From Aquabacterium humicola (GTDB taxonomy: Bacteria; Pseudomonadota; Gammaproteobacteria; Burkholderiales; Burkholderiaceae_C), in contig NZ_JARGNB010000011.1 of NCBI RefSeq assembly GCF_030167915.1, positions 62,001-126,000 on the forward strand: a stretch of 64,000 bases of DNA, read 5' to 3'. A program made the position numbers and the translations under genes. Below, piece after piece: positions 1 to 64,000 of this stretch (within the stretch, counting starts at the first letter, position 1; every line of letters starts with the position of its first letter). Under the pieces are notes generated by a model. The model saw nothing but the letters and a program-made list of their open reading frames with translations. It ran no database searches and was not told the origin of the DNA.

Positions 1-1112
1 TGTGCGTCGAGGGCCTGAGCCGCGTGCTGCGCGACCAGGTGCTGTCGAGCCTGCTGCTGCAGTGGGCGTCGCAGGCGGCGCAGACCTTGCGCAACCTCGC
101 GATGCTGGCCGCGCTGGCGCTGCTGGCGGTCAGCGGCGGGCTGCACGTGCGGCAGGTCGTGCAGGCCGAGCTCGCCGCCAGTGCCGGCAGCCTGCTCCTC
201 GGTGCCGCGCTGCTGCTGCGCGAGCTGCGCCGGCGCGCGCGGCAGGACGGGCCGTCGGTGCCGTCGGCGCCGGTGGTGGCTCCTTCGCTGTGGTCGCTGC
301 GCGCTCTGGCGGCGAATGCGTGGATCGCGTCGCTGGCCTCGCTGCTGTGGGGCGGGCAGATGATCGTGCTGATCGTCTCGCGCACGCTGGGCGCGGAAGG
401 GGCGGGCCTCGTGGGCTTCGGCCGCAACCTGGCCGAGCAGGTGCGCAAGCTGATGCCGCTGGAGTTCCTGTTCAACCTGGTGCGCACCTTCCTGGTGACG
501 CGCCATGACACCGAGCGTGATGCGCAGCGCCTGCTCGCGCGCATCGCGCTGTTCGTCAAGGCCAACCTCTTGTTCGTGCTGCCGGTGCTGCTGTGCGCCG
601 TGCTCTACGGCGCCGAGATCGCCGGCCTGGCCAGCGGCGGCCGCTACCGCGAGGCGCACTGGATCGTCGTCGGCTGGCTGTGCTGGGTCGTGGTGTGGTC
701 GCACCACCGCCTGGCCGAGGCGCTGGCGCACCTGCTCGGCCGATCGGCCGAGATCGGCCGCAGCAGCCTGGCGCTGGCGGCGATGCCGCTGGCCTACCTG
801 ATGCTGCTGCCGATGGGCGGCCTGCCGGCGCTGTTCGTGCTGCTGGTGCTGACGGAGCTGGCCTACATCGCCGTTGTGATCGGCCGCTCGGCCGGCGCGC
901 TCGGCTACCCGTGGCGCGCGCTGGCGCTGCCGAAGGTGATCGGCGGCTTCCTGCTGGCCTGGCTGGTCGCGCTGGCGCTGCATGAAGGCTGGCCGAGCCT
1001 GCCGGCGCTGGCCGGCGTGCTGCTGGCGGTGATGCTGTTCGCCGTGGCCATGCTCGGGCTGCGGCCGCTCAGCGCGCATGAGCGGCGCTGGCTCGTCGGA
1101 GACTCGGCATGA
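1..1112 (+). CDS. Polysaccharide flippase-like membrane protein, 5' end outside window
   Basis: The frame starting at base 3 is open from the window edge, so the N-terminus is missing; 369 residues are visible. They are a series of Leu/Ala/Val-rich membrane segments separated by short Arg-rich loops, with no soluble domain. This fits the later part of a lipid-linked oligosaccharide flippase (Wzx/MOP type) in the inner membrane. A GTG at 24 is in frame, but nothing marks it as the true start. The stop overlaps the start of the next gene (ATGA), and all following genes are for exopolysaccharide assembly, so moving repeat units across the membrane is the likely role. The family call rests on hydrophobicity and context; another multispanning exopolysaccharide protein is possible. 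Confidence 0.6.
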   Translation, partial: CVEGLSRVLRDQVLSSLLLQWASQAAQTLRNLAMLAALALLAVSGGLHVRQVVQAELAASAGSLLLGAALLLRELRRRARQDGPSVPSAPVVAPSLWSLRALAANAWIASLASLLWGGQMIVLIVSRTLGAEGAGLVGFGRNLAEQVRKLMPLEFLFNLVRTFLVTRHDTERDAQRLLARIALFVKANLLFVLPVLLCAVLYGAEIAGLASGGRYREAHWIVVGWLCWVVVWSHHRLAEALAHLLGRSAEIGRSSLALAAMPLAYLMLLPMGGLPALFVLLVLTELAYIAVVIGRSAGALGYPWRALALPKVIGGFLLAWLVALALHEGWPSLPALAGVLLAVMLFAVAMLGLRPLSAHERRWLVGDSA

Positions 1113-2599
1113 GCCCGAACGGCGGCTTCGCCTGGGCCGGCGCGCGCGGCCCCGGCCGCTCGGGTCTCGCGGTGGCGCTGCTCGGCGGCGCCGCGCTGCT
1201 GCTCACGCTGCTGTTCGCGTTGATGATCGGCGTCTCGGCCTGGCTGCCGATGCTGCTGCTGATCGCGCTGCCGCTGACCGGGGCGCTGGTGTGGATCGGG
1301 CTCGGCGAACCGTCGCCGGCGCTGATGCGTGCCGTGCTGGTGGCCGGGGCGCTGCTGGTGATCTCCGCGCCGGCGCTGATGCAGGCGCGGCTGCCGCTGG
1401 GCTATGTGTTCGAGCTGCTGCTGTTCACCTGGCTGGCCGGCGCGCTGGTGCAGGCCCGGCGGGCGATGCGGTCCGACCCGGCGCTGCGCTGGCTCGCGGC
1501 GCTGTTCGGCCTCTATCTGCTGCTGTCGATCGCCAGCAGCGTGCTGGGACGCTCCCAGCCGATGGCCGCGGCCTGGCAGTTCCAGTACAACCTGAAGTGG
1601 GCGGCCATGTTCCTCGTCGGCATGCTGCTGGTGTGGGACGTGAAGACCGAGCGCGTGCTGCACGGCCTGCTGGCGCTGCTGTGGCTGCCGCTGGCCGCGG
1701 CCGCGCTGCTGGAGCTGGCCGCGCCGGGCCTGCACCACCGCCTGTTCGGTCCCTACGTCGACTGGACGCCCAATCCGCTGCTGGGCGGGTTGCCGCGCCT
1801 GCGCGGCCCCTTCCTGCATTCGGGCTACCTGGCGCTGACGGCGGCCGCCTTTGCCTGGTGCTGCGTGGTGCTGGCGGTCTCGACGAAGCGCTGGCGCTGG
1901 GGCCTGCTCGCGCTGCCCTACCTCGCGCTGCTGCTGGCCAGCGGCCAGCGCCAGGAGTGCGCCGGCTTCGCGCTGGCGCTGGCCGGCCTGGCGGTGCTGA
2001 CGCTGCGCCGCTACGGCGTGCTGCTGCTGCCGCTGGCGATCGCCGCCATCGCCGTCGCGGCGCTGGTGATGCTGATGCTCGACCATGTCCCGGGGCGCGG
2101 CCTGCTCGCGCAATGGGGCTTCGGCCAGCCCTTCGACGTGCTGTCCGAGCGCGCGGTGCTCAGCACCAAGGGCCTCGAGGTCGCGAACCAGTGGTTCCCG
2201 CTCGGCGCGGGCCTGGGCACCTACGGCGGCGCCGGCGCCCAGAAGTTCGACCAGTCGCTGTTCCTCGATCTCGGCTTCGCCAGCTACTGGTGGTTCCGCG
2301 AAGGCAAGTTCCTGATCGACGTCTACTGGCCCAGCGTGGCCGCCGAATCCGGCTGGTTCGGGGCGGCCGCGCTGATGGCGTGTTACCTGACGCTGCTGGT
2401 CGGGCTGCTGCGGCGCCACCTGCGCGATCAGCGTGCCGGGCGCGGCTCGGCGCTGCTGCCGATGGCGTTGGGCGCGCTGGTGATCCTGCTGTCGAACACG
2501 CCGACCTCGGCGGTCATCACCGATCCGCGCGGCAGCTTCGTGCTGTGGCTGCTGATCGGCGCCGCATGGCGCTTCAGCCAGGCGAGGGCCGACCGATGA
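1109..2599 (+). CDS. O-antigen ligase/polymerase-like membrane protein (Wzy/WaaL type)
   Basis: A 496-residue protein with about ten to twelve hydrophobic segments. A long periplasmic-type loop in the last third contains a run of aromatic and Gly residues (around FPLGAGLGTYGG), as in the Wzy_C/O-antigen ligase family. Such proteins polymerise or transfer lipid-linked polysaccharide repeat units at the periplasmic face. The start overlaps the previous stop by four bases, and its own stop overlaps the next start in the same way, so it is translationally coupled within the exopolysaccharide operon. Members of this family share little sequence, so polymerase and ligase cannot be told apart here. 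Confidence 0.7.
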   Translation: MSPNGGFAWAGARGPGRSGLAVALLGGAALLLTLLFALMIGVSAWLPMLLLIALPLTGALVWIGLGEPSPALMRAVLVAGALLVISAPALMQARLPLGYVFELLLFTWLAGALVQARRAMRSDPALRWLAALFGLYLLLSIASSVLGRSQPMAAAWQFQYNLKWAAMFLVGMLLVWDVKTERVLHGLLALLWLPLAAAALLELAAPGLHHRLFGPYVDWTPNPLLGGLPRLRGPFLHSGYLALTAAAFAWCCVVLAVSTKRWRWGLLALPYLALLLASGQRQECAGFALALAGLAVLTLRRYGVLLLPLAIAAIAVAALVMLMLDHVPGRGLLAQWGFGQPFDVLSERAVLSTKGLEVANQWFPLGAGLGTYGGAGAQKFDQSLFLDLGFASYWWFREGKFLIDVYWPSVAAESGWFGAAALMACYLTLLVGLLRRHLRDQRAGRGSALLPMALGALVILLSNTPTSAVITDPRGSFVLWLLIGAAWRFSQARADR

Positions 2600-3054
2600 T
2601 CGCGCTGCGCATCTACCGCGTGGCGCGCTGGCTGTACCTGAAGCGCGTGCCGGTGCTGCCCTACCTGCTGAAGGCGTTCAACCGCATCGCCTTCAACACC
2701 GTGCTGCCGCCGAGCGCGCAGATCGGCGCCGGAGTTCTGCTGAGCTACGAGGGGCTGGGCACCGTCGTGCACCGGCGCGCGGTGATCGAGGACGAAGCGG
2801 TGATCGGCGCCGGCGTGACGATCGGCGGCCGCTCCGGCAGCCAGCAGGTGCCGGTGATCGGGCGCGGCGCGATGGTCGGCACCGGCGCGAAGGTGCTGGG
2901 GCCGGTGCGGATCGGCGCGCACGCATCGATCGGCGCCAACGCGGTGGTCCTGACCGACATCCCGGACTACGCGGTCGCCGTCGGCATCCCGGCGCGCGTC
3001 GTGCGCATCAATGCGCCGCACGAGGTGCCGGACTACCGGGAGGGACTGGTGTGA
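2596..3054 (+). CDS. Serine acetyltransferase-like hexapeptide-repeat transferase
   Basis: A 152-residue protein that begins inside the preceding stop (ATGA). From about residue 45 it shows left-handed beta-helix hexapeptide repeats (for example IGAGVT-IGG, IGRGAM-VGTGAKV, IGAHASIGANAVV) and ends with the GIPARVV turn typical of the serine O-acetyltransferase/LbH_SAT group. The N-terminal 40 residues are short compared with CysE, which argues against cysteine biosynthesis. Such short homologues are common in exopolysaccharide loci, where they probably O-acetylate sugars or intermediates using acetyl-CoA. The substrate is not evident. Confidence 0.8.
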   Translation: MIALRIYRVARWLYLKRVPVLPYLLKAFNRIAFNTVLPPSAQIGAGVLLSYEGLGTVVHRRAVIEDEAVIGAGVTIGGRSGSQQVPVIGRGAMVGTGAKVLGPVRIGAHASIGANAVVLTDIPDYAVAVGIPARVVRINAPHEVPDYREGLV

Positions 3055-4580
3055 TGGGCGAGCGCAGCCATCGCCGCGTCTGGATGGTCGGGCCCGCGCT
3101 GCAGGCCCCCGGCGGCATGAGTGCGGTCGCGCAGGCGTACCGCGAGGCCGGGCTCTTCGATCGCTGGGGCGTGCGCTACCTGTCGAGTTACGCTGGGCCC
3201 GGCCTGTGGCGCCAGCTCGCGACGATGCTGCCGGCGCTCGCGCGGCTGGCCGGCGCGCTGCTGCTCGGCCGCGTCGCCCTCGTGCACGTGCACAGCGCTT
3301 CGCGCGGCAGCTTCTGGCGCAAGTCGGTCTTCTGCGCGGCCGCGCGGCTGGCCGGCGTGCCCTATGTCGTGCACCTGCACAGCGGTGAATTCACGGCCTT
3401 CTATCACCGGGAGTGCTCGGCCATCGGGCGGTGCTGGGTGCGACGGGTATTGCGCCAGGCCGCCGCGGTGATCGTGCTGGCGCCGCATTGGGCGCGCGAA
3501 GTCGCGGCGATCGAGCCGGCGGCCGCGGTGCGGGTGGTCGCCAACCCGGTGGCGCTGCCGCCGGTCGCGCAGGCAGTGCGGGCGCCCGCGCGGCGGCTGC
3601 TGTTCCTCGGCCGGCTGCGGGAGAAGAAAGGCGTGTTCGACCTGCTCGCCGCGCTGCCGGCGCTGCGCGAGCGCCATCCGAGGCTGCGCCTGTGCCTGGC
3701 CGGCGATGGTGATCTCGACGCGGTGCGGCGCGCGGCGTCCGCACTGGGCGTGGCCGATGCCGTCGAGCTCCCGGGCTGGATCGACGGCGCCGCCAAGGAC
3801 GCCGAGCTGCGGCGCGCCGACGTGCTGGTGCTGCCCTCGCATTTCGAGGGCCTGCCGATGTGCGTGCTGGAGGCGATGGCCGCCGGCGTGCCGGTCGTTG
3901 CCACGGCGGTCGGCGGCGTGCCGTTCGCGCTGGACGAAGGCCGTTGCGGTGCGCTCGTGCCGCCCGGCGACGTGCCGGCGCTGGCGCAGGCGGTGCTGCG
4001 GCTGTTCGACGACGCCGGCCACCGCCGGCAGCTGGCGCAGGCCGCGCGCGAACGCGCCGCGGCGCTGTTCGCCACCGGCGAGGTGCTGCGCCAGGTCGAG
4101 GCCACGTGGCGCGATGCGCTGGCGCCGCGACCGATGACCGTGCTGCTGGTCGCTTCCGGCGGCGGGCACTGGGTGCAGCTGACGCGATTGGCGCCGGCCT
4201 TCGCCGGCTTCGACCTGGCCTTCGTCACCGTGCAGGCCGACTACGCGGGACAGGTGCCCGCGGGGGCGCGCTTCCATGTCGTGCGCGATGCGACGCGCTG
4301 GGACCGCTGGGGACTGCTCGTGCTGGCCTGGCAGCTGCTGCGCATCGTCTGGCGCGAGCGGCCGCAGCTCGTGGTCACGACCGGTGCCGCGCCGGGCTTC
4401 ATCGCGCTGGCGATCGCGCGGCGCCTGGGCGCGCGCACGATCTGGATCGACAGCATCGCCAACGTCGAGCGGCTGTCCTTGTCGGGCGAGCGCGCCGGGC
4501 GGGTGGCGGACGTCTGGTTGACGCAGTGGGAATCGCTGGCCCGGCCGGACGGGCCCGACTGCCGTGGGAGCGTGCTGTGA
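3054..4580 (+). CDS. Fused glycosyltransferase: GT4 domain plus Alg14/PssD-like domain
   Basis: A single 508-residue frame carries two units. Residues 1 to about 355 are a GT4 glycosyltransferase: an N-terminal Rossmann half (VGPALQAPGGMS, HLHSGEFTAFY) and a GT-B C-half with the EX7E pair E265/E273 in HFEGLPMCVLE. Residues 361-508 restart with VLLVASGGGHWVQL and contain TTGAAPG and IDSIANVERLSLSG, which are hallmarks of Alg14/PssD/EpsE membrane-anchoring subunits. The internal ATG (4134) has no ribosome site, and no stop separates the parts. The catalytic Alg13/PssE-like partner is the next gene. ATG 3054 overlaps the upstream TGA; a GTG lies one codon earlier. The domain calls are firm; the fusion itself is unusual. 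Confidence 0.85.
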   Translation: MGERSHRRVWMVGPALQAPGGMSAVAQAYREAGLFDRWGVRYLSSYAGPGLWRQLATMLPALARLAGALLLGRVALVHVHSASRGSFWRKSVFCAAARLAGVPYVVHLHSGEFTAFYHRECSAIGRCWVRRVLRQAAAVIVLAPHWAREVAAIEPAAAVRVVANPVALPPVAQAVRAPARRLLFLGRLREKKGVFDLLAALPALRERHPRLRLCLAGDGDLDAVRRAASALGVADAVELPGWIDGAAKDAELRRADVLVLPSHFEGLPMCVLEAMAAGVPVVATAVGGVPFALDEGRCGALVPPGDVPALAQAVLRLFDDAGHRRQLAQAARERAAALFATGEVLRQVEATWRDALAPRPMTVLLVASGGGHWVQLTRLAPAFAGFDLAFVTVQADYAGQVPAGARFHVVRDATRWDRWGLLVLAWQLLRIVWRERPQLVVTTGAAPGFIALAIARRLGARTIWIDSIANVERLSLSGERAGRVADVWLTQWESLARPDGPDCRGSVL

Positions 4581-4592
4581 GCGCCGCCCGGC

Positions 4593-4650
4593 CGTTCCGA
4601 AGGCGCTCGCTCCCCCTCGGGGGGACGGGCCGCAGGCCCAAGGGGGCCAA
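4593..4650 (+). repeat. Dispersed hairpin repeat, copy 1 (C5-TC-G6 type)
   Basis: The 70 bases between the fused glycosyltransferase and the Alg13-like gene contain CCCCCTCGGGGGG at 4612-4624, followed by the GGGCC-GCA-GGCCC hairpin and an AGGGGGCCA end. A very similar block lies at 56145-56207 inside another gene, so this is a dispersed repeat rather than unique spacer. The GTG start of the next gene lies directly after it. Confidence 0.75.
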
Positions 4651-5178
4651 GTGAGCAGCGCCGTGTTCGCCACCGTCGGCTCGCAGATGCCGTTCGACCG
4701 GCTGATCCGCGCGCTCGACGGCTGGGCGGCGCGGCACCCGGCGGTCGGCGTCTTCGCGCAGATCGGCGACAGCCCGCTGCAGCCGCAGCACATCGAGAGC
4801 TGCCGCGTGCTGGCGCCGGAGGAGTTCCGCGGCCGGGTCGCCGCCGCGCGGGTGATCGTCGCGCATGCCGGCATGGGCTCGGTGCTCACCGCGCTGGAGT
4901 TCGGCAAGCCGCTGGTGCTGCTGCCGCGGCGCGGCGAGCTGCGCGAGACCCGCAACGACCACCAGGTGGCCACCGCGCGCTGGCTGGCGAGCAAGCCCGG
5001 CATCGAGGTGGCGCTGGACGAGGCCGAGTTCGACGACGCGCTGGCGCGGGCGCTCGAACGTGGCGCCGGCATGAGTCCGGCGCCGCGCGGGCCGGCGGCG
5101 GAAGCGCTGATCGGCTTCCTGTCGCGCTATGCCGACGACCTCGCGCGGGAGCGCGTGGCCGCGCCGATGAGGCGTTAG
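4651..5178 (+). CDS. Alg13/PssE-like glycosyltransferase subunit (GT28 C-terminal domain)
   Basis: The 175-residue product starts FATVGSQMPFDRLI and has the nucleotide-sugar binding segment VIVAHAGMGSVLTALEFGKPLVLLPRR, typical of the C-terminal half of GT28 enzymes (MurG/Alg13/PssE). Such small proteins are the catalytic part of a two-component transferase whose membrane anchor is Alg14/PssD; here that anchor is the C-terminal domain of the preceding protein. I chose GTG 4651 because homologues begin two or three residues before the FATVG segment, and because the in-frame sequence upstream is the hairpin repeat. It is the last gene of the plus-strand operon and converges on the lyase gene ten bases away. 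Confidence 0.85.
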   Translation: MSSAVFATVGSQMPFDRLIRALDGWAARHPAVGVFAQIGDSPLQPQHIESCRVLAPEEFRGRVAAARVIVAHAGMGSVLTALEFGKPLVLLPRRGELRETRNDHQVATARWLASKPGIEVALDEAEFDDALARALERGAGMSPAPRGPAAEALIGFLSRYADDLARERVAAPMRR

Positions 5179-5188
5179 GGGCCGATGA

Positions 5189-6673
5189 TCAGATCGCGCC
5201 GCCGACCAGCATGCGCGCGCGCTTCCACACGGTGATGCGGCTCGTCGGGGAGGGCACGGACTCGGCCATCAGGTAGACGCCGAAGGCCCAGCGGTGCACG
5301 TCCGGCAGGTCCTGGATCAGGTTGCGGCCGATGCGTTCGAACAGCAGCTTGCCGTTGATCCACACCTTCAGCTTGCCCGACGAATACGGGTCGCTGCGGT
5401 CGTCCAGCACGGCCTGGATGACCATGTTGATCTCCTCGCCGCGCTTGACGTCGGGGATGACCCAGCGCATGTCGTTGCCCCACAGGTTCTGGCGACGCTG
5501 GAAGAAGGTCAGCTGCAGGTTGGCGATGTTCGCCGGCGAGGTGTCGATGAAGAAGCCCATCGACGGATGGCCGGGGTCGGCCTTGAGCTGCCACAGCAGC
5601 GTCGGGCTGACGGTCGGCTTGGTCAGCGGCCAGGGCTGGGTCGCGGTGCCGAGCTTGAACGACAGGTCCCAGGTCAGCGTGGTGCGGGTGGGCACCGGCC
5701 AGCTGTTGACCATCACCCGGCATTTGTCCGGGCTGGCCGGGTCGCCCGACTGGTAGCCGACCGTCAGCAGGCCGTTGGCGTAGTCGATGCGCCGGCCCGG
5801 CAGCAGGTTCGACGCCTTCGGCGTCGAGCCGTCCGACACGTTGAGGAAGCTCATCGTGCCGTTGGCGTTCTGGATCGGTGTCTGCAGCGTCAGCGCGTTG
5901 GTGCGGTTGGTGGCCGGATTGATGATCGGGCCGACGAAGTCGAAGCCGCGGGCGACGTCGTCGCCGGTGCCGTAGATGCCGAGCTTGACGCGCTTGAGCG
6001 CGTCCTTGGTCTGCACGTAGTACGGCGGCTGCGCGGTGAAGACCGACAGGCCGCTCAGGCTGGGCACCGTCGTCGCGACGTTGGCCAGGTCGGCCATGCG
6101 GATCGTGACCGTCTGCTGCTGGACGCCGTCGGTCGTCGTGGTCGTCGTGGTGCTGCTCGGCGCGAGCAGCGGCAGGCTGCTGGTGGTCGTCGTGCTGCCG
6201 GTCTCGGCGGCCTGCGGTTGCTGCGTCGTGCCGCTCGTGCCGCTCGTGCCGGTGGTGCCCACCGTCGGCTTGCTGACGACGCGCATCGCCTGCCGCATCG
6301 GTTCGGCGTCCGGCGCGCCGTCGCCGCCGCCGTCGATCGCCGGGGCGGCCAGCGGGACCGCCGCCAGCGCCTCGATGGTGGCGTCGTTGAACGCTTCGAG
6401 CGGCGTCACCGGCGCGACCACGTCGGCGGGCGTGGCCAGCGCGCCGTCGGCGCCGGTGCTCAGGTCGGTGCCGCTGCCCAGCGCGCCGGCCGACAGGGCG
6501 GCCTGCCCGGGAGCATCGAGGCGGGTGGAGGCGGCTGTATCGGTGTCGTCACCGCCGCCGCAGGCGGCCAACAGCGCGCAGGCTGCGGCCATCGTGGCCA
6601 ACATGGGGGTGCGTCGTGCGAATCGCTGGGAGGGATGGGGGCGCGTCATGGTACTGGTCGAGGCAAGGCTCAC
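5189..6673 (-). CDS. Lipoprotein with polysaccharide lyase (heparin-lyase-I-like) C-terminal domain
   Basis: A 494-residue protein. An N-terminal signal ends in a lipobox (ALLAAC, Cys38), which predicts a lipid-anchored envelope protein. Residues about 50-215 are low complexity with Ala/Pro stretches and Thr/Ser runs. The C-terminal 240 residues look like the jelly-roll of the heparin lyase I-like family: LLWQLKADPGHPSMGFFID, a basic strand region, GKLKVWINGKLLFE, and a WAFGVYL strand. By context it may trim or release the polysaccharide made by the flanking genes. A second start at 6649 (MTRPHPSQ) is equally plausible. Lyase assignment is by overall pattern; catalytic residues were not verified. 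Confidence 0.6.
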   Translation of the reverse strand: MSLASTSTMTRPHPSQRFARRTPMLATMAAACALLAACGGGDDTDTAASTRLDAPGQAALSAGALGSGTDLSTGADGALATPADVVAPVTPLEAFNDATIEALAAVPLAAPAIDGGGDGAPDAEPMRQAMRVVSKPTVGTTGTSGTSGTTQQPQAAETGSTTTTSSLPLLAPSSTTTTTTTDGVQQQTVTIRMADLANVATTVPSLSGLSVFTAQPPYYVQTKDALKRVKLGIYGTGDDVARGFDFVGPIINPATNRTNALTLQTPIQNANGTMSFLNVSDGSTPKASNLLPGRRIDYANGLLTVGYQSGDPASPDKCRVMVNSWPVPTRTTLTWDLSFKLGTATQPWPLTKPTVSPTLLWQLKADPGHPSMGFFIDTSPANIANLQLTFFQRRQNLWGNDMRWVIPDVKRGEEINMVIQAVLDDRSDPYSSGKLKVWINGKLLFERIGRNLIQDLPDVHRWAFGVYLMAESVPSPTSRITVWKRARMLVGGAI

Positions 6674-6838
6674 CCGCAGCCGCTGGTAACAACGGTCGCT
6701 GGAAAGCGGAGTTGGTCGAAACGACGGCTGGCGTAGTAGCCGGCAGAAGAGCCGGCGTGACGCGCCCGCGTGGCGCCTGCCGTCGTGGGGCTCGTGGACC
6801 GGTGGTTCGCTGCGCGCTGGCTACCGGTCCGCGGTTGG

Positions 6839-6861
6839 CACGAATTGTTTATTTATTCGTG
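6839..6861. promoter_or_regulatory. Perfect inverted repeat with AT-rich loop
   Basis: CACGAAT at 6839-6845 and ATTCGTG at 6855-6861 are exact complements around TGTTTATTT. This is one of the few AT-rich spots in the locus. It lies 99 bases downstream of the rfbA stop and 166 bases upstream of the lyase start, so it could be an operator, a promoter-associated element or a weak terminator. Confidence 0.4.
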
Positions 6862-6893
6862 GGTGAGCGCGCGCTTCACGATGTAAGCACGGA

Positions 6894-6917
6894 CACACGT
6901 TGGTAACCAGACGTGTG
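6894..6917 (-). terminator. Possible hairpin at the end of the rfb operon
   Basis: About 43 bases after the rfbA stop on the minus strand, CACACGTTGG pairs with CCA-(G)-ACGTGTG around a TAA loop, giving about ten base pairs with one bulge. There is no clear U-tract after it, so intrinsic termination is uncertain. Confidence 0.35.
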
Positions 6918-6959
6918 ATGAGTAGCGAGACTTATTTCACGACCTGCCGGGAAGCTGCG

Positions 6960-7847
6960 TCAGAACGCACGTTCCCGCAGCACCTGCATCAGGTACTGGC
7001 CGTAGCCGTTCTTCAACATCGGCTGCGCCTGGGCGGCCAGCTGCTCGGCGGTGATCCAGCCGGCGCGGAAGGCGATTTCCTCCGGGCAGGCCACCTTCAG
7101 CCCCTGGCGCTTCTCGAGCGTGGCGATGAACTGGCTGGCCTCGAGCAGGCTGTCGTGCGTGCCGGTGTCGAGCCAGGCGTAGCCGCGGCCCATGATCTCG
7201 ACCTCCAGCTGGCCCTGCTGCAGGTACTGCGCGTTGACGGTCGTGATCTCCAGCTCGCCGCGCGCCGACGGCTTGATCTGCGCGGCGATGTCGCAGACCT
7301 GCTCGTCGTAGAAGTACAGGCCGGTCACCGCGTAGTTGCTCTTCGGCTGCTTGGGCTTTTCCTCGATCGACAGCGCGCGCCGGCCGGCATCGAACTCGAC
7401 CACGCCGTAGCGCTCGGGATCGTGCACGTGGTAGGCGAAGACGGTGGCGCCGGACTCGGTGGCCGCGGCGCGCAGCAGCAGCGTCTGGAAGTCGTGGCCG
7501 TAGAAGATGTTGTCGCCCAGCACCAGCGCGCTCGGGTGGTTGCCGATGAATTCGCGGCCGAGGATGAAGGCCTGCGCCAGCCCGTCGGGGCTGGGCTGCA
7601 CGCAGTAGCTCAGGTTCAGGCCGAAGCGGCTGCCGTCGCCGAGCAGCGCCTCGAAGCGCGGCGTGTCCTGCGGCGTGCTGATGACCAGGATGTCGCGCAT
7701 GCCGGCGAGCATCAGCGTCGACAGCGGGTAGTACACCATCGGCTTGTCGTACACCGGCAGCAGCTGCTTGCTCATCGCCAGCGTCGCCGGATGCAGGCGC
7801 GTGCCCGACCCGCCCGCGAGGATGATGCCCTTGCGCGTCTTGTTCAT
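6960..7847 (-). CDS. rfbA: Glucose-1-phosphate thymidylyltransferase
   Basis: RfbA/RmlA converts glucose-1-phosphate and dTTP to dTDP-glucose, the first step of dTDP-rhamnose-type sugar synthesis. The 295-residue protein has the usual length and the nucleotidyltransferase signature [14 protein letters not shown] at the N-terminus, the substrate segment [21 protein letters not shown], and the [12 protein letters not shown] end region. It is the last gene of the minus-strand operon, 38 bases after rfbB. No rfbC or rfbD is present in the window, so the final dTDP-sugar cannot be named from here. Confidence 0.95.
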
Positions 7848-7885
7848 CGGTTCCTCCTCGATTCCCTCGCGGTCCGGTCAGGGCG

Positions 7886-8944
7886 TCAGGCCCCGTACTG
7901 CTGCTTCACCCACTCGCGGTAGCCGCCGCTCTGCACGTCGGCCACCCAGTCGGCATGGTCGAGGTACCACTGCACCGTCTTGCGGATGCCGGTGGCGAAG
8001 GTCTCGGCGGGGCGCCAGCCGAGCTCGCGCTCGATCTTGCGCGCGTCGATCGCATAGCGGCGGTCGTGGCCGGGGCGGTCGGCGACATGCGTGATCAGCC
8101 GCGCGTACGGCCCGGCGGGGTCGGGGCGGAGTTCATCGAGCAGCGCGCAGATCGTCAGCACGATGTCGCGGTTGGCCTGCTCGTTCCAGCCACCGACGTT
8201 GTAGGTCTCGCCGATGCGGCCGCTCGCCAGCACGGTGCGGATCGCGCTGCAGTGGTCGCCGACGTAGAGCCAGTCGCGTACCTGCAGCCCGTCGCCGTAG
8301 ATCGGCAGCGGCTTGCCCGCAAGCGCGTTGACGATCATCAGCGGGATCAGCTTCTCGGGGAAATGGTAGGGCCCGTAGTTGTTGCTGCAGTTGGTCGTCA
8401 GCACCGGCAGGCCATAGGTGTGGTGCCAGGCGCGCACCAGGTGGTCGCTGGCCGCCTTGCTGGCCGAATACGGGCTGTTGGGTTCGTAGGTGTGCTGCTC
8501 CGTGAACGCCGGCGCGTCGGGCGCGAGGCTGCCGTAGACCTCGTCGGTGGACACATGGTGGAAGCGGAACGCTTCTTTTGCGCCGCCCTCGAGGCCGGCG
8601 TAGTGGCCGCGCGCCGCCTCGAGCAGGCCGAAGGTGCCCATCACGTTGGTGCGCATGAACTCGCCCGGGCCGTGGATGCTGCGGTCGACATGGCTCTCGG
8701 CCGCGAAGTGCACGATCGCGCGCGGCCGGTGCGAGGCCAGCAGGCCGTCGACCAGCGCGCGGTCGCCGATGTCGCCCTTGACGAAGACATGCCGCGCATC
8801 GCCCTGCAGCGAGGCCAGGTTCCGCAGGTTGCCGGCGTAGCTCAGCGCGTCGAGGTTCACGACGGTCTCGTCGCTGCCGGCCAGCCAGTCGAGCACGAAG
8901 TTGCTGCCGATGAAGCCGGCGCCGCCGGTGACGAGGATGGTCAT
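7886..8944 (-). CDS. rfbB: dTDP-glucose 4,6-dehydratase
   Basis: RfbB/RmlB is an extended SDR enzyme that turns dTDP-glucose into dTDP-4-keto-6-deoxyglucose with bound NAD. The 352-residue protein begins with the dinucleotide motif GGAGFIGSN, has the catalytic region STDEVYGSL, and the YSASKA motif with Tyr/Lys. [15 protein letters not shown] near the C-terminus is typical of RmlB. It lies 13 bases after manC and feeds on the product of the adjacent rfbA gene. Confidence 0.95.
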
Positions 8945-8957
8945 GGAGGGTTCGCTT

Positions 8958-10403
8958 TCAGCTGCGGCCGTACGTGTCTTCGAAGCGCACGATGTCGTCC
9001 TCGCCCAGGTAGCTGCCGGACTGCACCTCGATGATCTCGAGCGGCACCTTGCCGGGGTTGGCGAGGCGGTGCACCTGGCCGAGCGGGATGTAGGTGCTCT
9101 GGTTCTCGGTCAGCAGGATCACCTTGTCGCCGTTGGTGACCTCGGCGGTGCCCGACACCACGATCCAGTGCTCGGCGCGGTGGTGGTGCTTCTGCAGGCT
9201 CAAGGACGCGCCCGGCTTCACCAGGATGCGCTTGACCTGGAAGCGCGGGCCGGCGTCGATCGAGTCGTACCAGCCCCAGGGCCGGTGCACCTTGCGGTGC
9301 AGGGCATGTTCGCCGCGCTGCTCGGCGCCGAGCTGCGCGACGATCTGCTTGACCTCCTGGCTGCGCTCGCGGTCGGCCACCAGCACCGCATCGGCCGTCT
9401 CGACGACGACGATGTCGGTCAGGCCCACCGCGCTGACCAGGCGGCTCGTCGCATGCACGAGCGTATTGCGCGAGTCCTTGATGATCGCGTCGCCGACGGC
9501 GGCATTGCCGGCGCTGTCCTTCGGCAGCACCTGCCACACCGCTTCCCAGGCGCCGAGGTCGTTCCAACCGGCGTCGAGCTCGACCATGCGGATGTCGAAG
9601 CCGCTGCCGGGACATTTCTCCATCACCGCGTAGTCGACCGATTCGCTCGGCACCGCGCCGAAGGCGGCCTTGTCGGGCCGCACGAACTGCGCATCGGTGG
9701 ACCGTGCGTCGAACGACGCGCGGGTCGCCGCCAGGATGTCCGGCCGGAAGGCTTCCAGCGCCGCCAGCCAGGTCGAGGCCTTCAGCACGAACATGCCGGC
9801 ATTCCAGAAGTAGCCGCCCTCGGCGAGGTAGCCCTCGGCAGTGGCGAGGTCCGGCTTCTCGACGAAGCGCGCGACCTTCGGCGCCTCGCCGGCCGCGGCG
9901 CCGGTGGCGACGCGGATGTAGCCGTAGCCGGTTTCTGGCCGGTCGGGCGTGATGCCGAGGATCGCGATGGCCCCCCCGGCGGCCACGCTCACCGCCTGCC
10001 GCAGCGCCGCGGCGAAGGCCGCGTCGTCGCCGACGGTCTGGTCCGCCGGCGTCACCACCAGCACCGGGTCGCGGCCAGCGGCGCGGGCCTGCAGCGCGGC
10101 CAGCGTCAGGGCCGGCGCGGTGTTGCGGCCGACCGGCTCCAGCAGCAGCGCCGCCGGTTCGGCCTTCAGCTCGCGCAGCTGGTCGAGCACCAGGAAGCGG
10201 TGCTCCTCGTTGCCGACCACCAGCGGCGCGCCGACAGCGACTTCGCCGCCGGCCAGCCGCTGCAGCCGCGCCACGGCCTGCTGGAAGAGGCTCGAATTGC
10301 CCGACAGCACGAGGAACTGCTTCGGATAACCGGCGCGTGACAGCGGCCACAGGCGGGTGCCGGAGCCGCCGGCCATGATCACGGGTTGGACGTCGACAGA
10401 CAT
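8958..10403 (-). CDS. manC: Mannose-1-phosphate guanylyltransferase / mannose-6-phosphate isomerase
   Basis: A 481-residue bifunctional type II enzyme that makes GDP-mannose. The N-terminal nucleotidyltransferase has [12 protein letters not shown] and the FVEKPD substrate motif, and a C-terminal cupin (about residues 355-470) has the [15 protein letters not shown] and [14 protein letters not shown] segments of type II phosphomannose isomerases. It starts three bases after the galE stop. The product would be GDP-mannose for direct incorporation or for conversion to other GDP-sugars; no gmd or fcl is present here. Confidence 0.93.
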
Positions 10404-10406
10404 GAA

Positions 10407-11420
10407 TCAGATGAAGCCGTTCGGGTTGAGAGATTGCCAGCGCCAGCTGTCCTCGCACATGCGTGACAGGTCGTGACGCGCCCGCCAGCCTAGCAGGCTC
10501 GCGGCGAGGGACGGATCGGCATAACACGCAGCCACATCGCCGGGCCGCCGCGGCACGATGTCGTAGGGCACCGGCCGGCCACTCGCGCGCTCGTAGGCGC
10601 GCACGACGTCCAGCACGCTGTAGCCGCGGCCGGTGCCGAGGTTGACGGTGAACGAGCCGGGCGCGTCGAGCAGCCGCCTCAGCGCCGCCACATGGCCCTC
10701 TGCGAGGTCGCTGACGTGGATGTAGTCGCGCACGCCGGTGCCGTCGGGTGTCGGGTAGTCGTTGCCGAAGACCTGCAGCCGCGGCCGGCGGCCGATCGCC
10801 ACCTGGGCGACATAGGGCATCAGGTTGTTCGGGGTGCCGCGCGGGTCTTCGCCGATGCGTCCGCTGGCATGCGCGCCGACCGGGTTGAAGTAGCGCAGGC
10901 AGCCGGTCTGCCACTGCGGGTCCGACGCGCCGAGGTCGGCGAGGATCTGCTCGCCGATCAGCTTGGTCTGGCCGTAGGGATTGGTGGCGGCCAGCGGCGC
11001 GTGCTCGGTGATCGGCAGCCGCTCGGGGTCGCCGTACACCGTCGCGCTCGAGCTGAAGACCAGGCGCCTGCAGCCCTGGGCCTGCATCGCGCGGCAGACC
11101 GCGAGCAGCCCGCCGAGGTTGTTGGCGTAGTAGTCGAGCGGCTTGGCGGTCGATTCGCCGACCGCCTTGTGGGCGGCGAAGTGCACGACGGCATCGATGC
11201 GCCGGCGCGCGAAGAGCGCGTCCATCGCGGCGGCGTCGGCGACATCGAGCTGCTCGAACGCCGGCGCGCGGCCGCCGAGCTCGCGCAGGCGATCGAGCAC
11301 GATCGCCGAACTGTTGGCGAAGTTGTCGACGCCGACGACGTCGAAGCCCGCGTCCCACAGCGCGAGCCAGGTGTGCGAGGCGATGTAGCCGGTGGCGCCG
11401 GTCAGCAGGATGGTGGGCAT
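10407..11420 (-). CDS. galE: UDP-glucose 4-epimerase
   Basis: GalE interconverts UDP-glucose and UDP-galactose with tightly bound NAD. The 337-residue protein has the N-terminal GATGYIASH nucleotide motif, the FAAHKAVGES segment, SSSATVYGDP, and NPYGQTK supplying the catalytic Tyr and Lys. RYFNPVGAH and the GTGRGYSVLDVV segment are also characteristic of GalE. It lies 19 bases after the outer-membrane barrel gene and directly upstream of manC, so it very likely supplies UDP-galactose for the polysaccharide rather than serving galactose catabolism. Confidence 0.94.
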   Translation of the reverse strand: MPTILLTGATGYIASHTWLALWDAGFDVVGVDNFANSSAIVLDRLRELGGRAPAFEQLDVADAAAMDALFARRRIDAVVHFAAHKAVGESTAKPLDYYANNLGGLLAVCRAMQAQGCRRLVFSSSATVYGDPERLPITEHAPLAATNPYGQTKLIGEQILADLGASDPQWQTGCLRYFNPVGAHASGRIGEDPRGTPNNLMPYVAQVAIGRRPRLQVFGNDYPTPDGTGVRDYIHVSDLAEGHVAALRRLLDAPGSFTVNLGTGRGYSVLDVVRAYERASGRPVPYDIVPRRPGDVAACYADPSLAASLLGWRARHDLSRMCEDSWRWQSLNPNGFI

Positions 11421-11439
11421 CGGAGGGGACGAGGAAGCT

Positions 11440-12660
11440 TCATGGAAGCATCCATTGTCCGAAACATCCGAGGCCGTCGGCCTTGTATGGCGAGCTGCCG
11501 ATTCCGGCGGCGCTGCGCTGGTCGTGGTTGAGGTCGCAGCCGAGCAGCACGCTGCGCCATGGTGCCCAGCGCAGGCCCAGGGTCGCCAGCGTCGTGCGGT
11601 CGCTGCCGTGCGTGACGTCGCTGCCGAAGACGTCGTCGCGCCGGCCGACCAGCGAGCGCCGCAGGTGCACCAGCCCGGCGCTGACGCTGATCTTCGCGCT
11701 GAGCGCGTACGCGGCGTCGAAGCGCAGCGAGTTCGTCGTGCGGCTGAAGTCGGAGGTGCCGATGACCAGTTCGTCGGCGAAGGTGATGAAGTTCGAGTCC
11801 TGCCCGGTGTCGCGCGCCGCGCGCAGCGTGAACTTCAGCTTGCCCGTGGGTGCCCAGATCGCCTTCAGCGCACCGTTGAAGCCGGTGAAGTTGCGCTCGG
11901 TGAAGCGCTCGTATGCGATGCGGCCGCGCGACAGGCGCGCATCGAGGATGGTCAGGCCGCTGGGCACCCAGGTGACGAAGAGGTCGATGTCCTCGCGGTC
12001 GAAGCGGTCGCCGGTGTTCGGGTAGCGGCCGTCGGTGCGGCGCAGGCCGATTCCCAGCGTCGTCGCGCCGCCGGGCCGCCAGCGCAGCCCGAGGCTGCCG
12101 GTGTCCTGCCGGTAGGCGCGAGCCCGGTAGCGCGGCGACGAGTAGTCGACACGCCGGCCGGTGACGCCGCCCTCGAAGGTCAGGCGCGTGACACCGCCCA
12201 GCCGCGCCAGGGCCTCGGCCTGCTCGACCGTCTCGATGTTGCGCTCGAGCCCGCCGCCGGCCTCGGCCGGGTCGAACTTGCGCAGGCTGCGGTTCGAGCT
12301 GGCGCCAAGCCGGCCCGACAGGCGGCCGATGGTCTCCCAGTCGAGCATCAGCTTCGCGCCGTGGCTGCGGTTGTTCAGCTGGTCGTTGTTCGAGAAGCGG
12401 TTCTCGCTGACGTTGGCCTGGCCGCGCAGCCGCTGGCGGCCGAAATGCAGGTCGGCGCCCGCCAGCAGCGAGCCGCTGGTGAGGGTGTCGGCGCGGCTGC
12501 GCACGCTGGCCGGCGTGGCGCCGTCGGGCAGGCGGAACAGGTTGCTGTCGTGGTTGATCGAGAGCGAGGCACCGACCTGGAACGGATGGTCCTGGGCCTG
12601 TGCCGGGCCGAGGCCGGCGAACAGGCACGCGACGGCGGCAGCGGCGGCACGGTGCAGCAT
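11440..12660 (-). CDS. Exopolysaccharide outer-membrane beta-barrel protein (EpsL-like)
   Basis: A 406-residue protein with a clean signal peptide ending GPAQAQ. It is followed by alternating short polar and aromatic strands (VGASLSINHDSNLFRL, LMLDWETIGRLSGRLG and similar) ending in an aromatic C-terminal strand, all as expected for an outer-membrane barrel. Its position between the priming transferase and sugar-nucleotide genes matches the EpsL-type barrels of methanolan-like exopolysaccharide operons, where it may form or assist the export pore. I chose the ATG at 12660 because a strong GGGAGGA ribosome site precedes it; the same frame stays open upstream, antisense to nothing useful. Confidence 0.75.
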   Translation of the reverse strand: MLHRAAAAAVACLFAGLGPAQAQDHPFQVGASLSINHDSNLFRLPDGATPASVRSRADTLTSGSLLAGADLHFGRQRLRGQANVSENRFSNNDQLNNRSHGAKLMLDWETIGRLSGRLGASSNRSLRKFDPAEAGGGLERNIETVEQAEALARLGGVTRLTFEGGVTGRRVDYSSPRYRARAYRQDTGSLGLRWRPGGATTLGIGLRRTDGRYPNTGDRFDREDIDLFVTWVPSGLTILDARLSRGRIAYERFTERNFTGFNGALKAIWAPTGKLKFTLRAARDTGQDSNFITFADELVIGTSDFSRTTNSLRFDAAYALSAKISVSAGLVHLRRSLVGRRDDVFGSDVTHGSDRTTLATLGLRWAPWRSVLLGCDLNHDQRSAAGIGSSPYKADGLGCFGQWMLP

Positions 12661-12677
12661 GGGGTCCTCCCGGAGGT

Positions 12678-14072
12678 TCAGTAGGCGTTGTCGCGCTTGA
12701 AGAACGCGACCTTGATGGTGCGGGCGATGATCTGCAGGTCGAAGCCGAGCGACCAGTTGCGCAGGTACTCCAGGTCGTACTCGACGCGCGACTGCATCTT
12801 GTCCACCGTGTCGGTCTCGCCGCGGCAGCCGTTGACCTGCGCCCACCCGGTGATGCCGGGCTTGACCTTGTGGCGCACCATGTAGGCCTTGATCAGCTGG
12901 CGGTACAGCTCGTTGTGGGCCACCGCGTGCGGGCGCGGGCCGACGATGCTCATGCGTCCCTGCAGCACGTTGATGAACTGCGGCAGCTCGTCGAGCGAGC
13001 TGCGGCGCAGGAAGGCGCCGAAGCGGGTGATGCGCGGGTCTTCCCGCGTCGCCTGCTTGACCACCGGGCCGTTGTCCATCGAGCGCATCGAGCGGAACTT
13101 GTAGACGACGATCTCGTCGCCGTCGAGGCCGTTGCGGCGCTGGCGGAAGATCGCCGGGCCGGGCGAGCTGAGCTTGACGCCGATGGCGATCGCCAGCAGC
13201 AGCGGCGACACGAGCACCAGGATCACCGTGGCGATCAGGATGTCGCTGAGCCGCTTGACCAGCCGGTGCGTGCCGGTGAACGGCGTCTCGCACAGCCCCA
13301 CCACCGGCACGCCGTTCATGTCCTGCAGCCGACCCTGGATGATGCTGATGCCGAAGACGTCGGGCACGAAGTAGATCGAGGCCGTCGTGCCCTGCAGCGC
13401 CTCCAGCAGCTCGATGATGCGCGGCTGCGATCCGAGCGGCAGCGTGATGTAGGCGTCCTTGATGCCGTGCGCGCTGATGTAGGGCGCGACGTCCTTCAGC
13501 GCGCCCAGCCGCAGCGGCGATGCCTCGCGGTCGATGCGGCCGTCGGCGCGGTCGTCGAAATAACCGACGAAGTCCGCGCCCTGGGGGTGGGCGGCGGCCA
13601 GCGCGTGGGCCACCTTCACGCCCAGCGCGCCGCCGCCGATGACGATCGCCGGCCGCCGGTTCTGCGGCTTCGCCGCCTGCCAGCGCAGCACGTGCTGGCC
13701 GACCAGCACGATCAGCAGGTGGATCGCCGGCGTGAGCGCTGCCCAGGTCAGCAGCACTTCCCAGTCGAAGAGGTGGTAGCTGCGCGTCGCGTAGCCGCCG
13801 AGCGCCAGGATCACCAGCAGCGCGGCCCAGCCGCTCGCCAGGTCGACCGCCGCGACGAGCTTGCGCTCGCCGAAGCGGTTGCGGCCGGGGAAGGTCAGCG
13901 CGAAGACCAGCAGGCACAGCGTGAGGTCGGAGCGCAGCACCGGCTCGTCGGCCGCGCGCAGGATCGCCAGGTAGACGAGGACCGTCACCAGCGGCTCCAG
14001 GAAGGCCGCGACCAGCGAGGTCACCGACTGCGGCGCACTGTAGAAGTTTCGGGTCTGTCGGGCATCGAACAT
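12678..14072 (-). CDS. Undecaprenyl-phosphate sugar phosphotransferase (WcaJ/EpsB-type priming enzyme)
   Basis: A 464-residue membrane protein that starts polysaccharide assembly by moving a sugar-1-phosphate (commonly glucose or galactose) to undecaprenyl phosphate. The N-terminal part has four hydrophobic segments. The middle is a Rossmann-like domain (IVIGGGALGVKVAHALAA). The C-terminal 200 residues form the bacterial sugar transferase domain: KRLSDILIATVILVL, GPAIFRQRRNGLDG, YKFRSM, and RTSLDELPQF-like RRSSLDELPQFINVL. It is the first gene of the minus-strand operon, so its promoter must lie in the 126 bases shared with divergent ubiJ. Confidence 0.9.
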   Translation of the reverse strand: MFDARQTRNFYSAPQSVTSLVAAFLEPLVTVLVYLAILRAADEPVLRSDLTLCLLVFALTFPGRNRFGERKLVAAVDLASGWAALLVILALGGYATRSYHLFDWEVLLTWAALTPAIHLLIVLVGQHVLRWQAAKPQNRRPAIVIGGGALGVKVAHALAAAHPQGADFVGYFDDRADGRIDREASPLRLGALKDVAPYISAHGIKDAYITLPLGSQPRIIELLEALQGTTASIYFVPDVFGISIIQGRLQDMNGVPVVGLCETPFTGTHRLVKRLSDILIATVILVLVSPLLLAIAIGVKLSSPGPAIFRQRRNGLDGDEIVVYKFRSMRSMDNGPVVKQATREDPRITRFGAFLRRSSLDELPQFINVLQGRMSIVGPRPHAVAHNELYRQLIKAYMVRHKVKPGITGWAQVNGCRGETDTVDKMQSRVEYDLEYLRNWSLGFDLQIIARTIKVAFFKRDNAY

Positions 14073-14198
14073 CGGCGCGCGAACGGCAAACGACGCGCCC
14101 GCGAGCGGTCATCTGGTACCAATTGCGACGCGCGGGCCATCTAGGTCACCGAGCCTTACAGGCGCGGCTGTCCAGCGCCCCCTGCCTACAATGCCCCG

Positions 14199-14732
14199 AT
14201 GTTTCAAGCCCTGCAGGCCCTGCTTGCGCCCGCGCTGATGGAGCGCCTGGTGCTGGTGGTCAACCACGTGCTGTCCGGCGAACCGGCGGCGACCGAGCGG
14301 CTGGCGCCGCATGCCGGCCGCGTGCTGCGGCTGGAGCTGGAGGGCTGGCCGCGGCTGCTGCCGACGCCGCCGCGCCTGGTCTTCCGCATCACGCCGGCGG
14401 CGCTGATCGAATGGGCCGGGGCGGACGAGGCCCCGGTGGAGGCCGACCTCGTCGTGCGCTCGGACGCGTCGAATCCCGCCGCGATGGCGCTGAAGGCGCT
14501 GGCCGGGGAAACCCCGGCGCTGGCCATCGACGGCGACGCGCAGTTCGCCGCCGACATCGACTGGCTGACCCGGAACCTGCGCTGGGATGTCGCCGCCGAC
14601 CTCGAGCGCGTATTCGGCCCGGTGGTGGCGCACGAGGTCGCGCGGCTGGGCTCGCTGCTCGCGCGCGGGCTGCGCGCCGCGGTGCAGGCCGTTACGCCGG
14701 CCGGACCTAACGGGCCAAGCGCGCGACCCTGA
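14199..14732 (+). CDS. ubiJ: UbiJ, ubiquinone biosynthesis accessory factor (SCP2 domain)
   Basis: A 177-residue protein with an SCP2/sterol-carrier fold pattern in the first 110 residues and a helical C-terminal tail (VVAHEVARLGSLLARGL). UbiJ binds lipid intermediates and organises the Ubi complex for aerobic ubiquinone synthesis. It lies directly in front of ubiB, as in most proteobacteria; ubiE is not adjacent. A TACAAT hexamer ends six bases before the ATG and no Shine-Dalgarno is visible, so transcription could begin at or near the start codon. The stop is separated from the ubiB ATG by three bases. Confidence 0.85.
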   Translation: MFQALQALLAPALMERLVLVVNHVLSGEPAATERLAPHAGRVLRLELEGWPRLLPTPPRLVFRITPAALIEWAGADEAPVEADLVVRSDASNPAAMALKALAGETPALAIDGDAQFAADIDWLTRNLRWDVAADLERVFGPVVAHEVARLGSLLARGLRAAVQAVTPAGPNGPSARP

Positions 14733-14735
14733 TTG

Positions 14736-16283
14736 ATGGGCCACTTCTTCCGGCTCGTCTACATCGGCTTCACCGTCCTGCGCTTCGGGCTGGACGAGGT
14801 CGCGCTCTCGGGCTTCCGGCAGCGCTGGGTGCGCGCGATGGTGCGGGTGGCGACGGTGGGCCGCCAGCTGCAGGCACCGCGCGGCGAGCGGCTGCGCCGC
14901 GCGCTGGAGAAGCTGGGGCCGATCTTCGTCAAGTTCGGTCAGGTGCTGTCGACGCGGCGCGACCTGCTGCCGCGCGACGTCGCCGACGAACTGGCCCTGC
15001 TCCAGGACCGCGTGCCGCCGTTTCCGGGCGAGCAGGCGGTGGTGCTGATCGAGCGGGCCTTCGGCCGTCGCATCGAGCAGATCTTCAGGAGCTTCGACAC
15101 CGAGCCGGTGGCCAGCGCGTCGATCGCGCAGGTGCACTTCGGCGTGCTGCTCGACGGTCGTGAGGTTGCTGTGAAGGTGCTGCGGCCGGGCATGCTGCAG
15201 GTCATCGAGCACGACCTGCAGCTGATGCACACGCTGGCGCGCCTGGTCGAGCGGGTGTGGGCCGACGCGAAGCGGCTGAAGCCGCGCGAGGTCGTCGCCG
15301 AGTTCGACACCTACCTGCACGACGAGCTCGACCTCGTGCGCGAGGCGGCCAACGCCGCGCAGCTGCGCCGCAACATGCAGGGCCTCGGGCTGGTGATGGT
15401 GCCCGAGATGCTGTGGGACCTGTGCACGCCGACGGTGCTGGTGATGGAGCGCATGAACGGCGTGCCGATCAGCCAGGTGCCGCGGCTGCGCGAGGCCGGC
15501 GTGGACATCCGCAAGCTCGCGCGCGACGGCGTGACGATCTTCTTCACGCAGGTGTTCCGCGACGGTTTCTTCCACGCCGACATGCACCCGGGGAACATCC
15601 AGGTCAGCGTCGATCCGAAGACCTTCGGGCGCTACATCGCGCTCGACTTCGGGATCATCGGCACGCTGACCGAGTGGGACAAGGACTACCTCGCGCAGAA
15701 CTTCCTGGCCTTCTTCCGCCGCGACTACAAGCGCGTGGCCGAGCTGCACATCGAAAGCGGCTGGGTGCCGCCGGGCACGCGGGTCGATGCGCTGGAGAAC
15801 GCGATCCGCGCGGTCTGCGAGCCGCATTTCGACCGGCCGCTGAAGGACATCTCGCTGGGCCAGGTGCTGATGCGCCTGTTCCAGACCTCGCGCCGCTTCA
15901 ACGTCGAGATCCAGCCGCAGCTGGTGCTGCTGCAGAAGACGCTGCTGAACATCGAGGGGCTGGGGCGCCAGCTCGACCCCGAGCTCGACCTGTGGAGCAC
16001 CGCGAAGCCTTTCCTCGAGCAGTGGATGAACCAGCAGATCGGCTGGGCCGGGCTGACCGAGCGGCTGAAGAACGAAGCGCCACGCTATGCGCAGCTGCTG
16101 CCGGAGCTGCCGCGGCTGATCCACGCGGCGCTGGTTCGCCAGCAGGGGTCCGATCCGGCGCAGCTGGCGCTGGTGGCCGAGCTGCGGCGCAGCAACCGCC
16201 TGCTCGGCGTCATCGCCGTCGGGGCGATGCTGCTGGTGGCCGCCGTGCTCGGCGTGATGGGCTACCTGCACTGGCCGCGCTGA
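14736..16283 (+). CDS. ubiB: UbiB, ubiquinone biosynthesis atypical kinase/ATPase
   Basis: A 515-residue member of the ABC1/ADCK/UbiB family. The N-terminal KxGQ motif ([15 protein letters not shown]), the A-rich loop ([12 protein letters not shown]), an invariant Lys in VAVKVLRPG, the catalytic [10 protein letters not shown] segment and the metal-binding ALDFG region are all present. Two hydrophobic segments at the C-terminus anchor it in the inner membrane. UbiB is an ATPase required for ubiquinone assembly, probably extracting intermediates from the membrane. ATG 14736 follows the ubiJ stop by three bases; a TTG lies one codon earlier. Confidence 0.95.
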
Positions 16284-16384
16284 CCGGCGCGGCGCCGAAA
16301 ACCCCGGCCCGCGTGTAGATAATGCGCGGCGGTCCGCGACTCGCCGGGCCGCTCCCGTGATCTGACGTCGCCGTCCCGGACACC

Positions 16385-17848
16385 ATGAACACCACCCTGA
16401 TCGTCTTCGTCGTGCTCTACCTGCTGGGCACCCTGGCCCTCGGCGTGTGGGCCGGCACCCGCATCAAGAACACCGCCGACTTCGCCATCGCCGGCCGCCG
16501 GCTGCCGCTGATCATGGTGGTCACGACGACCTTCGCGACCTGGTTCGGCGCCGAGACGGTGATGGGCATCCCCGCGAAGTTCGTGCAGGGCGGCCTGGGC
16601 TCGATCGTCGAGGACCCGTTCGGCGCCGGCACCTGCCTGATCCTGGTGGGCCTGTTCTTCGCGATGCGGCTGTACAAGCAGAACCTGCTGACGATCGGCG
16701 ACTTCTACCGCAAGCGCTTTGGCAAGGGCATCGAGGTGTTCTGCTCGGCGGCGATCATCCTCAGCTACCTCGGCTGGGTGGCGGCGCAGATCACCGCGCT
16801 GGGCCTGGTGTTCTCGGTGCTGACCAACGGCGCGATGAGCGAGACCGCCGGCATGATCGTCGGCACGCTGGCGGTGCTGATCTACGTCGTTGTCGGCGGC
16901 TTCCTGGCGGTGGCCTGGACCGACTTCATCCAGATGATCGTGCTGGTGATCGGCCTGTCGATCATCGCGATCTTCGCGAGCGACCTGGCCGGCGGCGCCG
17001 ACAAGGTGTTCGCGATGGCCAGCAGCGCCGACCTGTGGAAGTTCTTCCCCGAGCCCAGCTTCAAGGACGTGGCCTTCTTCATCGCCGCCGGCCTGACGAT
17101 GATGCTGGGCAGCATTCCGCAGCAGGACGTGTTCCAGCGCGTGATGTCCGCCAAGGACGCACCGACCGCGCGCAACGGCGCGGTGATCGGCGGCGTCAGC
17201 TACATCCTGTTCGCCTTCGTGCCGATGTTCGTCGTCTCCTGCGCGGTGGTCGTGATGGGCCAGCAGGCGATGGACCTGGCCAAGGACGACTACCAGCGCC
17301 TGCTGCCGACCTTCGTGCTGACGAAGATGCCGCTGATCATGCAGATCCTGTTCTTCGGCGCGCTGCTGTCGGCGATCAAGAGCACCTCGTCGGCGACGCT
17401 GCTGGCGCCGTCGACCAGCTTCGTCGAGAACATCCTGAAGAACCTGCGCCCGCACATGAGCGACCGCCAGCAGCTGCTGGCGATGCGCTGGAGCATCGTG
17501 GTCTTCGCCGCGCTGGTGCTGGCCTACGCGATCGCGATGAAGGGCACGCCGATCTACGACCTGGTGTCCTCGGCCTACCAGGTGACGCTGGTCGGTGCCT
17601 TCGTGCCGCTGGTCTTCGGCGTCTACTGGAAGCGGGCGACCACGCAGGGCGCCATCCTGTCCGTCGCCGCCGGCATCGGCGTGTGGATCGTGTTCTTCCC
17701 GCAGGTCAGCACGCTCGGCGAGGACTTTCCCGGCCAGCTGGCCGGGCTGCTGGCCGGCATCGTCGGCATGGTGGCGGGCTCGCTGATGCCGCAGTTCCTG
17801 CGCAACCGGCATGAGATGCAGCACCACGTCGTGGGCTTGAACGCGTAG
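16385..17848 (+). CDS. Sodium:solute symporter family protein
   Basis: A 487-residue inner-membrane protein with about thirteen hydrophobic segments. It carries the SSS-family N-terminal region DFAIAGRRLP and TFATWFGAETVMG, followed by GDFYRKRFG, GGFLAVAWTDFIQM and the SAIKSTSSATLLAPST segment, where Na+ ligands usually lie. Family members take up amino acids, sugars, carboxylates or vitamins with sodium. No closer substrate group can be assigned from the sequence, and neighbours (ubiB upstream, fmdB downstream) do not help. It appears to be transcribed alone; a strong hairpin lies 22 bases beyond its stop. Confidence 0.85.
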   Translation: MNTTLIVFVVLYLLGTLALGVWAGTRIKNTADFAIAGRRLPLIMVVTTTFATWFGAETVMGIPAKFVQGGLGSIVEDPFGAGTCLILVGLFFAMRLYKQNLLTIGDFYRKRFGKGIEVFCSAAIILSYLGWVAAQITALGLVFSVLTNGAMSETAGMIVGTLAVLIYVVVGGFLAVAWTDFIQMIVLVIGLSIIAIFASDLAGGADKVFAMASSADLWKFFPEPSFKDVAFFIAAGLTMMLGSIPQQDVFQRVMSAKDAPTARNGAVIGGVSYILFAFVPMFVVSCAVVVMGQQAMDLAKDDYQRLLPTFVLTKMPLIMQILFFGALLSAIKSTSSATLLAPSTSFVENILKNLRPHMSDRQQLLAMRWSIVVFAALVLAYAIAMKGTPIYDLVSSAYQVTLVGAFVPLVFGVYWKRATTQGAILSVAAGIGVWIVFFPQVSTLGEDFPGQLAGLLAGIVGMVAGSLMPQFLRNRHEMQHHVVGLNA

Positions 17849-17870
17849 GGCTTCACCCCCATCTCCGGGA

Positions 17871-17907
17871 GCGCCGGCCTCGGTCCACCGTGGACCGAAT
17901 CCGGCGC
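17871..17907. promoter_or_regulatory. Long near-perfect hairpin in front of the fmdB promoter
   Basis: GCGCCGG (17871-17877) pairs with CCGGCGC (17901-17907), and inside it TCGGTCCAC (17880-17888) pairs perfectly with GTGGACCGA (17890-17898); only a two-by-two internal mismatch interrupts the stem. It sits between the symporter stop and a TATAAT at 17911. It could be a terminator of the symporter gene, an operator over the minus-35 region, or both. Confidence 0.6.
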
Positions 17908-17910
17908 CTC

Positions 17911-17916
17911 TATAAT
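17911..17916 (+). promoter_or_regulatory. Candidate minus-10 box of the fmdB-DUF502-aspS operon
   Basis: A perfect TATAAT lies 28 bases upstream of the fmdB start in a short AT-rich patch (TATAATTTTCCGTTTT). No good minus-35 hexamer is found at normal spacing, because that position is occupied by the hairpin stem. Confidence 0.5.
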
Positions 17917-17943
17917 TTTCCGTTTTGCGTCAAGGGTTTAGCC

Positions 17944-18273
17944 ATGCCGATCTACGCCTACCGCTGTGGGGCCTGCGGGCACGCGAAGGACGTGCTGCAG
18001 AAGCTTTCCGACCCCGTGCTCAGCACCTGCCCGGCCTGCGGGGCCGAGGCCTTCACCAAGCAGCTCACCGCCGCCGGCTTCCAGCTCAAGGGCTCGGGCT
18101 GGTATGCCACCGATTTCCGCGGCGGCCAGGCGCCCGCCGCAGCGGCACCGGCCGCGGGCGACGCCAAGCCGCCCGCCAGTGGTGGCGACAGCAGCAGCCC
18201 GGCACCGGCGGCGCCGGCGGCCGCAGCGTCCGCCGGCTCGACGCCGTGCGGCGGTTCGTGCGCCTGCCACTGA
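17944..18273 (+). CDS. FmdB-family zinc ribbon protein
   Basis: A 109-residue protein. Residues 1-50 are the FmdB/CxxC_CxxC_SSSS zinc ribbon: MPIYAYRCGACGH, then the second knuckle CPACGAEAF, and the KQLTAAGFQLKGSGWYATDF tail typical of the family. The remaining half is an Ala/Pro/Gly-rich low-complexity linker ending in a second small Cys cluster (PCGGSCACH) that may also bind metal. Family members are small putative regulatory or assembly proteins of unknown exact role. In Burkholderiales they commonly precede a DUF502 gene and aspS, as here. Confidence 0.9.
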   Translation: MPIYAYRCGACGHAKDVLQKLSDPVLSTCPACGAEAFTKQLTAAGFQLKGSGWYATDFRGGQAPAAAAPAAGDAKPPASGGDSSSPAPAAPAAAASAGSTPCGGSCACH

Positions 18274-18325
18274 CGGCGCCGCGCCGATCGCCCGAGTCCC
18301 GAGCCGCGTCCCGAAAAGAGCACCC

Positions 18326-18994
18326 TTGAAGAAATACCTGATCGCCGGACTGCTCGTCTGGATGCCGCTGGCCATCACCCTGTGGGTGCTGCTGTGGCTC
18401 TACGGCGCGATGGACGGCATGTTCCTGTGGCTGCTGTCGGGCGTGCAGCGGGCGGTGCCGTCCGGTGTCGCCTATGACGCGCTGCAGAGCCTGCGCGGCA
18501 TCCCCTTCCTGGGCGTGTTCGTGATGGTCGGCCTGCTGCTGGGCACCGGCATCTTCGCCACCAACATGTTCGGCCAGTGGTGGCTGCGCCAGTGGGACAG
18601 CGCGCTCGGCCGCATCCCGATCGTCAAGTCGATCTACAACTCGGTCAAGCAGGTCTCGGACACGCTGTTCTCGAGCGACGGCAACGCCTTCCGCGAGGCG
18701 GTGCTGGTGCAGTACCCGCACCAGGGCTCGTGGACCATCGCCTTCGTCACCGGCCGGCCGGGCGGCGAGGTCGCCAGCCACCTGGCCGGCGAGCATGTCA
18801 GCCTGTACGTGCCGACGACGCCGAACCCGACCTCCGGCTTCTTCCTGATGATGCCGCGCGCCAACGTCCGGCCGCTGCAGATGAGCGTCGACGAGGCGCT
18901 GAAGTACATCATCTCGATGGGTGTGGTGGCCCCGCCGCCGCCCGCGCCCCCGGCCGTGCGGCCGGGGGAGGCCGACCCCAACCGGGTGGGCTGA
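18326..18994 (+). CDS. DUF502 family membrane protein
   Basis: A 222-residue protein starting at a TTG ([22 protein letters not shown]). Two hydrophobic segments (about residues 5-30 and 60-85) flank a short loop, followed by the DUF502 core: [60 protein letters not shown]. The family is widespread and its function is unknown. The TTG was chosen because homologues start with a Lys-rich tip directly before the first membrane helix, and no ATG lies nearby. The C-terminal tail is Pro-rich. It lies between fmdB and aspS. Confidence 0.88.
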
Positions 18995-19143
18995 GCGCCA
19001 GGCAGGCGTTCAGCCCGGAGGGTCCTCGCGGGCCCCGTTCCCGCCGAACAACAAGCATTCCCTCGAACGACGACCCAGCCTGCGGCGACCACACCGCCGC
19101 CGCCGCCGTTCCCGATCCCGACAGAAATCCAAGGAGTCCTGCC

Positions 19144-20934
19144 ATGAGAACCACCTACTGCGGCCTGGTCAGCGAAGCGCTGATGGGCCAGACCGTCACC
19201 TTGATGGGTTGGGCGCACCGCCGCCGCGACCACGGCGGCGTGATCTTCATCGACCTGCGCGACCGCGAGGGCCTGGTGCAGATCGTCTGCGACCCGGATC
19301 GCCCGGAGATGTTCAAGACCGCCGAGGGTGTGCGCGGCGAGTTCTGCCTGAAGGTGGTCGGCAAGGTGCGCGCGCGGCCGGCAGGCACCGAGAACGCCAA
19401 CCTCATCAGCGGCAAGATCGAGGTGCTGGCGTTGGAGCTCGAGGTGCTGAACCCCAGCGTCACGCCGCCGTTCCAGCTCGACGACGAGAACCTGTCGGAG
19501 ACGGTGCGCCTGACGCACCGCGTGCTCGACCTGCGCCGCCCGGCGATGCAGAAGAACCTGATGCTGCGCTACAAGGTGGCGATCGAGGTGCGCAAGTTCC
19601 TCGACGAGCAGGGCTTCATCGACATCGAGACGCCGATGCTGACCAAGAGCACGCCCGAAGGCGCGCGCGACTACCTGGTGCCCAGCCGCGTGCACGACGG
19701 CATGTTCTTCGCGTTGCCGCAGTCGCCGCAGCTGTTCAAGCAGCTGCTGATGGTGGCGGGCTTCGACCGCTACTACCAGATCGTCAAGTGCTTCCGCGAC
19801 GAGGACCTGCGCGCCGACCGCCAGCCCGAGTTCACGCAGATCGACATCGAGACCTCGTTCCTCGCCGAGGAGGAGATCCGCGCGATCACCGAAGGCATGA
19901 TCCGCACCGTCTTCCGCAAGGTGATGGGCGTGGAGCTGCCGGTGTACGCGCAGATGAGCTACACCGAGGCGATGCACCGCTACGGCTCGGACAAGCCGGA
20001 CCTGCGCGTCAAGCTCGAGTTCACCGAGCTGACCGACGTGATGAAGGACGTCGACTTCAAGGTCTTCTCGACGCCGGCGACGACGCCGGGCGGCCGCGTC
20101 GCGGCGCTGCGCGTGCCCGGCGGCGGCGAGATGAGCCGCGGCGAGATCGATGCCTACACCGAGTTCGTCAAGATCTACGGCGCCAAGGGCCTGGCCTGGG
20201 TCAAGGTCAACGACGCCGGCAAGGGCCGCGAGGGCCTGCAGTCGCCGATCGTCAAGAACCTGCACGACGCGGCGATCGCCGAGATCATCGCCCGCACCGG
20301 CGCCTGCAACGGCGACCTGATCTTCTTCGGCGCCGACAAGGAGAAGGTGGTCAACGACGCGCTGGGCGCGCTGCGAGTGAAGGTCGGGCACTCGGAGTTC
20401 GGGCGCACGCATGGTCTCTTCGAAGACAAGTGGGCGCCGCTGTGGGTGGTCGACTTCCCGATGTTCGAGCACGACGACGAAGCCGATCGTTGGGTCGCTG
20501 TGCACCACCCGTTCACCGCGCCCAAGGACGGCCATGAGGACTTCATGACGACCGACCCGGGCAAGTGCGTGGCCAAGGCCTACGACATGGTGCTCAACGG
20601 CTGGGAGATCGGCGGCGGTTCGGTGCGTATCCACCGCGCCGACGTGCAGGCCAAGGTGTTCGAGGCGCTGAAGATCGGTCCGGACGAGCAGAAGCTGAAG
20701 TTCGGCTTCCTGCTCGACGCGCTGCAGTACGGCGCGCCGCCGCACGGCGGCCTGGCCTTCGGCCTCGACCGCATCGCCACGCTGATGGCCGGCGCCGAGT
20801 CGATCCGCGACGTCATCGCCTTCCCGAAGACCCAGCGCGCGCAGTGCCTGCTGACGATGGCGCCGAGCGCGGTCGACGAGAAGCAGCTGCGCGAGCTGCA
20901 CATCCGCCTGCGCAACCCGACGCCGGCGGCCTGA
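19144..20934 (+). CDS. aspS: Aspartyl-tRNA synthetase
   Basis: A 596-residue class IIb synthetase of normal bacterial length that charges tRNA-Asp. It has an N-terminal OB-fold anticodon domain ([22 protein letters not shown]), class II motif 1 and 2 regions ([42 protein letters not shown]), a central bacterial GAD insertion (about residues 290-420), and motif 3 ([15 protein letters not shown]). A good AAGGAG site precedes the ATG. The gene follows DUF502 by 149 bases without a recognisable promoter, so it is probably cotranscribed with fmdB. Confidence 0.97.
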
Positions 20935-20983
20935 CGGGCGTCGCGCCTCGAACATTCGGGGCTTGTGAGGGCTCCGGCAGAGG

Positions 20984-20999
20984 TATAACATTTGTTATA
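20984..20999. promoter_or_regulatory. Candidate toxin-antitoxin operator overlapping a minus-10 box
   Basis: TATAACA (20984-20990) and TGTTATA (20993-20999) form a perfect dyad around TT, ending 21 bases before the antitoxin start. The left arm includes TATAAC, a good minus-10, with a TTGTGA 15 bases upstream. A DNA-binding antitoxin of the AbrB type encoded immediately downstream would be the expected ligand. Confidence 0.6.
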
Positions 21000-21020
21000 A
21001 CTTTGTGGGAGCCCTTTGTC

Positions 21021-21245
21021 ATGCACGCGCTGAAGCTCACCCAGATCGGCAACTCGGTCGGCGTCATCCTGCCCAAGGAGGTGCTGGCGAAGTTGAAGCT
21101 GGAGAAGGGCGACACGCTGTACCTGACGGACAGTCCGGACGGCATGCGCATCACGCCGCATGACCCGGTGTTCGAGGATCAGATGCACGCGGCGCGCGGC
21201 ATCATGAAGTCGCGGCGAGCGGTTCTACGCGAACTGGCGAAGTAG
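21021..21245 (+). CDS. AbrB/MazE-family antitoxin
   Basis: A 74-residue protein with a SpoVT/AbrB swapped-hairpin DNA-binding domain in the first 45 residues (LTQIGNSVGVILPKEVLAKLKLEKGDTLYLTD). The C-terminal 25-30 residues, with a Lys/Arg-rich end, would wrap the toxin. The Doc toxin starts six bases after the stop. A perfect palindrome overlapping a minus-10 box lies just upstream and suggests autorepression. The surrounding AT-rich promoter stands out from the GC-rich flanks. Confidence 0.9.
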   Translation: MHALKLTQIGNSVGVILPKEVLAKLKLEKGDTLYLTDSPDGMRITPHDPVFEDQMHAARGIMKSRRAVLRELAK

Positions 21246-21251
21246 GCGGCC

Positions 21252-21647
21252 GTGGCGGCCAACGAAAACTGGGTCTGGATCGACCCGGCGGTGATCCTCG
21301 CCGTACACGAGGAACAGCTGGCAGAGCACGGCGGCGCCGCGGGCATTCGCGACGCTGGCATGCTCGAGTCCGCTCTCGCTCGCCCGCGCAATCTGGCGCA
21401 CTATGGGAAGCCCGATGTCGCAGCGCTCGCCGCTGCCTATGGCTTCGGCCTTGCGCGCAACCACCCGTTCGTCGACGGCAACAAGCGCAGCGCATTCGTC
21501 GCTGTCGAGTTGTTCCTATGTCTCAACGGCTTCACGCTGGCCGCAACCGACGCCGACTGCGTGCTGGTCATGCTGCGGCTCGCCTCAGGCGACCTCGACG
21601 AACCTACCTTCGCCGCCTGGCTGCGCGAGCGCGTCGCCGCGCGCTGA
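21252..21647 (+). CDS. doc: Doc (death-on-curing) family toxin
   Basis: A 131-residue Fic/Doc-fold protein with the catalytic loop HPFVDGNKR at about residues 77-85, matching the Doc consensus HxFx(N/D)(A/G)NKR. Doc toxins are kinases that phosphorylate EF-Tu and stop translation. The start is GTG 21252, six bases after the antitoxin stop. The partner is an AbrB/MazE-type protein rather than Phd; such mixed pairs are known. The active-site motif is intact, so the toxin is probably functional. Confidence 0.92.
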   Translation: MAANENWVWIDPAVILAVHEEQLAEHGGAAGIRDAGMLESALARPRNLAHYGKPDVAALAAAYGFGLARNHPFVDGNKRSAFVAVELFLCLNGFTLAATDADCVLVMLRLASGDLDEPTFAAWLRERVAAR

Positions 21648-21670
21648 TGTCCAAACTTCGGAGAACTCGT

Positions 21671-22800
<1,130 letters not shown>

Positions 22801-22801
<1 letters not shown>

Positions 22802-23271
22802 TGGCCGGCCGGCCCTTCAAGATTCCCGAGAGCGTGCTGGTGGTCATCCACACGCCGGCGCGCGAGGTGCTGCTGATCGAGCGTGCCGACCAGCCCGGCT
22901 ACTGGCAGAGCGTCACCGGCTCGAAGGACCGCGCCGACGAGGCGCTAATCGAGACCTGCGTGCGCGAGGTCGAGGAGGAAACCGGCCTGGTGATCGGCTC
23001 GCCGGGCCTGCCGCTTGCCGCCTTGCGCGACTGGCAATTCTCGAACCTCTACGAGATCTATCCGGTATGGCGTCACCGTTACGCCCCGGGCGTGACCCAC
23101 AACACCGAGCACGTCTTCGGCCTGACGGTGCCGGCGCCCTGCATCGTGCGGCTAAATCCGCGCGAACACTTGCAGCAGGCCTGGCTGCCGTGGCGCGAAG
23201 CGGCCGATCGCTGCTTCTCCCCGTCCAACGCCGAGGCGATACTGCAGCTGCCCCGGTTCCTGCCAAGCTGA
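22801..23271 (+). CDS. nudB: Dihydroneopterin triphosphate diphosphatase
   Basis: A 156-residue Nudix hydrolase that removes pyrophosphate from dihydroneopterin triphosphate in folate synthesis. The Nudix box is visible as GSKDRADEALIETCVREVEEETGL, which has a slightly shifted spacing as in NudB. The DWQFSNLYEIYPVWRHRYAPGV and NTEHVFGL segments are typical of the NudB group. Its ATG overlaps the aroG stop by one base. In Burkholderiales nudB usually follows aspS closely; here the toxin-antitoxin pair and aroG lie between. Confidence 0.92.
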
Positions 23272-23309
23272 GCCCGGGGCGTGGCCCGCAGATTGCTGCA
23301 AGAGAACCG

Positions 23310-24110
23310 ATGAGAGCCCGGCACTTCAGCCCGTCCCGCTTCGCACCGCCGAGCACGCAGTTCACCAGCCACACGCTGCGCGTGGCGACCTACAACATCC
23401 ACAAGGGCGTTCGCGGTGTCGTCGGCAAGCGCCTGGAGATCCACAACCTGGGTCTCGGCATCGAGGCGCTCGATGCCGACCTGGTGTGCCTGCAGGAGGT
23501 GCGCCTGTTCCACCAGCGCGACGCGATGCGCTTCGAACGCACGCTGCTCGGCTGGCCCGATGGCGGGCAGGCCGATTTCCTGGCACCGGAGGGCTACGAC
23601 GTCGCCTACCGCACCAATGCGATCACCAAGCACGGCGAGCATGGCAACGCGCTGCTCGCGCGCTGGCCGCTGGGCGAGGTCTACCACCACGACGTCAGCG
23701 ACCACCGCTTCGAGCAGCGCGGCCTGCTGCACGTGCCGGTACTGTGGCAGGGCATCGAGGTGCACGTGATCGTCGCCCACTTCGGGCTGATCCACTCCAG
23801 CCGCGTGCGCCAGGTCGACCGCCTGGCGCAGTACCTGGCCGCCCAGGTGCCGGGCGAAGCGCATGTGCTCGTCGCCGGCGACTTCAACGACTGGGGCGAA
23901 CGCCTCGATGCGCCGATGCATCAGCGCGGACTGCATCGCGCGCGAACCGGCATTCCTGCACGGACCTTCCCGTCGCGCGTGCCCTTGTTCACGCTCGACC
24001 GCATCTACACCCGCGGCTTCAAGTGCGTTTCGACGCATGTGCCGCGCGGGCCGGCCTGGGCGCGCATGTCCGATCACCTGCCGCTGGTGGTCGAGCTCAC
24101 GCCGGATTGA
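23310..24110 (+). CDS. Endonuclease/exonuclease/phosphatase (EEP) family protein
   Basis: A 266-residue protein of the EEP superfamily. Motifs are in order: RVATYNIHKG (Asn metal-site strand), LVCLQEVRLF (catalytic Glu), VIVAHFGLIHSSR, VLVAGDFNDW (the Asp/Asn pair) and ARMSDHLPLVVEL (catalytic Asp-His). All key residues are intact. Substrates in this family range from DNA to phospholipids and cannot be assigned. It commonly lies next to nudB and the ClsB cardiolipin synthase in Burkholderiales, which hints at a lipid or nucleotide phosphodiester role. Confidence 0.9.
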   Translation: MRARHFSPSRFAPPSTQFTSHTLRVATYNIHKGVRGVVGKRLEIHNLGLGIEALDADLVCLQEVRLFHQRDAMRFERTLLGWPDGGQADFLAPEGYDVAYRTNAITKHGEHGNALLARWPLGEVYHHDVSDHRFEQRGLLHVPVLWQGIEVHVIVAHFGLIHSSRVRQVDRLAQYLAAQVPGEAHVLVAGDFNDWGERLDAPMHQRGLHRARTGIPARTFPSRVPLFTLDRIYTRGFKCVSTHVPRGPAWARMSDHLPLVVELTPD

Positions 24111-24136
24111 AGTTTCCCTACAGCGGGTCGATAACC

Positions 24137-24163
24137 GCTGCATGCCGGGCTGCCGCATGCAGC
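24137..24163. terminator. Perfect nine-base-pair hairpin after the EEP gene
   Basis: GCTGCATGC (24137-24145) and GCATGCAGC (24155-24163) are exact complements with a nine-base loop. The hairpin lies 26 bases after the EEP stop and 50 bases before the response regulator start. There is no U-tract, so it may be a Rho-assisted terminator, an mRNA 3'-end protector or an operator. Confidence 0.5.
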
Positions 24164-24212
24164 CTGGCGCCCAGCCATGCTGCCCGGCGGCCTGGCCCCG
24201 AGGGAGCCCGCA

Positions 24213-25193
24213 TTGAACGCATCCAGCACGCCGTATCGATTCATGGTCGTCGACGACAGTCGCGCGATCCAGGCCATCGTTGCGCGCCTGATCGAGGAAT
24301 GCGGCTACCCGGCCACCGAGATCCGCCGCGCGGCCGACGGTGAAGAAGCGCTGAGCCTGCTGCCGAGCTTCACGCCGCAGCTGCTGATCACCGACTGGCA
24401 CATGCCGCGTGTCTCCGGCATGGAACTGCTGCAGACGCTGCGCCAGCTCGGCCAGACGCATGTGAAGGTCGGCTTCGTGACCACCGAGTCGCGTCCGGCG
24501 ATGATCGAGCAGGCCCGCACCAACGGGGCGGCCTTCGTCGTCAACAAGCCGTTCCGCGACAACGAACTGATCGACCACATCCGCGCGGTCGTGCCGTACA
24601 ACGGCCCGAAGCCGCAGCGGGCGCCCGCAGTCGCGCCGGCGAAGCCCGCGGCCGCTGCACCGGCAGCCGCACCCGAAGCCGCGCCAGCACCGCCGGCGGC
24701 CGCTGCACCGTCCGAGCGGCCCCTGCGGGTCGACCATGCCCAGGGCCTGGTCGAGCACACGCTGGGCGGCCAGGCCTTCAGCCTGAAGCCGCATGAGGCG
24801 ATGGAGCCCGGCGCGCTGGGCCCGAACAACCTGCTGGGCCTGTACTCGGCGCCCGGTCGCCCGGCGGCGGCCGTCGGCGTGCTCGACGTCAACAGCGTCT
24901 GCCTGGTCGGCGGTGGCGCCGCGCGGCTGCCGGTGTCCGACATCACCGCGGCGCAGCTGGCGGCCGAGCCGCAGGAGACGATGGTCGCGCAGGCCACCAC
25001 CTTCCTGCGCGCCGCGGGCATGATGCTGCAGGTCGACAACGCCCCGGAGGGTTGCACGCTGGCGCGTTCGATGCTGGTGCCCGCGGGCTTCCCGAAGCTG
25101 GTCGAACTGCTCGAGCGCGGCGGCGAGCGCTGCGACTACCTGCTGTCGATCCCCGGTCTCGGCGAAGGCCGCATGACCTTCATGGCGCTCTGA
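24213..25193 (+). CDS. Response regulator with unassigned C-terminal domain
   Basis: The 326-residue protein starts at a TTG preceded by AGGGAG. Residues 8-120 are a CheY-like receiver with the acidic pair D14/D15, the phosphoacceptor D61 (LLITDWHMP), the switch Thr (VTTES) and K112 (NKPF). An Ala/Pro linker (about 125-168) leads to a 155-residue C-terminal domain with no helix-turn-helix, GGDEF, EAL or HD motif. Its pattern (LGLYSAPGRPAAAVGVLDVNSVCLVGGGAARLP, near ETMVAQATTFLRAAGMML) faintly recalls CheC/CheX-like phosphatase folds, but I cannot support that. No histidine kinase is nearby. It is probably cotranscribed with the next gene. Confidence 0.75.
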   Translation: MNASSTPYRFMVVDDSRAIQAIVARLIEECGYPATEIRRAADGEEALSLLPSFTPQLLITDWHMPRVSGMELLQTLRQLGQTHVKVGFVTTESRPAMIEQARTNGAAFVVNKPFRDNELIDHIRAVVPYNGPKPQRAPAVAPAKPAAAAPAAAPEAAPAPPAAAAPSERPLRVDHAQGLVEHTLGGQAFSLKPHEAMEPGALGPNNLLGLYSAPGRPAAAVGVLDVNSVCLVGGGAARLPVSDITAAQLAAEPQETMVAQATTFLRAAGMMLQVDNAPEGCTLARSMLVPAGFPKLVELLERGGERCDYLLSIPGLGEGRMTFMAL

Positions 25194-25211
25194 TCGCGCC
25201 GAAGTACCGCC

Positions 25212-26159
25212 ATGGACCTCGTCAACCTCGCCGTCGCGGTTGTCTTCGTCAGCAACGCGATCATCCTGATCCTGCTGGTGTACATGCTCGTGCGCATCCT
25301 CGGCCAGACCGAGCAGACGCGCGAGATGATGGTCAGCGCCTCGCGCGAGCTCAACGACTCGGCGCGTGTCGTGCGCGATGCCGGCTACAAGATCGTCGAC
25401 GCGCTGCGCGGCGGCTTCGGTGGCGGCGCACCGGCCGAGCGGGCGGTGCAGGCCGTGATCCCGACGCCGGTGGCCGGCATCGAGCTGCTCGACAAGCTCA
25501 ACCAGATGATGGAAGAGATGCAGGCCGCGCCGAGCACCGAGAGCACCGAGAAGGCGCTGGTCGACATCCGCAAGATGATGGAGGGCCTGAAAGGGCTCGA
25601 CGCGTCCAAGCTCGGCGAGTGGCAGCGCAGGCACCAGGCCGATCTGGAAAGCATCGTCGCGCAGCGCGACAAGCTGGTGTCCGAGAGCGAGACCATGCGT
25701 CGCCGGCTCAACGAGGCGCACCGCATCATCGTCGAGCTGCGCGCGGCCAACAAGATCGCCGAGGAGAAGGGCCACACCGTCGAGGCGCTGCGCGGCGAGG
25801 TCGCCAAGCACCAGCAGATCATCGAGCGCGCGCGGGAGCGGGTGCGCGTGGCCGAGCTCAAGGCCGAGGCGCTGGCCGCCGACGTCGAGCAGCTGGCCGC
25901 CGCGAACCCCGGCGGTGCCGCCGACAACGAGGCGCTGAAGGAAGCGCGCCGCAAGCTCGCCGAGGTGTCCGCGGAGCGCGACGAACACGCCACCGAGCTC
26001 GACAACCTGAAGCACGCGATGCAGCGCACGCTGGTCGAGAAGGAATTCATCGAGGAGCATTTCCTGCGCCTCGACGGCTCGCGCAGCGTGCTGCAGGCCG
26101 CCGCCCGGGCGCAGGACGCCGAGGCCGCCGACGAGGTGCTGGACGCGCAGCCGGCCTGA
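25212..26159 (+). CDS. Membrane-anchored coiled-coil protein of unknown function
   Basis: A 315-residue protein that I do not recognise. One N-terminal membrane helix (VAVVFVSNAIILILLVYMLVRIL) is followed by a cytoplasmic part. A Gly-rich patch at about residue 70 precedes a long, heptad-rich and highly charged coiled coil covering about residues 135-300 (VSESETMRRRLNEAHRIIVEL and similar). There is no catalytic motif. It starts 18 bases after the response regulator, so the two probably work together, for example as a scaffold or chemoreceptor-like signalling partner; this link is inferred from position only. Confidence 0.65.
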   Translation: MDLVNLAVAVVFVSNAIILILLVYMLVRILGQTEQTREMMVSASRELNDSARVVRDAGYKIVDALRGGFGGGAPAERAVQAVIPTPVAGIELLDKLNQMMEEMQAAPSTESTEKALVDIRKMMEGLKGLDASKLGEWQRRHQADLESIVAQRDKLVSESETMRRRLNEAHRIIVELRAANKIAEEKGHTVEALRGEVAKHQQIIERARERVRVAELKAEALAADVEQLAAANPGGAADNEALKEARRKLAEVSAERDEHATELDNLKHAMQRTLVEKEFIEEHFLRLDGSRSVLQAAARAQDAEAADEVLDAQPA

Positions 26160-26304
26160 GCGCGGCTTCGTCGCGGCGCCCGCTCGGGCACGCACGACAC
26201 CGCCCGACACCGCCAGGACGGCGCTTCGGTCCAGAATCGGCCCCACGCGCCGCCCGCCCACGTTCCCTTGACCCAGGCTCTGAAGGCGGCGCGCCCAGCC
26301 GCCG

Positions 26305-27615
26305 ATGCCGCCTGTCGACCACCGCCGCCGCTATCCCGGCCTGCCGCCGGGCACGCTGCTGCGCCCGTCGCTGGCCACGCGCGCGGCGCTGACCGGTGGC
26401 AACCGGGTGCGCCTGCTCGCCGGCGGCGACGAGCTGTTCCCGGCGATGTGCGCGGCGATCGCGCAGGCCCGGCGGCAGGTCTGGCTGGCGACCTACATCT
26501 TCCATGACGACGACGCGGCCCGCTGTGTGGCCGGCGCGCTGGCCGACGCCGCGCGCCGCGGCGTGTGGGTCGGCGTGGTCGTCGACGGCTTCGGCTCCAA
26601 GGCGACGCTGCCCGCGCTGCGCGAGCTGCTGCTGCCGGCCGGCGTGCAGCTGGTGGTCTTCCGGCCGGTCGACCGCTGGTGGCGCCTGCTGCAGCCCGGC
26701 CAGCTGCGCCGGCTGCACCAGAAGCTGTGCGTGATCGACGGCCAGTGGGCTTTCGTCGGCGGCATCAACGTCATCGACGACCGCAACGACCTGAACCACG
26801 GCTTCGGCGACGCGCCGCGGCTGGATTTCGCGACCGAGGTGCAGGGGCCGCTGGTCGATTCGATCGAGCAGACCGCGCGCGCGATGTGGAGCCGCGCGGC
26901 GCTGGGCACCGACTGGAAGGACGAGCTGTTGACGCTGGCCCGCAGCGCCGAGCCGGTGGCACGCGCCCGGCGCATGGCCTCGCGGCTGCGCATCCTGAAG
27001 CCGGGCACACCGCATGGCGCGGCGCTGGCCGAGCTGCCGCCGGTGCGCGCGGCCTTCGTCGTGCGCGACAACCTTCGCCAGCGCCGCGCGATCGAACATG
27101 CCTACATCGATGCGATCAACCGCGCACGCCAGCGCGTCGAGATCATCTGCGCGTACTTCTATCCGGGCCGTCCGTTCCGCAAGGCGCTGAAGCACGCGGC
27201 CGAGCGCGGCGTGCAGGTGCGCCTGCTGCTGCAGGGCAAGCCGGACTACCGCTTCGCGGCGCTGGCCGCGCAGGTGCTGTACGGCGAGCTGCTCGATGCC
27301 GGCGTGCGCGTCTTCGAGTACACGCCGGCCTTCCTGCATGCCAAGGTCGCGGTGGTCGACGACGACTGGGCGACCGTCGGCTCGAGCAACATCGATCCGC
27401 TGTCGCTGCTGCTGAACCTGGAAGCCAACGTGATCATCCGCGACCTGCACTTCACCGGCGAGCTCGCGCTGCGCTTCGAATCGGCGGTGCTGGCCTCGCG
27501 CGAGGTCACGCAGCCGCCGGCCGGCCCGGGCTGGTGGGGCACGCTGCGGCGCGGCTTCGTCGCCTGGACCGCCTACTGGTTCCTGCGCCTGGCGGGCATC
27601 AGCGGGAAATACTGA
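26305..27615 (+). CDS. clsB: Cardiolipin synthase ClsB (phospholipase D family)
   Basis: A 436-residue enzyme with two HKD motifs, H138/K140/D145 in LHQKLCVIDG and H345/K347/D352 in LHAKVAVVDDD, each followed by the usual Gly/Ser-Asn (GGINV, GSSNIDP). Two-HKD enzymes of this length without N-terminal membrane helices match ClsB, which makes cardiolipin from phosphatidylglycerol and phosphatidylethanolamine or other acceptors at the inner membrane. No clear ribosome site precedes the ATG. The stop overlaps the start of the following nuclease gene, so the two are translationally coupled. Confidence 0.9.
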   Translation: MPPVDHRRRYPGLPPGTLLRPSLATRAALTGGNRVRLLAGGDELFPAMCAAIAQARRQVWLATYIFHDDDAARCVAGALADAARRGVWVGVVVDGFGSKATLPALRELLLPAGVQLVVFRPVDRWWRLLQPGQLRRLHQKLCVIDGQWAFVGGINVIDDRNDLNHGFGDAPRLDFATEVQGPLVDSIEQTARAMWSRAALGTDWKDELLTLARSAEPVARARRMASRLRILKPGTPHGAALAELPPVRAAFVVRDNLRQRRAIEHAYIDAINRARQRVEIICAYFYPGRPFRKALKHAAERGVQVRLLLQGKPDYRFAALAAQVLYGELLDAGVRVFEYTPAFLHAKVAVVDDDWATVGSSNIDPLSLLLNLEANVIIRDLHFTGELALRFESAVLASREVTQPPAGPGWWGTLRRGFVAWTAYWFLRLAGISGKY

Positions 27616-28664
27616 TGCCCGCGGACGACCTCGTCGTCGAGCGGCCCGAAGGCCTGTACTGCCCCCCCGGCGACTTCTTCATCGACCCCTGGCGGCCGGT
27701 CGATCGCGCGGTGATCACCCATGCGCACGGCGACCACGCGCGGCCCGGCCATGCCCACGTGCTGGCGACGGCGATCAGCGACGGCGTGCTGCGCGCGCGG
27801 CTGGGCGCCGACCTGCCGCTGCAGGGCCTGGACTACGGCGAGGTGGTCGAGCACCGCGGCGTGCGCATCAGCCTGCACCCGGCCGGCCACGTGCTCGGCT
27901 CGGCGCAGGTGCGGCTGCAGCACCGCGGCGTGACCTGGGTGGTGTCCGGCGACTACTACGCCAGCGCCCACGACGAAAGCAACCCCACCTGCCCGCCGTT
28001 CGAGCCGATCGCCTGCGACTGCTTCGTCACCGAATCGACCTTCGGCCTGCCGGTCTACCGCTGGCAGCCGCAGGCCGGGGTCTTCGCCGAGATCGACGCC
28101 TGGTGGCGTGCCAATGCCGCTGCCGGCCGCGCGAGCCTGCTGATGGGCTATGCCTTCGGCAAGGCGCAGCGGCTGCTGGCCGGTGTCGATGCGTCGATCG
28201 GACCGATCCTCGTGCATGGCGCGGTCGAGACGCTGAATGAGGCCTACCGCCAGGCCGGCGTGGCGTTGCCGCCGACGACGGTCGCGGTGAACCTGGCCGC
28301 ACGGCGTGTGCCGCCGGGCGCGCTGGTGATCGCGCCGCCGTCGGTGCATGCGAGCGCCTGGGCGCGGCGCTTCGGCGACTTCAGCGATGCCTTCGCCAGC
28401 GGCTGGATGCAGCTGCGCGGGGCGCGGCGGCGGCAGGGCGTGGACCGCGGCTTCGTGCTGTCCGACCATGCCGACTGGCCCGGGCTGCAGCGCGCGATCC
28501 GCGCCACCGGCGCCGAACGCGTGATCGTGACCCATGGGGCCGAGGCGGTGATGGTGCGTTGGCTGCGCGAGCAAGGCTTCGATGCCGGGGCTTTCCATAC
28601 CGAGTACGGCGACGAGCGAACGCCAGAATCGCCGCTCGCCGACGTTCCCGGAGATGACGCGTGA
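27615..28664 (+). CDS. Ligase-associated DNA exonuclease (metallo-beta-lactamase fold)
   Basis: A 349-residue MBL-fold protein with the metal motif THAHGDHAR near residue 34, HPAGHVLGSAQ, SGDYYA and a C-terminal SDHADW, as in beta-CASP-related nucleases. Homologues are called ligase-associated DNA exonuclease (Lex-type) because they are normally encoded next to an ATP-dependent ligase and an Lhr-type helicase in a DNA-repair module. Here the ligase is present, separated by one gene; no helicase or PdeM-type endonuclease is seen. Starts in the ClsB stop (TGATG). Confidence 0.88.
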   Translation: MPADDLVVERPEGLYCPPGDFFIDPWRPVDRAVITHAHGDHARPGHAHVLATAISDGVLRARLGADLPLQGLDYGEVVEHRGVRISLHPAGHVLGSAQVRLQHRGVTWVVSGDYYASAHDESNPTCPPFEPIACDCFVTESTFGLPVYRWQPQAGVFAEIDAWWRANAAAGRASLLMGYAFGKAQRLLAGVDASIGPILVHGAVETLNEAYRQAGVALPPTTVAVNLAARRVPPGALVIAPPSVHASAWARRFGDFSDAFASGWMQLRGARRRQGVDRGFVLSDHADWPGLQRAIRATGAERVIVTHGAEAVMVRWLREQGFDAGAFHTEYGDERTPESPLADVPGDDA

Positions 28665-30640
28665 GCCCTCGGTCACTGTGGATCCTGCGGCGCCTGGCCG
28701 CCTGCCTCATCGGACTGATCGCCGCCGTGCCGGCGTCGGCGCAGGACGATGCGGCGCCGGCCTACCGCGGCCTCGGCGCCGCCTCGGTGGCGCCCGAGGT
28801 GCTGGCGCGCTTCCGGCCGCCGCCGCTGCCGGCGGACATCTCGCGGCGCATCCAGCGCCTGCTCGACCTGCGGCCGCCGGGCCTCGGCGTGCCGTCGCCC
28901 GATGGCCGGCGCCTGTACTTCGGCTGGCGCGTCACCGGTGTCGACCAGGTGTGGCGCCTCGACGGCCCCGAGCGCTTCCCGCAGCAGCTCACCGCCGGCG
29001 AAGAGCGCACCGAGGTGGCCGCGGTGTCGCCCGACGGCCGCTGGCTGGCGCTGCAGCGCGACCGGCAGGGTGAGGAGAACCCCGGCTTCTACCTGCAGTC
29101 CGCCGAAGGCGGCCCGCTGCGCGAGGTGCAGCACAAGGCCGGCGTGCAGACCGCCTTCCAGCACTTCTCGCCCGACGGCCGCCATGCCTACTACGTGGCC
29201 AACGACGTGCGCCGTGATTCCTACGCCGTCTACCGCCACGACATCGCGGCCGCGCGCAGCGAGCGCCTCCACGACGGCCAGGGCTTCTGGCGCGTCGCCG
29301 ACGTCGCACCGGGCCGCCTGCTGCTGGTGAAGGCCACCGGCTCGCGCGGCCGCGAGTGGTGGCTGTTCGACGAAGCCAGCGCCCGCCTGACGCCGCTGCT
29401 CGGCCAGGGCGAATACGCCGACTACCTGATGCGCTTCGGTGCGCAACCCGACCGCTACATCGTCGCCACCTCCAAGCCGAGCGGCTTCACTCGTGTCTAC
29501 CAGTGGCTTCCCGGCCAGGCGCTGGCGCCGGTGGACGTGCCCGGCGGCGAGCGCTGGGACATCGAGAACCTGATGCTCGACCCGGCGCGCAGGCGCCTGT
29601 ACCTGACGATCAACGAGGCCGGCTACAGGCGGGTGCAGGTCCTCGACGCGACGAGCTTCGCGCCGTTGCCGCTGCCGTGGCCGGCCGGGCTCGATCACCA
29701 GGTGGTGGGCGCGGCCAGCGCCGACGGCGAATACGTGGTGCTCGGCCTCGCGGCACCCGACCGCCCGCGCGAGACCGCGCTGTGGAACTGGCGCGACCGC
29801 ACGCTGGTGCGCTGGACACTGCCGTCGACGCCGGAGGCCGAGACGCGCCAGTTCGCGGCCGCGTCCCTCGAGAGTTATCCCGCACGCGACGGCACGCCGA
29901 TCCCGATGTTCGTCCGGCGCTCGGCGCGCTGCGCCGATGCCGCGGCGCCGCCATGCCCGGTGATCGTGCACTTCCACGGCGGGCCGGAAAGCCAGTCGCG
30001 GCCGGGCTTCTCGCCGATCTGGCAGCTCTTCGTCGACGCCGGCTTCGTGATCGCCGAGCCCAACGTGCGCGGCTCGTCGGGCTACGGCCGTGCCTGGCTC
30101 GATGCCGACAACGGCGCGAAGCGCCTGCAGGTGATCGGCGACATCGAGGACGCCGCACGCCACCTGCGCCGCGTGGGGACGCGCAACGGTGCGGCGCCGC
30201 GCATCGGCGTCTACGGCGGCAGCTACGGCGGTTACGCGGCGCTGATGGCGATGACGCGCTTCGCCGGCGCCTACGACGCGGGTGTCTCCAACGTCGGCAT
30301 CGCCAACCTGCTGAGCTTCCTCGAGAACACCGCGCCGTACCGGCGTGCGCTGCGGGTCACCGAGTACGGCGACCCGGTGGCCGACCGCGAGGCGCTGATC
30401 CAGCTGTCGCCGACGACGTGGGTGCAGCAGCTGAAGGCGCCGCTGATGATCGTGCAGGGTGCCAACGACCCGCGCGTGCCGGTGGGCGAGGCACTGCAGA
30501 TGCACGAGGTCGCGCGCCAGCGCGGCGTGCCGCTGGAGCTGATGATCTTCGCCGACGAGGGGCATGGCGCGTCCTCGCGCGCGAACCAGGCGCTGCAATG
30601 GGGGCACGTGCTGCGCTTCTTCCAGCAGCACCTGCAGTGA
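28661..30640 (+). CDS. Prolyl oligopeptidase-family (S9) serine peptidase, exported
   Basis: The 659-residue protein starts at GTG 28661, overlapping the previous stop. It has a signal peptide (LACLIGLIAAVPASAQ-like region), a beta-propeller-like domain with repeated SPDGR and SADGE turns through about residue 370, and a C-terminal alpha/beta-hydrolase domain. The catalytic triad is visible: S521 in GGSYGGYAA, Asp in GANDPRVP and His in DEGHG. HFHGGPESQ is the oxyanion region. It would cleave peptides in the periplasm. It interrupts an exonuclease-ligase pair, although it shares no obvious function with them. Confidence 0.9.
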   Translation: MSPRSLWILRRLAACLIGLIAAVPASAQDDAAPAYRGLGAASVAPEVLARFRPPPLPADISRRIQRLLDLRPPGLGVPSPDGRRLYFGWRVTGVDQVWRLDGPERFPQQLTAGEERTEVAAVSPDGRWLALQRDRQGEENPGFYLQSAEGGPLREVQHKAGVQTAFQHFSPDGRHAYYVANDVRRDSYAVYRHDIAAARSERLHDGQGFWRVADVAPGRLLLVKATGSRGREWWLFDEASARLTPLLGQGEYADYLMRFGAQPDRYIVATSKPSGFTRVYQWLPGQALAPVDVPGGERWDIENLMLDPARRRLYLTINEAGYRRVQVLDATSFAPLPLPWPAGLDHQVVGAASADGEYVVLGLAAPDRPRETALWNWRDRTLVRWTLPSTPEAETRQFAAASLESYPARDGTPIPMFVRRSARCADAAAPPCPVIVHFHGGPESQSRPGFSPIWQLFVDAGFVIAEPNVRGSSGYGRAWLDADNGAKRLQVIGDIEDAARHLRRVGTRNGAAPRIGVYGGSYGGYAALMAMTRFAGAYDAGVSNVGIANLLSFLENTAPYRRALRVTEYGDPVADREALIQLSPTTWVQQLKAPLMIVQGANDPRVPVGEALQMHEVARQRGVPLELMIFADEGHGASSRANQALQWGHVLRFFQQHLQ

Positions 30641-30670
30641 CCCCGGGCACGTCGATCGCTCGCTGAGCCC

Positions 30671-32356
30671 GTGCAACGCTTCGCCCGCCTGTACGCCGAG
30701 CTCGATGCCAGCACGTCGACCGACGCCAAGGTGGCGGCACTGGTGCGCTACCTGGCCGAGGCGCCGCCGGCCGACGCCGCGTGGGGCGTCTACTTCCTGG
30801 CCGGCGGCAAGCCGCGGCAGACCGTGCCGACCGCGCTGCTTCGCGCGACTGCGCTGGCGCTGGCGGAGATTCCCGAGTGGCTGTTCGAGGAGAGCTACCA
30901 GGCCGTCGGCGACCTCGCCGAGACGATCGCGCTGGTGCTGCCGCCGCCGGTGCGCCGCAGCGAGCTCGGTCTCGCCGCCTGGCTGGAGCAGCGCCTGCTG
31001 CCGCTGCGCGGCGCGGCGCCGGAGCGCACGGCCGCCGCGCTGCGCGACTGGTTGTACGAGCTGGCGCCGGACGAGCGCTTCCTGCTGGTCAAGCTGATCG
31101 GCGGCGGCTTTCGCGTCGGCGTCAGCAAATTGCTGGTGCAGCGTGCACTGGCCCGGCATGCGGGGCTCGATGCCAAGCTGGTCGCGCAGCGCATGATGGG
31201 CTACACCGACGCGCGCAGCGCGCCGAGTGCGGCACGGCTGGGCGCGCTGCTGGCGGCCGAGGCCCAGCCGATGCTCGACGCCGGCCAGCCGTACCCGTTC
31301 TTCCTGGCCCATGCGCTGCAGGCGCCGCCGGAGTCGCTCGGCGACGTGCACGAATGGTTGGCCGAGTGGAAGTACGACGGCATCCGCGCGCAACTGGTGC
31401 GCCGCGCCGGGCAGGTGTGGATCTGGTCGCGCGGCGAAGAGCTGGTGACCGAGCGCTTCCCCGAGGTGGTCGCGCAGGCCGGCCACCTGCCCGACGGCAC
31501 CGTGCTCGACGGCGAGCTGCTGGTGTGGCCGACCGGGGCCGAGGTGCCGTCGCCGTTCCAGCTGCTGCAGCAGCGCATCGGCCGCAAGAGCCTGGGCAGG
31601 AAGGTGCTCGCCGAGGCGCCCGTCGACTTCATCGCCTACGACCTGCTGGAGCAGGACCATGCGGACCTTCGTTCGCGGCCGCAGCACGAGCGCCGCGCAC
31701 GGCTCGAAGCACTGCTGTCCGCGACACCGATTCACCTATCGCATATTGTGAGCGGCCCTGATTGGCCGTCGCTCGCCGCGCAGCGGGCCACCAGCCGCGC
31801 GCGCGGCGTCGAAGGCCTGATGCTGAAGCACCGCGACGCTGCGTACGGCAGCGGCCGCACCAAGTCCGAGGGCGTCTGGTGGAAGTGGAAGATCGACCCG
31901 ATGACGGTCGACGGCGTGCTGGTCTACGCCCAGGCCGGCCACGGCCGCCGCGCCAGCGTCTACACCGACTACACCTTCGCGGTGTGGAACCGCGCGCCGC
32001 GCGATGCGGCCGAAGCCGATGCGGTGGTCGAGGCGATCGCCCGCCGGGCGCCCGCGGACCCGGACGGCCTGCAGCTGGTCGCCTTCACGAAGGCCTACTC
32101 GGGCCTCACCGACGAGGAGTTCCGCCGCGTCGATGCCCGCATCCGCGCGACCACGCTGGAGAAGTTCGGCCCGGTGCGCAGCGTGAAGCCGACGCTGGTC
32201 TTCGAGCTCGGCTTCGAAGGCCTCCAGCGCAGCCCGCGCCACAAGAGCGGCATCGCGCTGCGCTTCCCGCGCATGGTGCGCATCCGCGACGACAAGCCGC
32301 TGCACGAGGCGGACACGCTGCAGGCCCTGCTGGCGCTGCTCGGCGAGGGAGCTTGA
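30671..32356 (+). CDS. ATP-dependent DNA ligase
   Basis: A 561-residue ligase starting at GTG. It has an N-terminal helical DNA-binding domain (about 1-200), the nucleotidyltransferase domain with the adenylation Lys K234 in EWKYDGIRAQ (motif I), DGELLVW (motif III), DFIAYDLLE (IIIa), EGLMLKH (IV) and WWKWKIDP (V), and a C-terminal OB-fold. This layout matches the bacterial ligases that accompany a Lex-type exonuclease and Lhr helicase, rather than LigD. Its stop is seven bases from the end of a convergent gene, leaving no room for a separate terminator. Confidence 0.93.
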   Translation: MQRFARLYAELDASTSTDAKVAALVRYLAEAPPADAAWGVYFLAGGKPRQTVPTALLRATALALAEIPEWLFEESYQAVGDLAETIALVLPPPVRRSELGLAAWLEQRLLPLRGAAPERTAAALRDWLYELAPDERFLLVKLIGGGFRVGVSKLLVQRALARHAGLDAKLVAQRMMGYTDARSAPSAARLGALLAAEAQPMLDAGQPYPFFLAHALQAPPESLGDVHEWLAEWKYDGIRAQLVRRAGQVWIWSRGEELVTERFPEVVAQAGHLPDGTVLDGELLVWPTGAEVPSPFQLLQQRIGRKSLGRKVLAEAPVDFIAYDLLEQDHADLRSRPQHERRARLEALLSATPIHLSHIVSGPDWPSLAAQRATSRARGVEGLMLKHRDAAYGSGRTKSEGVWWKWKIDPMTVDGVLVYAQAGHGRRASVYTDYTFAVWNRAPRDAAEADAVVEAIARRAPADPDGLQLVAFTKAYSGLTDEEFRRVDARIRATTLEKFGPVRSVKPTLVFELGFEGLQRSPRHKSGIALRFPRMVRIRDDKPLHEADTLQALLALLGEGA

Positions 32357-32363
32357 CAGCTGC

Positions 32364-33329
32364 TCAGCGCGTCAGGCGAGGGTGGGGTTGCGCCAGGTAG
32401 AACCACTCGGCACCGGGTTCGGCATTCGGGTTCGGGAACAGGATGCAGCCGTCGAACGGGGCGGTGATCGCCGCGCCGTCGTGGCGACGGGCAATGAGCT
32501 CGCCGGCCGCGACGCGGTCGAAGCTGGTCCACGGCTTCACGAAGGCATCGGCGGCATGCAGGCGGTCGACCACGTCGGCGAGGTGCAGCCCCTCGAAGCG
32601 CTGCGCGGGCGGCGGGTCGGGCGCGTCGATCAGCCGCAGGTGGGCGAGGGCATTGACGATCGCGCGATGGCCGACGTCCGGGGCCCGCGGATCGTCGTGC
32701 TGCCCGCACTCCAGCGTCAGCGCGCAGCCGCCGACCGAGCGCATGTACTCGGTGGTGCCGATGCCGTAGCGCGGGTCGAGGTCCAGCGTCAGTTCCGGCC
32801 GCGCCGCCAGCAGCGTCCGGCGGCGCGCGACGCCGCGGGCATAGGTGTCGAGCCAGCCGTCCACCGCGCGCCCGACGCCCAGTCGCAGCGCCAGCGCTTC
32901 TTCGCGCGCGGCCTGGCTGAACGGCTCCAGCGGGCCGTCGTTGTCGGTCGGCCCGACCAGCACGAAGGGCACGCCGGGCGACTGGAACGAGTGCAGGTCC
33001 AGCAGCACCTCGTGCTGCGCGAGCAGCGGGCACAGCCAGTTCGCGACATGGTCCTCGTACTCGCGCGGGGCGTCGGTCGGGCCGAGCTTGCGGTTGAGGT
33101 TGCGGTCGCCCGCGCGGCGGCCGAGTTGGTAGGCCAGCGGATTGCTCACCGGCACGAAGGTCAGCGCACCGCGCGCGAGCTTCAACCGCCCGCCATCGAG
33201 GTCGGCGATCACCCGCTCGATCGCCCGAGTGCCGCAGGTCTCGTTGCCGTGCACCGCGCCCAGCACGATCAGCCGCGGGCCGGGCTCGATGGCGGCATAG
33301 GCGACGGACTTGAACGGCGCAGCGTCCAT
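32364..33329 (-). CDS. Succinylglutamate desuccinylase/aspartoacylase-family amidohydrolase
   Basis: A 321-residue M14-like zinc hydrolase. The zinc ligands H27 and E30 (VHGNETCG) and H113 (LLDLHSF) are in place, as is the RNLNRK substrate segment and a distal ECG motif (TLECGQH). AstE and aspartoacylase cleave an amide between an acyl group and an amino acid. It is the last gene of the seven-gene minus-strand operon, ten bases after the HAD gene, so it probably removes an acyl group in that pathway. The rest of the arginine succinyltransferase pathway is absent, so AstE itself is unlikely. Confidence 0.8.
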   Translation of the reverse strand: MDAAPFKSVAYAAIEPGPRLIVLGAVHGNETCGTRAIERVIADLDGGRLKLARGALTFVPVSNPLAYQLGRRAGDRNLNRKLGPTDAPREYEDHVANWLCPLLAQHEVLLDLHSFQSPGVPFVLVGPTDNDGPLEPFSQAAREEALALRLGVGRAVDGWLDTYARGVARRRTLLAARPELTLDLDPRYGIGTTEYMRSVGGCALTLECGQHDDPRAPDVGHRAIVNALAHLRLIDAPDPPPAQRFEGLHLADVVDRLHAADAFVKPWTSFDRVAAGELIARRHDGAAITAPFDGCILFPNPNAEPGAEWFYLAQPHPRLTR

Positions 33330-33339
33330 CGCGGCAGGC

Positions 33340-34005
33340 TCAGTGCATCAGCGAGATCACCGGCCAGCCGCGGGCCGTCGCTTCGGCCTGCAGCCGCGGA
33401 TCGGGATCGACGGCCACCGCATGCTTCACGGCCGACATCAGCGGCAGGTCGTTGATCGAGTCGCTGTACAGCGTCGAGCGGCATTCGTCGAGCCGGATCT
33501 GCCGCTCGGCCAGCCAGGCCTGCAGGCGCGCGACCTTGCCCTCGCGCATGTTCAGCGTGCCGGCCGGGCGGCCCGAGAAGCCGTCGCCCAGCCGCTCGCA
33601 CTCGGTGGCGATCAGGTGCGGCAGGCCGAGGTGCGCGGCGGTCAGCTCGGTGATGAAGCGGTTGGTGGCCGTCGTCATCACCAGCAGCTCGCCGGCCTCG
33701 GCATGGCGCTGCACCAGCGCGCGGGCGGCGGGCTTGATGCGCGGCGCCACCACCTCGTCGAGGAAGACGCGGCGCAGCGGCTGCCACGCATCGAGGCTGC
33801 GGCCGGCGAGCGTCGACACGTAGAAGGCGCAGAAGTCCTGCGCGCTGACGGTGCCGGCGCGGTAGTCGCGATCCATCGCCGCGTTGCGCGCGCCGAAGTC
33901 GTCACGGTCGAGCACGCCGCGGTCCATCAGGAACTCGCACCACAGCACGTCGCTGTCGCCATCGAGCAGCGTGTGGTCGAGGTCGAACAGCGTCAGCGCG
34001 ACCAT
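33340..34005 (-). CDS. HAD-IB family phosphatase
   Basis: A 221-residue HAD hydrolase of the SerB-like IB subfamily, with motif I FDLDHTLLDGDSD (nucleophile D8, acid D10), motif II in VMTTATN and motif III-IV in SDSINDLPLM. Enzymes of this group remove phosphate from phosphoserine, histidinol phosphate or similar small esters. It is not a PhnX phosphonatase: that family has a different cap with a Schiff-base Lys. The ATG overlaps the aldehyde dehydrogenase stop (TGATG), so it is coupled to the operon. The substrate is unknown. Confidence 0.85.
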   Translation of the reverse strand: MVALTLFDLDHTLLDGDSDVLWCEFLMDRGVLDRDDFGARNAAMDRDYRAGTVSAQDFCAFYVSTLAGRSLDAWQPLRRVFLDEVVAPRIKPAARALVQRHAEAGELLVMTTATNRFITELTAAHLGLPHLIATECERLGDGFSGRPAGTLNMREGKVARLQAWLAERQIRLDECRSTLYSDSINDLPLMSAVKHAVAVDPDPRLQAEATARGWPVISLMH

Positions 34006-35390
34006 CAGCCGGGGCTGCGCAGGTGCCAGGCCTTGGGCCGCGTGAAGGCCTGGATGCCGTAGCTCGACAGGGTCAGGCCGACGCCCGAGTCGCCGACACC
34101 GGACCACGGCAGCCGCGGGCTCACCCGGTCGCAGCAGTTCCAGTAGACGCTGCCGGCATTCACCTGCGAGAGCAAGGTGCGCGCGGCCGCCTCGTCGCGG
34201 GTGTAGACACCGGCGGTCAGGCCGTAGCGCGTGTCGTTCATCAGCCTCACGGCCTCGTCGTCGCCGCTCACCTTCTGGATGCCGATCACCGGGCCGAAGC
34301 TCTCCTCGCGCATCAGGTCCATCGTGTGGTTGACGTGGGTGAACACGGTCGGCGGGAAGTGGTTGCCGGGCCCGGCACCGCGCCGTCCGCCGCAGTGCAG
34401 GGTCGCGCCCTTGGCCAACGCATCGGCGACCTGGGCGTCGAGCACGTCGAGCTGCGGTGCGCGGGTGATCGCGCCGATGTAGGTCGACGGGTCCTTCACG
34501 TCGCCCTGCTTGAAGGTGTCGACGGTGGCGAGGAAGTGCTCGACGAAGGCATCGTGGATGGCTTCGTGCACGTAGATGCGCTCGACCGAGCAGCAGCTCT
34601 GGCCGGTGTTGTACATCGCGCCGTCGGCCAGGCTCTCGGCTGCTGCCTTCGCATCGGCATCGGCGCGCACGTAGGTCGGGTCCTTGCCGCCGAGCTCGAG
34701 CTGCAGCCTGATCAGGCGCCCCGAGACGGCCGCCGCGATGCGCTGGCCGGTGGCGTGGCTGCCGGTGAAGAACACGCCGTCGATGCGCTGCGCCAGCAGT
34801 GCCGCGCCGACGTCGCCCGCGCCGACGAGGCACTGCAGCACGTCGGCCGGCACGCCGGCCGCATGCAGCAGCCGCGTGATGTGCTGCCCCGTCAGCGTGG
34901 CGTACTCGCTCGGCTTGTAGAGCACCGCATTGCCGGTCAGCAGCGCCGGCACCAGCACGTTGCAGCCGACGAAGTACGGGTAGTTCCAGGCCGAGATGTT
35001 GGCGATGACGCCGAGCGGCACATGCGAGATCTGCTCGTGCATGCCGCCGCCGTCGAAGACATGCTCGTCGCGGATCGCGCCCTCGGCCTGCTCGAGGAAG
35101 AAGTCCAGCCGCGGCAGCAGGCCGTTGAGCTCGTTGCGCGCCTGTGCGATCGGCTTGCCGACCTCGTCGGTCAAGGTCGCGGCCAGCGTCTCGAGCTGGT
35201 CGACGATGCCGGCCCGAAAGCGCTGGATCATGGCCAGCTTGTCGGCGATCGGCACACGGGCCCAGGCTGGCTGCGCGGCGCGCGCAGCCGTGGCTTTCGC
35301 GGCCACCGACGCGGCATCGTCGGCCGGCAGCTCGGCGATCGGGGCGCCGGTGGCGGGGTTGAAGATCTTCAGCAGGGGCTTGCTCATCAT
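34005..35390 (-). CDS. NAD(P)-dependent aldehyde dehydrogenase of the gamma-glutamyl operon
   Basis: A 461-residue ALDH-superfamily enzyme. The Rossmann segment FFTGSHATGQRI, the general-base region LQLELGGKDP (Glu) and the nucleophile in NTGQSCCSVER (Cys) are intact, as is the EESFGPVIG end motif. It oxidises an aldehyde to an acid. The start is a tandem ATGATG overlapping the stop of the PuuD-like gene; AGGAG precedes it. By position it would play the PuuC role of oxidising a gamma-glutamyl aldehyde. It is only distantly similar to the phnY product elsewhere in the window and should have another substrate. Confidence 0.88.
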   Translation of the reverse strand: MMSKPLLKIFNPATGAPIAELPADDAASVAAKATAARAAQPAWARVPIADKLAMIQRFRAGIVDQLETLAATLTDEVGKPIAQARNELNGLLPRLDFFLEQAEGAIRDEHVFDGGGMHEQISHVPLGVIANISAWNYPYFVGCNVLVPALLTGNAVLYKPSEYATLTGQHITRLLHAAGVPADVLQCLVGAGDVGAALLAQRIDGVFFTGSHATGQRIAAAVSGRLIRLQLELGGKDPTYVRADADAKAAAESLADGAMYNTGQSCCSVERIYVHEAIHDAFVEHFLATVDTFKQGDVKDPSTYIGAITRAPQLDVLDAQVADALAKGATLHCGGRRGAGPGNHFPPTVFTHVNHTMDLMREESFGPVIGIQKVSGDDEAVRLMNDTRYGLTAGVYTRDEAAARTLLSQVNAGSVYWNCCDRVSPRLPWSGVGDSGVGLTLSSYGIQAFTRPKAWHLRSPG

Positions 35391-36190
35391 CGGTCTCCTC
35401 GAACGGCACGCGCGGCCGCGAGAAAGTGCTTCAGCATCGGCCCGTCGTCGAAATGCGCCGGGTCGTCGGGATCGTGGAACTCGGGATGCCATTGCACGCC
35501 GGCGACATAACCGGGGCCGTCGCGTCGGATCGCCTCGATCATGCCGTCCCCGGGGCAGCGGGCCTCGATGACGAAGCCGGGCGCGAGGTCCTTGATGCCC
35601 TGGTGGTGGATGCTGTTGACCGTCGCGTGCGGCTGTTCGGGATAGAGGCCGGCCAGCACGGTGCCGGGCACGAAGGACACGTCGTGGAAGTGGCGCTCGT
35701 AGCGGCCGCTCTCGCGGTGCGATTGCGACTCGGGGCGCAGACTCGGGATGTCCTGCCACAGCGTGCCGCCGTAGGCGACGTTGATCAGCTGCAGCCCGCG
35801 GCAGATGCCGAACACCGGCTTGCCGGCGTCGACGAAGGCGCGGATCAGCGCCATCTCGTAGCGGTCGCGCACACGGTCACCGCTCCATTCAGGCGATAGC
35901 GCGGCCTGGCCGTAGGACTCCGGCGCGACGTCGTTGCCGCCCTGCAGCACGAGGCCGTCGAGCGCCTGGGCATAGTGCGGCAGGTCGATGTCCGAGCGCT
36001 TGACGAGGCTGTCGCGGTCGACCGCAGGCACCATCACTGGCATCGCACCGCCGGCGCACAGCCAGTGGGCGACGGACTGCTCGAGGTAGTGCAGCGTCTT
36101 GGTCCAGACGCCGCTTTCCGAGATGCCAGGCGTGCCGGGGTAGTAGATGCGCGCCGAGACGCCGATCAGCAGGGGCCGGTCCGGGTCCAT
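35387..36190 (-). CDS. PuuD-like gamma-glutamyl amide hydrolase (class I glutamine amidotransferase fold)
   Basis: A 267-residue peptidase C26 protein with the nucleophile C130 in FGICRGLQLIN and the His/Glu pair H235/E237 in VQWHPEFH. The family includes PuuD, which splits gamma-glutamyl-GABA into glutamate and GABA. The DGLVLQGGNDVAP segment is typical. It starts nine bases after the iron alcohol dehydrogenase stop and ends inside the aldehyde dehydrogenase start. In this operon it would free glutamate and the oxidised product at the end of the gamma-glutamyl route. The exact amide is unknown. Confidence 0.87.
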   Translation of the reverse strand: MDPDRPLLIGVSARIYYPGTPGISESGVWTKTLHYLEQSVAHWLCAGGAMPVMVPAVDRDSLVKRSDIDLPHYAQALDGLVLQGGNDVAPESYGQAALSPEWSGDRVRDRYEMALIRAFVDAGKPVFGICRGLQLINVAYGGTLWQDIPSLRPESQSHRESGRYERHFHDVSFVPGTVLAGLYPEQPHATVNSIHHQGIKDLAPGFVIEARCPGDGMIEAIRRDGPGYVAGVQWHPEFHDPDDPAHFDDGPMLKHFLAAARAVRGDR

Positions 36191-36199
36191 CGTTCGCGC

Positions 36200-37339
36200 C
36201 TACATCGCCGCGCGGAAGAAGCGCTCGTAGTCGGCTTCGGTGGCCGGCCGCGGGTTGGTCTGGCCGGTGAAGTCCTTCGCCGCCAGCGGCACCAGCTGCG
36301 GAATGTGCGCGAGCGTCACGCCGCGTGCGGCCAGGCCGCCATCGATGCCGATGTCGCGCTTCAGGGCCTTCAGCCAGCCGACGAAGGAAAGGCCGCCGGT
36401 CTTCAGGCCGACCACGTGCGCCATCTCGTCGAACTTGCCCGGCACCGCCTCGTGGTTCCAGGCCAGCACCGTGTCGATCATCAGCGCGTTCGCCAGGCCA
36501 TGGTGCAGGTCGCAGACGGCGCCCAGCGCGTGGGCGCAGGCGTGCACCGAGCCCAGGTCCTTCTGGAAGGCGATGGCGCCCATCATCGAGCTCATCAGCA
36601 TGTCGGCGCGGGCTTGCAGGTTCGCGGGCTCGCGCACCGCGGTGGCCAGCGACCGTGCGCCGATGCGCAGGCCTTCCAGCGCGATGCCGTCGCACAGCGG
36701 GTGGTAGGCCGGCGACAGGTAGCTCTCGATGTTGTGCGTCAGCGCGTCCATGCCGGTCGCCGCGGTGATCGCGGCGGGCAGCGCCAGCGTCAGCTCCGGG
36801 TCGGCGAACACCGCCTTCGCGAGGATCTTCGGGCTGAAGACGGTGCGCTTGTGGTGGGTGTCGTTCTCGGACACCACCGCCGAGCGGCCGACCTCGCTGC
36901 CGGTGCCGGCGGTCGTCGGCAGCGCGATGAAGTGCGGCAGCTCGTGCACGATGGGCCGCACCTGCGGGTGGTCCCAGACGTACTCGAGGATGTCGCCCTC
37001 GTGCGTGGCCGCCAGGCCCACGACCTTCGCGACGTCCAGCGCCGCGCCGCCGCCGAAGCCGATCACGCAGTCGGCCTCGTGCGCGCGGTACGCGTCGGCG
37101 CCGGCCATCACCTGCGCGCAGGTGGGGTTGCCGTGCACGCCGTCGTAGACGCCGGCGACCAGCCCGGCGATGTCCAGCAGCCCCTTGAACTCGGCCAGCA
37201 GCGGCAGCTGCGCGAGCGCGCGATCGGTGACGATCAGCGGCCGTTCGAGTCCGCGCGCGCGCAGGTGTTCGGCGACGAGCTTGCGCGCGCCGGGCCCGAA
37301 GTGGATCGGGGTTGGGAAGTTGAATTGACTGATGCTCAT
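36200..37339 (-). CDS. Iron-containing (group III) alcohol dehydrogenase
   Basis: A 379-residue enzyme with an N-terminal Rossmann-type half (GPGARKLVAEHL, IGFGGGAALDVAKVVG, PTTAGTGSEVG) and a helical metal-binding half. The four metal ligands are visible: Asp and His in GMDALTHNIE, and the two His of HACAHALG and DLHHGLANA. Family members oxidise small alcohols or reduce aldehydes. In the operon it takes the place of the PuuB oxidase, which suggests that the substrate carries a hydroxyl rather than a second amine. A phosphonoacetaldehyde reductase role (PhpC-like, same family) is an alternative because phnW is adjacent. Confidence 0.9.
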   Translation of the reverse strand: MSISQFNFPTPIHFGPGARKLVAEHLRARGLERPLIVTDRALAQLPLLAEFKGLLDIAGLVAGVYDGVHGNPTCAQVMAGADAYRAHEADCVIGFGGGAALDVAKVVGLAATHEGDILEYVWDHPQVRPIVHELPHFIALPTTAGTGSEVGRSAVVSENDTHHKRTVFSPKILAKAVFADPELTLALPAAITAATGMDALTHNIESYLSPAYHPLCDGIALEGLRIGARSLATAVREPANLQARADMLMSSMMGAIAFQKDLGSVHACAHALGAVCDLHHGLANALMIDTVLAWNHEAVPGKFDEMAHVVGLKTGGLSFVGWLKALKRDIGIDGGLAARGVTLAHIPQLVPLAAKDFTGQTNPRPATEADYERFFRAAM

Positions 37340-37368
37340 GATCGGTTCGTCGCGGCGCCTGATGCGCT

Positions 37369-38730
<1,362 letters not shown>

Positions 38731-38758
38731 GCGCTTGCTGTCTCCTCGTGGAATGCGT

Positions 38759-39868
38759 TCAATCGTGCGCTCGAATGCCGAGCTCTTCGAGCGTCTCGGC
38801 GACGGCGTTCACGGCCTGCCGGATCTCGTTGCGACCGATCGCGCCGATGCAGCCGACGCGGAAGGTCTCGATCTCCGTGAGCTTGCCAGGATAGAGGATG
38901 AAGCCGCGCGCCTTCGCGGCCGCGTAGAAGCGCTTGAAATCGTAGGCCGGGTGCGATGGCGCATGGAAGGTGACGATGATCGGCGCCTGGATCGCGGGGT
39001 CGAGGAAGGGCACCAGGCCCAGGCGCTGCATGCCGTCGACCAGCGTGCGGTAGTTGTCGGTGTAGCGCGCCAGTCGTGCCGGTTGGCCGCCTTCGTCGAC
39101 GAACTGCTGCACGGCCTCGGCCAGCGCGACGACCACGTGCGTCGGCGGCGTGAAGCGCCACTGGCCGGTCTTCTCCATGTACTGGTGCTGGTCGAAGAGG
39201 TCCATCGCCAGGCTCTGGCTGTTGCCCGCGCATCGCTCAAGCACGGTCTTGCGCAGGAAGACGAAGCCCATGCCCGGCACGCCCTCGAGGCACTTGCCGC
39301 TGGCGGCGATCAGCGCATCGAAGGTGATCTCGCGGGCATCGATCGGCAGCGCGCCGAAGCTCGACATCGCATCGACGATCAGGCCCTTGCCGCGCCGCGC
39401 GCAGACCGCGGCCACCTCGGCCAGCGGGTTCAGCACGCCGGTGCCGGTCTCGCAGTGGATCAGGATCACGTGGGTGACCGAGGCATCGGTCTCGAGCTTC
39501 GCCTCGAGCGCGGCCGGCGACACCGGCTCCTGCTCGCCGAAGGGCAGCACGCTCAGGCGGCGGCCCATCAGCTGCGTCAGTTTCGCGGCGCGCTTGCAGT
39601 AGGCGCCGTTGTCGAGCACCAGCACGTGGCCGTCGCGCGGCACGACGGTCGCGACCGCGGCTTCGACGCTGAAGGTGCCGCTGCCCTGCAAGGGCACGAC
39701 GGTGTGCGTGTCGTGGCCGTGCACGATGTCCAGCAGCCGCTGGCGCAACTGCGCGGTGACGGCATTGAAGTCCGCATCCCACGAGCCCCAGTCCTTCAGC
39801 ATCGCGAGCTTGGTGCGCAGGGTCGTCGTCAGCGGCCCGGGGGTCAGCAGGATGCGGTCGCGGTCCAT
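38759..39868 (-). CDS. phnW: 2-aminoethylphosphonate-pyruvate transaminase
   Basis: A 369-residue class V (SGAT-like) PLP aminotransferase. [11 protein letters not shown] at the N-terminus, the [12 protein letters not shown] cofactor loop, the Asp in VDAMSSFGA and the PLP-binding Lys K192 in AASGKCLEG match PhnW closely. It transfers the amine of 2-aminoethylphosphonate to pyruvate, giving phosphonoacetaldehyde and alanine. PhnY and PhnA, encoded across the GntR gene, would complete degradation. A GGAG site precedes the ATG. It may be the first gene of the operon that runs on through the GS-like ligase. Confidence 0.94.
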
Positions 39869-39966
39869 GTCATTTGCTCCGTGATGCGAGGCACGCCGAT
39901 GAGGTTCGTGGAAGTGCTTGCAGGCGCGGGGGGCCTCTTGCGGTCAATGCATGCGGACACCGAGCG

Positions 39967-40094
39967 GGCCAAGGCCACTGGGTGCCCGGCTCCGCTCATG
40001 TCCCCCGGGCCGTGCGCCGCCGATACGCCTCGCTCAATCACCGGCCGGCCCTCCTCCTTGACTTCGCTACGCCGGGCACCCAGCGCCCTTGGCC
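39967..40094 (-). repeat. 128-base structured repeat, unit 1
   Basis: Terminal arms 39967-39990 and 40071-40094 are complementary at 22 of 24 positions. Between them lie a 21-base block (39991-40011), a 29-base variable stretch (40012-40040) and a 28-base block (40041-40068). Both blocks are identical, in reverse complement, to those of unit 2. The arms of the two units do not resemble each other. Read on the minus strand, the 28-base block contains AAGGAGG. Confidence 0.85.
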
Positions 40095-40136
40095 AAAGCG
40101 ACACCGTGGCATGCGACGGTCTGCCAGGGCGGTGCG

Positions 40137-40264
40137 GATCAGGACGGCGGGGCGCTCTGTGGAGCGAAGTCAAGGAGGAGGGCCGGCCGGAATTCAGCCT
40201 GGACGTCATGGCGCAGCCCGGCCCGGGGGACATGAGCGGAACAGAGCGCCCCGCCGGCCTGATC
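40137..40264 (+). repeat. 128-base structured repeat, unit 2 (inverted relative to unit 1)
   Basis: Terminal arms 40137-40160 and 40241-40264 are complementary at 23 of 24 positions. The order is arm, GG, 28-base block (40163-40190), 29-base variable stretch (40191-40219), 21-base block (40220-40240), arm. It has exactly the same length and spacing as unit 1, which lies 42 bases away on the other strand. On the plus strand AAGGAGG (40172-40178) and two ATG triplets fall inside. Confidence 0.85.
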
Positions 40265-40295
40265 ATGTGCGGTGAAAGCACGCGCAGTCCCATGC

Positions 40296-42010
40296 TCATC
40301 CCTTCCACGCCTGTGTACGCCGATCGACCCACCAGCCGAGCGCCATGAACAGCAGCGTCGCGACGGTGTTCGCCGCGGCGATGAGGATCGCCATCGCCGC
40401 CGCGGCGCCGATCTCGCCCGCTTCGTCGAGGTTCAGGATCGCGATCGACGCCACCTTGGTCTCGGGCGAATAGAGGAACACGACGGCCGAGATCGTCGTC
40501 ATCGCGTTGATGAAGAAATAACGCGCAATGTCCACGAGGGCCGGCGTGCAGATCGGCAGCGTCACGCGCCAGAAGGTCTTGAAGAAGGGCACCTTCAGCG
40601 AGGCCGACACCGACTCGAACTCCGGGTCCAGCGCCTTCAGCGCCGTCACCGCGGTGAGGTGGCCGGTGGTGTAGAAGTGAACGATGGTGCAGACGGTCAG
40701 GAGGGTGAGCGTGTGGTACAGCCCGCCCAGCGGATTGTTCGGCGCGTTGAAGAAGAAGATGTAGCCCAGGCCCAGCACGAGGCCGGGCACGGCCATCGGC
40801 AGCAGGGCCATCAGTCGCACCACGCTGCGCAGCGGCTTCGCGCCCTGCGTCTTCTCCAGCAGGTAGGCGCCGCCGAAGACCAGCAGCGTGCCGACCGTGG
40901 CGGTGCCCGTGGCCATCACCAGGCTGTTGACGAAGGCCTCGCCGACCTCGGCGTCGACCAACCCCATCGTGTAGTGGCGCCAGCTCGGCGTGAGGTTGTA
41001 GGGCCAGAAGCTGGCGAAGGAGGCGAAGACCGCCATGCCCAGCATCGCGAGGATCAGCGCGCACACCGCCCAGCAGTAGGCCGACATGACCGCGTCGAAC
41101 AGCGGCGCGCGTTTCGGACGATAGGGCACGGCGCGTGCGCTGAGCATCGCGGTCTGCTTGCGCGACACCCAGTGGTCGACGCCGAAGGTCAGCACCGCCG
41201 GCGCCAGCAGCAGCAGCGCGACGACCGCGCCCTTCGGGAAGTCCTGCTGGCCGATCACCAGCTTGAAGACATCGGTGGCCAGCACGTTGAAATTGCCGCC
41301 GATGACCTTGGGGATGCCGAAGTCGGTGATGACCAGCGTGAAGGTCACCAGCGTGGCCGAGATCAGCCCGTACTTCGCACCCGGCAAGGTGATGGTGAGG
41401 AACTTGCGGCGCGCGGTAGTGCCCAGCGCATCGGCGGCTTCATAGAGCCGCGCATCGGCCGCCGCGAGCGCCGTGATCAGGATCATCAGCGCATGCGGGA
41501 ATACCGCGAAGGTCTCGGCCAGCACGATGCCGGGCGCGCCGTAGATCTGCTCGATGCCGAAACGGGTCAGCCACGCCTTCAGCACGCCCTGGTTGCCGAA
41601 CCAGTAGATCAGCGAGATCGCGGCCAGCAGCGATGGCGCCAGCAGCGGCACCAGCGTGATCGTGCGCACCAGCGCCTTGAAGCGCATGCGGCTGCGCGTC
41701 AGCGCGTAGGCGAAGCAGAACGCCGTCGGAATCACGACGAGGCAGACGACGCCGGACACCCACAGGCTGTTCCACAGCGACTCCAGCAGCGCCGGCGTCT
41801 GCGCGTAGGCGATGAAGTTCGCGAGGCCGACATAGCGGCCCTGCGTATCCTCGATCGCCTTCATCAGGATCGCGCCGAGCGGCGAGGCCAGGAAGGCCAG
41901 CAGCACCGCGGCCACCAGCACCATGCCCGCATGCGCGATGCGTTCGGTCCAGTGGATCTTCAGCCGCACCGGTGCGGAAGGACCCAGCGGCACCGAGGCG
42001 GCGACGGTGT

Positions 42011-42014
<4 letters not shown>
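40296..42014 (-). CDS. 2-aminoethylphosphonate-type ABC transporter permease (fused double permease)
   Basis: A 572-residue inner-membrane protein with two consecutive binding-protein-dependent permease domains of about six helices each, as in FbpB-type importers. The coupling (EAA) segments can be seen around EAADALGTTARRKFLTITLP and ESVSASLKVPFFKTFWRVTLPI. It would form the channel of the importer with the ATPase and binding protein encoded just upstream. Its start overlaps the ATPase stop by four bases. Substrate assignment comes from the neighbouring phnW, phnA and phnY genes and from the known putative 2-aminoethylphosphonate transporter family; the protein itself only shows an ABC permease. 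Confidence 0.85.
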
Positions 42015-43084
<1,070 letters not shown>

Positions 43085-43085
43085 G

Positions 43086-44123
43086 TCAACGTTTCTCGAC
43101 TTTCGAGTTGTAGCGCTTGGTCCACTCGGCGAGCACGCGCTCGCGGTTGTCGGCCACGGTCGAGAAGTCCATCTTCACCAGGCGCGCCTCGTAGTCCTTC
43201 GGCACGTTGGCCAGCGGTGCGGCGACGCCCGGCTGCGCGGTGATCGCGAAGTTCTTGCCGTACAGCAGCATCGCGTCCTTGCTCGACGCCCAGTCGGCCA
43301 GCTTCTTGGCCGCGTCGAGCTTCTTCGTGCCCTTGTGGATCGCGAAGGCCTCGAGGTCCCAGCCCAGGCCTTCCTTCGGGAACACCAGGTCGATCGGTGC
43401 GCCCTTGGCCTTGTTGCTGTTGGCGCGGTACTCGAACGAGATGCCGACGACGTACTCGCCCGACGCGGCCATGTTGCAGGGCTTGGAGCCGGAGTGCGTG
43501 TACTGCGCGATGTTCTCGTGCAGGCCGTCCATGTACTTCCAGCCGCCGCCCTTGCCGTTGTCGTCGCCCCAGAGCGTGAGCCACGCGGTGACGTCGAAGA
43601 AGCCGGTGCCCGACGATGCGGGGCTGGGCATCACGATCTGGCCCTTGTAGGCGGGCTTCAGCAGGTCCTTCCAGGTCTCGGGCTTCGGGATGTTCTTCTT
43701 CTGCGCCTCGACCGTGTTGAAGCAGATCGTCGCGCCCCACACGTCCATGCCGAACCAGGCCGGCGGGTTCTTCTTGTCCCGGTACTGGCTCATGATCGCG
43801 TCGTGGTTCAGCGGCTTGTAGGGCTCGAGCATGCCGTTCTTGTCCAGCAGCGCGAGGCTCGACGCCGCGACGCCCATCACCGCATCGGCTTGCGGGTTGC
43901 CTTTCTCGGCCAGCAGCTTGGCGGTGACCACCCCGGTGGAATCGCGCACCCAGCGCAGCTCGATGTCCGGATGCACCTTGTTGAAGCCTTCCTGGTAAGC
44001 CTTCAGCTGGTCGGTCTCCAGTGCGGTGTAGACGAGCAGCTGGGTCTTCTGCGCCGCCGCGGGCAGGGCCAGCGCGAGCAGCGCGGCGGCGGAGAACCAG
44101 GAAACGGACGCCGGGATTCGCAT
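43086..44123 (-). CDS. 2-aminoethylphosphonate-type periplasmic binding protein
   Basis: A 345-residue extracellular solute-binding protein with a signal peptide ending LALPAAAQ. Segments such as LLVYTALETDQLKAYQEGFNK, WGATICFNT and GTGFFDVTAWLTLWG match the Fbp-like family to which putative 2-aminoethylphosphonate binding proteins (PhnS-like) belong. It is the first gene of the minus-strand transport operon and lies opposite the gntR gene. A good promoter (TTGACA, 18 bases, TAGATT) is found about 125 bases upstream of its start. Confidence 0.87.
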   Translation of the reverse strand: MRIPASVSWFSAAALLALALPAAAQKTQLLVYTALETDQLKAYQEGFNKVHPDIELRWVRDSTGVVTAKLLAEKGNPQADAVMGVAASSLALLDKNGMLEPYKPLNHDAIMSQYRDKKNPPAWFGMDVWGATICFNTVEAQKKNIPKPETWKDLLKPAYKGQIVMPSPASSGTGFFDVTAWLTLWGDDNGKGGGWKYMDGLHENIAQYTHSGSKPCNMAASGEYVVGISFEYRANSNKAKGAPIDLVFPKEGLGWDLEAFAIHKGTKKLDAAKKLADWASSKDAMLLYGKNFAITAQPGVAAPLANVPKDYEARLVKMDFSTVADNRERVLAEWTKRYNSKVEKR

Positions 44124-44248
44124 GAACTTCTCCTGATGGCCGCTGTGGGCCGCCGTTGTGGCCGGGGGAAAACGCGAGAGCTTGGGCTGCCGGGGTGACC
44201 ACCTGATGACGCGAAGGGCTTCGCGCCGGCGTCCGCCGACCGTGGCGC

Positions 44249-44278
44249 AATCTATCGCCCGGCTTCAAAGTGTGTCAA
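44249..44278 (-). promoter_or_regulatory. Promoter of the phosphonate transport operon
   Basis: On the minus strand TTGACA (44278-44273) is followed after 18 bases by TAGATT (44254-44249), a near-consensus sigma-70 promoter about 125 bases upstream of the binding-protein start. It is the best promoter in the window. Confidence 0.65.
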
Positions 44279-44290
44279 CGGTATTTTGCT

Positions 44291-44304
44291 GATTGTTGAC
44301 AATC
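44291..44304. promoter_or_regulatory. Candidate GntR-family operator between divergent phn operons
   Basis: GATTGT and ACAATC are exact complements around TG (centre 44297-44298). The core TTGT-TG-ACAA fits the TGT-N-ACA-type sites bound by FadR-subfamily GntR regulators, one of which is encoded 60 bases downstream. The site lies 12 bases upstream of the minus-35 of the leftward promoter and overlaps a plus-strand TTGACA, so one regulator could control both directions. Confidence 0.6.
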
Positions 44305-44364
44305 TACGATGCGGGTCGTCCAATGGCGCGCCATGGACCGTCCCGCGCCCCCGTCGATCGAGCG

Positions 44365-46318
<1,954 letters not shown>

Positions 46319-46320
46319 CC

Positions 46321-46402
46321 CACCCCCGTAGCGACTTCGTCGCCTCCCCCTCAAGGGGGCGGCCCCAGCGGACCGGCAGAGCCGGATCCGCGGCGCCCGC
46401 TT
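46321..46402 (+). repeat. Dispersed hairpin repeat between phnA and phnY
   Basis: The whole gap is made of hairpins: GCGAC-TTC-GTCGC (46331-46343), CCCCC-TCAA-GGGGG (46346-46359) and a GGACCGGC/GCCGG-TCC stem (46370-46389). It resembles short repeats that are very common between genes in Comamonadaceae-type genomes, and shares the C5/G5 hairpin with the copies at 4593 and 56145. It could act as a mild attenuator inside the operon. Confidence 0.65.
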
Positions 46403-46417
46403 GAACGGAGCAACTTC

Positions 46418-47848
46418 GTGAAGCTAGAAGCACTTCGCATCGCCGGCGAGAAGATCGGCGCCGACCGCGGCGGCGAACGCTGCATCGAGGTGCGCAATCC
46501 CTTCACGCGCGCGCTGGTCGGCACCGTGCCGAAGGCGTCGCTCGACGAGGTGCGCGACGCCTTCGAGATCGCGCGCGGCTACCGCGCCCGGCTGTCGCGC
46601 TTCGAGCGCGCCAACATCCTGAACCGCGCCGCCGCCGCGGTGCGTGCGCGCACCGCCGAGATCGCCGCGCTGATCACCGCGGAGAGCGGGCTGTCGCTGA
46701 AGGACAGCCACTACGAGGCCGGCCGGGTCGCCGACGTGCTGATGTTCGGCGCCAGCGAGTGCCTGAAGGACGACGGCCAGACCTTTTCCTGCGACATCAC
46801 GCCGCATGGCCGCGCACGCCGGGTGCATACGCAGCGCGAGCCGCTGCTCGGCGTGATCACCGCGATCACGCCGTTCAACCACCCGATGAACCAGGTGGCC
46901 CACAAGGTGGTGCCGTCGGTGGCGACGAACAACCGCATGGTGCTCAAGCCCAGCGAGAAGGTGCCGCTGTCGGCCCTGCTGTTCGCCGACATCCTGTACG
47001 AAGCCGGCCTGCCGCCGCCGATGCTGAGCGTGCTGACCGGCGATCCGCGCGAGATCGCCGACGAGTTGCTGACACACCCGGCCGTCGACCTCGTCACCTT
47101 CACCGGCGGCGTGGCGATCGGCAAGAGCATCGCCTCGAAGGTCGGCTACCGGCGCGTCGTGCTCGAGCTTGGCGGCAACGACCCGATCATCGTGATGGAT
47201 GATGCCGACCTCGACGAGGCCTCGACGCTCGCGGTGCAGGGCTCGTACAAGAACTCGGGCCAGCGCTGCACGGCCGTCAAGCGCATGCTGGTGCACGAAG
47301 CGGTGGCCGCGCGCTTCACCGACCTCGTCGTCGACAAGACCCGGGCCTGGCGTTACGGCGACCCGAGCGACGAGAAGACGGACATGGGCACGGTGATCGA
47401 CGAGGCCGCCGCCAAGCTCTTCGAAGCGCGCGTCGACGAAGCGATCGCGCAGGGCGCGCGGCTGCTCGCCGGCCACCGCCGCGACGGGGCCTTGTACGCG
47501 CCGACGGTGATCGACCAGGTCGATCCGGCGATGACCGTCGTGCGCGAGGAAACCTTCGGCCCGGTGTCGCCGATCATCCCGTTCGCATCGGTGGACGAGG
47601 CGATCCGCATCTCCAACGGCACCGCCTACGGGCTGTCGTCGTCGCTGTGCACCAACCGGCTCGACGTGATCCGGCGCTTCGTCGACGCGCTGCAGGTCGG
47701 CACCGTCAACGTGCGCGAGGTGCCTGGCTACCGGCTGGAGCTGACGCCCTTCGGCGGCATCAAGGATTCGGGCCTGGGCTACAAGGAAGGCGTGCAGGAA
47801 GCGATGAAGAGTTTCACCAACCTGAAGACGTATTCGCTGCCGTGGTAA
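46418..47848 (+). CDS. phnY: Phosphonoacetaldehyde dehydrogenase
   Basis: A 476-residue NAD(P)-dependent aldehyde dehydrogenase that oxidises phosphonoacetaldehyde to phosphonoacetate. The nucleophile is C284 in NSGQRCTAVKR, the general base lies in LELGGNDP, and TPFNHPMNQVAHKV and EETFGPVSPI are the usual ALDH blocks. The GVITAITPFNHP and NVREVPGYRLE regions and position directly after phnA support PhnY over other ALDHs. Translation starts at GTG after a GGAG. It is separated from phnA only by the hairpin repeat and probably shares its transcript. Confidence 0.92.
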   Translation: MKLEALRIAGEKIGADRGGERCIEVRNPFTRALVGTVPKASLDEVRDAFEIARGYRARLSRFERANILNRAAAAVRARTAEIAALITAESGLSLKDSHYEAGRVADVLMFGASECLKDDGQTFSCDITPHGRARRVHTQREPLLGVITAITPFNHPMNQVAHKVVPSVATNNRMVLKPSEKVPLSALLFADILYEAGLPPPMLSVLTGDPREIADELLTHPAVDLVTFTGGVAIGKSIASKVGYRRVVLELGGNDPIIVMDDADLDEASTLAVQGSYKNSGQRCTAVKRMLVHEAVAARFTDLVVDKTRAWRYGDPSDEKTDMGTVIDEAAAKLFEARVDEAIAQGARLLAGHRRDGALYAPTVIDQVDPAMTVVREETFGPVSPIIPFASVDEAIRISNGTAYGLSSSLCTNRLDVIRRFVDALQVGTVNVREVPGYRLELTPFGGIKDSGLGYKEGVQEAMKSFTNLKTYSLPW

Positions 47849-47891
47849 ACACCGGGAATGAAGAACCGGCCCGCCCGCGCGTCGCGCTGAC

Positions 47892-49649
47892 ATGAGCCAC
47901 CTGCTGCACCTGCTCGCGGCGATCTCCCTGCTGGTCTGGGGGACGCAGATCGTGCGCACCGGCATCCTGCGCGTGTTCGGCGAGAACCTGCGCCACCTGC
48001 TGACGGTCAGCATGGGCAATCGCTTCAACGCGGTGGTGGCGGGCATCGGTGTCACCAGCCTCGTGCAGTCGAGCACGGCGACCTGTCTCATCGTCTCCTC
48101 GTTCCTCGGGCGCAACCTCGTGCCGCTGGCCGCGGCGCTGGCGGTGATGCTGGGCGCCGACATGGGCACCAGCCTCATGGCTGTTGCCTTCTCCTTCGAT
48201 TTCTCGTGGCTGTCGCCCTTCCTGATCTTCGTCGGCGTGCTGATGTTCACGACGCGCGAGAAGACCACGGCCGGGCGGCTCGGCCGCGTCGCGATCGGCC
48301 TGGGCCTGATGCTGATGTCGCTGCAGCTGATCGGCGAGACGACGCGGCCGCTGACCGAGTCGCCCCCGGTGCGCGCGCTGCTGATCGCGCTGCCGAACGA
48401 GATCCTGCTCGACATCTTCGTCGGCGCGCTGCTGACGGTGCTGTCGTACTCCAGCCTCGCGATCGTGCTGCTGACGGCGACGCTCGCCTCGTCGGGCATC
48501 ATCCCGCCCCCGGTCGCGCTCGGCCTCGTGCTGGGCGCCAACCTCGGCAGCGGCCTGCTCGCGGTGCTCACGACCGCGCGCGCACCGGTCGCCGAGCGCC
48601 GGCTGCCGCTGGGCAACCTGCTGTTCAAGGCGGTGGGCTGCCTGATCGCGATGCCGCTGATGCCCGAGGTGCTGAAGCACCTGCCGCAATGGATCCCGTC
48701 GCCGCACCAGCAGGTCGTGCTCTTCCACTTCGGCTTCAACGTGATGCTGGCGATCGTCTTCATCGGCCTGACGCCGCTGATCGCGCGCCAGCTCGAACGG
48801 CTGCTGACCGCGCCGCGCGTGACCGACAGCGGCCGGCCGCGCCACCTCGACCGGTCGGCCCTGCAGACACCGTCGCTGGCGATCAGCTGCGCCGCACGCG
48901 AGGCGCTGCACCAGGCCGACGTCGTCGAGACCATGCTGCGCGGCATCCTGCCGGTGCTGCGCGAGAACGACCTCGAGCTGGCCGAGCGCCTGCGCGAGAT
49001 GGACGACACGGTCGACGAGCTCTACACCGAGATCAAGCTGTACCTGACGCAGATCTCGCGCGAGTCGCTGTCCGAGCGCGAGAGCCGGCGCTGGACCGAC
49101 ATCGTGTCCTTCACGATCAACATGGAGCAGATCGGCGACATCATCGAGCGCGTGCTGCAGGACATCGAGGACAAGAAGATCCGCAAGGACCGCCGCTTCT
49201 CCGATGCCGGCATGGCCGAGATCTGCCACCTGCACGAACGGCTGCTGGCCAACCTGCGCCTGGGCATGAGCGTGTTCCTCGACGGCCACGTGCGCGACGC
49301 GAGCCGGCTGCTGGAGGAGAAGGCGCGCTTCCGCGACCTCGAGCATGAATACGCCGCCTCGCACATCGCGCGCCTGCAGGACAACACCGCGCACAGCATC
49401 GAGACCAGCTCGCTGCACCTGGATCTGATCAGCGACCTGAAGCGCATCAACTCGCACATCTGCTCGATCGCCTACCCGATCCTCGAGTCGGCCGGTGCGC
49501 TGTCGCCGACGCGCATCCGCCACTCGGTGCTCGCCCCCTTCGACGGCGACGAGGCGACGCCCGAGGAGAGCGCCGAGGACACCATCGCCCGCCGCTCGAT
49601 CGCCGCGGCGCGGCCGCGCATCGGCGCGGGGCGCACCGCCGGCCGATGA
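47892..49649 (+). CDS. Na/Pi-cotransporter family protein with PhoU-like domain
   Basis: A 585-residue protein. The first 320 residues hold two Na/Pi repeats; the first has the canonical QSS site (SLVQSSTATCLI), while the second reads SYSSLAIVLL in place of QSS. The C-terminal 220 residues are helical and PhoU-like (ETMLRGILPVLRENDLELAERL, SFTINMEQIGDIIERV). Bacterial homologues such as YjbB export phosphate. In this operon it could release phosphate freed by PhnA when phosphonates are used as a carbon or nitrogen source. Transport direction is inferred. Confidence 0.87.
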   Translation: MSHLLHLLAAISLLVWGTQIVRTGILRVFGENLRHLLTVSMGNRFNAVVAGIGVTSLVQSSTATCLIVSSFLGRNLVPLAAALAVMLGADMGTSLMAVAFSFDFSWLSPFLIFVGVLMFTTREKTTAGRLGRVAIGLGLMLMSLQLIGETTRPLTESPPVRALLIALPNEILLDIFVGALLTVLSYSSLAIVLLTATLASSGIIPPPVALGLVLGANLGSGLLAVLTTARAPVAERRLPLGNLLFKAVGCLIAMPLMPEVLKHLPQWIPSPHQQVVLFHFGFNVMLAIVFIGLTPLIARQLERLLTAPRVTDSGRPRHLDRSALQTPSLAISCAAREALHQADVVETMLRGILPVLRENDLELAERLREMDDTVDELYTEIKLYLTQISRESLSERESRRWTDIVSFTINMEQIGDIIERVLQDIEDKKIRKDRRFSDAGMAEICHLHERLLANLRLGMSVFLDGHVRDASRLLEEKARFRDLEHEYAASHIARLQDNTAHSIETSSLHLDLISDLKRINSHICSIAYPILESAGALSPTRIRHSVLAPFDGDEATPEESAEDTIARRSIAAARPRIGAGRTAGR

Positions 49650-50512
49650 CCTGGGGCCTCGTCGCGGCCGTGCTCCTCGGGGCATTGCTGCACGCGGGCT
49701 GGAACGCGCTGGTCAAGTCCAGCGGCGACAAGCCGCTCGATACCGCGCTGGTGCACTTCCTCGGCGCGGTCGTCGCGCTGCCGCTGCTGCTGATCGCCGG
49801 CCCGCCACCGGCGAGCGCCTGGCCGTTCATCGCCGCGTCGCTGGTGATCCACATCGGCTACTACATCGCGCTGGCCGGCGCCTACCAGCACGGCGAGCTC
49901 GGGCTGACGTATCCGATCATGCGCGGCTTCGCACCGCTGCTGGTGGCGCTGGGCAGCGGCTTCGTGCTGGGCGAAGCGCCGAGCCCGGTGGCCTGGGCCG
50001 GCATCATCGGCATCACCGCGGGGGTCGCGCTGGTCGGCCTCGCGCATCCGGGCGAGACGCTGCACCACCACAAGGCGCTGGCCTATGCCTTCGCCAACGC
50101 GGCGATCATCGCGGTCTACACCTTCGTCGACGGCAAGGGCGTGCGCCACACCGTCGAGCACGGCTTCGGCGCCGCGAGCTACGTGCTGATGCTGTTCGTG
50201 CTCGACGGCCTGCCGTATCCGGCGCTGGTGTGGTTCCGGCGCGATGCCGCCGGCCGCCGCGCGATGGTGGCCTACGCGCGCAGACGCTGGCCGCTGGCCG
50301 CGCTCGGCGGCAGCGCGTCGATCGGCTCGTACGCGATCGCGCTGTGGGCGATGACGCGCGCACCGGTGGCCTCGGTGGCCGCGCTGCGCGAGACCTCGGT
50401 GCTGTTCGCCGCGCTGCTCGGCACCTGGCTGCTGAAGGAGCGCTTCGGCGGCCAGCGGGCGATCGGCACGCTGGTGATCGTCGGTGGCGTGATGGCGCTG
50501 CGGCTGGGCTGA
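49646..50512 (+). CDS. EamA/DMT-superfamily transporter
   Basis: A 288-residue inner-membrane protein with about ten hydrophobic segments arranged as two EamA halves (GLVAAVLLGALLHAGWNALVK at the start, LRETSVLFAALLGTWLLKERFG near the end). Family members usually export amino acids or other small metabolites. The start overlaps the phosphate-transporter stop by four bases, so it belongs to the phosphonate operon. It could export alanine or another amine by-product, but nothing in the sequence shows the substrate. Confidence 0.83.
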   Translation: MTWGLVAAVLLGALLHAGWNALVKSSGDKPLDTALVHFLGAVVALPLLLIAGPPPASAWPFIAASLVIHIGYYIALAGAYQHGELGLTYPIMRGFAPLLVALGSGFVLGEAPSPVAWAGIIGITAGVALVGLAHPGETLHHHKALAYAFANAAIIAVYTFVDGKGVRHTVEHGFGAASYVLMLFVLDGLPYPALVWFRRDAAGRRAMVAYARRRWPLAALGGSASIGSYAIALWAMTRAPVASVAALRETSVLFAALLGTWLLKERFGGQRAIGTLVIVGGVMALRLG

Positions 50513-50522
50513 CGCCGGTCGG

Positions 50523-51689
50523 TCAGCAGCGCTGCCCGCGCGACCGCGCCTCGAAGCGCTGCTTCAGTTGCGCCAGCGACAGCGCAGATTCGCGCTCGAC
50601 CCGACGGCGGCCGACGAGGCGGTTGTAGAGCCCCATCCAGAAGCCCGGCAGCCGGTAGACGAGGCGGCGCTCGAAGCGTGTGCGGCCGCCGGGCAGCGCG
50701 TCGACGAGGTAGGTCACCTGCAGCCACAGGCGATGGCTGCCATGCGCTTCGGCCTGCCAGTGCGCGCCGGCCGCATGCGCGAGCACCTGCCAGACGAGGT
50801 GGCCGCTGCGGCCGCCGGCGTGGATGTCCTCCTCGAAGCGCGCACCGGCGTGCAGCGGGCCGGGGGCACCGTCGATGCGCAGCGACGACGGATGCCATTC
50901 GGGCCAGTGCGCCGGCGTGCCGGCGTAGGCCAGCACCTCGGCCGGCGTGCCGTGGATCTCGACCTCGTGAACCATGGTCGTCGCGCCGGCGGCGCGCGGG
51001 GATTCGTCGGGATACGGTTCCCAGTGCAGCGTGCCGAGCAGCCAGTCCATCAGCGGGAACACGATGTTCAGGTTGCGCTCGGCCATCAGGCTGCGGCGGT
51101 GGTGCAGCTGGTGCAGGCGGCGCATCTGGCGGATCCATGGCAGGCCGGCGAGCACGTGGCCGTCGGGCAGGTGTTCGCTGGCATGCAGCACTTCGTAGAG
51201 CAGGTAGCCGCCGATGATCGTGCCGGCGGCGAGGCCGGCGACGTTGGCATTCCAGCGCTGCAGCAGCCACCAGACCGGCAGCGCGAGCGCCAGCGTGAAC
51301 ACGACGATCAGCCACGGCGGGAACAGGATCACGCGGAAGTCGCGCCCGCCTTCCCAGTGCATGCGGCCCTCGGCGAAGAAGCTGTGGTGGTCGCCGGTGT
51401 GGCGCTTGTAGAACAGCGCGCCGACCGCCGTCTTCCGGTGCCCGAGGCGGCGATGGATCATGTACTCGCCCCAGTTGCAGAACAGCAGCGCGGCCGGCAC
51501 GGCCAGCCACTCCAGCGGCTTCACGCCGGCGACGCCCGACCAGAAGAAGGCCACCGTCGCGAGGCCCCAGGCCAGCACGAAGCCGGCATGCAGCCACACG
51601 CTGTAATGACGCGAGATCGCGGCGCGGTAGCGCGCCCGGAAAGGCTCGACGTCGAAGCGCGGGGCCTCGGCGGCGGTGGTGATGGTCAT
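50523..51689 (-). CDS. Fatty acid hydroxylase (sterol desaturase type) fused to SRPBCC domain
   Basis: A 388-residue protein. Residues about 30-225 form a membrane di-iron hydroxylase with four to five hydrophobic segments and His clusters H79/H84 (HRRLGH), H97/H101/H102 (HTGDHH), H169/H173 (HASEH) and H193/H196/H197 (HQLHH). From about residue 238 a START/SRPBCC lipid-binding domain follows (VHEVEIHGTPAEVLAYAGTPAHWPEW, ending in LVYRLPGFWMGLYN). I chose ATG 51689 for its AGGAGA site. It likely hydroxylates a lipid held by its own SRPBCC domain. It is divergent from a LysR gene. Confidence 0.82.
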   Translation of the reverse strand: MTITTAAEAPRFDVEPFRARYRAAISRHYSVWLHAGFVLAWGLATVAFFWSGVAGVKPLEWLAVPAALLFCNWGEYMIHRRLGHRKTAVGALFYKRHTGDHHSFFAEGRMHWEGGRDFRVILFPPWLIVVFTLALALPVWWLLQRWNANVAGLAAGTIIGGYLLYEVLHASEHLPDGHVLAGLPWIRQMRRLHQLHHRRSLMAERNLNIVFPLMDWLLGTLHWEPYPDESPRAAGATTMVHEVEIHGTPAEVLAYAGTPAHWPEWHPSSLRIDGAPGPLHAGARFEEDIHAGGRSGHLVWQVLAHAAGAHWQAEAHGSHRLWLQVTYLVDALPGGRTRFERRLVYRLPGFWMGLYNRLVGRRRVERESALSLAQLKQRFEARSRGQRC

Positions 51690-51749
51690 GGGCCTGTCTC
51701 CTCGTGACTCCGGATGCCGCCAGAAGACTATCGATCGCAGAATCATCTT

Positions 51750-51765
51750 TCCAATGGATATTGGA
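51750..51765. promoter_or_regulatory. Candidate LysR operator in the hydroxylase/lysR gap
   Basis: TCCAAT and ATTGGA form a perfect dyad around GGAT, midway between the divergent starts (51689 and 51780). A second palindrome, ATTCATGAAT (51776-51785), covers the lysR start codon. The gap is AT-rich compared with its flanks. This is the usual location for a LysR-type binding site. Confidence 0.5.
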
Positions 51766-51779
51766 TCGATGCTTCATTC

Positions 51780-52754
51780 ATGAATCCGATATTGCACCGC
51801 ATCGACCTGAACCTGCTGCGGGTGTTCGACGCACTGATGCAGGAAGGCCACCTGACGCGCGCCGCCGAGCGCCTGCACATGAGCCAGCCGGCGGTCAGCA
51901 ACGCGCTGGCGCGGCTGCGCGCGCAGCTGGACGAGCCGCTGTTCGTGCGCACCGCGCGCGGCATGACGCCGACCGCGTCCGCCGAGGCGATGCACGGCCC
52001 GGTGCGCGCGGCGCTGCGCCTGCTGCAGGATGGCCTGTCGCCGGCGCCGAGCTTCGATCCCGGCCGCGCCGCGCAGCGCTTCCACTTGGCGATGAACGAC
52101 TACGCGCAGTGTTCGCTGCTGCCGCCGCTGCTCGAGCGCATCCGGCGCCTCGCGCCGAAGCTGGTGCTGTCGGTCGAGCCGGACGCGGCCGACGCGCTGC
52201 CGACGCGGCTGGCCGCCGGCACGCTGGACCTGGCGATCGACTACCTGCATTTCGATGCGCCGGACCTGCGCTACGAGCCGCTGATCGAGGAGCCGCTGGT
52301 GGTGATCGCGCGGCGCGGTCATCCGGCGATCGGGCGCGACCGTCAGGGCCGGCCGGCGATCACGCATGCGCGCTACGAGGCCGCCGCGCATGTGACGATC
52401 CCGCCGCGTGCCGGCCGCGGCTCGCCGCTGGAAATCGTGCTCGGTTCGTCGAAGGTGCGGCGCCGGATCGCGCTGCTGGTGCCGGGCTACATGGCGATCC
52501 CGGGCGTCGTCGCGCAGTCCGACCTGATCGGCACCGTGCCGCGGCGGCTGGCCGAGCAGTTCGCGCCGGGGCTGCCGCTGGTGATCGTGCCGATGCCGTT
52601 CAGGATGCCGCCGGTGCAGGTCAGCCTGATCAGCCATGCGCAGCACGACAGCAGCCGGGCGCTCGGCTGGCTCAAGGCGCAGATCGCCGAGGCGGCGGCG
52701 GAGCGGGCCGCGCGCTCGGGAACCGGCGCCGCGCAGTCAGCGGCGGGGGCGTGA
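51780..52754 (+). CDS. LysR-family transcriptional regulator
   Basis: A 324-residue LTTR with the N-terminal helix-turn-helix (LNLLRVFDALMQEGHLTRAAERLHMSQPAVSNALARLR, then PLFVRTARGM) and a C-terminal periplasmic-binding-like effector domain. It belongs to the NodD/LinR-like group that begins with a short HRIDLNLLRVFDAL lead. It is divergent from the hydroxylase-SRPBCC gene, which is its likely target. Its end overlaps the convergent ProQ gene by 18 bases, so both mRNAs share a complementary tail. Confidence 0.9.
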   Translation: MNPILHRIDLNLLRVFDALMQEGHLTRAAERLHMSQPAVSNALARLRAQLDEPLFVRTARGMTPTASAEAMHGPVRAALRLLQDGLSPAPSFDPGRAAQRFHLAMNDYAQCSLLPPLLERIRRLAPKLVLSVEPDAADALPTRLAAGTLDLAIDYLHFDAPDLRYEPLIEEPLVVIARRGHPAIGRDRQGRPAITHARYEAAAHVTIPPRAGRGSPLEIVLGSSKVRRRIALLVPGYMAIPGVVAQSDLIGTVPRRLAEQFAPGLPLVIVPMPFRMPPVQVSLISHAQHDSSRALGWLKAQIAEAAAERAARSGTGAAQSAAGA

Positions 52755-54056
52755 GGGGCCGCGCGGGCCACCCCGGTCGCGGTCGCCTCGATCCCCTCGA
52801 TCGCCGCGGTAGCCACGGTCCTCCCCGCGCGGCGGCTCGAAGGGCGGCGGCGATTCGGCGCGTTCCTTGCGCGCCACCACCAGTTCCGCTTCGAGCTGCG
52901 CCGGCTGGATGCCCTTGAGCACGCAGAAGTTGGCGGTCGTCAGTTTCGTCGTCTCGAAGTCGCGCAGCAGGCGCGCGCGGTCGCGGCGCTGCTGCTGGTC
53001 GGCGGCCTGCTCGGCGGTCAGTTCGGCCGGCGGCTGCGCGGGCGGCCGCGGTGGGCGCGGTTCACGCGGCGGACGAGGCGGCGGCTCCGGACGCCCGGCA
53101 CCGGCCTGACCCGGCTGCGCACCGGGCTGCGGCGCGTGCTCGCGTGGCGGCCGCGGTCCCCGATCGCGGCGCTCCTGCGGCGGCCGCTCGCCGCGTTGCT
53201 GCGGCGGACGATCCCCCCTCGGCTGCGGTGGGCGCTCGCCACGCGGTGGCGGCGGGCGGTCACCGGGCTGTTGCGGTGGGCGTGGACCGCGTTGCTGCGG
53301 ACGCTCAGCGCGGTCCTGCGGCGGCCGGTCGGCCCCCGGTTGCGGCGCCTGCGCCCGTCGCTGCTGCGCCTGCAGTTCGCGCTGCTGGCGCACCTGCTCG
53401 CGGTGCTGCTCGCGGAACTTCTCGCGCACCGCCTCGCGCCGTGCGCGCCGGCGCTCGAGCTCTTCGGTGGCACCCTGGCGGTGTTCGTCGGCGATCGGGC
53501 CGGCCGGCTGACCGTCGAGGTCGACCCGTTCGCTCGCCTGGGTCAGCGCGATGAGGTAGGGCGTCGACAACGTGTGGCGGCGGAAGAAGGCCGACAGGTC
53601 GCGCTTGCTGAACTGGCCGGGTGCGCGGGCCTGGATGTCGTCCTGGATGCGCAGCTTGATCGGTTTCGGCGCACCGTCGAACAGCGCCGGGAACAGAGCC
53701 TTCAGCTTCGCCGCGGTCTCGGTCGTGTCAGGCTCGGGCGCACGCGGCTTCTTCGGCGTCGCCGGTGTCGGCGCCGCTGGCGTCGCCGACGCCGGCGCGG
53801 CGGCCTCGACCGGCGCTTCCTGCGGTGCATCGACCGGCGCTTCGATCGGTGCTTCCAGCGGCGCTTCCAGCGGTGCTTCGACGGGTGCCTCGACGTGGGC
53901 CGCGCCCCGCACATCGGCCGGGGCCGCGGCCTCGGGGCCCGTCGTGACAACAGGGGCCACGGGCTCGTGCGCGGTGGGCTCGACGGCGGCGGTCGCCGCA
54001 GCGGGATCGGCCGGCGTCGGGGAAGGTTCGGGCGCCGGCGTGGCGGACTCGGTCAT
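52737..54056 (-). CDS. ProQ/FinO-domain RNA-binding protein with long low-complexity tails
   Basis: A 439-residue protein. Residues about 105-215 are a ProQ/FinO domain (AAKLKALFPALFDGAPKPIKLRIQDDIQARAPGQFSKRDLSAFFRRHTLSTPYL), which binds structured small RNAs and mRNA 3' ends. The N-terminal 100 residues are acidic and Pro-rich with a 12-base tandem repeat coding EAP units. The C-terminal half is Arg/Pro/Gln-rich and ends in RGD/RG repeats that may also bind RNA. It is about twice the length of E. coli ProQ. ATG 54056 precedes an in-frame acidic start typical of homologues. Confidence 0.85.
   Translation of the reverse strand: MTESATPAPEPSPTPADPAAATAAVEPTAHEPVAPVVTTGPEAAAPADVRGAAHVEAPVEAPLEAPLEAPIEAPVDAPQEAPVEAAAPASATPAAPTPATPKKPRAPEPDTTETAAKLKALFPALFDGAPKPIKLRIQDDIQARAPGQFSKRDLSAFFRRHTLSTPYLIALTQASERVDLDGQPAGPIADEHRQGATEELERRRARREAVREKFREQHREQVRQQRELQAQQRRAQAPQPGADRPPQDRAERPQQRGPRPPQQPGDRPPPPRGERPPQPRGDRPPQQRGERPPQERRDRGPRPPREHAPQPGAQPGQAGAGRPEPPPRPPREPRPPRPPAQPPAELTAEQAADQQQRRDRARLLRDFETTKLTTANFCVLKGIQPAQLEAELVVARKERAESPPPFEPPRGEDRGYRGDRGDRGDRDRGGPRGPSRPRR
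53812..53895 (-). repeat. Seven 12-base tandem repeats in the ProQ-like gene
   Basis: Seven consecutive 12-base units of the form GG(C/T)GC(T/A/C)TC-N4 code for alternating EAP-type tetrapeptides (VEAP, LEAP, IEAP, VDAP, QEAP). Because the unit is a multiple of three, changes in copy number would alter tail length without shifting the frame. Confidence 0.85.
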
Positions 54057-54138
54057 GGATCGCGGGCCCCGTCGGGGGGCGCTAGAAGGCAAGCCCCGGA
54101 TTGTGCACAGCCGCGCGCGTCCTGGCGCGCCGACGGGC

Positions 54139-55062
54139 CTAGTTCGCGCCGGTGGTGTCGCCGCGGGCGCCGATGCCGAACAGCTCGGCGATCGCCGCGC
54201 GGTACTGCGCCTGCCCGACCGAGTTGGTGTTGTGGTGCGAACCGCCGTCGACCAGCACGAAGCGCTTCGGCGCCGTCGCCTTGTCGAACAGCGCGCGGCC
54301 GAGCGCCGGCTGGATCAGCGTGTCGGCGCTGCCGTGCACGACCAGCACCGGCGCGCCGACCGTGCCGATGCGCGACGCGGCGTCGAAGCGCTGGGTGATC
54401 AGCGGGCCCAGCGGCAGCCAGCCCCACTTGAAGGTGCCGAAGACCTCGGGGATCGAGGTGAAGCTGCCCTCGACGATCAGCCCCGCTTCGTCGGCGACGT
54501 CGGCGGCCAGGTGCACCGCGATCGCGCCGCCGAGGGAGTGACCGAAGATGTAGCGCGACGCGTCCGGCTGCTGCTGCGCCAGCCACTGCCAGGCGGCGCG
54601 GGCATCCTCGCGGGCCATCGCCTCCGAGGGCAGTGCCGGCGAGCTGCGGCCGAAGCCGCGGTAGTCGACGCCGAGCACCGCGAAGCCGAGTTCGTGCATG
54701 CGCCGCATGCGGTGCGCGCTGCCGCGCACGTCCCAGCGCGCGCCATGCAGGTACAGCAGCAGCGGGGCGTCGGCCCTCGGCTGCGGCAGCCACAGCGCAT
54801 GCAGCTTCGCCGGTTCGCCGGTCTCGGCGGACGTGAACTCGATCCACACGTCGTCCATGCCTTCGGCGGCCGCCAGCCCGCCCCACCAGGTGCGGTCGCT
54901 GGGCTGGAAGATCCACTTGCGCTGCTGCTCGTCCAGCGTCGCGCAGCCGCCGAGCAGACCGAAGCCGAGCGCCAGCGCGGCGAGCGCGCGCCACCACCTG
55001 CGGCGGCTCGGGGCGGGCGGCGTCGTCGGCGAGGTCTGCATGGGCAGGCGCGATGTTCGCAT
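54139..55062 (-). CDS. Alpha/beta hydrolase lipoprotein
   Basis: A 307-residue protein with a basic N-terminus, a hydrophobic signal and a lipobox LGGC (Cys40), so probably anchored on the periplasmic side. The hydrolase core has LLLYLHGARWDVRGS (oxyanion), the nucleophile S176 in FGHSLGGA, an acid in VHGSADTLI and a final His in GGSHHNT. The DYRGFGRSSP segment is typical of Bem46/serine aminopeptidase-like enzymes. Substrate unknown. It is divergent from the phospholipase D gene with only 53 bases between starts. Confidence 0.85.
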   Translation of the reverse strand: MRTSRLPMQTSPTTPPAPSRRRWWRALAALALGFGLLGGCATLDEQQRKWIFQPSDRTWWGGLAAAEGMDDVWIEFTSAETGEPAKLHALWLPQPRADAPLLLYLHGARWDVRGSAHRMRRMHELGFAVLGVDYRGFGRSSPALPSEAMAREDARAAWQWLAQQQPDASRYIFGHSLGGAIAVHLAADVADEAGLIVEGSFTSIPEVFGTFKWGWLPLGPLITQRFDAASRIGTVGAPVLVVHGSADTLIQPALGRALFDKATAPKRFVLVDGGSHHNTNSVGQAQYRAAIAELFGIGARGDTTGAN

Positions 55063-55115
55063 GGCAGCGCCGGCCCGCCGGACAATGGGGATCTTTGTTG
55101 CGCCCCTTCACACGC

Positions 55116-56855
55116 ATGCCGAACCTGTCCGCCCGCGCGCTGCCATCTCTCGTTCGTGCGCCTTCGCGTGCCGGCCTGCGCCGGGGGGGCGGGCTCCTGA
55201 TGGCCCTGCTGGTGCTCGTGCTGGTGCTGGCGCTCGGCGGCTGCGCCGGCGTGCCGCGCGCGGTCGAGCGCCCGGTGTCGGCCAGCCTCGCCGCGCCCGC
55301 GGACGCACCGCTGCCGCAGCTGGTCGCCAGCTTCTCGCTGCCGCCGGGGCAGTCGGCGGTGCGGCCGATGCCGCTGCCGCAGGACGCGCTCGCGGCCCGG
55401 ATGGCGCTGTTCCGGCAGGCGCGCACCAGCATCGACCTGCAGACCTACCACCTCGCCGACGACTCCACCGGCCGCCTGGTGCTGCGCGCGCTGCGCGACG
55501 CCGCGCGCCGCGGCGTGCGCGTGCGCCTGCTGCTGGACGACTTCTACACCACCGGCATGGACGACCTGCTGCTCGGGCTGGCCGCCGAGCCGAACGTCGA
55601 GCTGCGCCTGTTCAATCCGTTCCATGGCCTGCGCGGCTGGCCGGTGGCGCGCTTCGCCGAACTGCTGAGCGACTTCGGCCGGCTGAACCACCGCATGCAC
55701 AACAAGCTGCTGGTGGTCGACGGTGCGTTCGCGATCGCCGGCGGCCGCAACCTCGCCGATGACTACTTCCTGCGCAGCGCGAGCGCCAACTTCATCGATT
55801 TCGACCTGCTGCTGGGCGGCGCCGTGGTGGGCGAACTGGCCGGTCACTTCGACCGTTACTGGAACAGCCATCGCGTGTGGCCGCTGCACGCCCTGGCGGA
55901 CAACCGGCTCGATGCCGAAGAGCGCCGCACCTACTTCGAGATCGCCAGCGCGCCGCCGGAAGACATGACGCCGGTGCCCAGCGATGCGCTGAAGCCGACC
56001 TCGACCTCGCACGCGTCGCTGGTGTCGCCCGACGCGCTGCGGCCGCTGAAGCCGGACCTGCCGCGCGGCCACTTCGACTTCTACTTCGCCCCGGCCGGCT
56101 CGCAGGCCGATCCGCCGGACAAGCAGCGTGGCCAGTCGCCGCTGGGCCGCCCCGAGGCGACTGATCCCCCTCGGGGGGACCGGCCCGCAGGGACGCAGGG
56201 GGCCAGGTACCTGGAGCCGGTGGCGGGCAGCGTCGCCGCGAAGCTGATCGGCACGCTGACGAACGCATCGCGGGAAGTGACGATGGTCAGCCCGTACTTC
56301 GTGCCGGGCGACATCGGCATGGACCGCATCCGCGCGCTGCGCGCGAAGGGCGTGCAGATCCACGTCATCACCAATGCCACCGGCACCAGCGACGAGCCGC
56401 TGGTGGCGATCGGCTACGAGCGCCACCGCGTCGAGCTGCTGAAGCTGGGCGTCAAGCTGTGGGAGGTGAGCTCCGGCCGGCTCAAGGCAGACAACCTGGT
56501 CGGCGTTGCGCTCGGCAGTTCCAGCGGCCGACTGCACGCGAAGATGGGCTTCGTCGACCGCCGCATCTTCCTGGCCGGCTCGCTGAACCTGGATGCACGC
56601 TCGGCGCTGATCAACACCGAGGTCGGCGTCGGCGTCGACAGCCCCGAGATGGTGGCCGCGCTGATGCGCTTCTACCGGCTGGAGTCGTATGTCGGCGTCT
56701 ACGAGCTGCGCCTGAAGCCGGACGGCCGCACGATCGAATGGGTCGCCCGCGACGCGACCGGGGGCGAATCGGCCAGCGCGGAGCCCGAAACGAGCGGCTG
56801 GCTGCGCTTCAAGCTGTGGCTGATGTCGCTGTTCGTGTCGGAGGAGTTGCTCTGA
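55116..56855 (+). CDS. Lipoprotein phospholipase D-family protein carrying an in-frame repeat element
   Basis: A 579-residue two-HKD enzyme with H195/K197/D202 (MHNKLLVVDG) and H474/K476/D481 (LHAKMGFVD), similar to cardiolipin synthase ClsC-like proteins. The signal ends in LGGC (Cys43), which predicts an envelope lipoprotein. Between the two catalytic halves, about residues 344-364 are coded by the C5-TC-G6 hairpin repeat also found at 4593, giving an odd charged loop (DPPRGDRPAGTQGA). The frame is kept, so the gene is probably still functional. Earlier in-frame starts exist, but ATG 55116 gives the best signal. Confidence 0.87.
   Translation: MPNLSARALPSLVRAPSRAGLRRGGGLLMALLVLVLVLALGGCAGVPRAVERPVSASLAAPADAPLPQLVASFSLPPGQSAVRPMPLPQDALAARMALFRQARTSIDLQTYHLADDSTGRLVLRALRDAARRGVRVRLLLDDFYTTGMDDLLLGLAAEPNVELRLFNPFHGLRGWPVARFAELLSDFGRLNHRMHNKLLVVDGAFAIAGGRNLADDYFLRSASANFIDFDLLLGGAVVGELAGHFDRYWNSHRVWPLHALADNRLDAEERRTYFEIASAPPEDMTPVPSDALKPTSTSHASLVSPDALRPLKPDLPRGHFDFYFAPAGSQADPPDKQRGQSPLGRPEATDPPRGDRPAGTQGARYLEPVAGSVAAKLIGTLTNASREVTMVSPYFVPGDIGMDRIRALRAKGVQIHVITNATGTSDEPLVAIGYERHRVELLKLGVKLWEVSSGRLKADNLVGVALGSSSGRLHAKMGFVDRRIFLAGSLNLDARSALINTEVGVGVDSPEMVAALMRFYRLESYVGVYELRLKPDGRTIEWVARDATGGESASAEPETSGWLRFKLWLMSLFVSEELL
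56145..56207 (+). repeat. Dispersed hairpin repeat, copy inside the phospholipase D gene
   Basis: CCCCCTCGGGGGG at 56166-56178, followed by CGGCCCGCAGG and AGGGGGCCAGG, aligns almost base for base with the intergenic copy at 4593-4650. It adds about 21 residues in frame between the two catalytic halves of the host gene. Confidence 0.75.
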
Positions 56856-56867
56856 CGCCGGCCGGCG

Positions 56868-57596
56868 TCAGACGCCCGCGCCCTTCAGCTCCGCGCGCGC
56901 ATGCGTCAGCCAGATGCGCAGGCGCTGGCGTTCCAGCAGGCCCAGGCTGACGCTGTCGGGTGCGCTGTTGTTGCTGGCGGCCCAGAAGCTGGCGTTGGCG
57001 GCGTCGATCTTCTGCACGATGCCCTCGTGCAGGCGCTTCAGGTTCACGATGCGGGCGCCCAGCGAGACCGCGCGGTCCTGCAGGCCGGATTTCTCCAGCA
57101 TCCCGAAGTCGTCGCCGCGCACGGCATTGCGCACCAGCACGTAGCGCAGCCGCGCGCCGAAGCGGTCCAGCAGCTTGGCCAGCAGCTCCAGCGAGTCGCG
57201 GCCGTTGTCCATCACATGCCAGTAGTGCAGCGCGATGCCCTGCATGTCGGCGAGGTCGAGCACGCCGGAATCCTCCATCCAGCGCGCCAGCGGCTCCTGC
57301 GTCTGCGCCGCGAGGTCGACCAGCACGCGGCGGCTGGGCAGCTCGACGGCGGATTCGAAGATGGTGTCCAGCGCCTCGTAGCGGTCGACCACCACCGGCG
57401 ACGCGAAGCCGGTGTAGAAGCGCATCAGCGTGCCGTGCGAGCGGTCGGTGTCGAAGCCGAGGAAGGGAATCTGCTGGTCGATGAAATGCTGCGCCAGCAG
57501 CCGGGCGACGAAGGACTTGCCGACGCCGCCCTTTTCGCCGCCGATCAGGTGGATGTTGCCCTTGCTGGCGTTCTCGAGCGTGGGGATCGTGGACAT
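56868..57596 (-). CDS. ParA/MinD-like P-loop ATPase
   Basis: A 242-residue ATPase with the deviant Walker A GEKGGVGKS (residues 20-28), switch-like FLGFDTDRSHG and a VLVDLAAQTQEPL Walker B region. Homologues are annotated as mobilization or ParA-family proteins. There is no ParB, relaxase or plasmid gene nearby, so a role in moving or positioning a cellular cargo, or as a signalling NTPase, is possible. It converges on the phospholipase D gene twelve bases away. Function is unknown; the ATPase fold is clear. Confidence 0.8.
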   Translation of the reverse strand: MSTIPTLENASKGNIHLIGGEKGGVGKSFVARLLAQHFIDQQIPFLGFDTDRSHGTLMRFYTGFASPVVVDRYEALDTIFESAVELPSRRVLVDLAAQTQEPLARWMEDSGVLDLADMQGIALHYWHVMDNGRDSLELLAKLLDRFGARLRYVLVRNAVRGDDFGMLEKSGLQDRAVSLGARIVNLKRLHEGIVQKIDAANASFWAASNNSAPDSVSLGLLERQRLRIWLTHARAELKGAGV

Positions 57597-57649
57597 GGAG
57601 GGTCGGGGTCGCTTCGGGTCGGTGTGCGCGGGATTGTCGCCCTGCGCGG

Positions 57650-58939
57650 TCAGGCGCCCCGGGCCGTGGCCAGGCGCTGCACGAAACGTTCGCCGGCACC
57701 GGGCTTGAGCTTGCCGACGATGGCCAGTGCCGGCGGCTCGGCCAGCAGGCGGCGGAACGCGCTGCCGACCTCCGCCGTACCAAGGGCCTGCAGACGCTCG
57801 AGCTGCTCGGCGCGCGAGCGCACGCGGCCCTGCACGCACAGCTGCTGCACGGCTTCCTCGAGCCGCCGGAACGGCCGCTCCTGCGTGCGCAGGCTCCTCA
57901 CGGCCAGCTGGTTGCGCGCACGTTCGAGCGCGATGGCATCGATGCGCTCGGCATGGTCGAGCAGCAGCGTGCCCACCGCGTCGAGGAAGGGGTCGAGGTG
58001 CTCCGGCGCCATCGACGCCTCGACGACGAACTGGCCGGCGGCGGGCAGCACGTCGGCCGAGCAGGATGCGTGATAGACCAGGCCGCGGCGTTCGCGCAGC
58101 TCGTCGAGCAGCGGCGAGCTCATGCCTTCGCCGAACACCGCGGCGGCGAGCTCGCCGGCGGGGTCGTCGGCGGCCAGCGAGGGCAGCGGGAAGCCCAGCA
58201 CCACGTGGCTCTGGCTGGAGCCGGCCTGGCGGCGTTCGCGCAGGCCGCCGCGCCAGTCCGGCGGCGCGACGGCATTGACCGGGCCGGCGCGCATCGTGCC
58301 GAAGGCCTTCTCGGCCTCGTGCTGCAGCGTTTCGGGATCGATGCGCCCGGCCACCGCCACGACCACGTTGGCGCCGGTGTAGTGCTGGCCGACGTAGGCC
58401 AGCAGCTCGTCGCGGGTGAAGCGGCGGATGTTGGCCTGAGTGCCGATCACCGGCTGGGCCAGCGGATGGCGGCCGAAGCAGTTGCGGTCGAAGAGCTTGT
58501 AGGCCGTGGACAGCGGGTCGTCCTCGTCCTCGGCGAACTCCTGCAGGATGACCTGGCGCTCGCGCTCGAGCTCGGCCTCGGGGAAGTTGGAGTGGCGCAC
58601 GATGTCCGCCAGCATGTGCAGGAAGGGCACCGCATGCTCGGCCAGGCCGTGGATGTGGAAGGCGGTGTGGTCCTTGTCGGTGTGGGCGTTGACCTCGCCG
58701 CCCAGGCGTTCGGCATCGAGGTTGATGCGCTGGCAGTCGCGCGTCTCGGTGCCCTTGAAGGCCATGTGCTCGACGACATGGCTGATGCCGTTGGCGCGGG
58801 CGTTCTCGTGCTGGCTGCCGGCGCGCACGAAGACCGACAGGCTGACGCTGTCCAGCCAGGGCAGCGCGATGGCGATCACGCGCACGCCGTTGGGCAGCTG
58901 GCAGATGGACGTATGGGGTTCGGGACGGACAGCGAGCAT
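57650..58939 (-). CDS. M16-family (pitrilysin-like) zinc metallopeptidase
   Basis: A 429-residue protein of the processing-peptidase subfamily. The inverted zinc motif HxxEH is present as H54-V-V-E57-H58 in ISHVVEHMAFKGT, and the third ligand region follows in LEREREQVILQEFAED-like sequence (about residues 125-140). The two-lobed M16B layout is complete (second lobe from about 215). No signal peptide is obvious, so it may be cytoplasmic. Family members digest peptides or process proteins. It is divergent from the VOC gene. Confidence 0.88.
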   Translation of the reverse strand: MLAVRPEPHTSICQLPNGVRVIAIALPWLDSVSLSVFVRAGSQHENARANGISHVVEHMAFKGTETRDCQRINLDAERLGGEVNAHTDKDHTAFHIHGLAEHAVPFLHMLADIVRHSNFPEAELERERQVILQEFAEDEDDPLSTAYKLFDRNCFGRHPLAQPVIGTQANIRRFTRDELLAYVGQHYTGANVVVAVAGRIDPETLQHEAEKAFGTMRAGPVNAVAPPDWRGGLRERRQAGSSQSHVVLGFPLPSLAADDPAGELAAAVFGEGMSSPLLDELRERRGLVYHASCSADVLPAAGQFVVEASMAPEHLDPFLDAVGTLLLDHAERIDAIALERARNQLAVRSLRTQERPFRRLEEAVQQLCVQGRVRSRAEQLERLQALGTAEVGSAFRRLLAEPPALAIVGKLKPGAGERFVQRLATARGA

Positions 58940-59045
58940 GGCGGGGAGCCTACCTCAAGCGTCCATCCCCACGATGCCCGGTGCCCCGCAGGCGCCGGCT
59001 GTGCCAACATCCGCCGCCTAGACGGGGAGGAAGCGAGGAGGAACC

Positions 59046-59414
59046 ATGCCCAACCTGAGAGCCGTCGAGCTCAAGGTCTTCGTGCCGGCGAAGGACTACG
59101 CGCTGAGCAAGCGCTTCTACGCCGACCTGGGTTTCACGCAGGCCTCGGACGACGACGGCATCGCGTACTTCCACCACGGCGACGTCAGCTTCCTGCTGCA
59201 GGACTTCTACCAGCCCGAGCTGGCGAAGAACCTGATGCTGCACCTGCTGGTCGAGGACGTCGATGCCTGGCACCGGCGCATCGCCGAGGCCGGCCTCGCG
59301 GCGACCTACGGCGTCAAGCTCGGCCCGGTCGAATTGCAGCCCTGGCGCATGCGCGACTTCGTGCTGTTCGACCCGTCCGGGGTGCTGTGGCGCATTGCGC
59401 AGAACACCGATTGA
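59046..59414 (+). CDS. VOC-superfamily (glyoxalase/bleomycin-resistance fold) protein
   Basis: A 122-residue single-domain protein with the two beta-alpha-beta-beta-beta modules of the VOC fold: AVELKVFVPAKDYALSKRFYADLGFT at the N-terminus and NLMLHLLVEDVDAWHRRIAEAG in the second half, ending FVLFDPSGVLWRI. Homologues include glyoxalase I, dioxygenases and drug-binding proteins; only some metal ligands are conserved here and no function can be given. An AGGAGG site precedes the ATG. A small GFA gene follows on the same strand. Confidence 0.85.
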   Translation: MPNLRAVELKVFVPAKDYALSKRFYADLGFTQASDDDGIAYFHHGDVSFLLQDFYQPELAKNLMLHLLVEDVDAWHRRIAEAGLAATYGVKLGPVELQPWRMRDFVLFDPSGVLWRIAQNTD

Positions 59415-59451
59415 AGGCCTGCGTCGATCAGACTTTGCGTGGAGTGAGCCC

Positions 59452-59841
59452 ATGACCCTGTCCGCCACCTGCCACTGCGGCGCCGTGCGCATCCACATTC
59501 CGCGCTCGCCCGAGAAGCTGACCAACTGCAACTGCTCGCTGTGCCGCCGCACCGGCGCACTGTGGGCCTACTTCGCGCCGGCCGAGGTGCGCATCGAGGG
59601 GCATCCCGAGCACACCGAAGGCTATGTGCAGGGCGACAAGACCTTGCGCACGGTGCGCTGCCGCCACTGCGGCATCGTCACCCACTGGGAGCCGATCGGC
59701 GAGCAGCCGGTCGATCGCATGGCGGTCAACGCGCGCAACTTCGACCCGGTGATGTTCGGCTCGGTGCGCATCCGTTTCTTCGATGGTGCCGACAGCTGGA
59801 CCTACGTCGGCGAGTGGCCGCCGGCCGACGGTGGCGCCTGA
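59452..59841 (+). CDS. GFA-family (glutathione-dependent formaldehyde-activating) zinc protein
   Basis: A 129-residue protein with the GFA zinc-binding Cys pattern: CHCGAVR, then CNCSLCRRTG, and RCRHCGIVTHW. The family is named after Gfa, which promotes S-hydroxymethylglutathione formation, but most members have no known function. The start codon lies 37 bases after the VOC stop. Together the two could form a small unit for handling reactive aldehydes (VOC/glyoxalase plus GFA); this is inference from adjacency only. Confidence 0.88.
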   Translation: MTLSATCHCGAVRIHIPRSPEKLTNCNCSLCRRTGALWAYFAPAEVRIEGHPEHTEGYVQGDKTLRTVRCRHCGIVTHWEPIGEQPVDRMAVNARNFDPVMFGSVRIRFFDGADSWTYVGEWPPADGGA

Positions 59842-59844
59842 GCT

Positions 59845-60474
59845 TCAGCTGCGCCGGGCCAGCGCCAGCGACCCCGCCAGCGCCAGCAGCGCCGCGCCGC
59901 AGCTGCGGTCCAGCCACAGCACCGCGCGGCGGCGCATCAGCCGCAGCGCGTGCGCGCCGATCGCCGCGTAGCCGAGCATCACGACGAAGTCGAGCGCCGC
60001 GAAGACGATCGCGATCACCGTGTACTGCGGCCCCTGCGGCGCGGCGGCGTCGATGAACTGCGGCAGCAGTGCCGAGCAGAACAGGTAGCCCTTGGGGTTC
60101 GTCACCGCGACGAGGAAGGACTTCAGGAACACCGCGGGCGCTGCGCCGTCCGTTGGCGCCGCCACGCCCGCGGAGGGCAGCGCGAGCCCGCCTTGCGAGC
60201 GCAACAGGCGCCAGCCGATCCACGCCAGGTAGACGGCGCCAATCCACTTGATCACCGAGAACCAGAACTCGGATGCGGCGAGCAGTGCGCCCAGCCCCAG
60301 CGCCACCGCGCCGACGAGCACGAAGTCCGACGCCACGGCGCCGAGCATGCCGGGCACCGAGCGGCGCAGCCCGAAGCGCGAGCCATTGGCCAGCGCCAGC
60401 AGCACGGTGGGGCCGGGCGTGGCGATCGCGATCAGTGCGACCACCGAGAAGGCCAGCAGCGTCGTCGGGTCCAT
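59845..60474 (-). CDS. LysE-family amino acid exporter
   Basis: A 209-residue inner-membrane protein with about six hydrophobic segments and the LysE/RhtB signature near the N-terminus (ATPGPTVLLALANGSRFGLRR), followed by GAVYLAWIGWRLLRS and a TNPKGYLFCSALLPQF segment. Such proteins export amino acids or derivatives such as lysine, homoserine or homoserine lactones. No regulator (LysG-type) is adjacent, so the substrate is open. It converges on the GFA gene with three bases between. Confidence 0.9.
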   Translation of the reverse strand: MDPTTLLAFSVVALIAIATPGPTVLLALANGSRFGLRRSVPGMLGAVASDFVLVGAVALGLGALLAASEFWFSVIKWIGAVYLAWIGWRLLRSQGGLALPSAGVAAPTDGAAPAVFLKSFLVAVTNPKGYLFCSALLPQFIDAAAPQGPQYTVIAIVFAALDFVVMLGYAAIGAHALRLMRRRAVLWLDRSCGAALLALAGSLALARRS

Positions 60475-60586
60475 CGGGCGTGATCCGGGTGTCGTGGCGG
60501 GCTGGCCAGCTTAGCGACGGCGATTCACGCCGCACAGGCACAGATCGGCCCGGCCTCGACCGGCACAGCAGGCCGCAGCGTGCGCC

Positions 60587-61567
60587 TCAGCGCCCGGCCG
60601 GGGGCAGCGGCAGCTTCTTGTCCGCCATCACCCGGCGCGCGCGGTCGGGGTAGTCGGTGATCAGGCCGTCGACGCCCCAGTCGATCAGCCGCGCCATGTC
60701 CTCGGCTTGGTTGACGGTCCACGGCAGTACCTGCAGGCCGAGCGCATGCGCCTCGGCGATCAGCGCCGGCGACAGGTCGTTGAAGTTCGGGCTCCAGATC
60801 GCGCCGCCGGCGGCCTTGACCATCTTCGGCAGCGAGCCGTGCGTCTTCAGGTCGAAGCCCGCGGACCACGTGCCGTCGCTGACGGTGTCGAAGTTCGGCC
60901 GCTGCGCCGACAGGTAGGCGGTGGGGATCCGCGGCGCCAGCTGCTGCGCGATGCGCAGCGCGCGCCAGTCGAAGCCCTGCAGCGTCACGCGGCGCTCGAC
61001 ACCGGCGTCGCGCAGCACCGCCAGCACCGCGCGCACGATTGCCTCGGGCGCCGGCGTGTCGTCGGGCCGTTTCGGGTTCAGCTTGATCTCGATGTTCGCG
61101 CGCAGCGCCTCGCGGCCCGGCTCGCGCATCAGCGCCAGCACCTCGGACAGGCGCGGCAGGCGCTCGGCATCGCTGGGCTTCTGCTCGGGGAAGGTATTGG
61201 CGATGCTGCTGGCCGGCCGTGCGCGGCCGAGGCGGAACTTCGACTGCAGCTCGGCCGCGCTGACGCTGCCGATCAGCGGCCCGGTGGCGGCGAGCCACTC
61301 GCCTTGCGCGTCGCGCGTCAGGTCGCGGTTCAGCGCCGGATCGTGCACGACCATCGGCACGCCGTCGGCGGACAGGTGCACGTCGAGCTCCAGCGTATCG
61401 ACGCCGACGGCGATCGCGGTGCGGAACGCGGCCAGCGTGTTCTCCGGCGCCAGGCCGCGGGCGCCGCGGTGGCCCTGCAGGTCGAAGGCCTGGACGGCGA
61501 GCGTGGACGTGCAGAGCGCGAGCAGGACGACGATGCGACGCAGGGGGTAGCGAACTGGATGGCGCAC
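60587..61567 (-). CDS. Glycerophosphodiester phosphodiesterase, exported
   Basis: A 326-residue GDPD-fold enzyme starting at a GTG after GAGGAG, with a signal peptide (IVVLLALCTSTLAVQA). The catalytic TIM-barrel motifs are present: GHRGARGLAPENTLAAF (His, Glu), ELDVHLSADGVPMVVHD (Glu, Asp, His) and a late WTVN. It would hydrolyse glycerophosphodiesters, for example glycerophosphoethanolamine, in the periplasm to glycerol-3-phosphate and an alcohol such as ethanolamine. It lies downstream of alkB on the same strand with a 44-base gap and may be cotranscribed. Confidence 0.92.
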   Translation of the reverse strand: MRHPVRYPLRRIVVLLALCTSTLAVQAFDLQGHRGARGLAPENTLAAFRTAIAVGVDTLELDVHLSADGVPMVVHDPALNRDLTRDAQGEWLAATGPLIGSVSAAELQSKFRLGRARPASSIANTFPEQKPSDAERLPRLSEVLALMREPGREALRANIEIKLNPKRPDDTPAPEAIVRAVLAVLRDAGVERRVTLQGFDWRALRIAQQLAPRIPTAYLSAQRPNFDTVSDGTWSAGFDLKTHGSLPKMVKAAGGAIWSPNFNDLSPALIAEAHALGLQVLPWTVNQAEDMARLIDWGVDGLITDYPDRARRVMADKKLPLPPAGR

Positions 61568-61611
61568 GCGGCGGTCTCCTCGACGGCTTCGTTGAAGCGG
61601 CCGAGTGTGAC

Positions 61612-62826
61612 TCAGGCGGCGCGCGCGAGTTCGGCCTGCTGCAGCGCCCGTTTTGGATAACGCGCCTGCAGCGCCGCCCGGGCGCGCGGATCGACGTTGA
61701 CGCGGTCGAGGTCGCCCTGCACCTGGGGCAGCGCCATCAGCCGCGGGTCCATCACCTTGAACCACAGCCGCGGCGCGTAGGCCAGCGGGAACATGCCGAA
61801 ATAGCCGCTGGGCAGCTGCGGCAGGTCCTCGAAATGGCGCAGGCTCTGGTAGCGGCGCGACGGGTAGGCGTGGTGGTCGGAATGGCGCTGCAGGTGGAAG
61901 AGGGCGAGGTTGGTCACCAGGTGGTTGGTGTTCCACGAATGGTGCGGCTTGGGCGACTCGTAGCCCGCGCCTTCGCGCTGGCGCAGCAGGCCGTAGTGCT
62001 CGACGTAGTTGGCCGAGGTCAGCTGCCACCAGGCCACCAGGTTGTGGATCGCCAGGAAGGGCAGCATCACGAGGCCGAAGGCAGCGATCAGCGATCCCTG
62101 CAGCAGCGCGCTCACCGCATACGACTGCAGCATCGTGTTGTGGCGCAGGTCCCACGGCGAGCGGCCGAGCGCGCGCAGGCGTTCGGATTCGAGCTGCCAT
62201 GCGCGGCGGATGCCGCCCGGCAGCTCGCGCAGCGCGAAGCGGTAGATGCTCTCGCCCATGCGCGAACTGGCATGGTCTTCCGGCGTCGCGACCCAGCGGT
62301 GGTGGCCGCGGCCGTGCTCGACGGTGAAGTGGCCGTAGGCCGGCACCGCGAGCGCCAGCCGCGCCAGCCACTGCTCGAGGCGCGAGCGCTTGTGGCCGAG
62401 CTCGTGCGCGGTGTTGAGCCCGAGCCCGGAATCGGTGCCGGCGACGTAGGCCAGGATCACGAAGGCCCACCAGGACAGCGCCTGCGTACCGGCCCACCAC
62501 GCGCAGCCGATCAGCGCGACGTAGTGCAGCGGCACCGTCGCCCACGTCAGCCAGCGGTAGTAGCGGTCGTCCTCCAGTTGCGGCACGACCGCTTCGGGCG
62601 GGTTGTTCGTGTCCTCGCCGATCAGCGCGTCGAGCAGCGGCATCAGCCCGTAGCTGATCACCAGCGGCAGCGCCAGCATCGCCTGCCAGCCGGTGAAGTG
62701 ATGCGCGGCGATGCCGGTGAAGGGGATCAGCGGCCAGACCACCGACAGGCTCCACCACAGGCGCTTGCGGTCGCGGTACTCGACGCGCGTGCCATCTTGC
62801 AGCGTGGCGGCGTAGACAGGGCCCAT
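61612..62826 (-). CDS. alkB: Alkane 1-monooxygenase
   Basis: A 404-residue membrane di-iron hydroxylase with six hydrophobic segments and all AlkB His boxes: HELGHK (H141/H145), EHGRGHH (H171/H175/H176), the HYG motif NYVEHYGLLR, and LQRHSDHHA (H315/H318/H319). It hydroxylates the end carbon of alkanes, using electrons from rubredoxin. No rubredoxin or rubredoxin reductase gene is seen in the window, and no rubredoxin domain is fused. ATG 62826 has a GAGGAGG site. It is divergent from urtA. Confidence 0.93.
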   Translation of the reverse strand: MGPVYAATLQDGTRVEYRDRKRLWWSLSVVWPLIPFTGIAAHHFTGWQAMLALPLVISYGLMPLLDALIGEDTNNPPEAVVPQLEDDRYYRWLTWATVPLHYVALIGCAWWAGTQALSWWAFVILAYVAGTDSGLGLNTAHELGHKRSRLEQWLARLALAVPAYGHFTVEHGRGHHRWVATPEDHASSRMGESIYRFALRELPGGIRRAWQLESERLRALGRSPWDLRHNTMLQSYAVSALLQGSLIAAFGLVMLPFLAIHNLVAWWQLTSANYVEHYGLLRQREGAGYESPKPHHSWNTNHLVTNLALFHLQRHSDHHAYPSRRYQSLRHFEDLPQLPSGYFGMFPLAYAPRLWFKVMDPRLMALPQVQGDLDRVNVDPRARAALQARYPKRALQQAELARAA

Positions 62827-63000
62827 GGCGTGCGCCTCCTCGGGGTGCTGGCGCCAATTGAAGCGCTGGCGGCGCGCGGCCGCAAGCGGGCTACTCCGTG
62901 CATCCCCTCTACGACACCTTGCGTATTGGCCGCCGGCAGCCGCGCTCCTAACCTGCGCCACGCCTCAACGAAGGCCTCAACCGCAGGAGCAGGAGCCCGC

Positions 63001-64000
63001 ATGAAACTCACCCGTCGCCTCGCCGCCCAATCGCTGACCGCGCTCGCCGCCACCGCGTGCACGCTGGGCTTCACCTCGATCGCCCAGGCCCAGGAAACCA
63101 TCAAGGTCGGCGTGCTGCACTCGCTGTCCGGCACGATGGCGATCTCGGAGACGGTGTTGAAGGACACCGTGCTGATGGCCATCGACGAGATCAACGCCAA
63201 GGGCGGCGTGCTCGGCAAGAAGCTCGAGCCGGTGGTCGTCGACCCGGCGTCGAACTGGCCGCTGTTCGCCGAGAAGGCGCGCCAGCTGATCAGCAAGGAC
63301 AAGGTCGCCGTGGTCTTCGGCTGCTGGACCAGCGTGTCGCGCAAGAGCGTGCTGCCGGTGTTCGAGGAGCTGAACTCGCTGCTGTTCTACCCGGTGCAGT
63401 ACGAAGGCGAGGAGCTGTCGAAGAACGTCTTCTACACCGGCGCCGCGCCGAACCAGCAGGCGATTCCCGCGGTGGAATACCTGATGAGCAAGGACGGCGG
63501 CAGCGCCAAGCGCTTCGTGCTGCTGGGCACCGACTACGTCTACCCGCGCACGACCAACAAGATCCTGCGCGCCTTCCTGAAGTCCAAGGGCATTGCCGAG
63601 TCGGACATCATGGAGGAGTACACCCCCTTCGGCCACGCCGACTACCAGAGCATCATCGCGAAGATCAAGAAGTTCTCGTCCGAGGGCAAGAAGACCGCGG
63701 TGGTGTCGACGATCAACGGCGACTCCAACGTGCCGTTCTACAAGGAGCTCGGCAACCAGGGCCTGAAGGCGACCGACGTGCCGGTGGTGGCCTTCTCGGT
63801 GGGTGAAGAAGAGCTGCGCGGCGTCGACACCAAGCCGCTGGTCGGCCACCTGGCGGCGTGGAACTACTTCATGTCGGTCAAGAGCCCGGCGAACACCGAG
63901 TTCGTCAAGAAGTGGAGCGACTACGCGAAGGCCAAGGGCATCGCCGGCCACAAGGACAAGCCGCTGACCAACGATCCGATGGAGGCCACCTACCTGGGCC
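63001..64000 (+). CDS. urtA: Urea ABC transporter substrate-binding protein, 3' end outside window
   Basis: The first 333 residues of a periplasmic binding protein (usual length about 420) run off the right edge. A signal peptide (RRLAAQSLTALAATACTLGFTSIAQAQ region) precedes VGVLHSLSGTMAISE, FGCWTSVSRKSVLPVFEE, FYPVQYEGEE and GTDYVYPRTTNKI, which are hallmarks of UrtA among the branched-chain-type binding proteins. It captures urea or short amides for import. AGGAG precedes the ATG. urtBCDE and urease genes would be expected just outside the window. Confidence 0.94.
   Translation, partial: MKLTRRLAAQSLTALAATACTLGFTSIAQAQETIKVGVLHSLSGTMAISETVLKDTVLMAIDEINAKGGVLGKKLEPVVVDPASNWPLFAEKARQLISKDKVAVVFGCWTSVSRKSVLPVFEELNSLLFYPVQYEGEELSKNVFYTGAAPNQQAIPAVEYLMSKDGGSAKRFVLLGTDYVYPRTTNKILRAFLKSKGIAESDIMEEYTPFGHADYQSIIAKIKKFSSEGKKTAVVSTINGDSNVPFYKELGNQGLKATDVPVVAFSVGEEELRGVDTKPLVGHLAAWNYFMSVKSPANTEFVKKWSDYAKAKGIAGHKDKPLTNDPMEATYLG

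Follow-up and report, generated by a model that had tools for sequence, protein, structure and literature searches.

The window analysed here is a stretch of 64,000 nucleotides of Aquabacterium humicola DNA, and between two of its genes lie two inverted units of equal length, each closed by arms that pair within the unit. The question raised by this locus is what such a pair of units is, since a first-pass annotation of the sequence had considered a folded RNA or single-stranded DNA, a mobile palindromic element and a short coding repeat. The gene at 38759-39868 (minus strand), which matches the phnW transaminase model, flanks the element on one side, and the gene at 40296-42014 (minus strand), which matches the aminoethylphosphonate permease model PhnU2, flanks it on the other. 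The features of the window copy (locus L016) are as follows.

39870-40299, no strand: inserted stretch, approximate ends; 12 bp at the same site in genome G015
39967-40094, minus strand: Y-type hairpin unit; arms GGCCAAGGGCGCTGGGTGCCCGGC / GCCGGGCACCCAGTGGCCTTGGCC (minus strand); unsupervised arm class Y (L016 left); model 94.5 bits
39992-40009, minus strand: conserved core of the Y unit, 3' half; purine strand GGGGG then ACATGAGC
40047-40065, minus strand: conserved core of the Y unit, 5' half; purine strand AAGGAGGAG; loop covaries
40095-40136, no strand: 42-bp spacer that separates the divergent units; a promoter scan of it gave nothing sigma-70-like
40137-40264, plus strand: X-type hairpin unit; arms GATCAGGACGGCGGGGCGCTCTGT / ACAGAGCGCCCCGCCGGCCTGATC; arm class X (L016 right); model 104 bits
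40166-40184, plus strand: conserved core of the X unit, 5' half
40222-40239, plus strand: conserved core of the X unit, 3' half

The two 128-base units, 42 bases apart and in opposite orientation, were found exactly where the first-pass annotation had placed them, and their 24-nt terminal arms are complementary within the unit to the degree that it gave, 92% and 96% (22/24 and 23/24). Of the two blocks described as common to the units, the 28-base block was recovered at that length, but the other was counted as 22 bases instead of 21. From shuffles of the window, 0.02 occurrences are expected for a 19-mer taken from the first block and 0.18 for an 18-mer taken from the second; each is found twice, a count that 1 of 100 shuffles reached as well for the 18-mer. 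The folding of both units, on either strand, beat 200 of 200 dinucleotide shuffles; the z scores were -7.7 (left unit) and -5.7 (right unit) for the strand in core orientation, and -5.4 and -5.9, respectively, for the opposite strand. Because both strands fold better than shuffles, folding energy alone picks no strand. The left flank of the copy was placed by alignment with other copies, and, judged by eye, the outer inverted repeat discussed below may have its left copy, in degenerate form, near 39930-39945. A T-run terminator signal after the stems was absent from the window scan.

The two units make up one composite element, which is present at about 16 loci of the own genome. Searching this genome with the 431-bp stretch gave 37 matches, counted as 16 loci, which comprise the window copy, 11 nearly full-length copies (89-93% identity), 3 partial copies (87-90%) and 1 copy at 74%; the same stretch had no match in the plasmid and phage collections at E 1e-5. 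In an alignment of 17 rows, made of the 16 own-genome loci and one G015 locus, the left unit carries one nearly constant arm pair and the right unit another. The earlier claim that the arms are specific to each unit is thus contradicted, as the own-genome arms fall into two nearly constant types, X and Y, over about 16 loci; it is among the copy families of different genomes that the arms differ freely. At the copy C1:1292217 the arms are altered and the pairing is retained. A covariance model, spanning 110 positions, detected 29 units in the own genome, and the three short of 32 were read as core insertions (two) and a truncation (one).

X and Y units are preferred partners. By unsupervised arm clustering, 31 of 36 composites join an X unit to an oppositely oriented Y unit; the 36 include some related copies, but neither composites truncated at a contig end nor the other own-genome copies. 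The remaining 5 were called X+X, and Y+Y was not seen. The maximum count in 10,000 permutations was 29, so that none reached 31. Since many loci are copies of each other, neither these pairing counts nor the placement counts given below are independent. The X-type arm set has the inner sequence GGGGTGCTCTG and often GATC outside, and the Y-type set has the inner sequence GGGTGNCCG and often GCCAAGG outside. A list of units without duplicate loci and without L087, L092 and L094 contained 39 divergent pairs, 1 pair in the same orientation (L097) and 14 units for which no partner was found, some of these at contig ends, and the spacers of the divergent pairs measure 35-60 or 81-152 bp. An exception to the simple pair is L278 (G421), where three units stand in series (-, -, +) in about 460 bp.

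Another kind of variation was noticed by eye in L028 and L029 (own genome) and in L113 (a Rhizobacter MAG), whose units, from two genera, carry a palindromic insert of about 70 bp, CACAAACAGTCCACTGGACTGTTTGTG, at the identical core position, between GGGGGA and CATGAGC and with TGAGC at both sides. This insert would be another small element, which seems to target these hairpins.

In the genome collection, a 21-base core pattern was found in 20 stretches, labelled as Hydrogenophaga, Aquabacterium, Rhizobacter, Paucibacter, Albitalea, Sulfurisoma and unnamed Burkholderiales, Burkholderiaceae and Gammaproteobacteria. Most of these stretches have self-complementary arms of their own, and the Sulfurisoma one (L107) pairs poorly. 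Under strict filters, scans with the model were positive for 12 of 300 genomes in the order and for 14 of 397 in the phylum; among the latter are four genomes that belong to a single family of another order (f57), and a weak match elsewhere. Within the genus, 16 of 21 genomes had units by the model with permissive filters, compared with 7 of 21 by DNA search; the wide scans with strict filters therefore undercount, and the covariance model finds the family where a DNA search misses it. The element is widespread but patchy: several genera of the Burkholderiales have it, and so does one further order of the class. No Rfam family reached its gathering score, and the only one that surfaced, MIR918, was rejected as a long-hairpin artefact (49-54 bits against a gathering score of 268, with 23-26 bits of composition bias). 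A description of the element was not found among the literature matches listed, nor was a transposase, a protein partner or a transcript found for it.

The changes among copies follow a fold. In alignment A2, which holds 31 of 32 nonredundant units (L107, whose right arm pairs poorly, was left out), 30 of 37 pairs were changed on both sides, including 24 of the 25 stem pairs, and 91.8% of the cells pair, compared with 68.4% in shuffles, which preserve no phylogeny or relatedness, and 36-40% when slid. The 98 distinct units of alignment A3, which were fitted to the model, gave double changes at 34 of 37 pairs (25 of 25 in the stem) and 91.5% paired cells against 36-45% when slid. The same long stem was recovered independently by RNAalifold, and the third pair of the short helix as drawn (C38-G99) fails in 61 of 97 units. 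The covariation proposed for the arms was thus borne out, and with it the description of a conserved loop on a changed but paired stem, which holds across genera and, as the wobble pairs show, is specific to one strand. Among the imperfect arm pairs of 68 units taken by pattern, units within 48 nt of a locus end being left out, G-T was counted 93 times and A-C 7 times, next to 91 other mismatches and 1441 Watson-Crick pairs; in the model-fitted set of 54 arm clusters the counts were 103 and 11. Drift alone predicts equal numbers of G-T and A-C, so the excess of G-T indicates that one strand folds.

The homopurine loop covaries too. In antiparallel register, GGAGG/GGGGG was found in 55 clusters, GGGGG/GGAGG in 8 and a mixed form in 3 (Fisher p 7e-8), for the 66 clusters that enter the two-by-two table, 12 of the 78 clusters lying outside it; GAAGG occurs with GGGTG in 2 clusters. 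The motif AAGGAGG, from which a possible contact with ribosome binding had been proposed, is located in this loop; the loop, however, covaries with its opposite strand, and GGGGG takes the place of GGAGG in 9 of the 66 tabulated clusters, so that a role in ribosome binding is no more than a possibility. A Shine-Dalgarno decoy formed by the purine loop, CsrA-like GGA binding and a G-quadruplex are further conceivable readings. In some units, as seen by eye, ATTCGC replaces ATGAGC opposite GCGAA, by which tandem G-A becomes Watson-Crick pairs.

The element is non-coding and about 300-430 bp long, and its sequence drifts while the pairing of one strand is largely preserved. A short coding repeat (SEVKEEGRP...GPGDMSG), as had been suggested from a frame that is open in both window units and from one ORF that spans both, can practically be dismissed: conservation follows base pairing, among the 124 distinct units the matched length modulo 3 is 2 in 55, 0 in 42 and 1 in 27, and of the 64 units where the SEVKEE frame was located by pattern, only 35 keep it open over the whole unit.

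The mobile palindromic element, the remaining proposal, was borne out by comparison with related genomes. At the window locus all ten relatives that were read (L224-L233) are empty, with the flanking genes adjoining and 1-85 bp between the matched parts; in G015 there are 12 bp at this site compared with 430 here, between flanks of 88-89% identity. G009, which has 2.1 kb between the flanking genes on its contig, and G013, with 177 bp, also match the locus and stand outside the count of ten. A second copy has an empty site in G015. At a third locus, in another genus and upstream of a gene that we take to encode chorismate synthase, nine relatives had both units (3), one unit (2) or none (4), two of the nine being covered in part and some stretches ending at contig ends. 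Copies have therefore been gained at new sites. The empty sites at two loci are too diverged to show a target duplication. Mobility and a folded structure are mutually compatible readings. In L230 (G004), a different GC-rich palindromic stretch (GGCCGCCCCAAGGGGGGCC...) fills the same intergenic site as the window element.

Orthologous loci allow the pairing to be followed in place. L100, L106 and L288 have both neighbour genes in common, at 82-91% identity. The comparisons with L106 gave 6-7 compensated double changes and 1-3 one-sided broken changes per unit, with 3 double broken changes in one unit, and L100 compared with L288 gave 1 double change, 4 one-sided broken changes and G-U steps. 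In comparison with L120 at its locus, L239 has an X unit with 4 compensated double changes and 1 one-sided change, and the X unit of L238 has 5 compensated double, 1 one-sided and 2 double broken changes; the X arms of L119, L240 and L241 are identical to those of L120. The orthologous pair L103/L109 shows 13 one-sided broken changes and no compensated double change. Compensatory evolution, as earlier proposed, therefore has compensated changes at two orthologous loci in its favour, but a third locus decays, and the sequence comparisons support selection for pairing in place at two loci, not in general. If another copy had taken the place of a unit at its locus, as may have happened, the result would mimic such compensation.

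The setting of the element was examined in 58 composites, 16 of which are from the own genome. Both neighbours were called, by a simple GC-frame script, for 53 of them, and the genes were codirectional in 38, convergent in 12 and divergent in 3, so that 50 of 53 composites lie between codirectional or convergent genes. Y was the sense unit in 12, and X in 5, of the 17 codirectional composites with clear classes. As the units are divergent, transcription from either side gives one sense unit. TTTT was present within 20 nt of 1 of 121 units and TTTTT of none; without a T-run after the stems, an intrinsic terminator is unlikely. The neighbour proteins fell into one cluster of 12, which by eye we take to be ABC ATPases, one of four, by eye presumably beside chorismate synthase, and otherwise small clusters or orthologous loci. 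At L119, L120, L136 and L137, units or composites also lie near a gene read as chorismate synthase, in three genomes of one genus and, at a distance of 410 bp, in a genome of another family.

We consider that the element is probably (a probability of roughly 0.6) a mobile element of the BIME-like, non-autonomous sort. Its units would act as folded single strands, with RNA likelier than DNA, and would be read by a trans-acting factor. A short spacer holds the related X and Y units divergent, and the strand in core orientation folds into a long hairpin, which has a stem of about 25 bp with free sequence, an internal loop of 3x3, the short helix GCGAAGU/AC-A-UGAGC, a second internal loop made of purines (AAGGAGGAG vs GGGGG) and a variable tip hairpin. 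The factor may recognise the purine loop of the folded strand, in which case the stem would be a scaffold that only presents the loop, and the different arms of X and Y would let each unit fold on itself and not with its partner. The 3' placement, together with the compensation seen in place, leads us to prefer RNA, which might arise by read-through of the neighbouring genes, over single-stranded DNA. If this is right, there is a dispersed bacterial repeat with a fixed folded loop and not a fixed stem sequence, and compensation between species at two loci would test a role in cis for the host, as RNA, against that of a mere transposition substrate.

A rival reading is that single-stranded DNA is the folded form that matters, the units being substrates of an HUH/Y1 (RAYT-like) or other structure-reading transposase and selected via transposition only. 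Twin inverted units, one family amplified per genome and hetero-dimers are what is described for REP and BIME, strand-specific folding would fit as well, and a Y1 gene was found in 16 of the 23 unit-bearing genomes searched. We nevertheless hold it to be unlikely. The other seven (G000, G015, G018, G183, G197, G007 and G005) had no Y1 match, and Y1 occurs in 10 of the 13 genomes that were searched and gave no unit match, so there is no association; of 43 Y1 matches, 30 loci were examined and held no unit, while GGGGTCAG was met in 16 of 27 Y1 loci scanned, one of which has a partial look-alike, AAGGGGGAG near GGGGACAG. Moreover, this explanation predicts that resident copies decay, but two loci remain mostly paired. 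Pairing could also be kept by mutation. In quasipalindrome correction, template switching during replication copies one arm onto the other, which in these imperfect palindromes would yield double changes without intermediates and near-perfect arms; such rewriting, however, has no strand preference (G-T 93, A-C 7), and it explains neither how A/G becomes G/A in the purine loop, where the strands are non-complementary, nor the G-U steps (C-G to T-G, T-A to T-G), which makes it highly improbable.

An ordinary MITE, in which a transposase acts in trans on the outer inverted repeats (TCGGCCCGTTGCGG) and the hairpins are passengers, appears rather doubtful to us. Such repeats do flank several composites of the genus, and they are common to a second element family of the own genome: 20 of the 21 places where the outer repeat occurs there with at most one mismatch were read, 7 of them being part of this element and 12 part of the other family. 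Yet only 6 of 44 composites have inverted flanks at p < 0.05, and in one of the 6 the sequence is other than TCGGCCCGTTGCGG; the flanks of the window copy show no significant inverted repeat (p 0.45), the hairpins are conserved throughout, the outer repeat at two mismatches is no commoner than its reversed control, and an autonomous copy was not met among the loci that were read. The element resembles MITEs in being non-autonomous and dispersed, in the outer inverted repeats of part of its copies and in its presence or absence at the same site in relatives, and differs from them in that its conserved part is the folded internal pair of units, which persists where outer repeats are undetected.

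The known system that the element resembles most in its working is the BIME. According to the literature on REPs, BIMEs, REPINs and related repeats (PMC3733652, PMC6006769, PMC8266576), BIMEs, such as the y-z REP pairs of E. coli, and REPINs likewise join two unlike palindromic units, oppositely oriented, across a short spacer. Their copies are numerous and intergenic, for the most part with codirectional or convergent neighbours, and each genome has amplified one family; inverted dimers that combine two unit types are also the rule here (31 of 36 composites X+Y). REP units, however, are given there as 20-50 nt, whereas 120 of the 124 distinct matched units here measure 96-136 nt; the stems here vary and the apical purine loop is nearly fixed; by eye, the listed units show no constant tetranucleotide beside the arms that would correspond to the unpaired foot tag of REPs (GTAG or CGTC); and the link to RAYT (Y1, PF01797) was not encountered. 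The element works like a BIME, but by size, tag and RAYT link it is not a REP.

Two further systems share single traits with it. TIRYT repeats are GGGGWSAS inverted repeats beside Y1 transposases of subclass 2.1, and like the units here they are arranged as dimers; the element core, GGGGACAC in some units and GGGGACAT in others, fits or nearly fits GGGGWSAS. Of the Y1 loci, counted without distinction of subclass, 16 of 27 scanned nevertheless carry GGGGTCAG, and no unit of the present element lay in the 30 examined. BRE, the Beta-proteobacterial repeat element of Bordetella, Polaromonas and others, is, by its description (PMC3110155), about 90 bp long, mostly intergenic, GC-rich and patchy in Betaproteobacteria, as the present element is; it is set apart by that description only, which gives tandem repeats of conserved sequence and no divergent hairpin pairs.

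A second repeat family of the own genome, F2 (L150, L157:1500-2150, L160 and others), has the same twin-hairpin architecture built on another conserved core (GACAACTGACTCGCC...GCTAAATGGACGGCGC). Its arms, of which there are two kinds, are self-complementary, its units stand as divergent pairs in L150 and L157, and it shares the outer repeat TCGGCCCGTTGCGG with the main element; no Rfam family reached its gathering score for F2 (best 23 bits vs 168). The main element might be a mobile structured RNA, in which the sense transcripts of X and Y would fold into paired recognition hairpins and one RNA-binding or RNA-copying enzyme would read the purine loop, serving both the spread of the element and a role in 3' UTRs; given the unrelated core of F2, twin hairpins would then be a general class that has gone unrecognised. 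We put this forward tentatively, as a conjecture with the odds against it. Nine contig ends of the own genome (on C1, C3, C4, C14, C40, C41 and C43) fall within a copy of the outer repeat, 125-216 bp in, so that this repeat family breaks the assembly; those of the contig-end sequences that were read resemble F2, two of them being cut ahead of its core.
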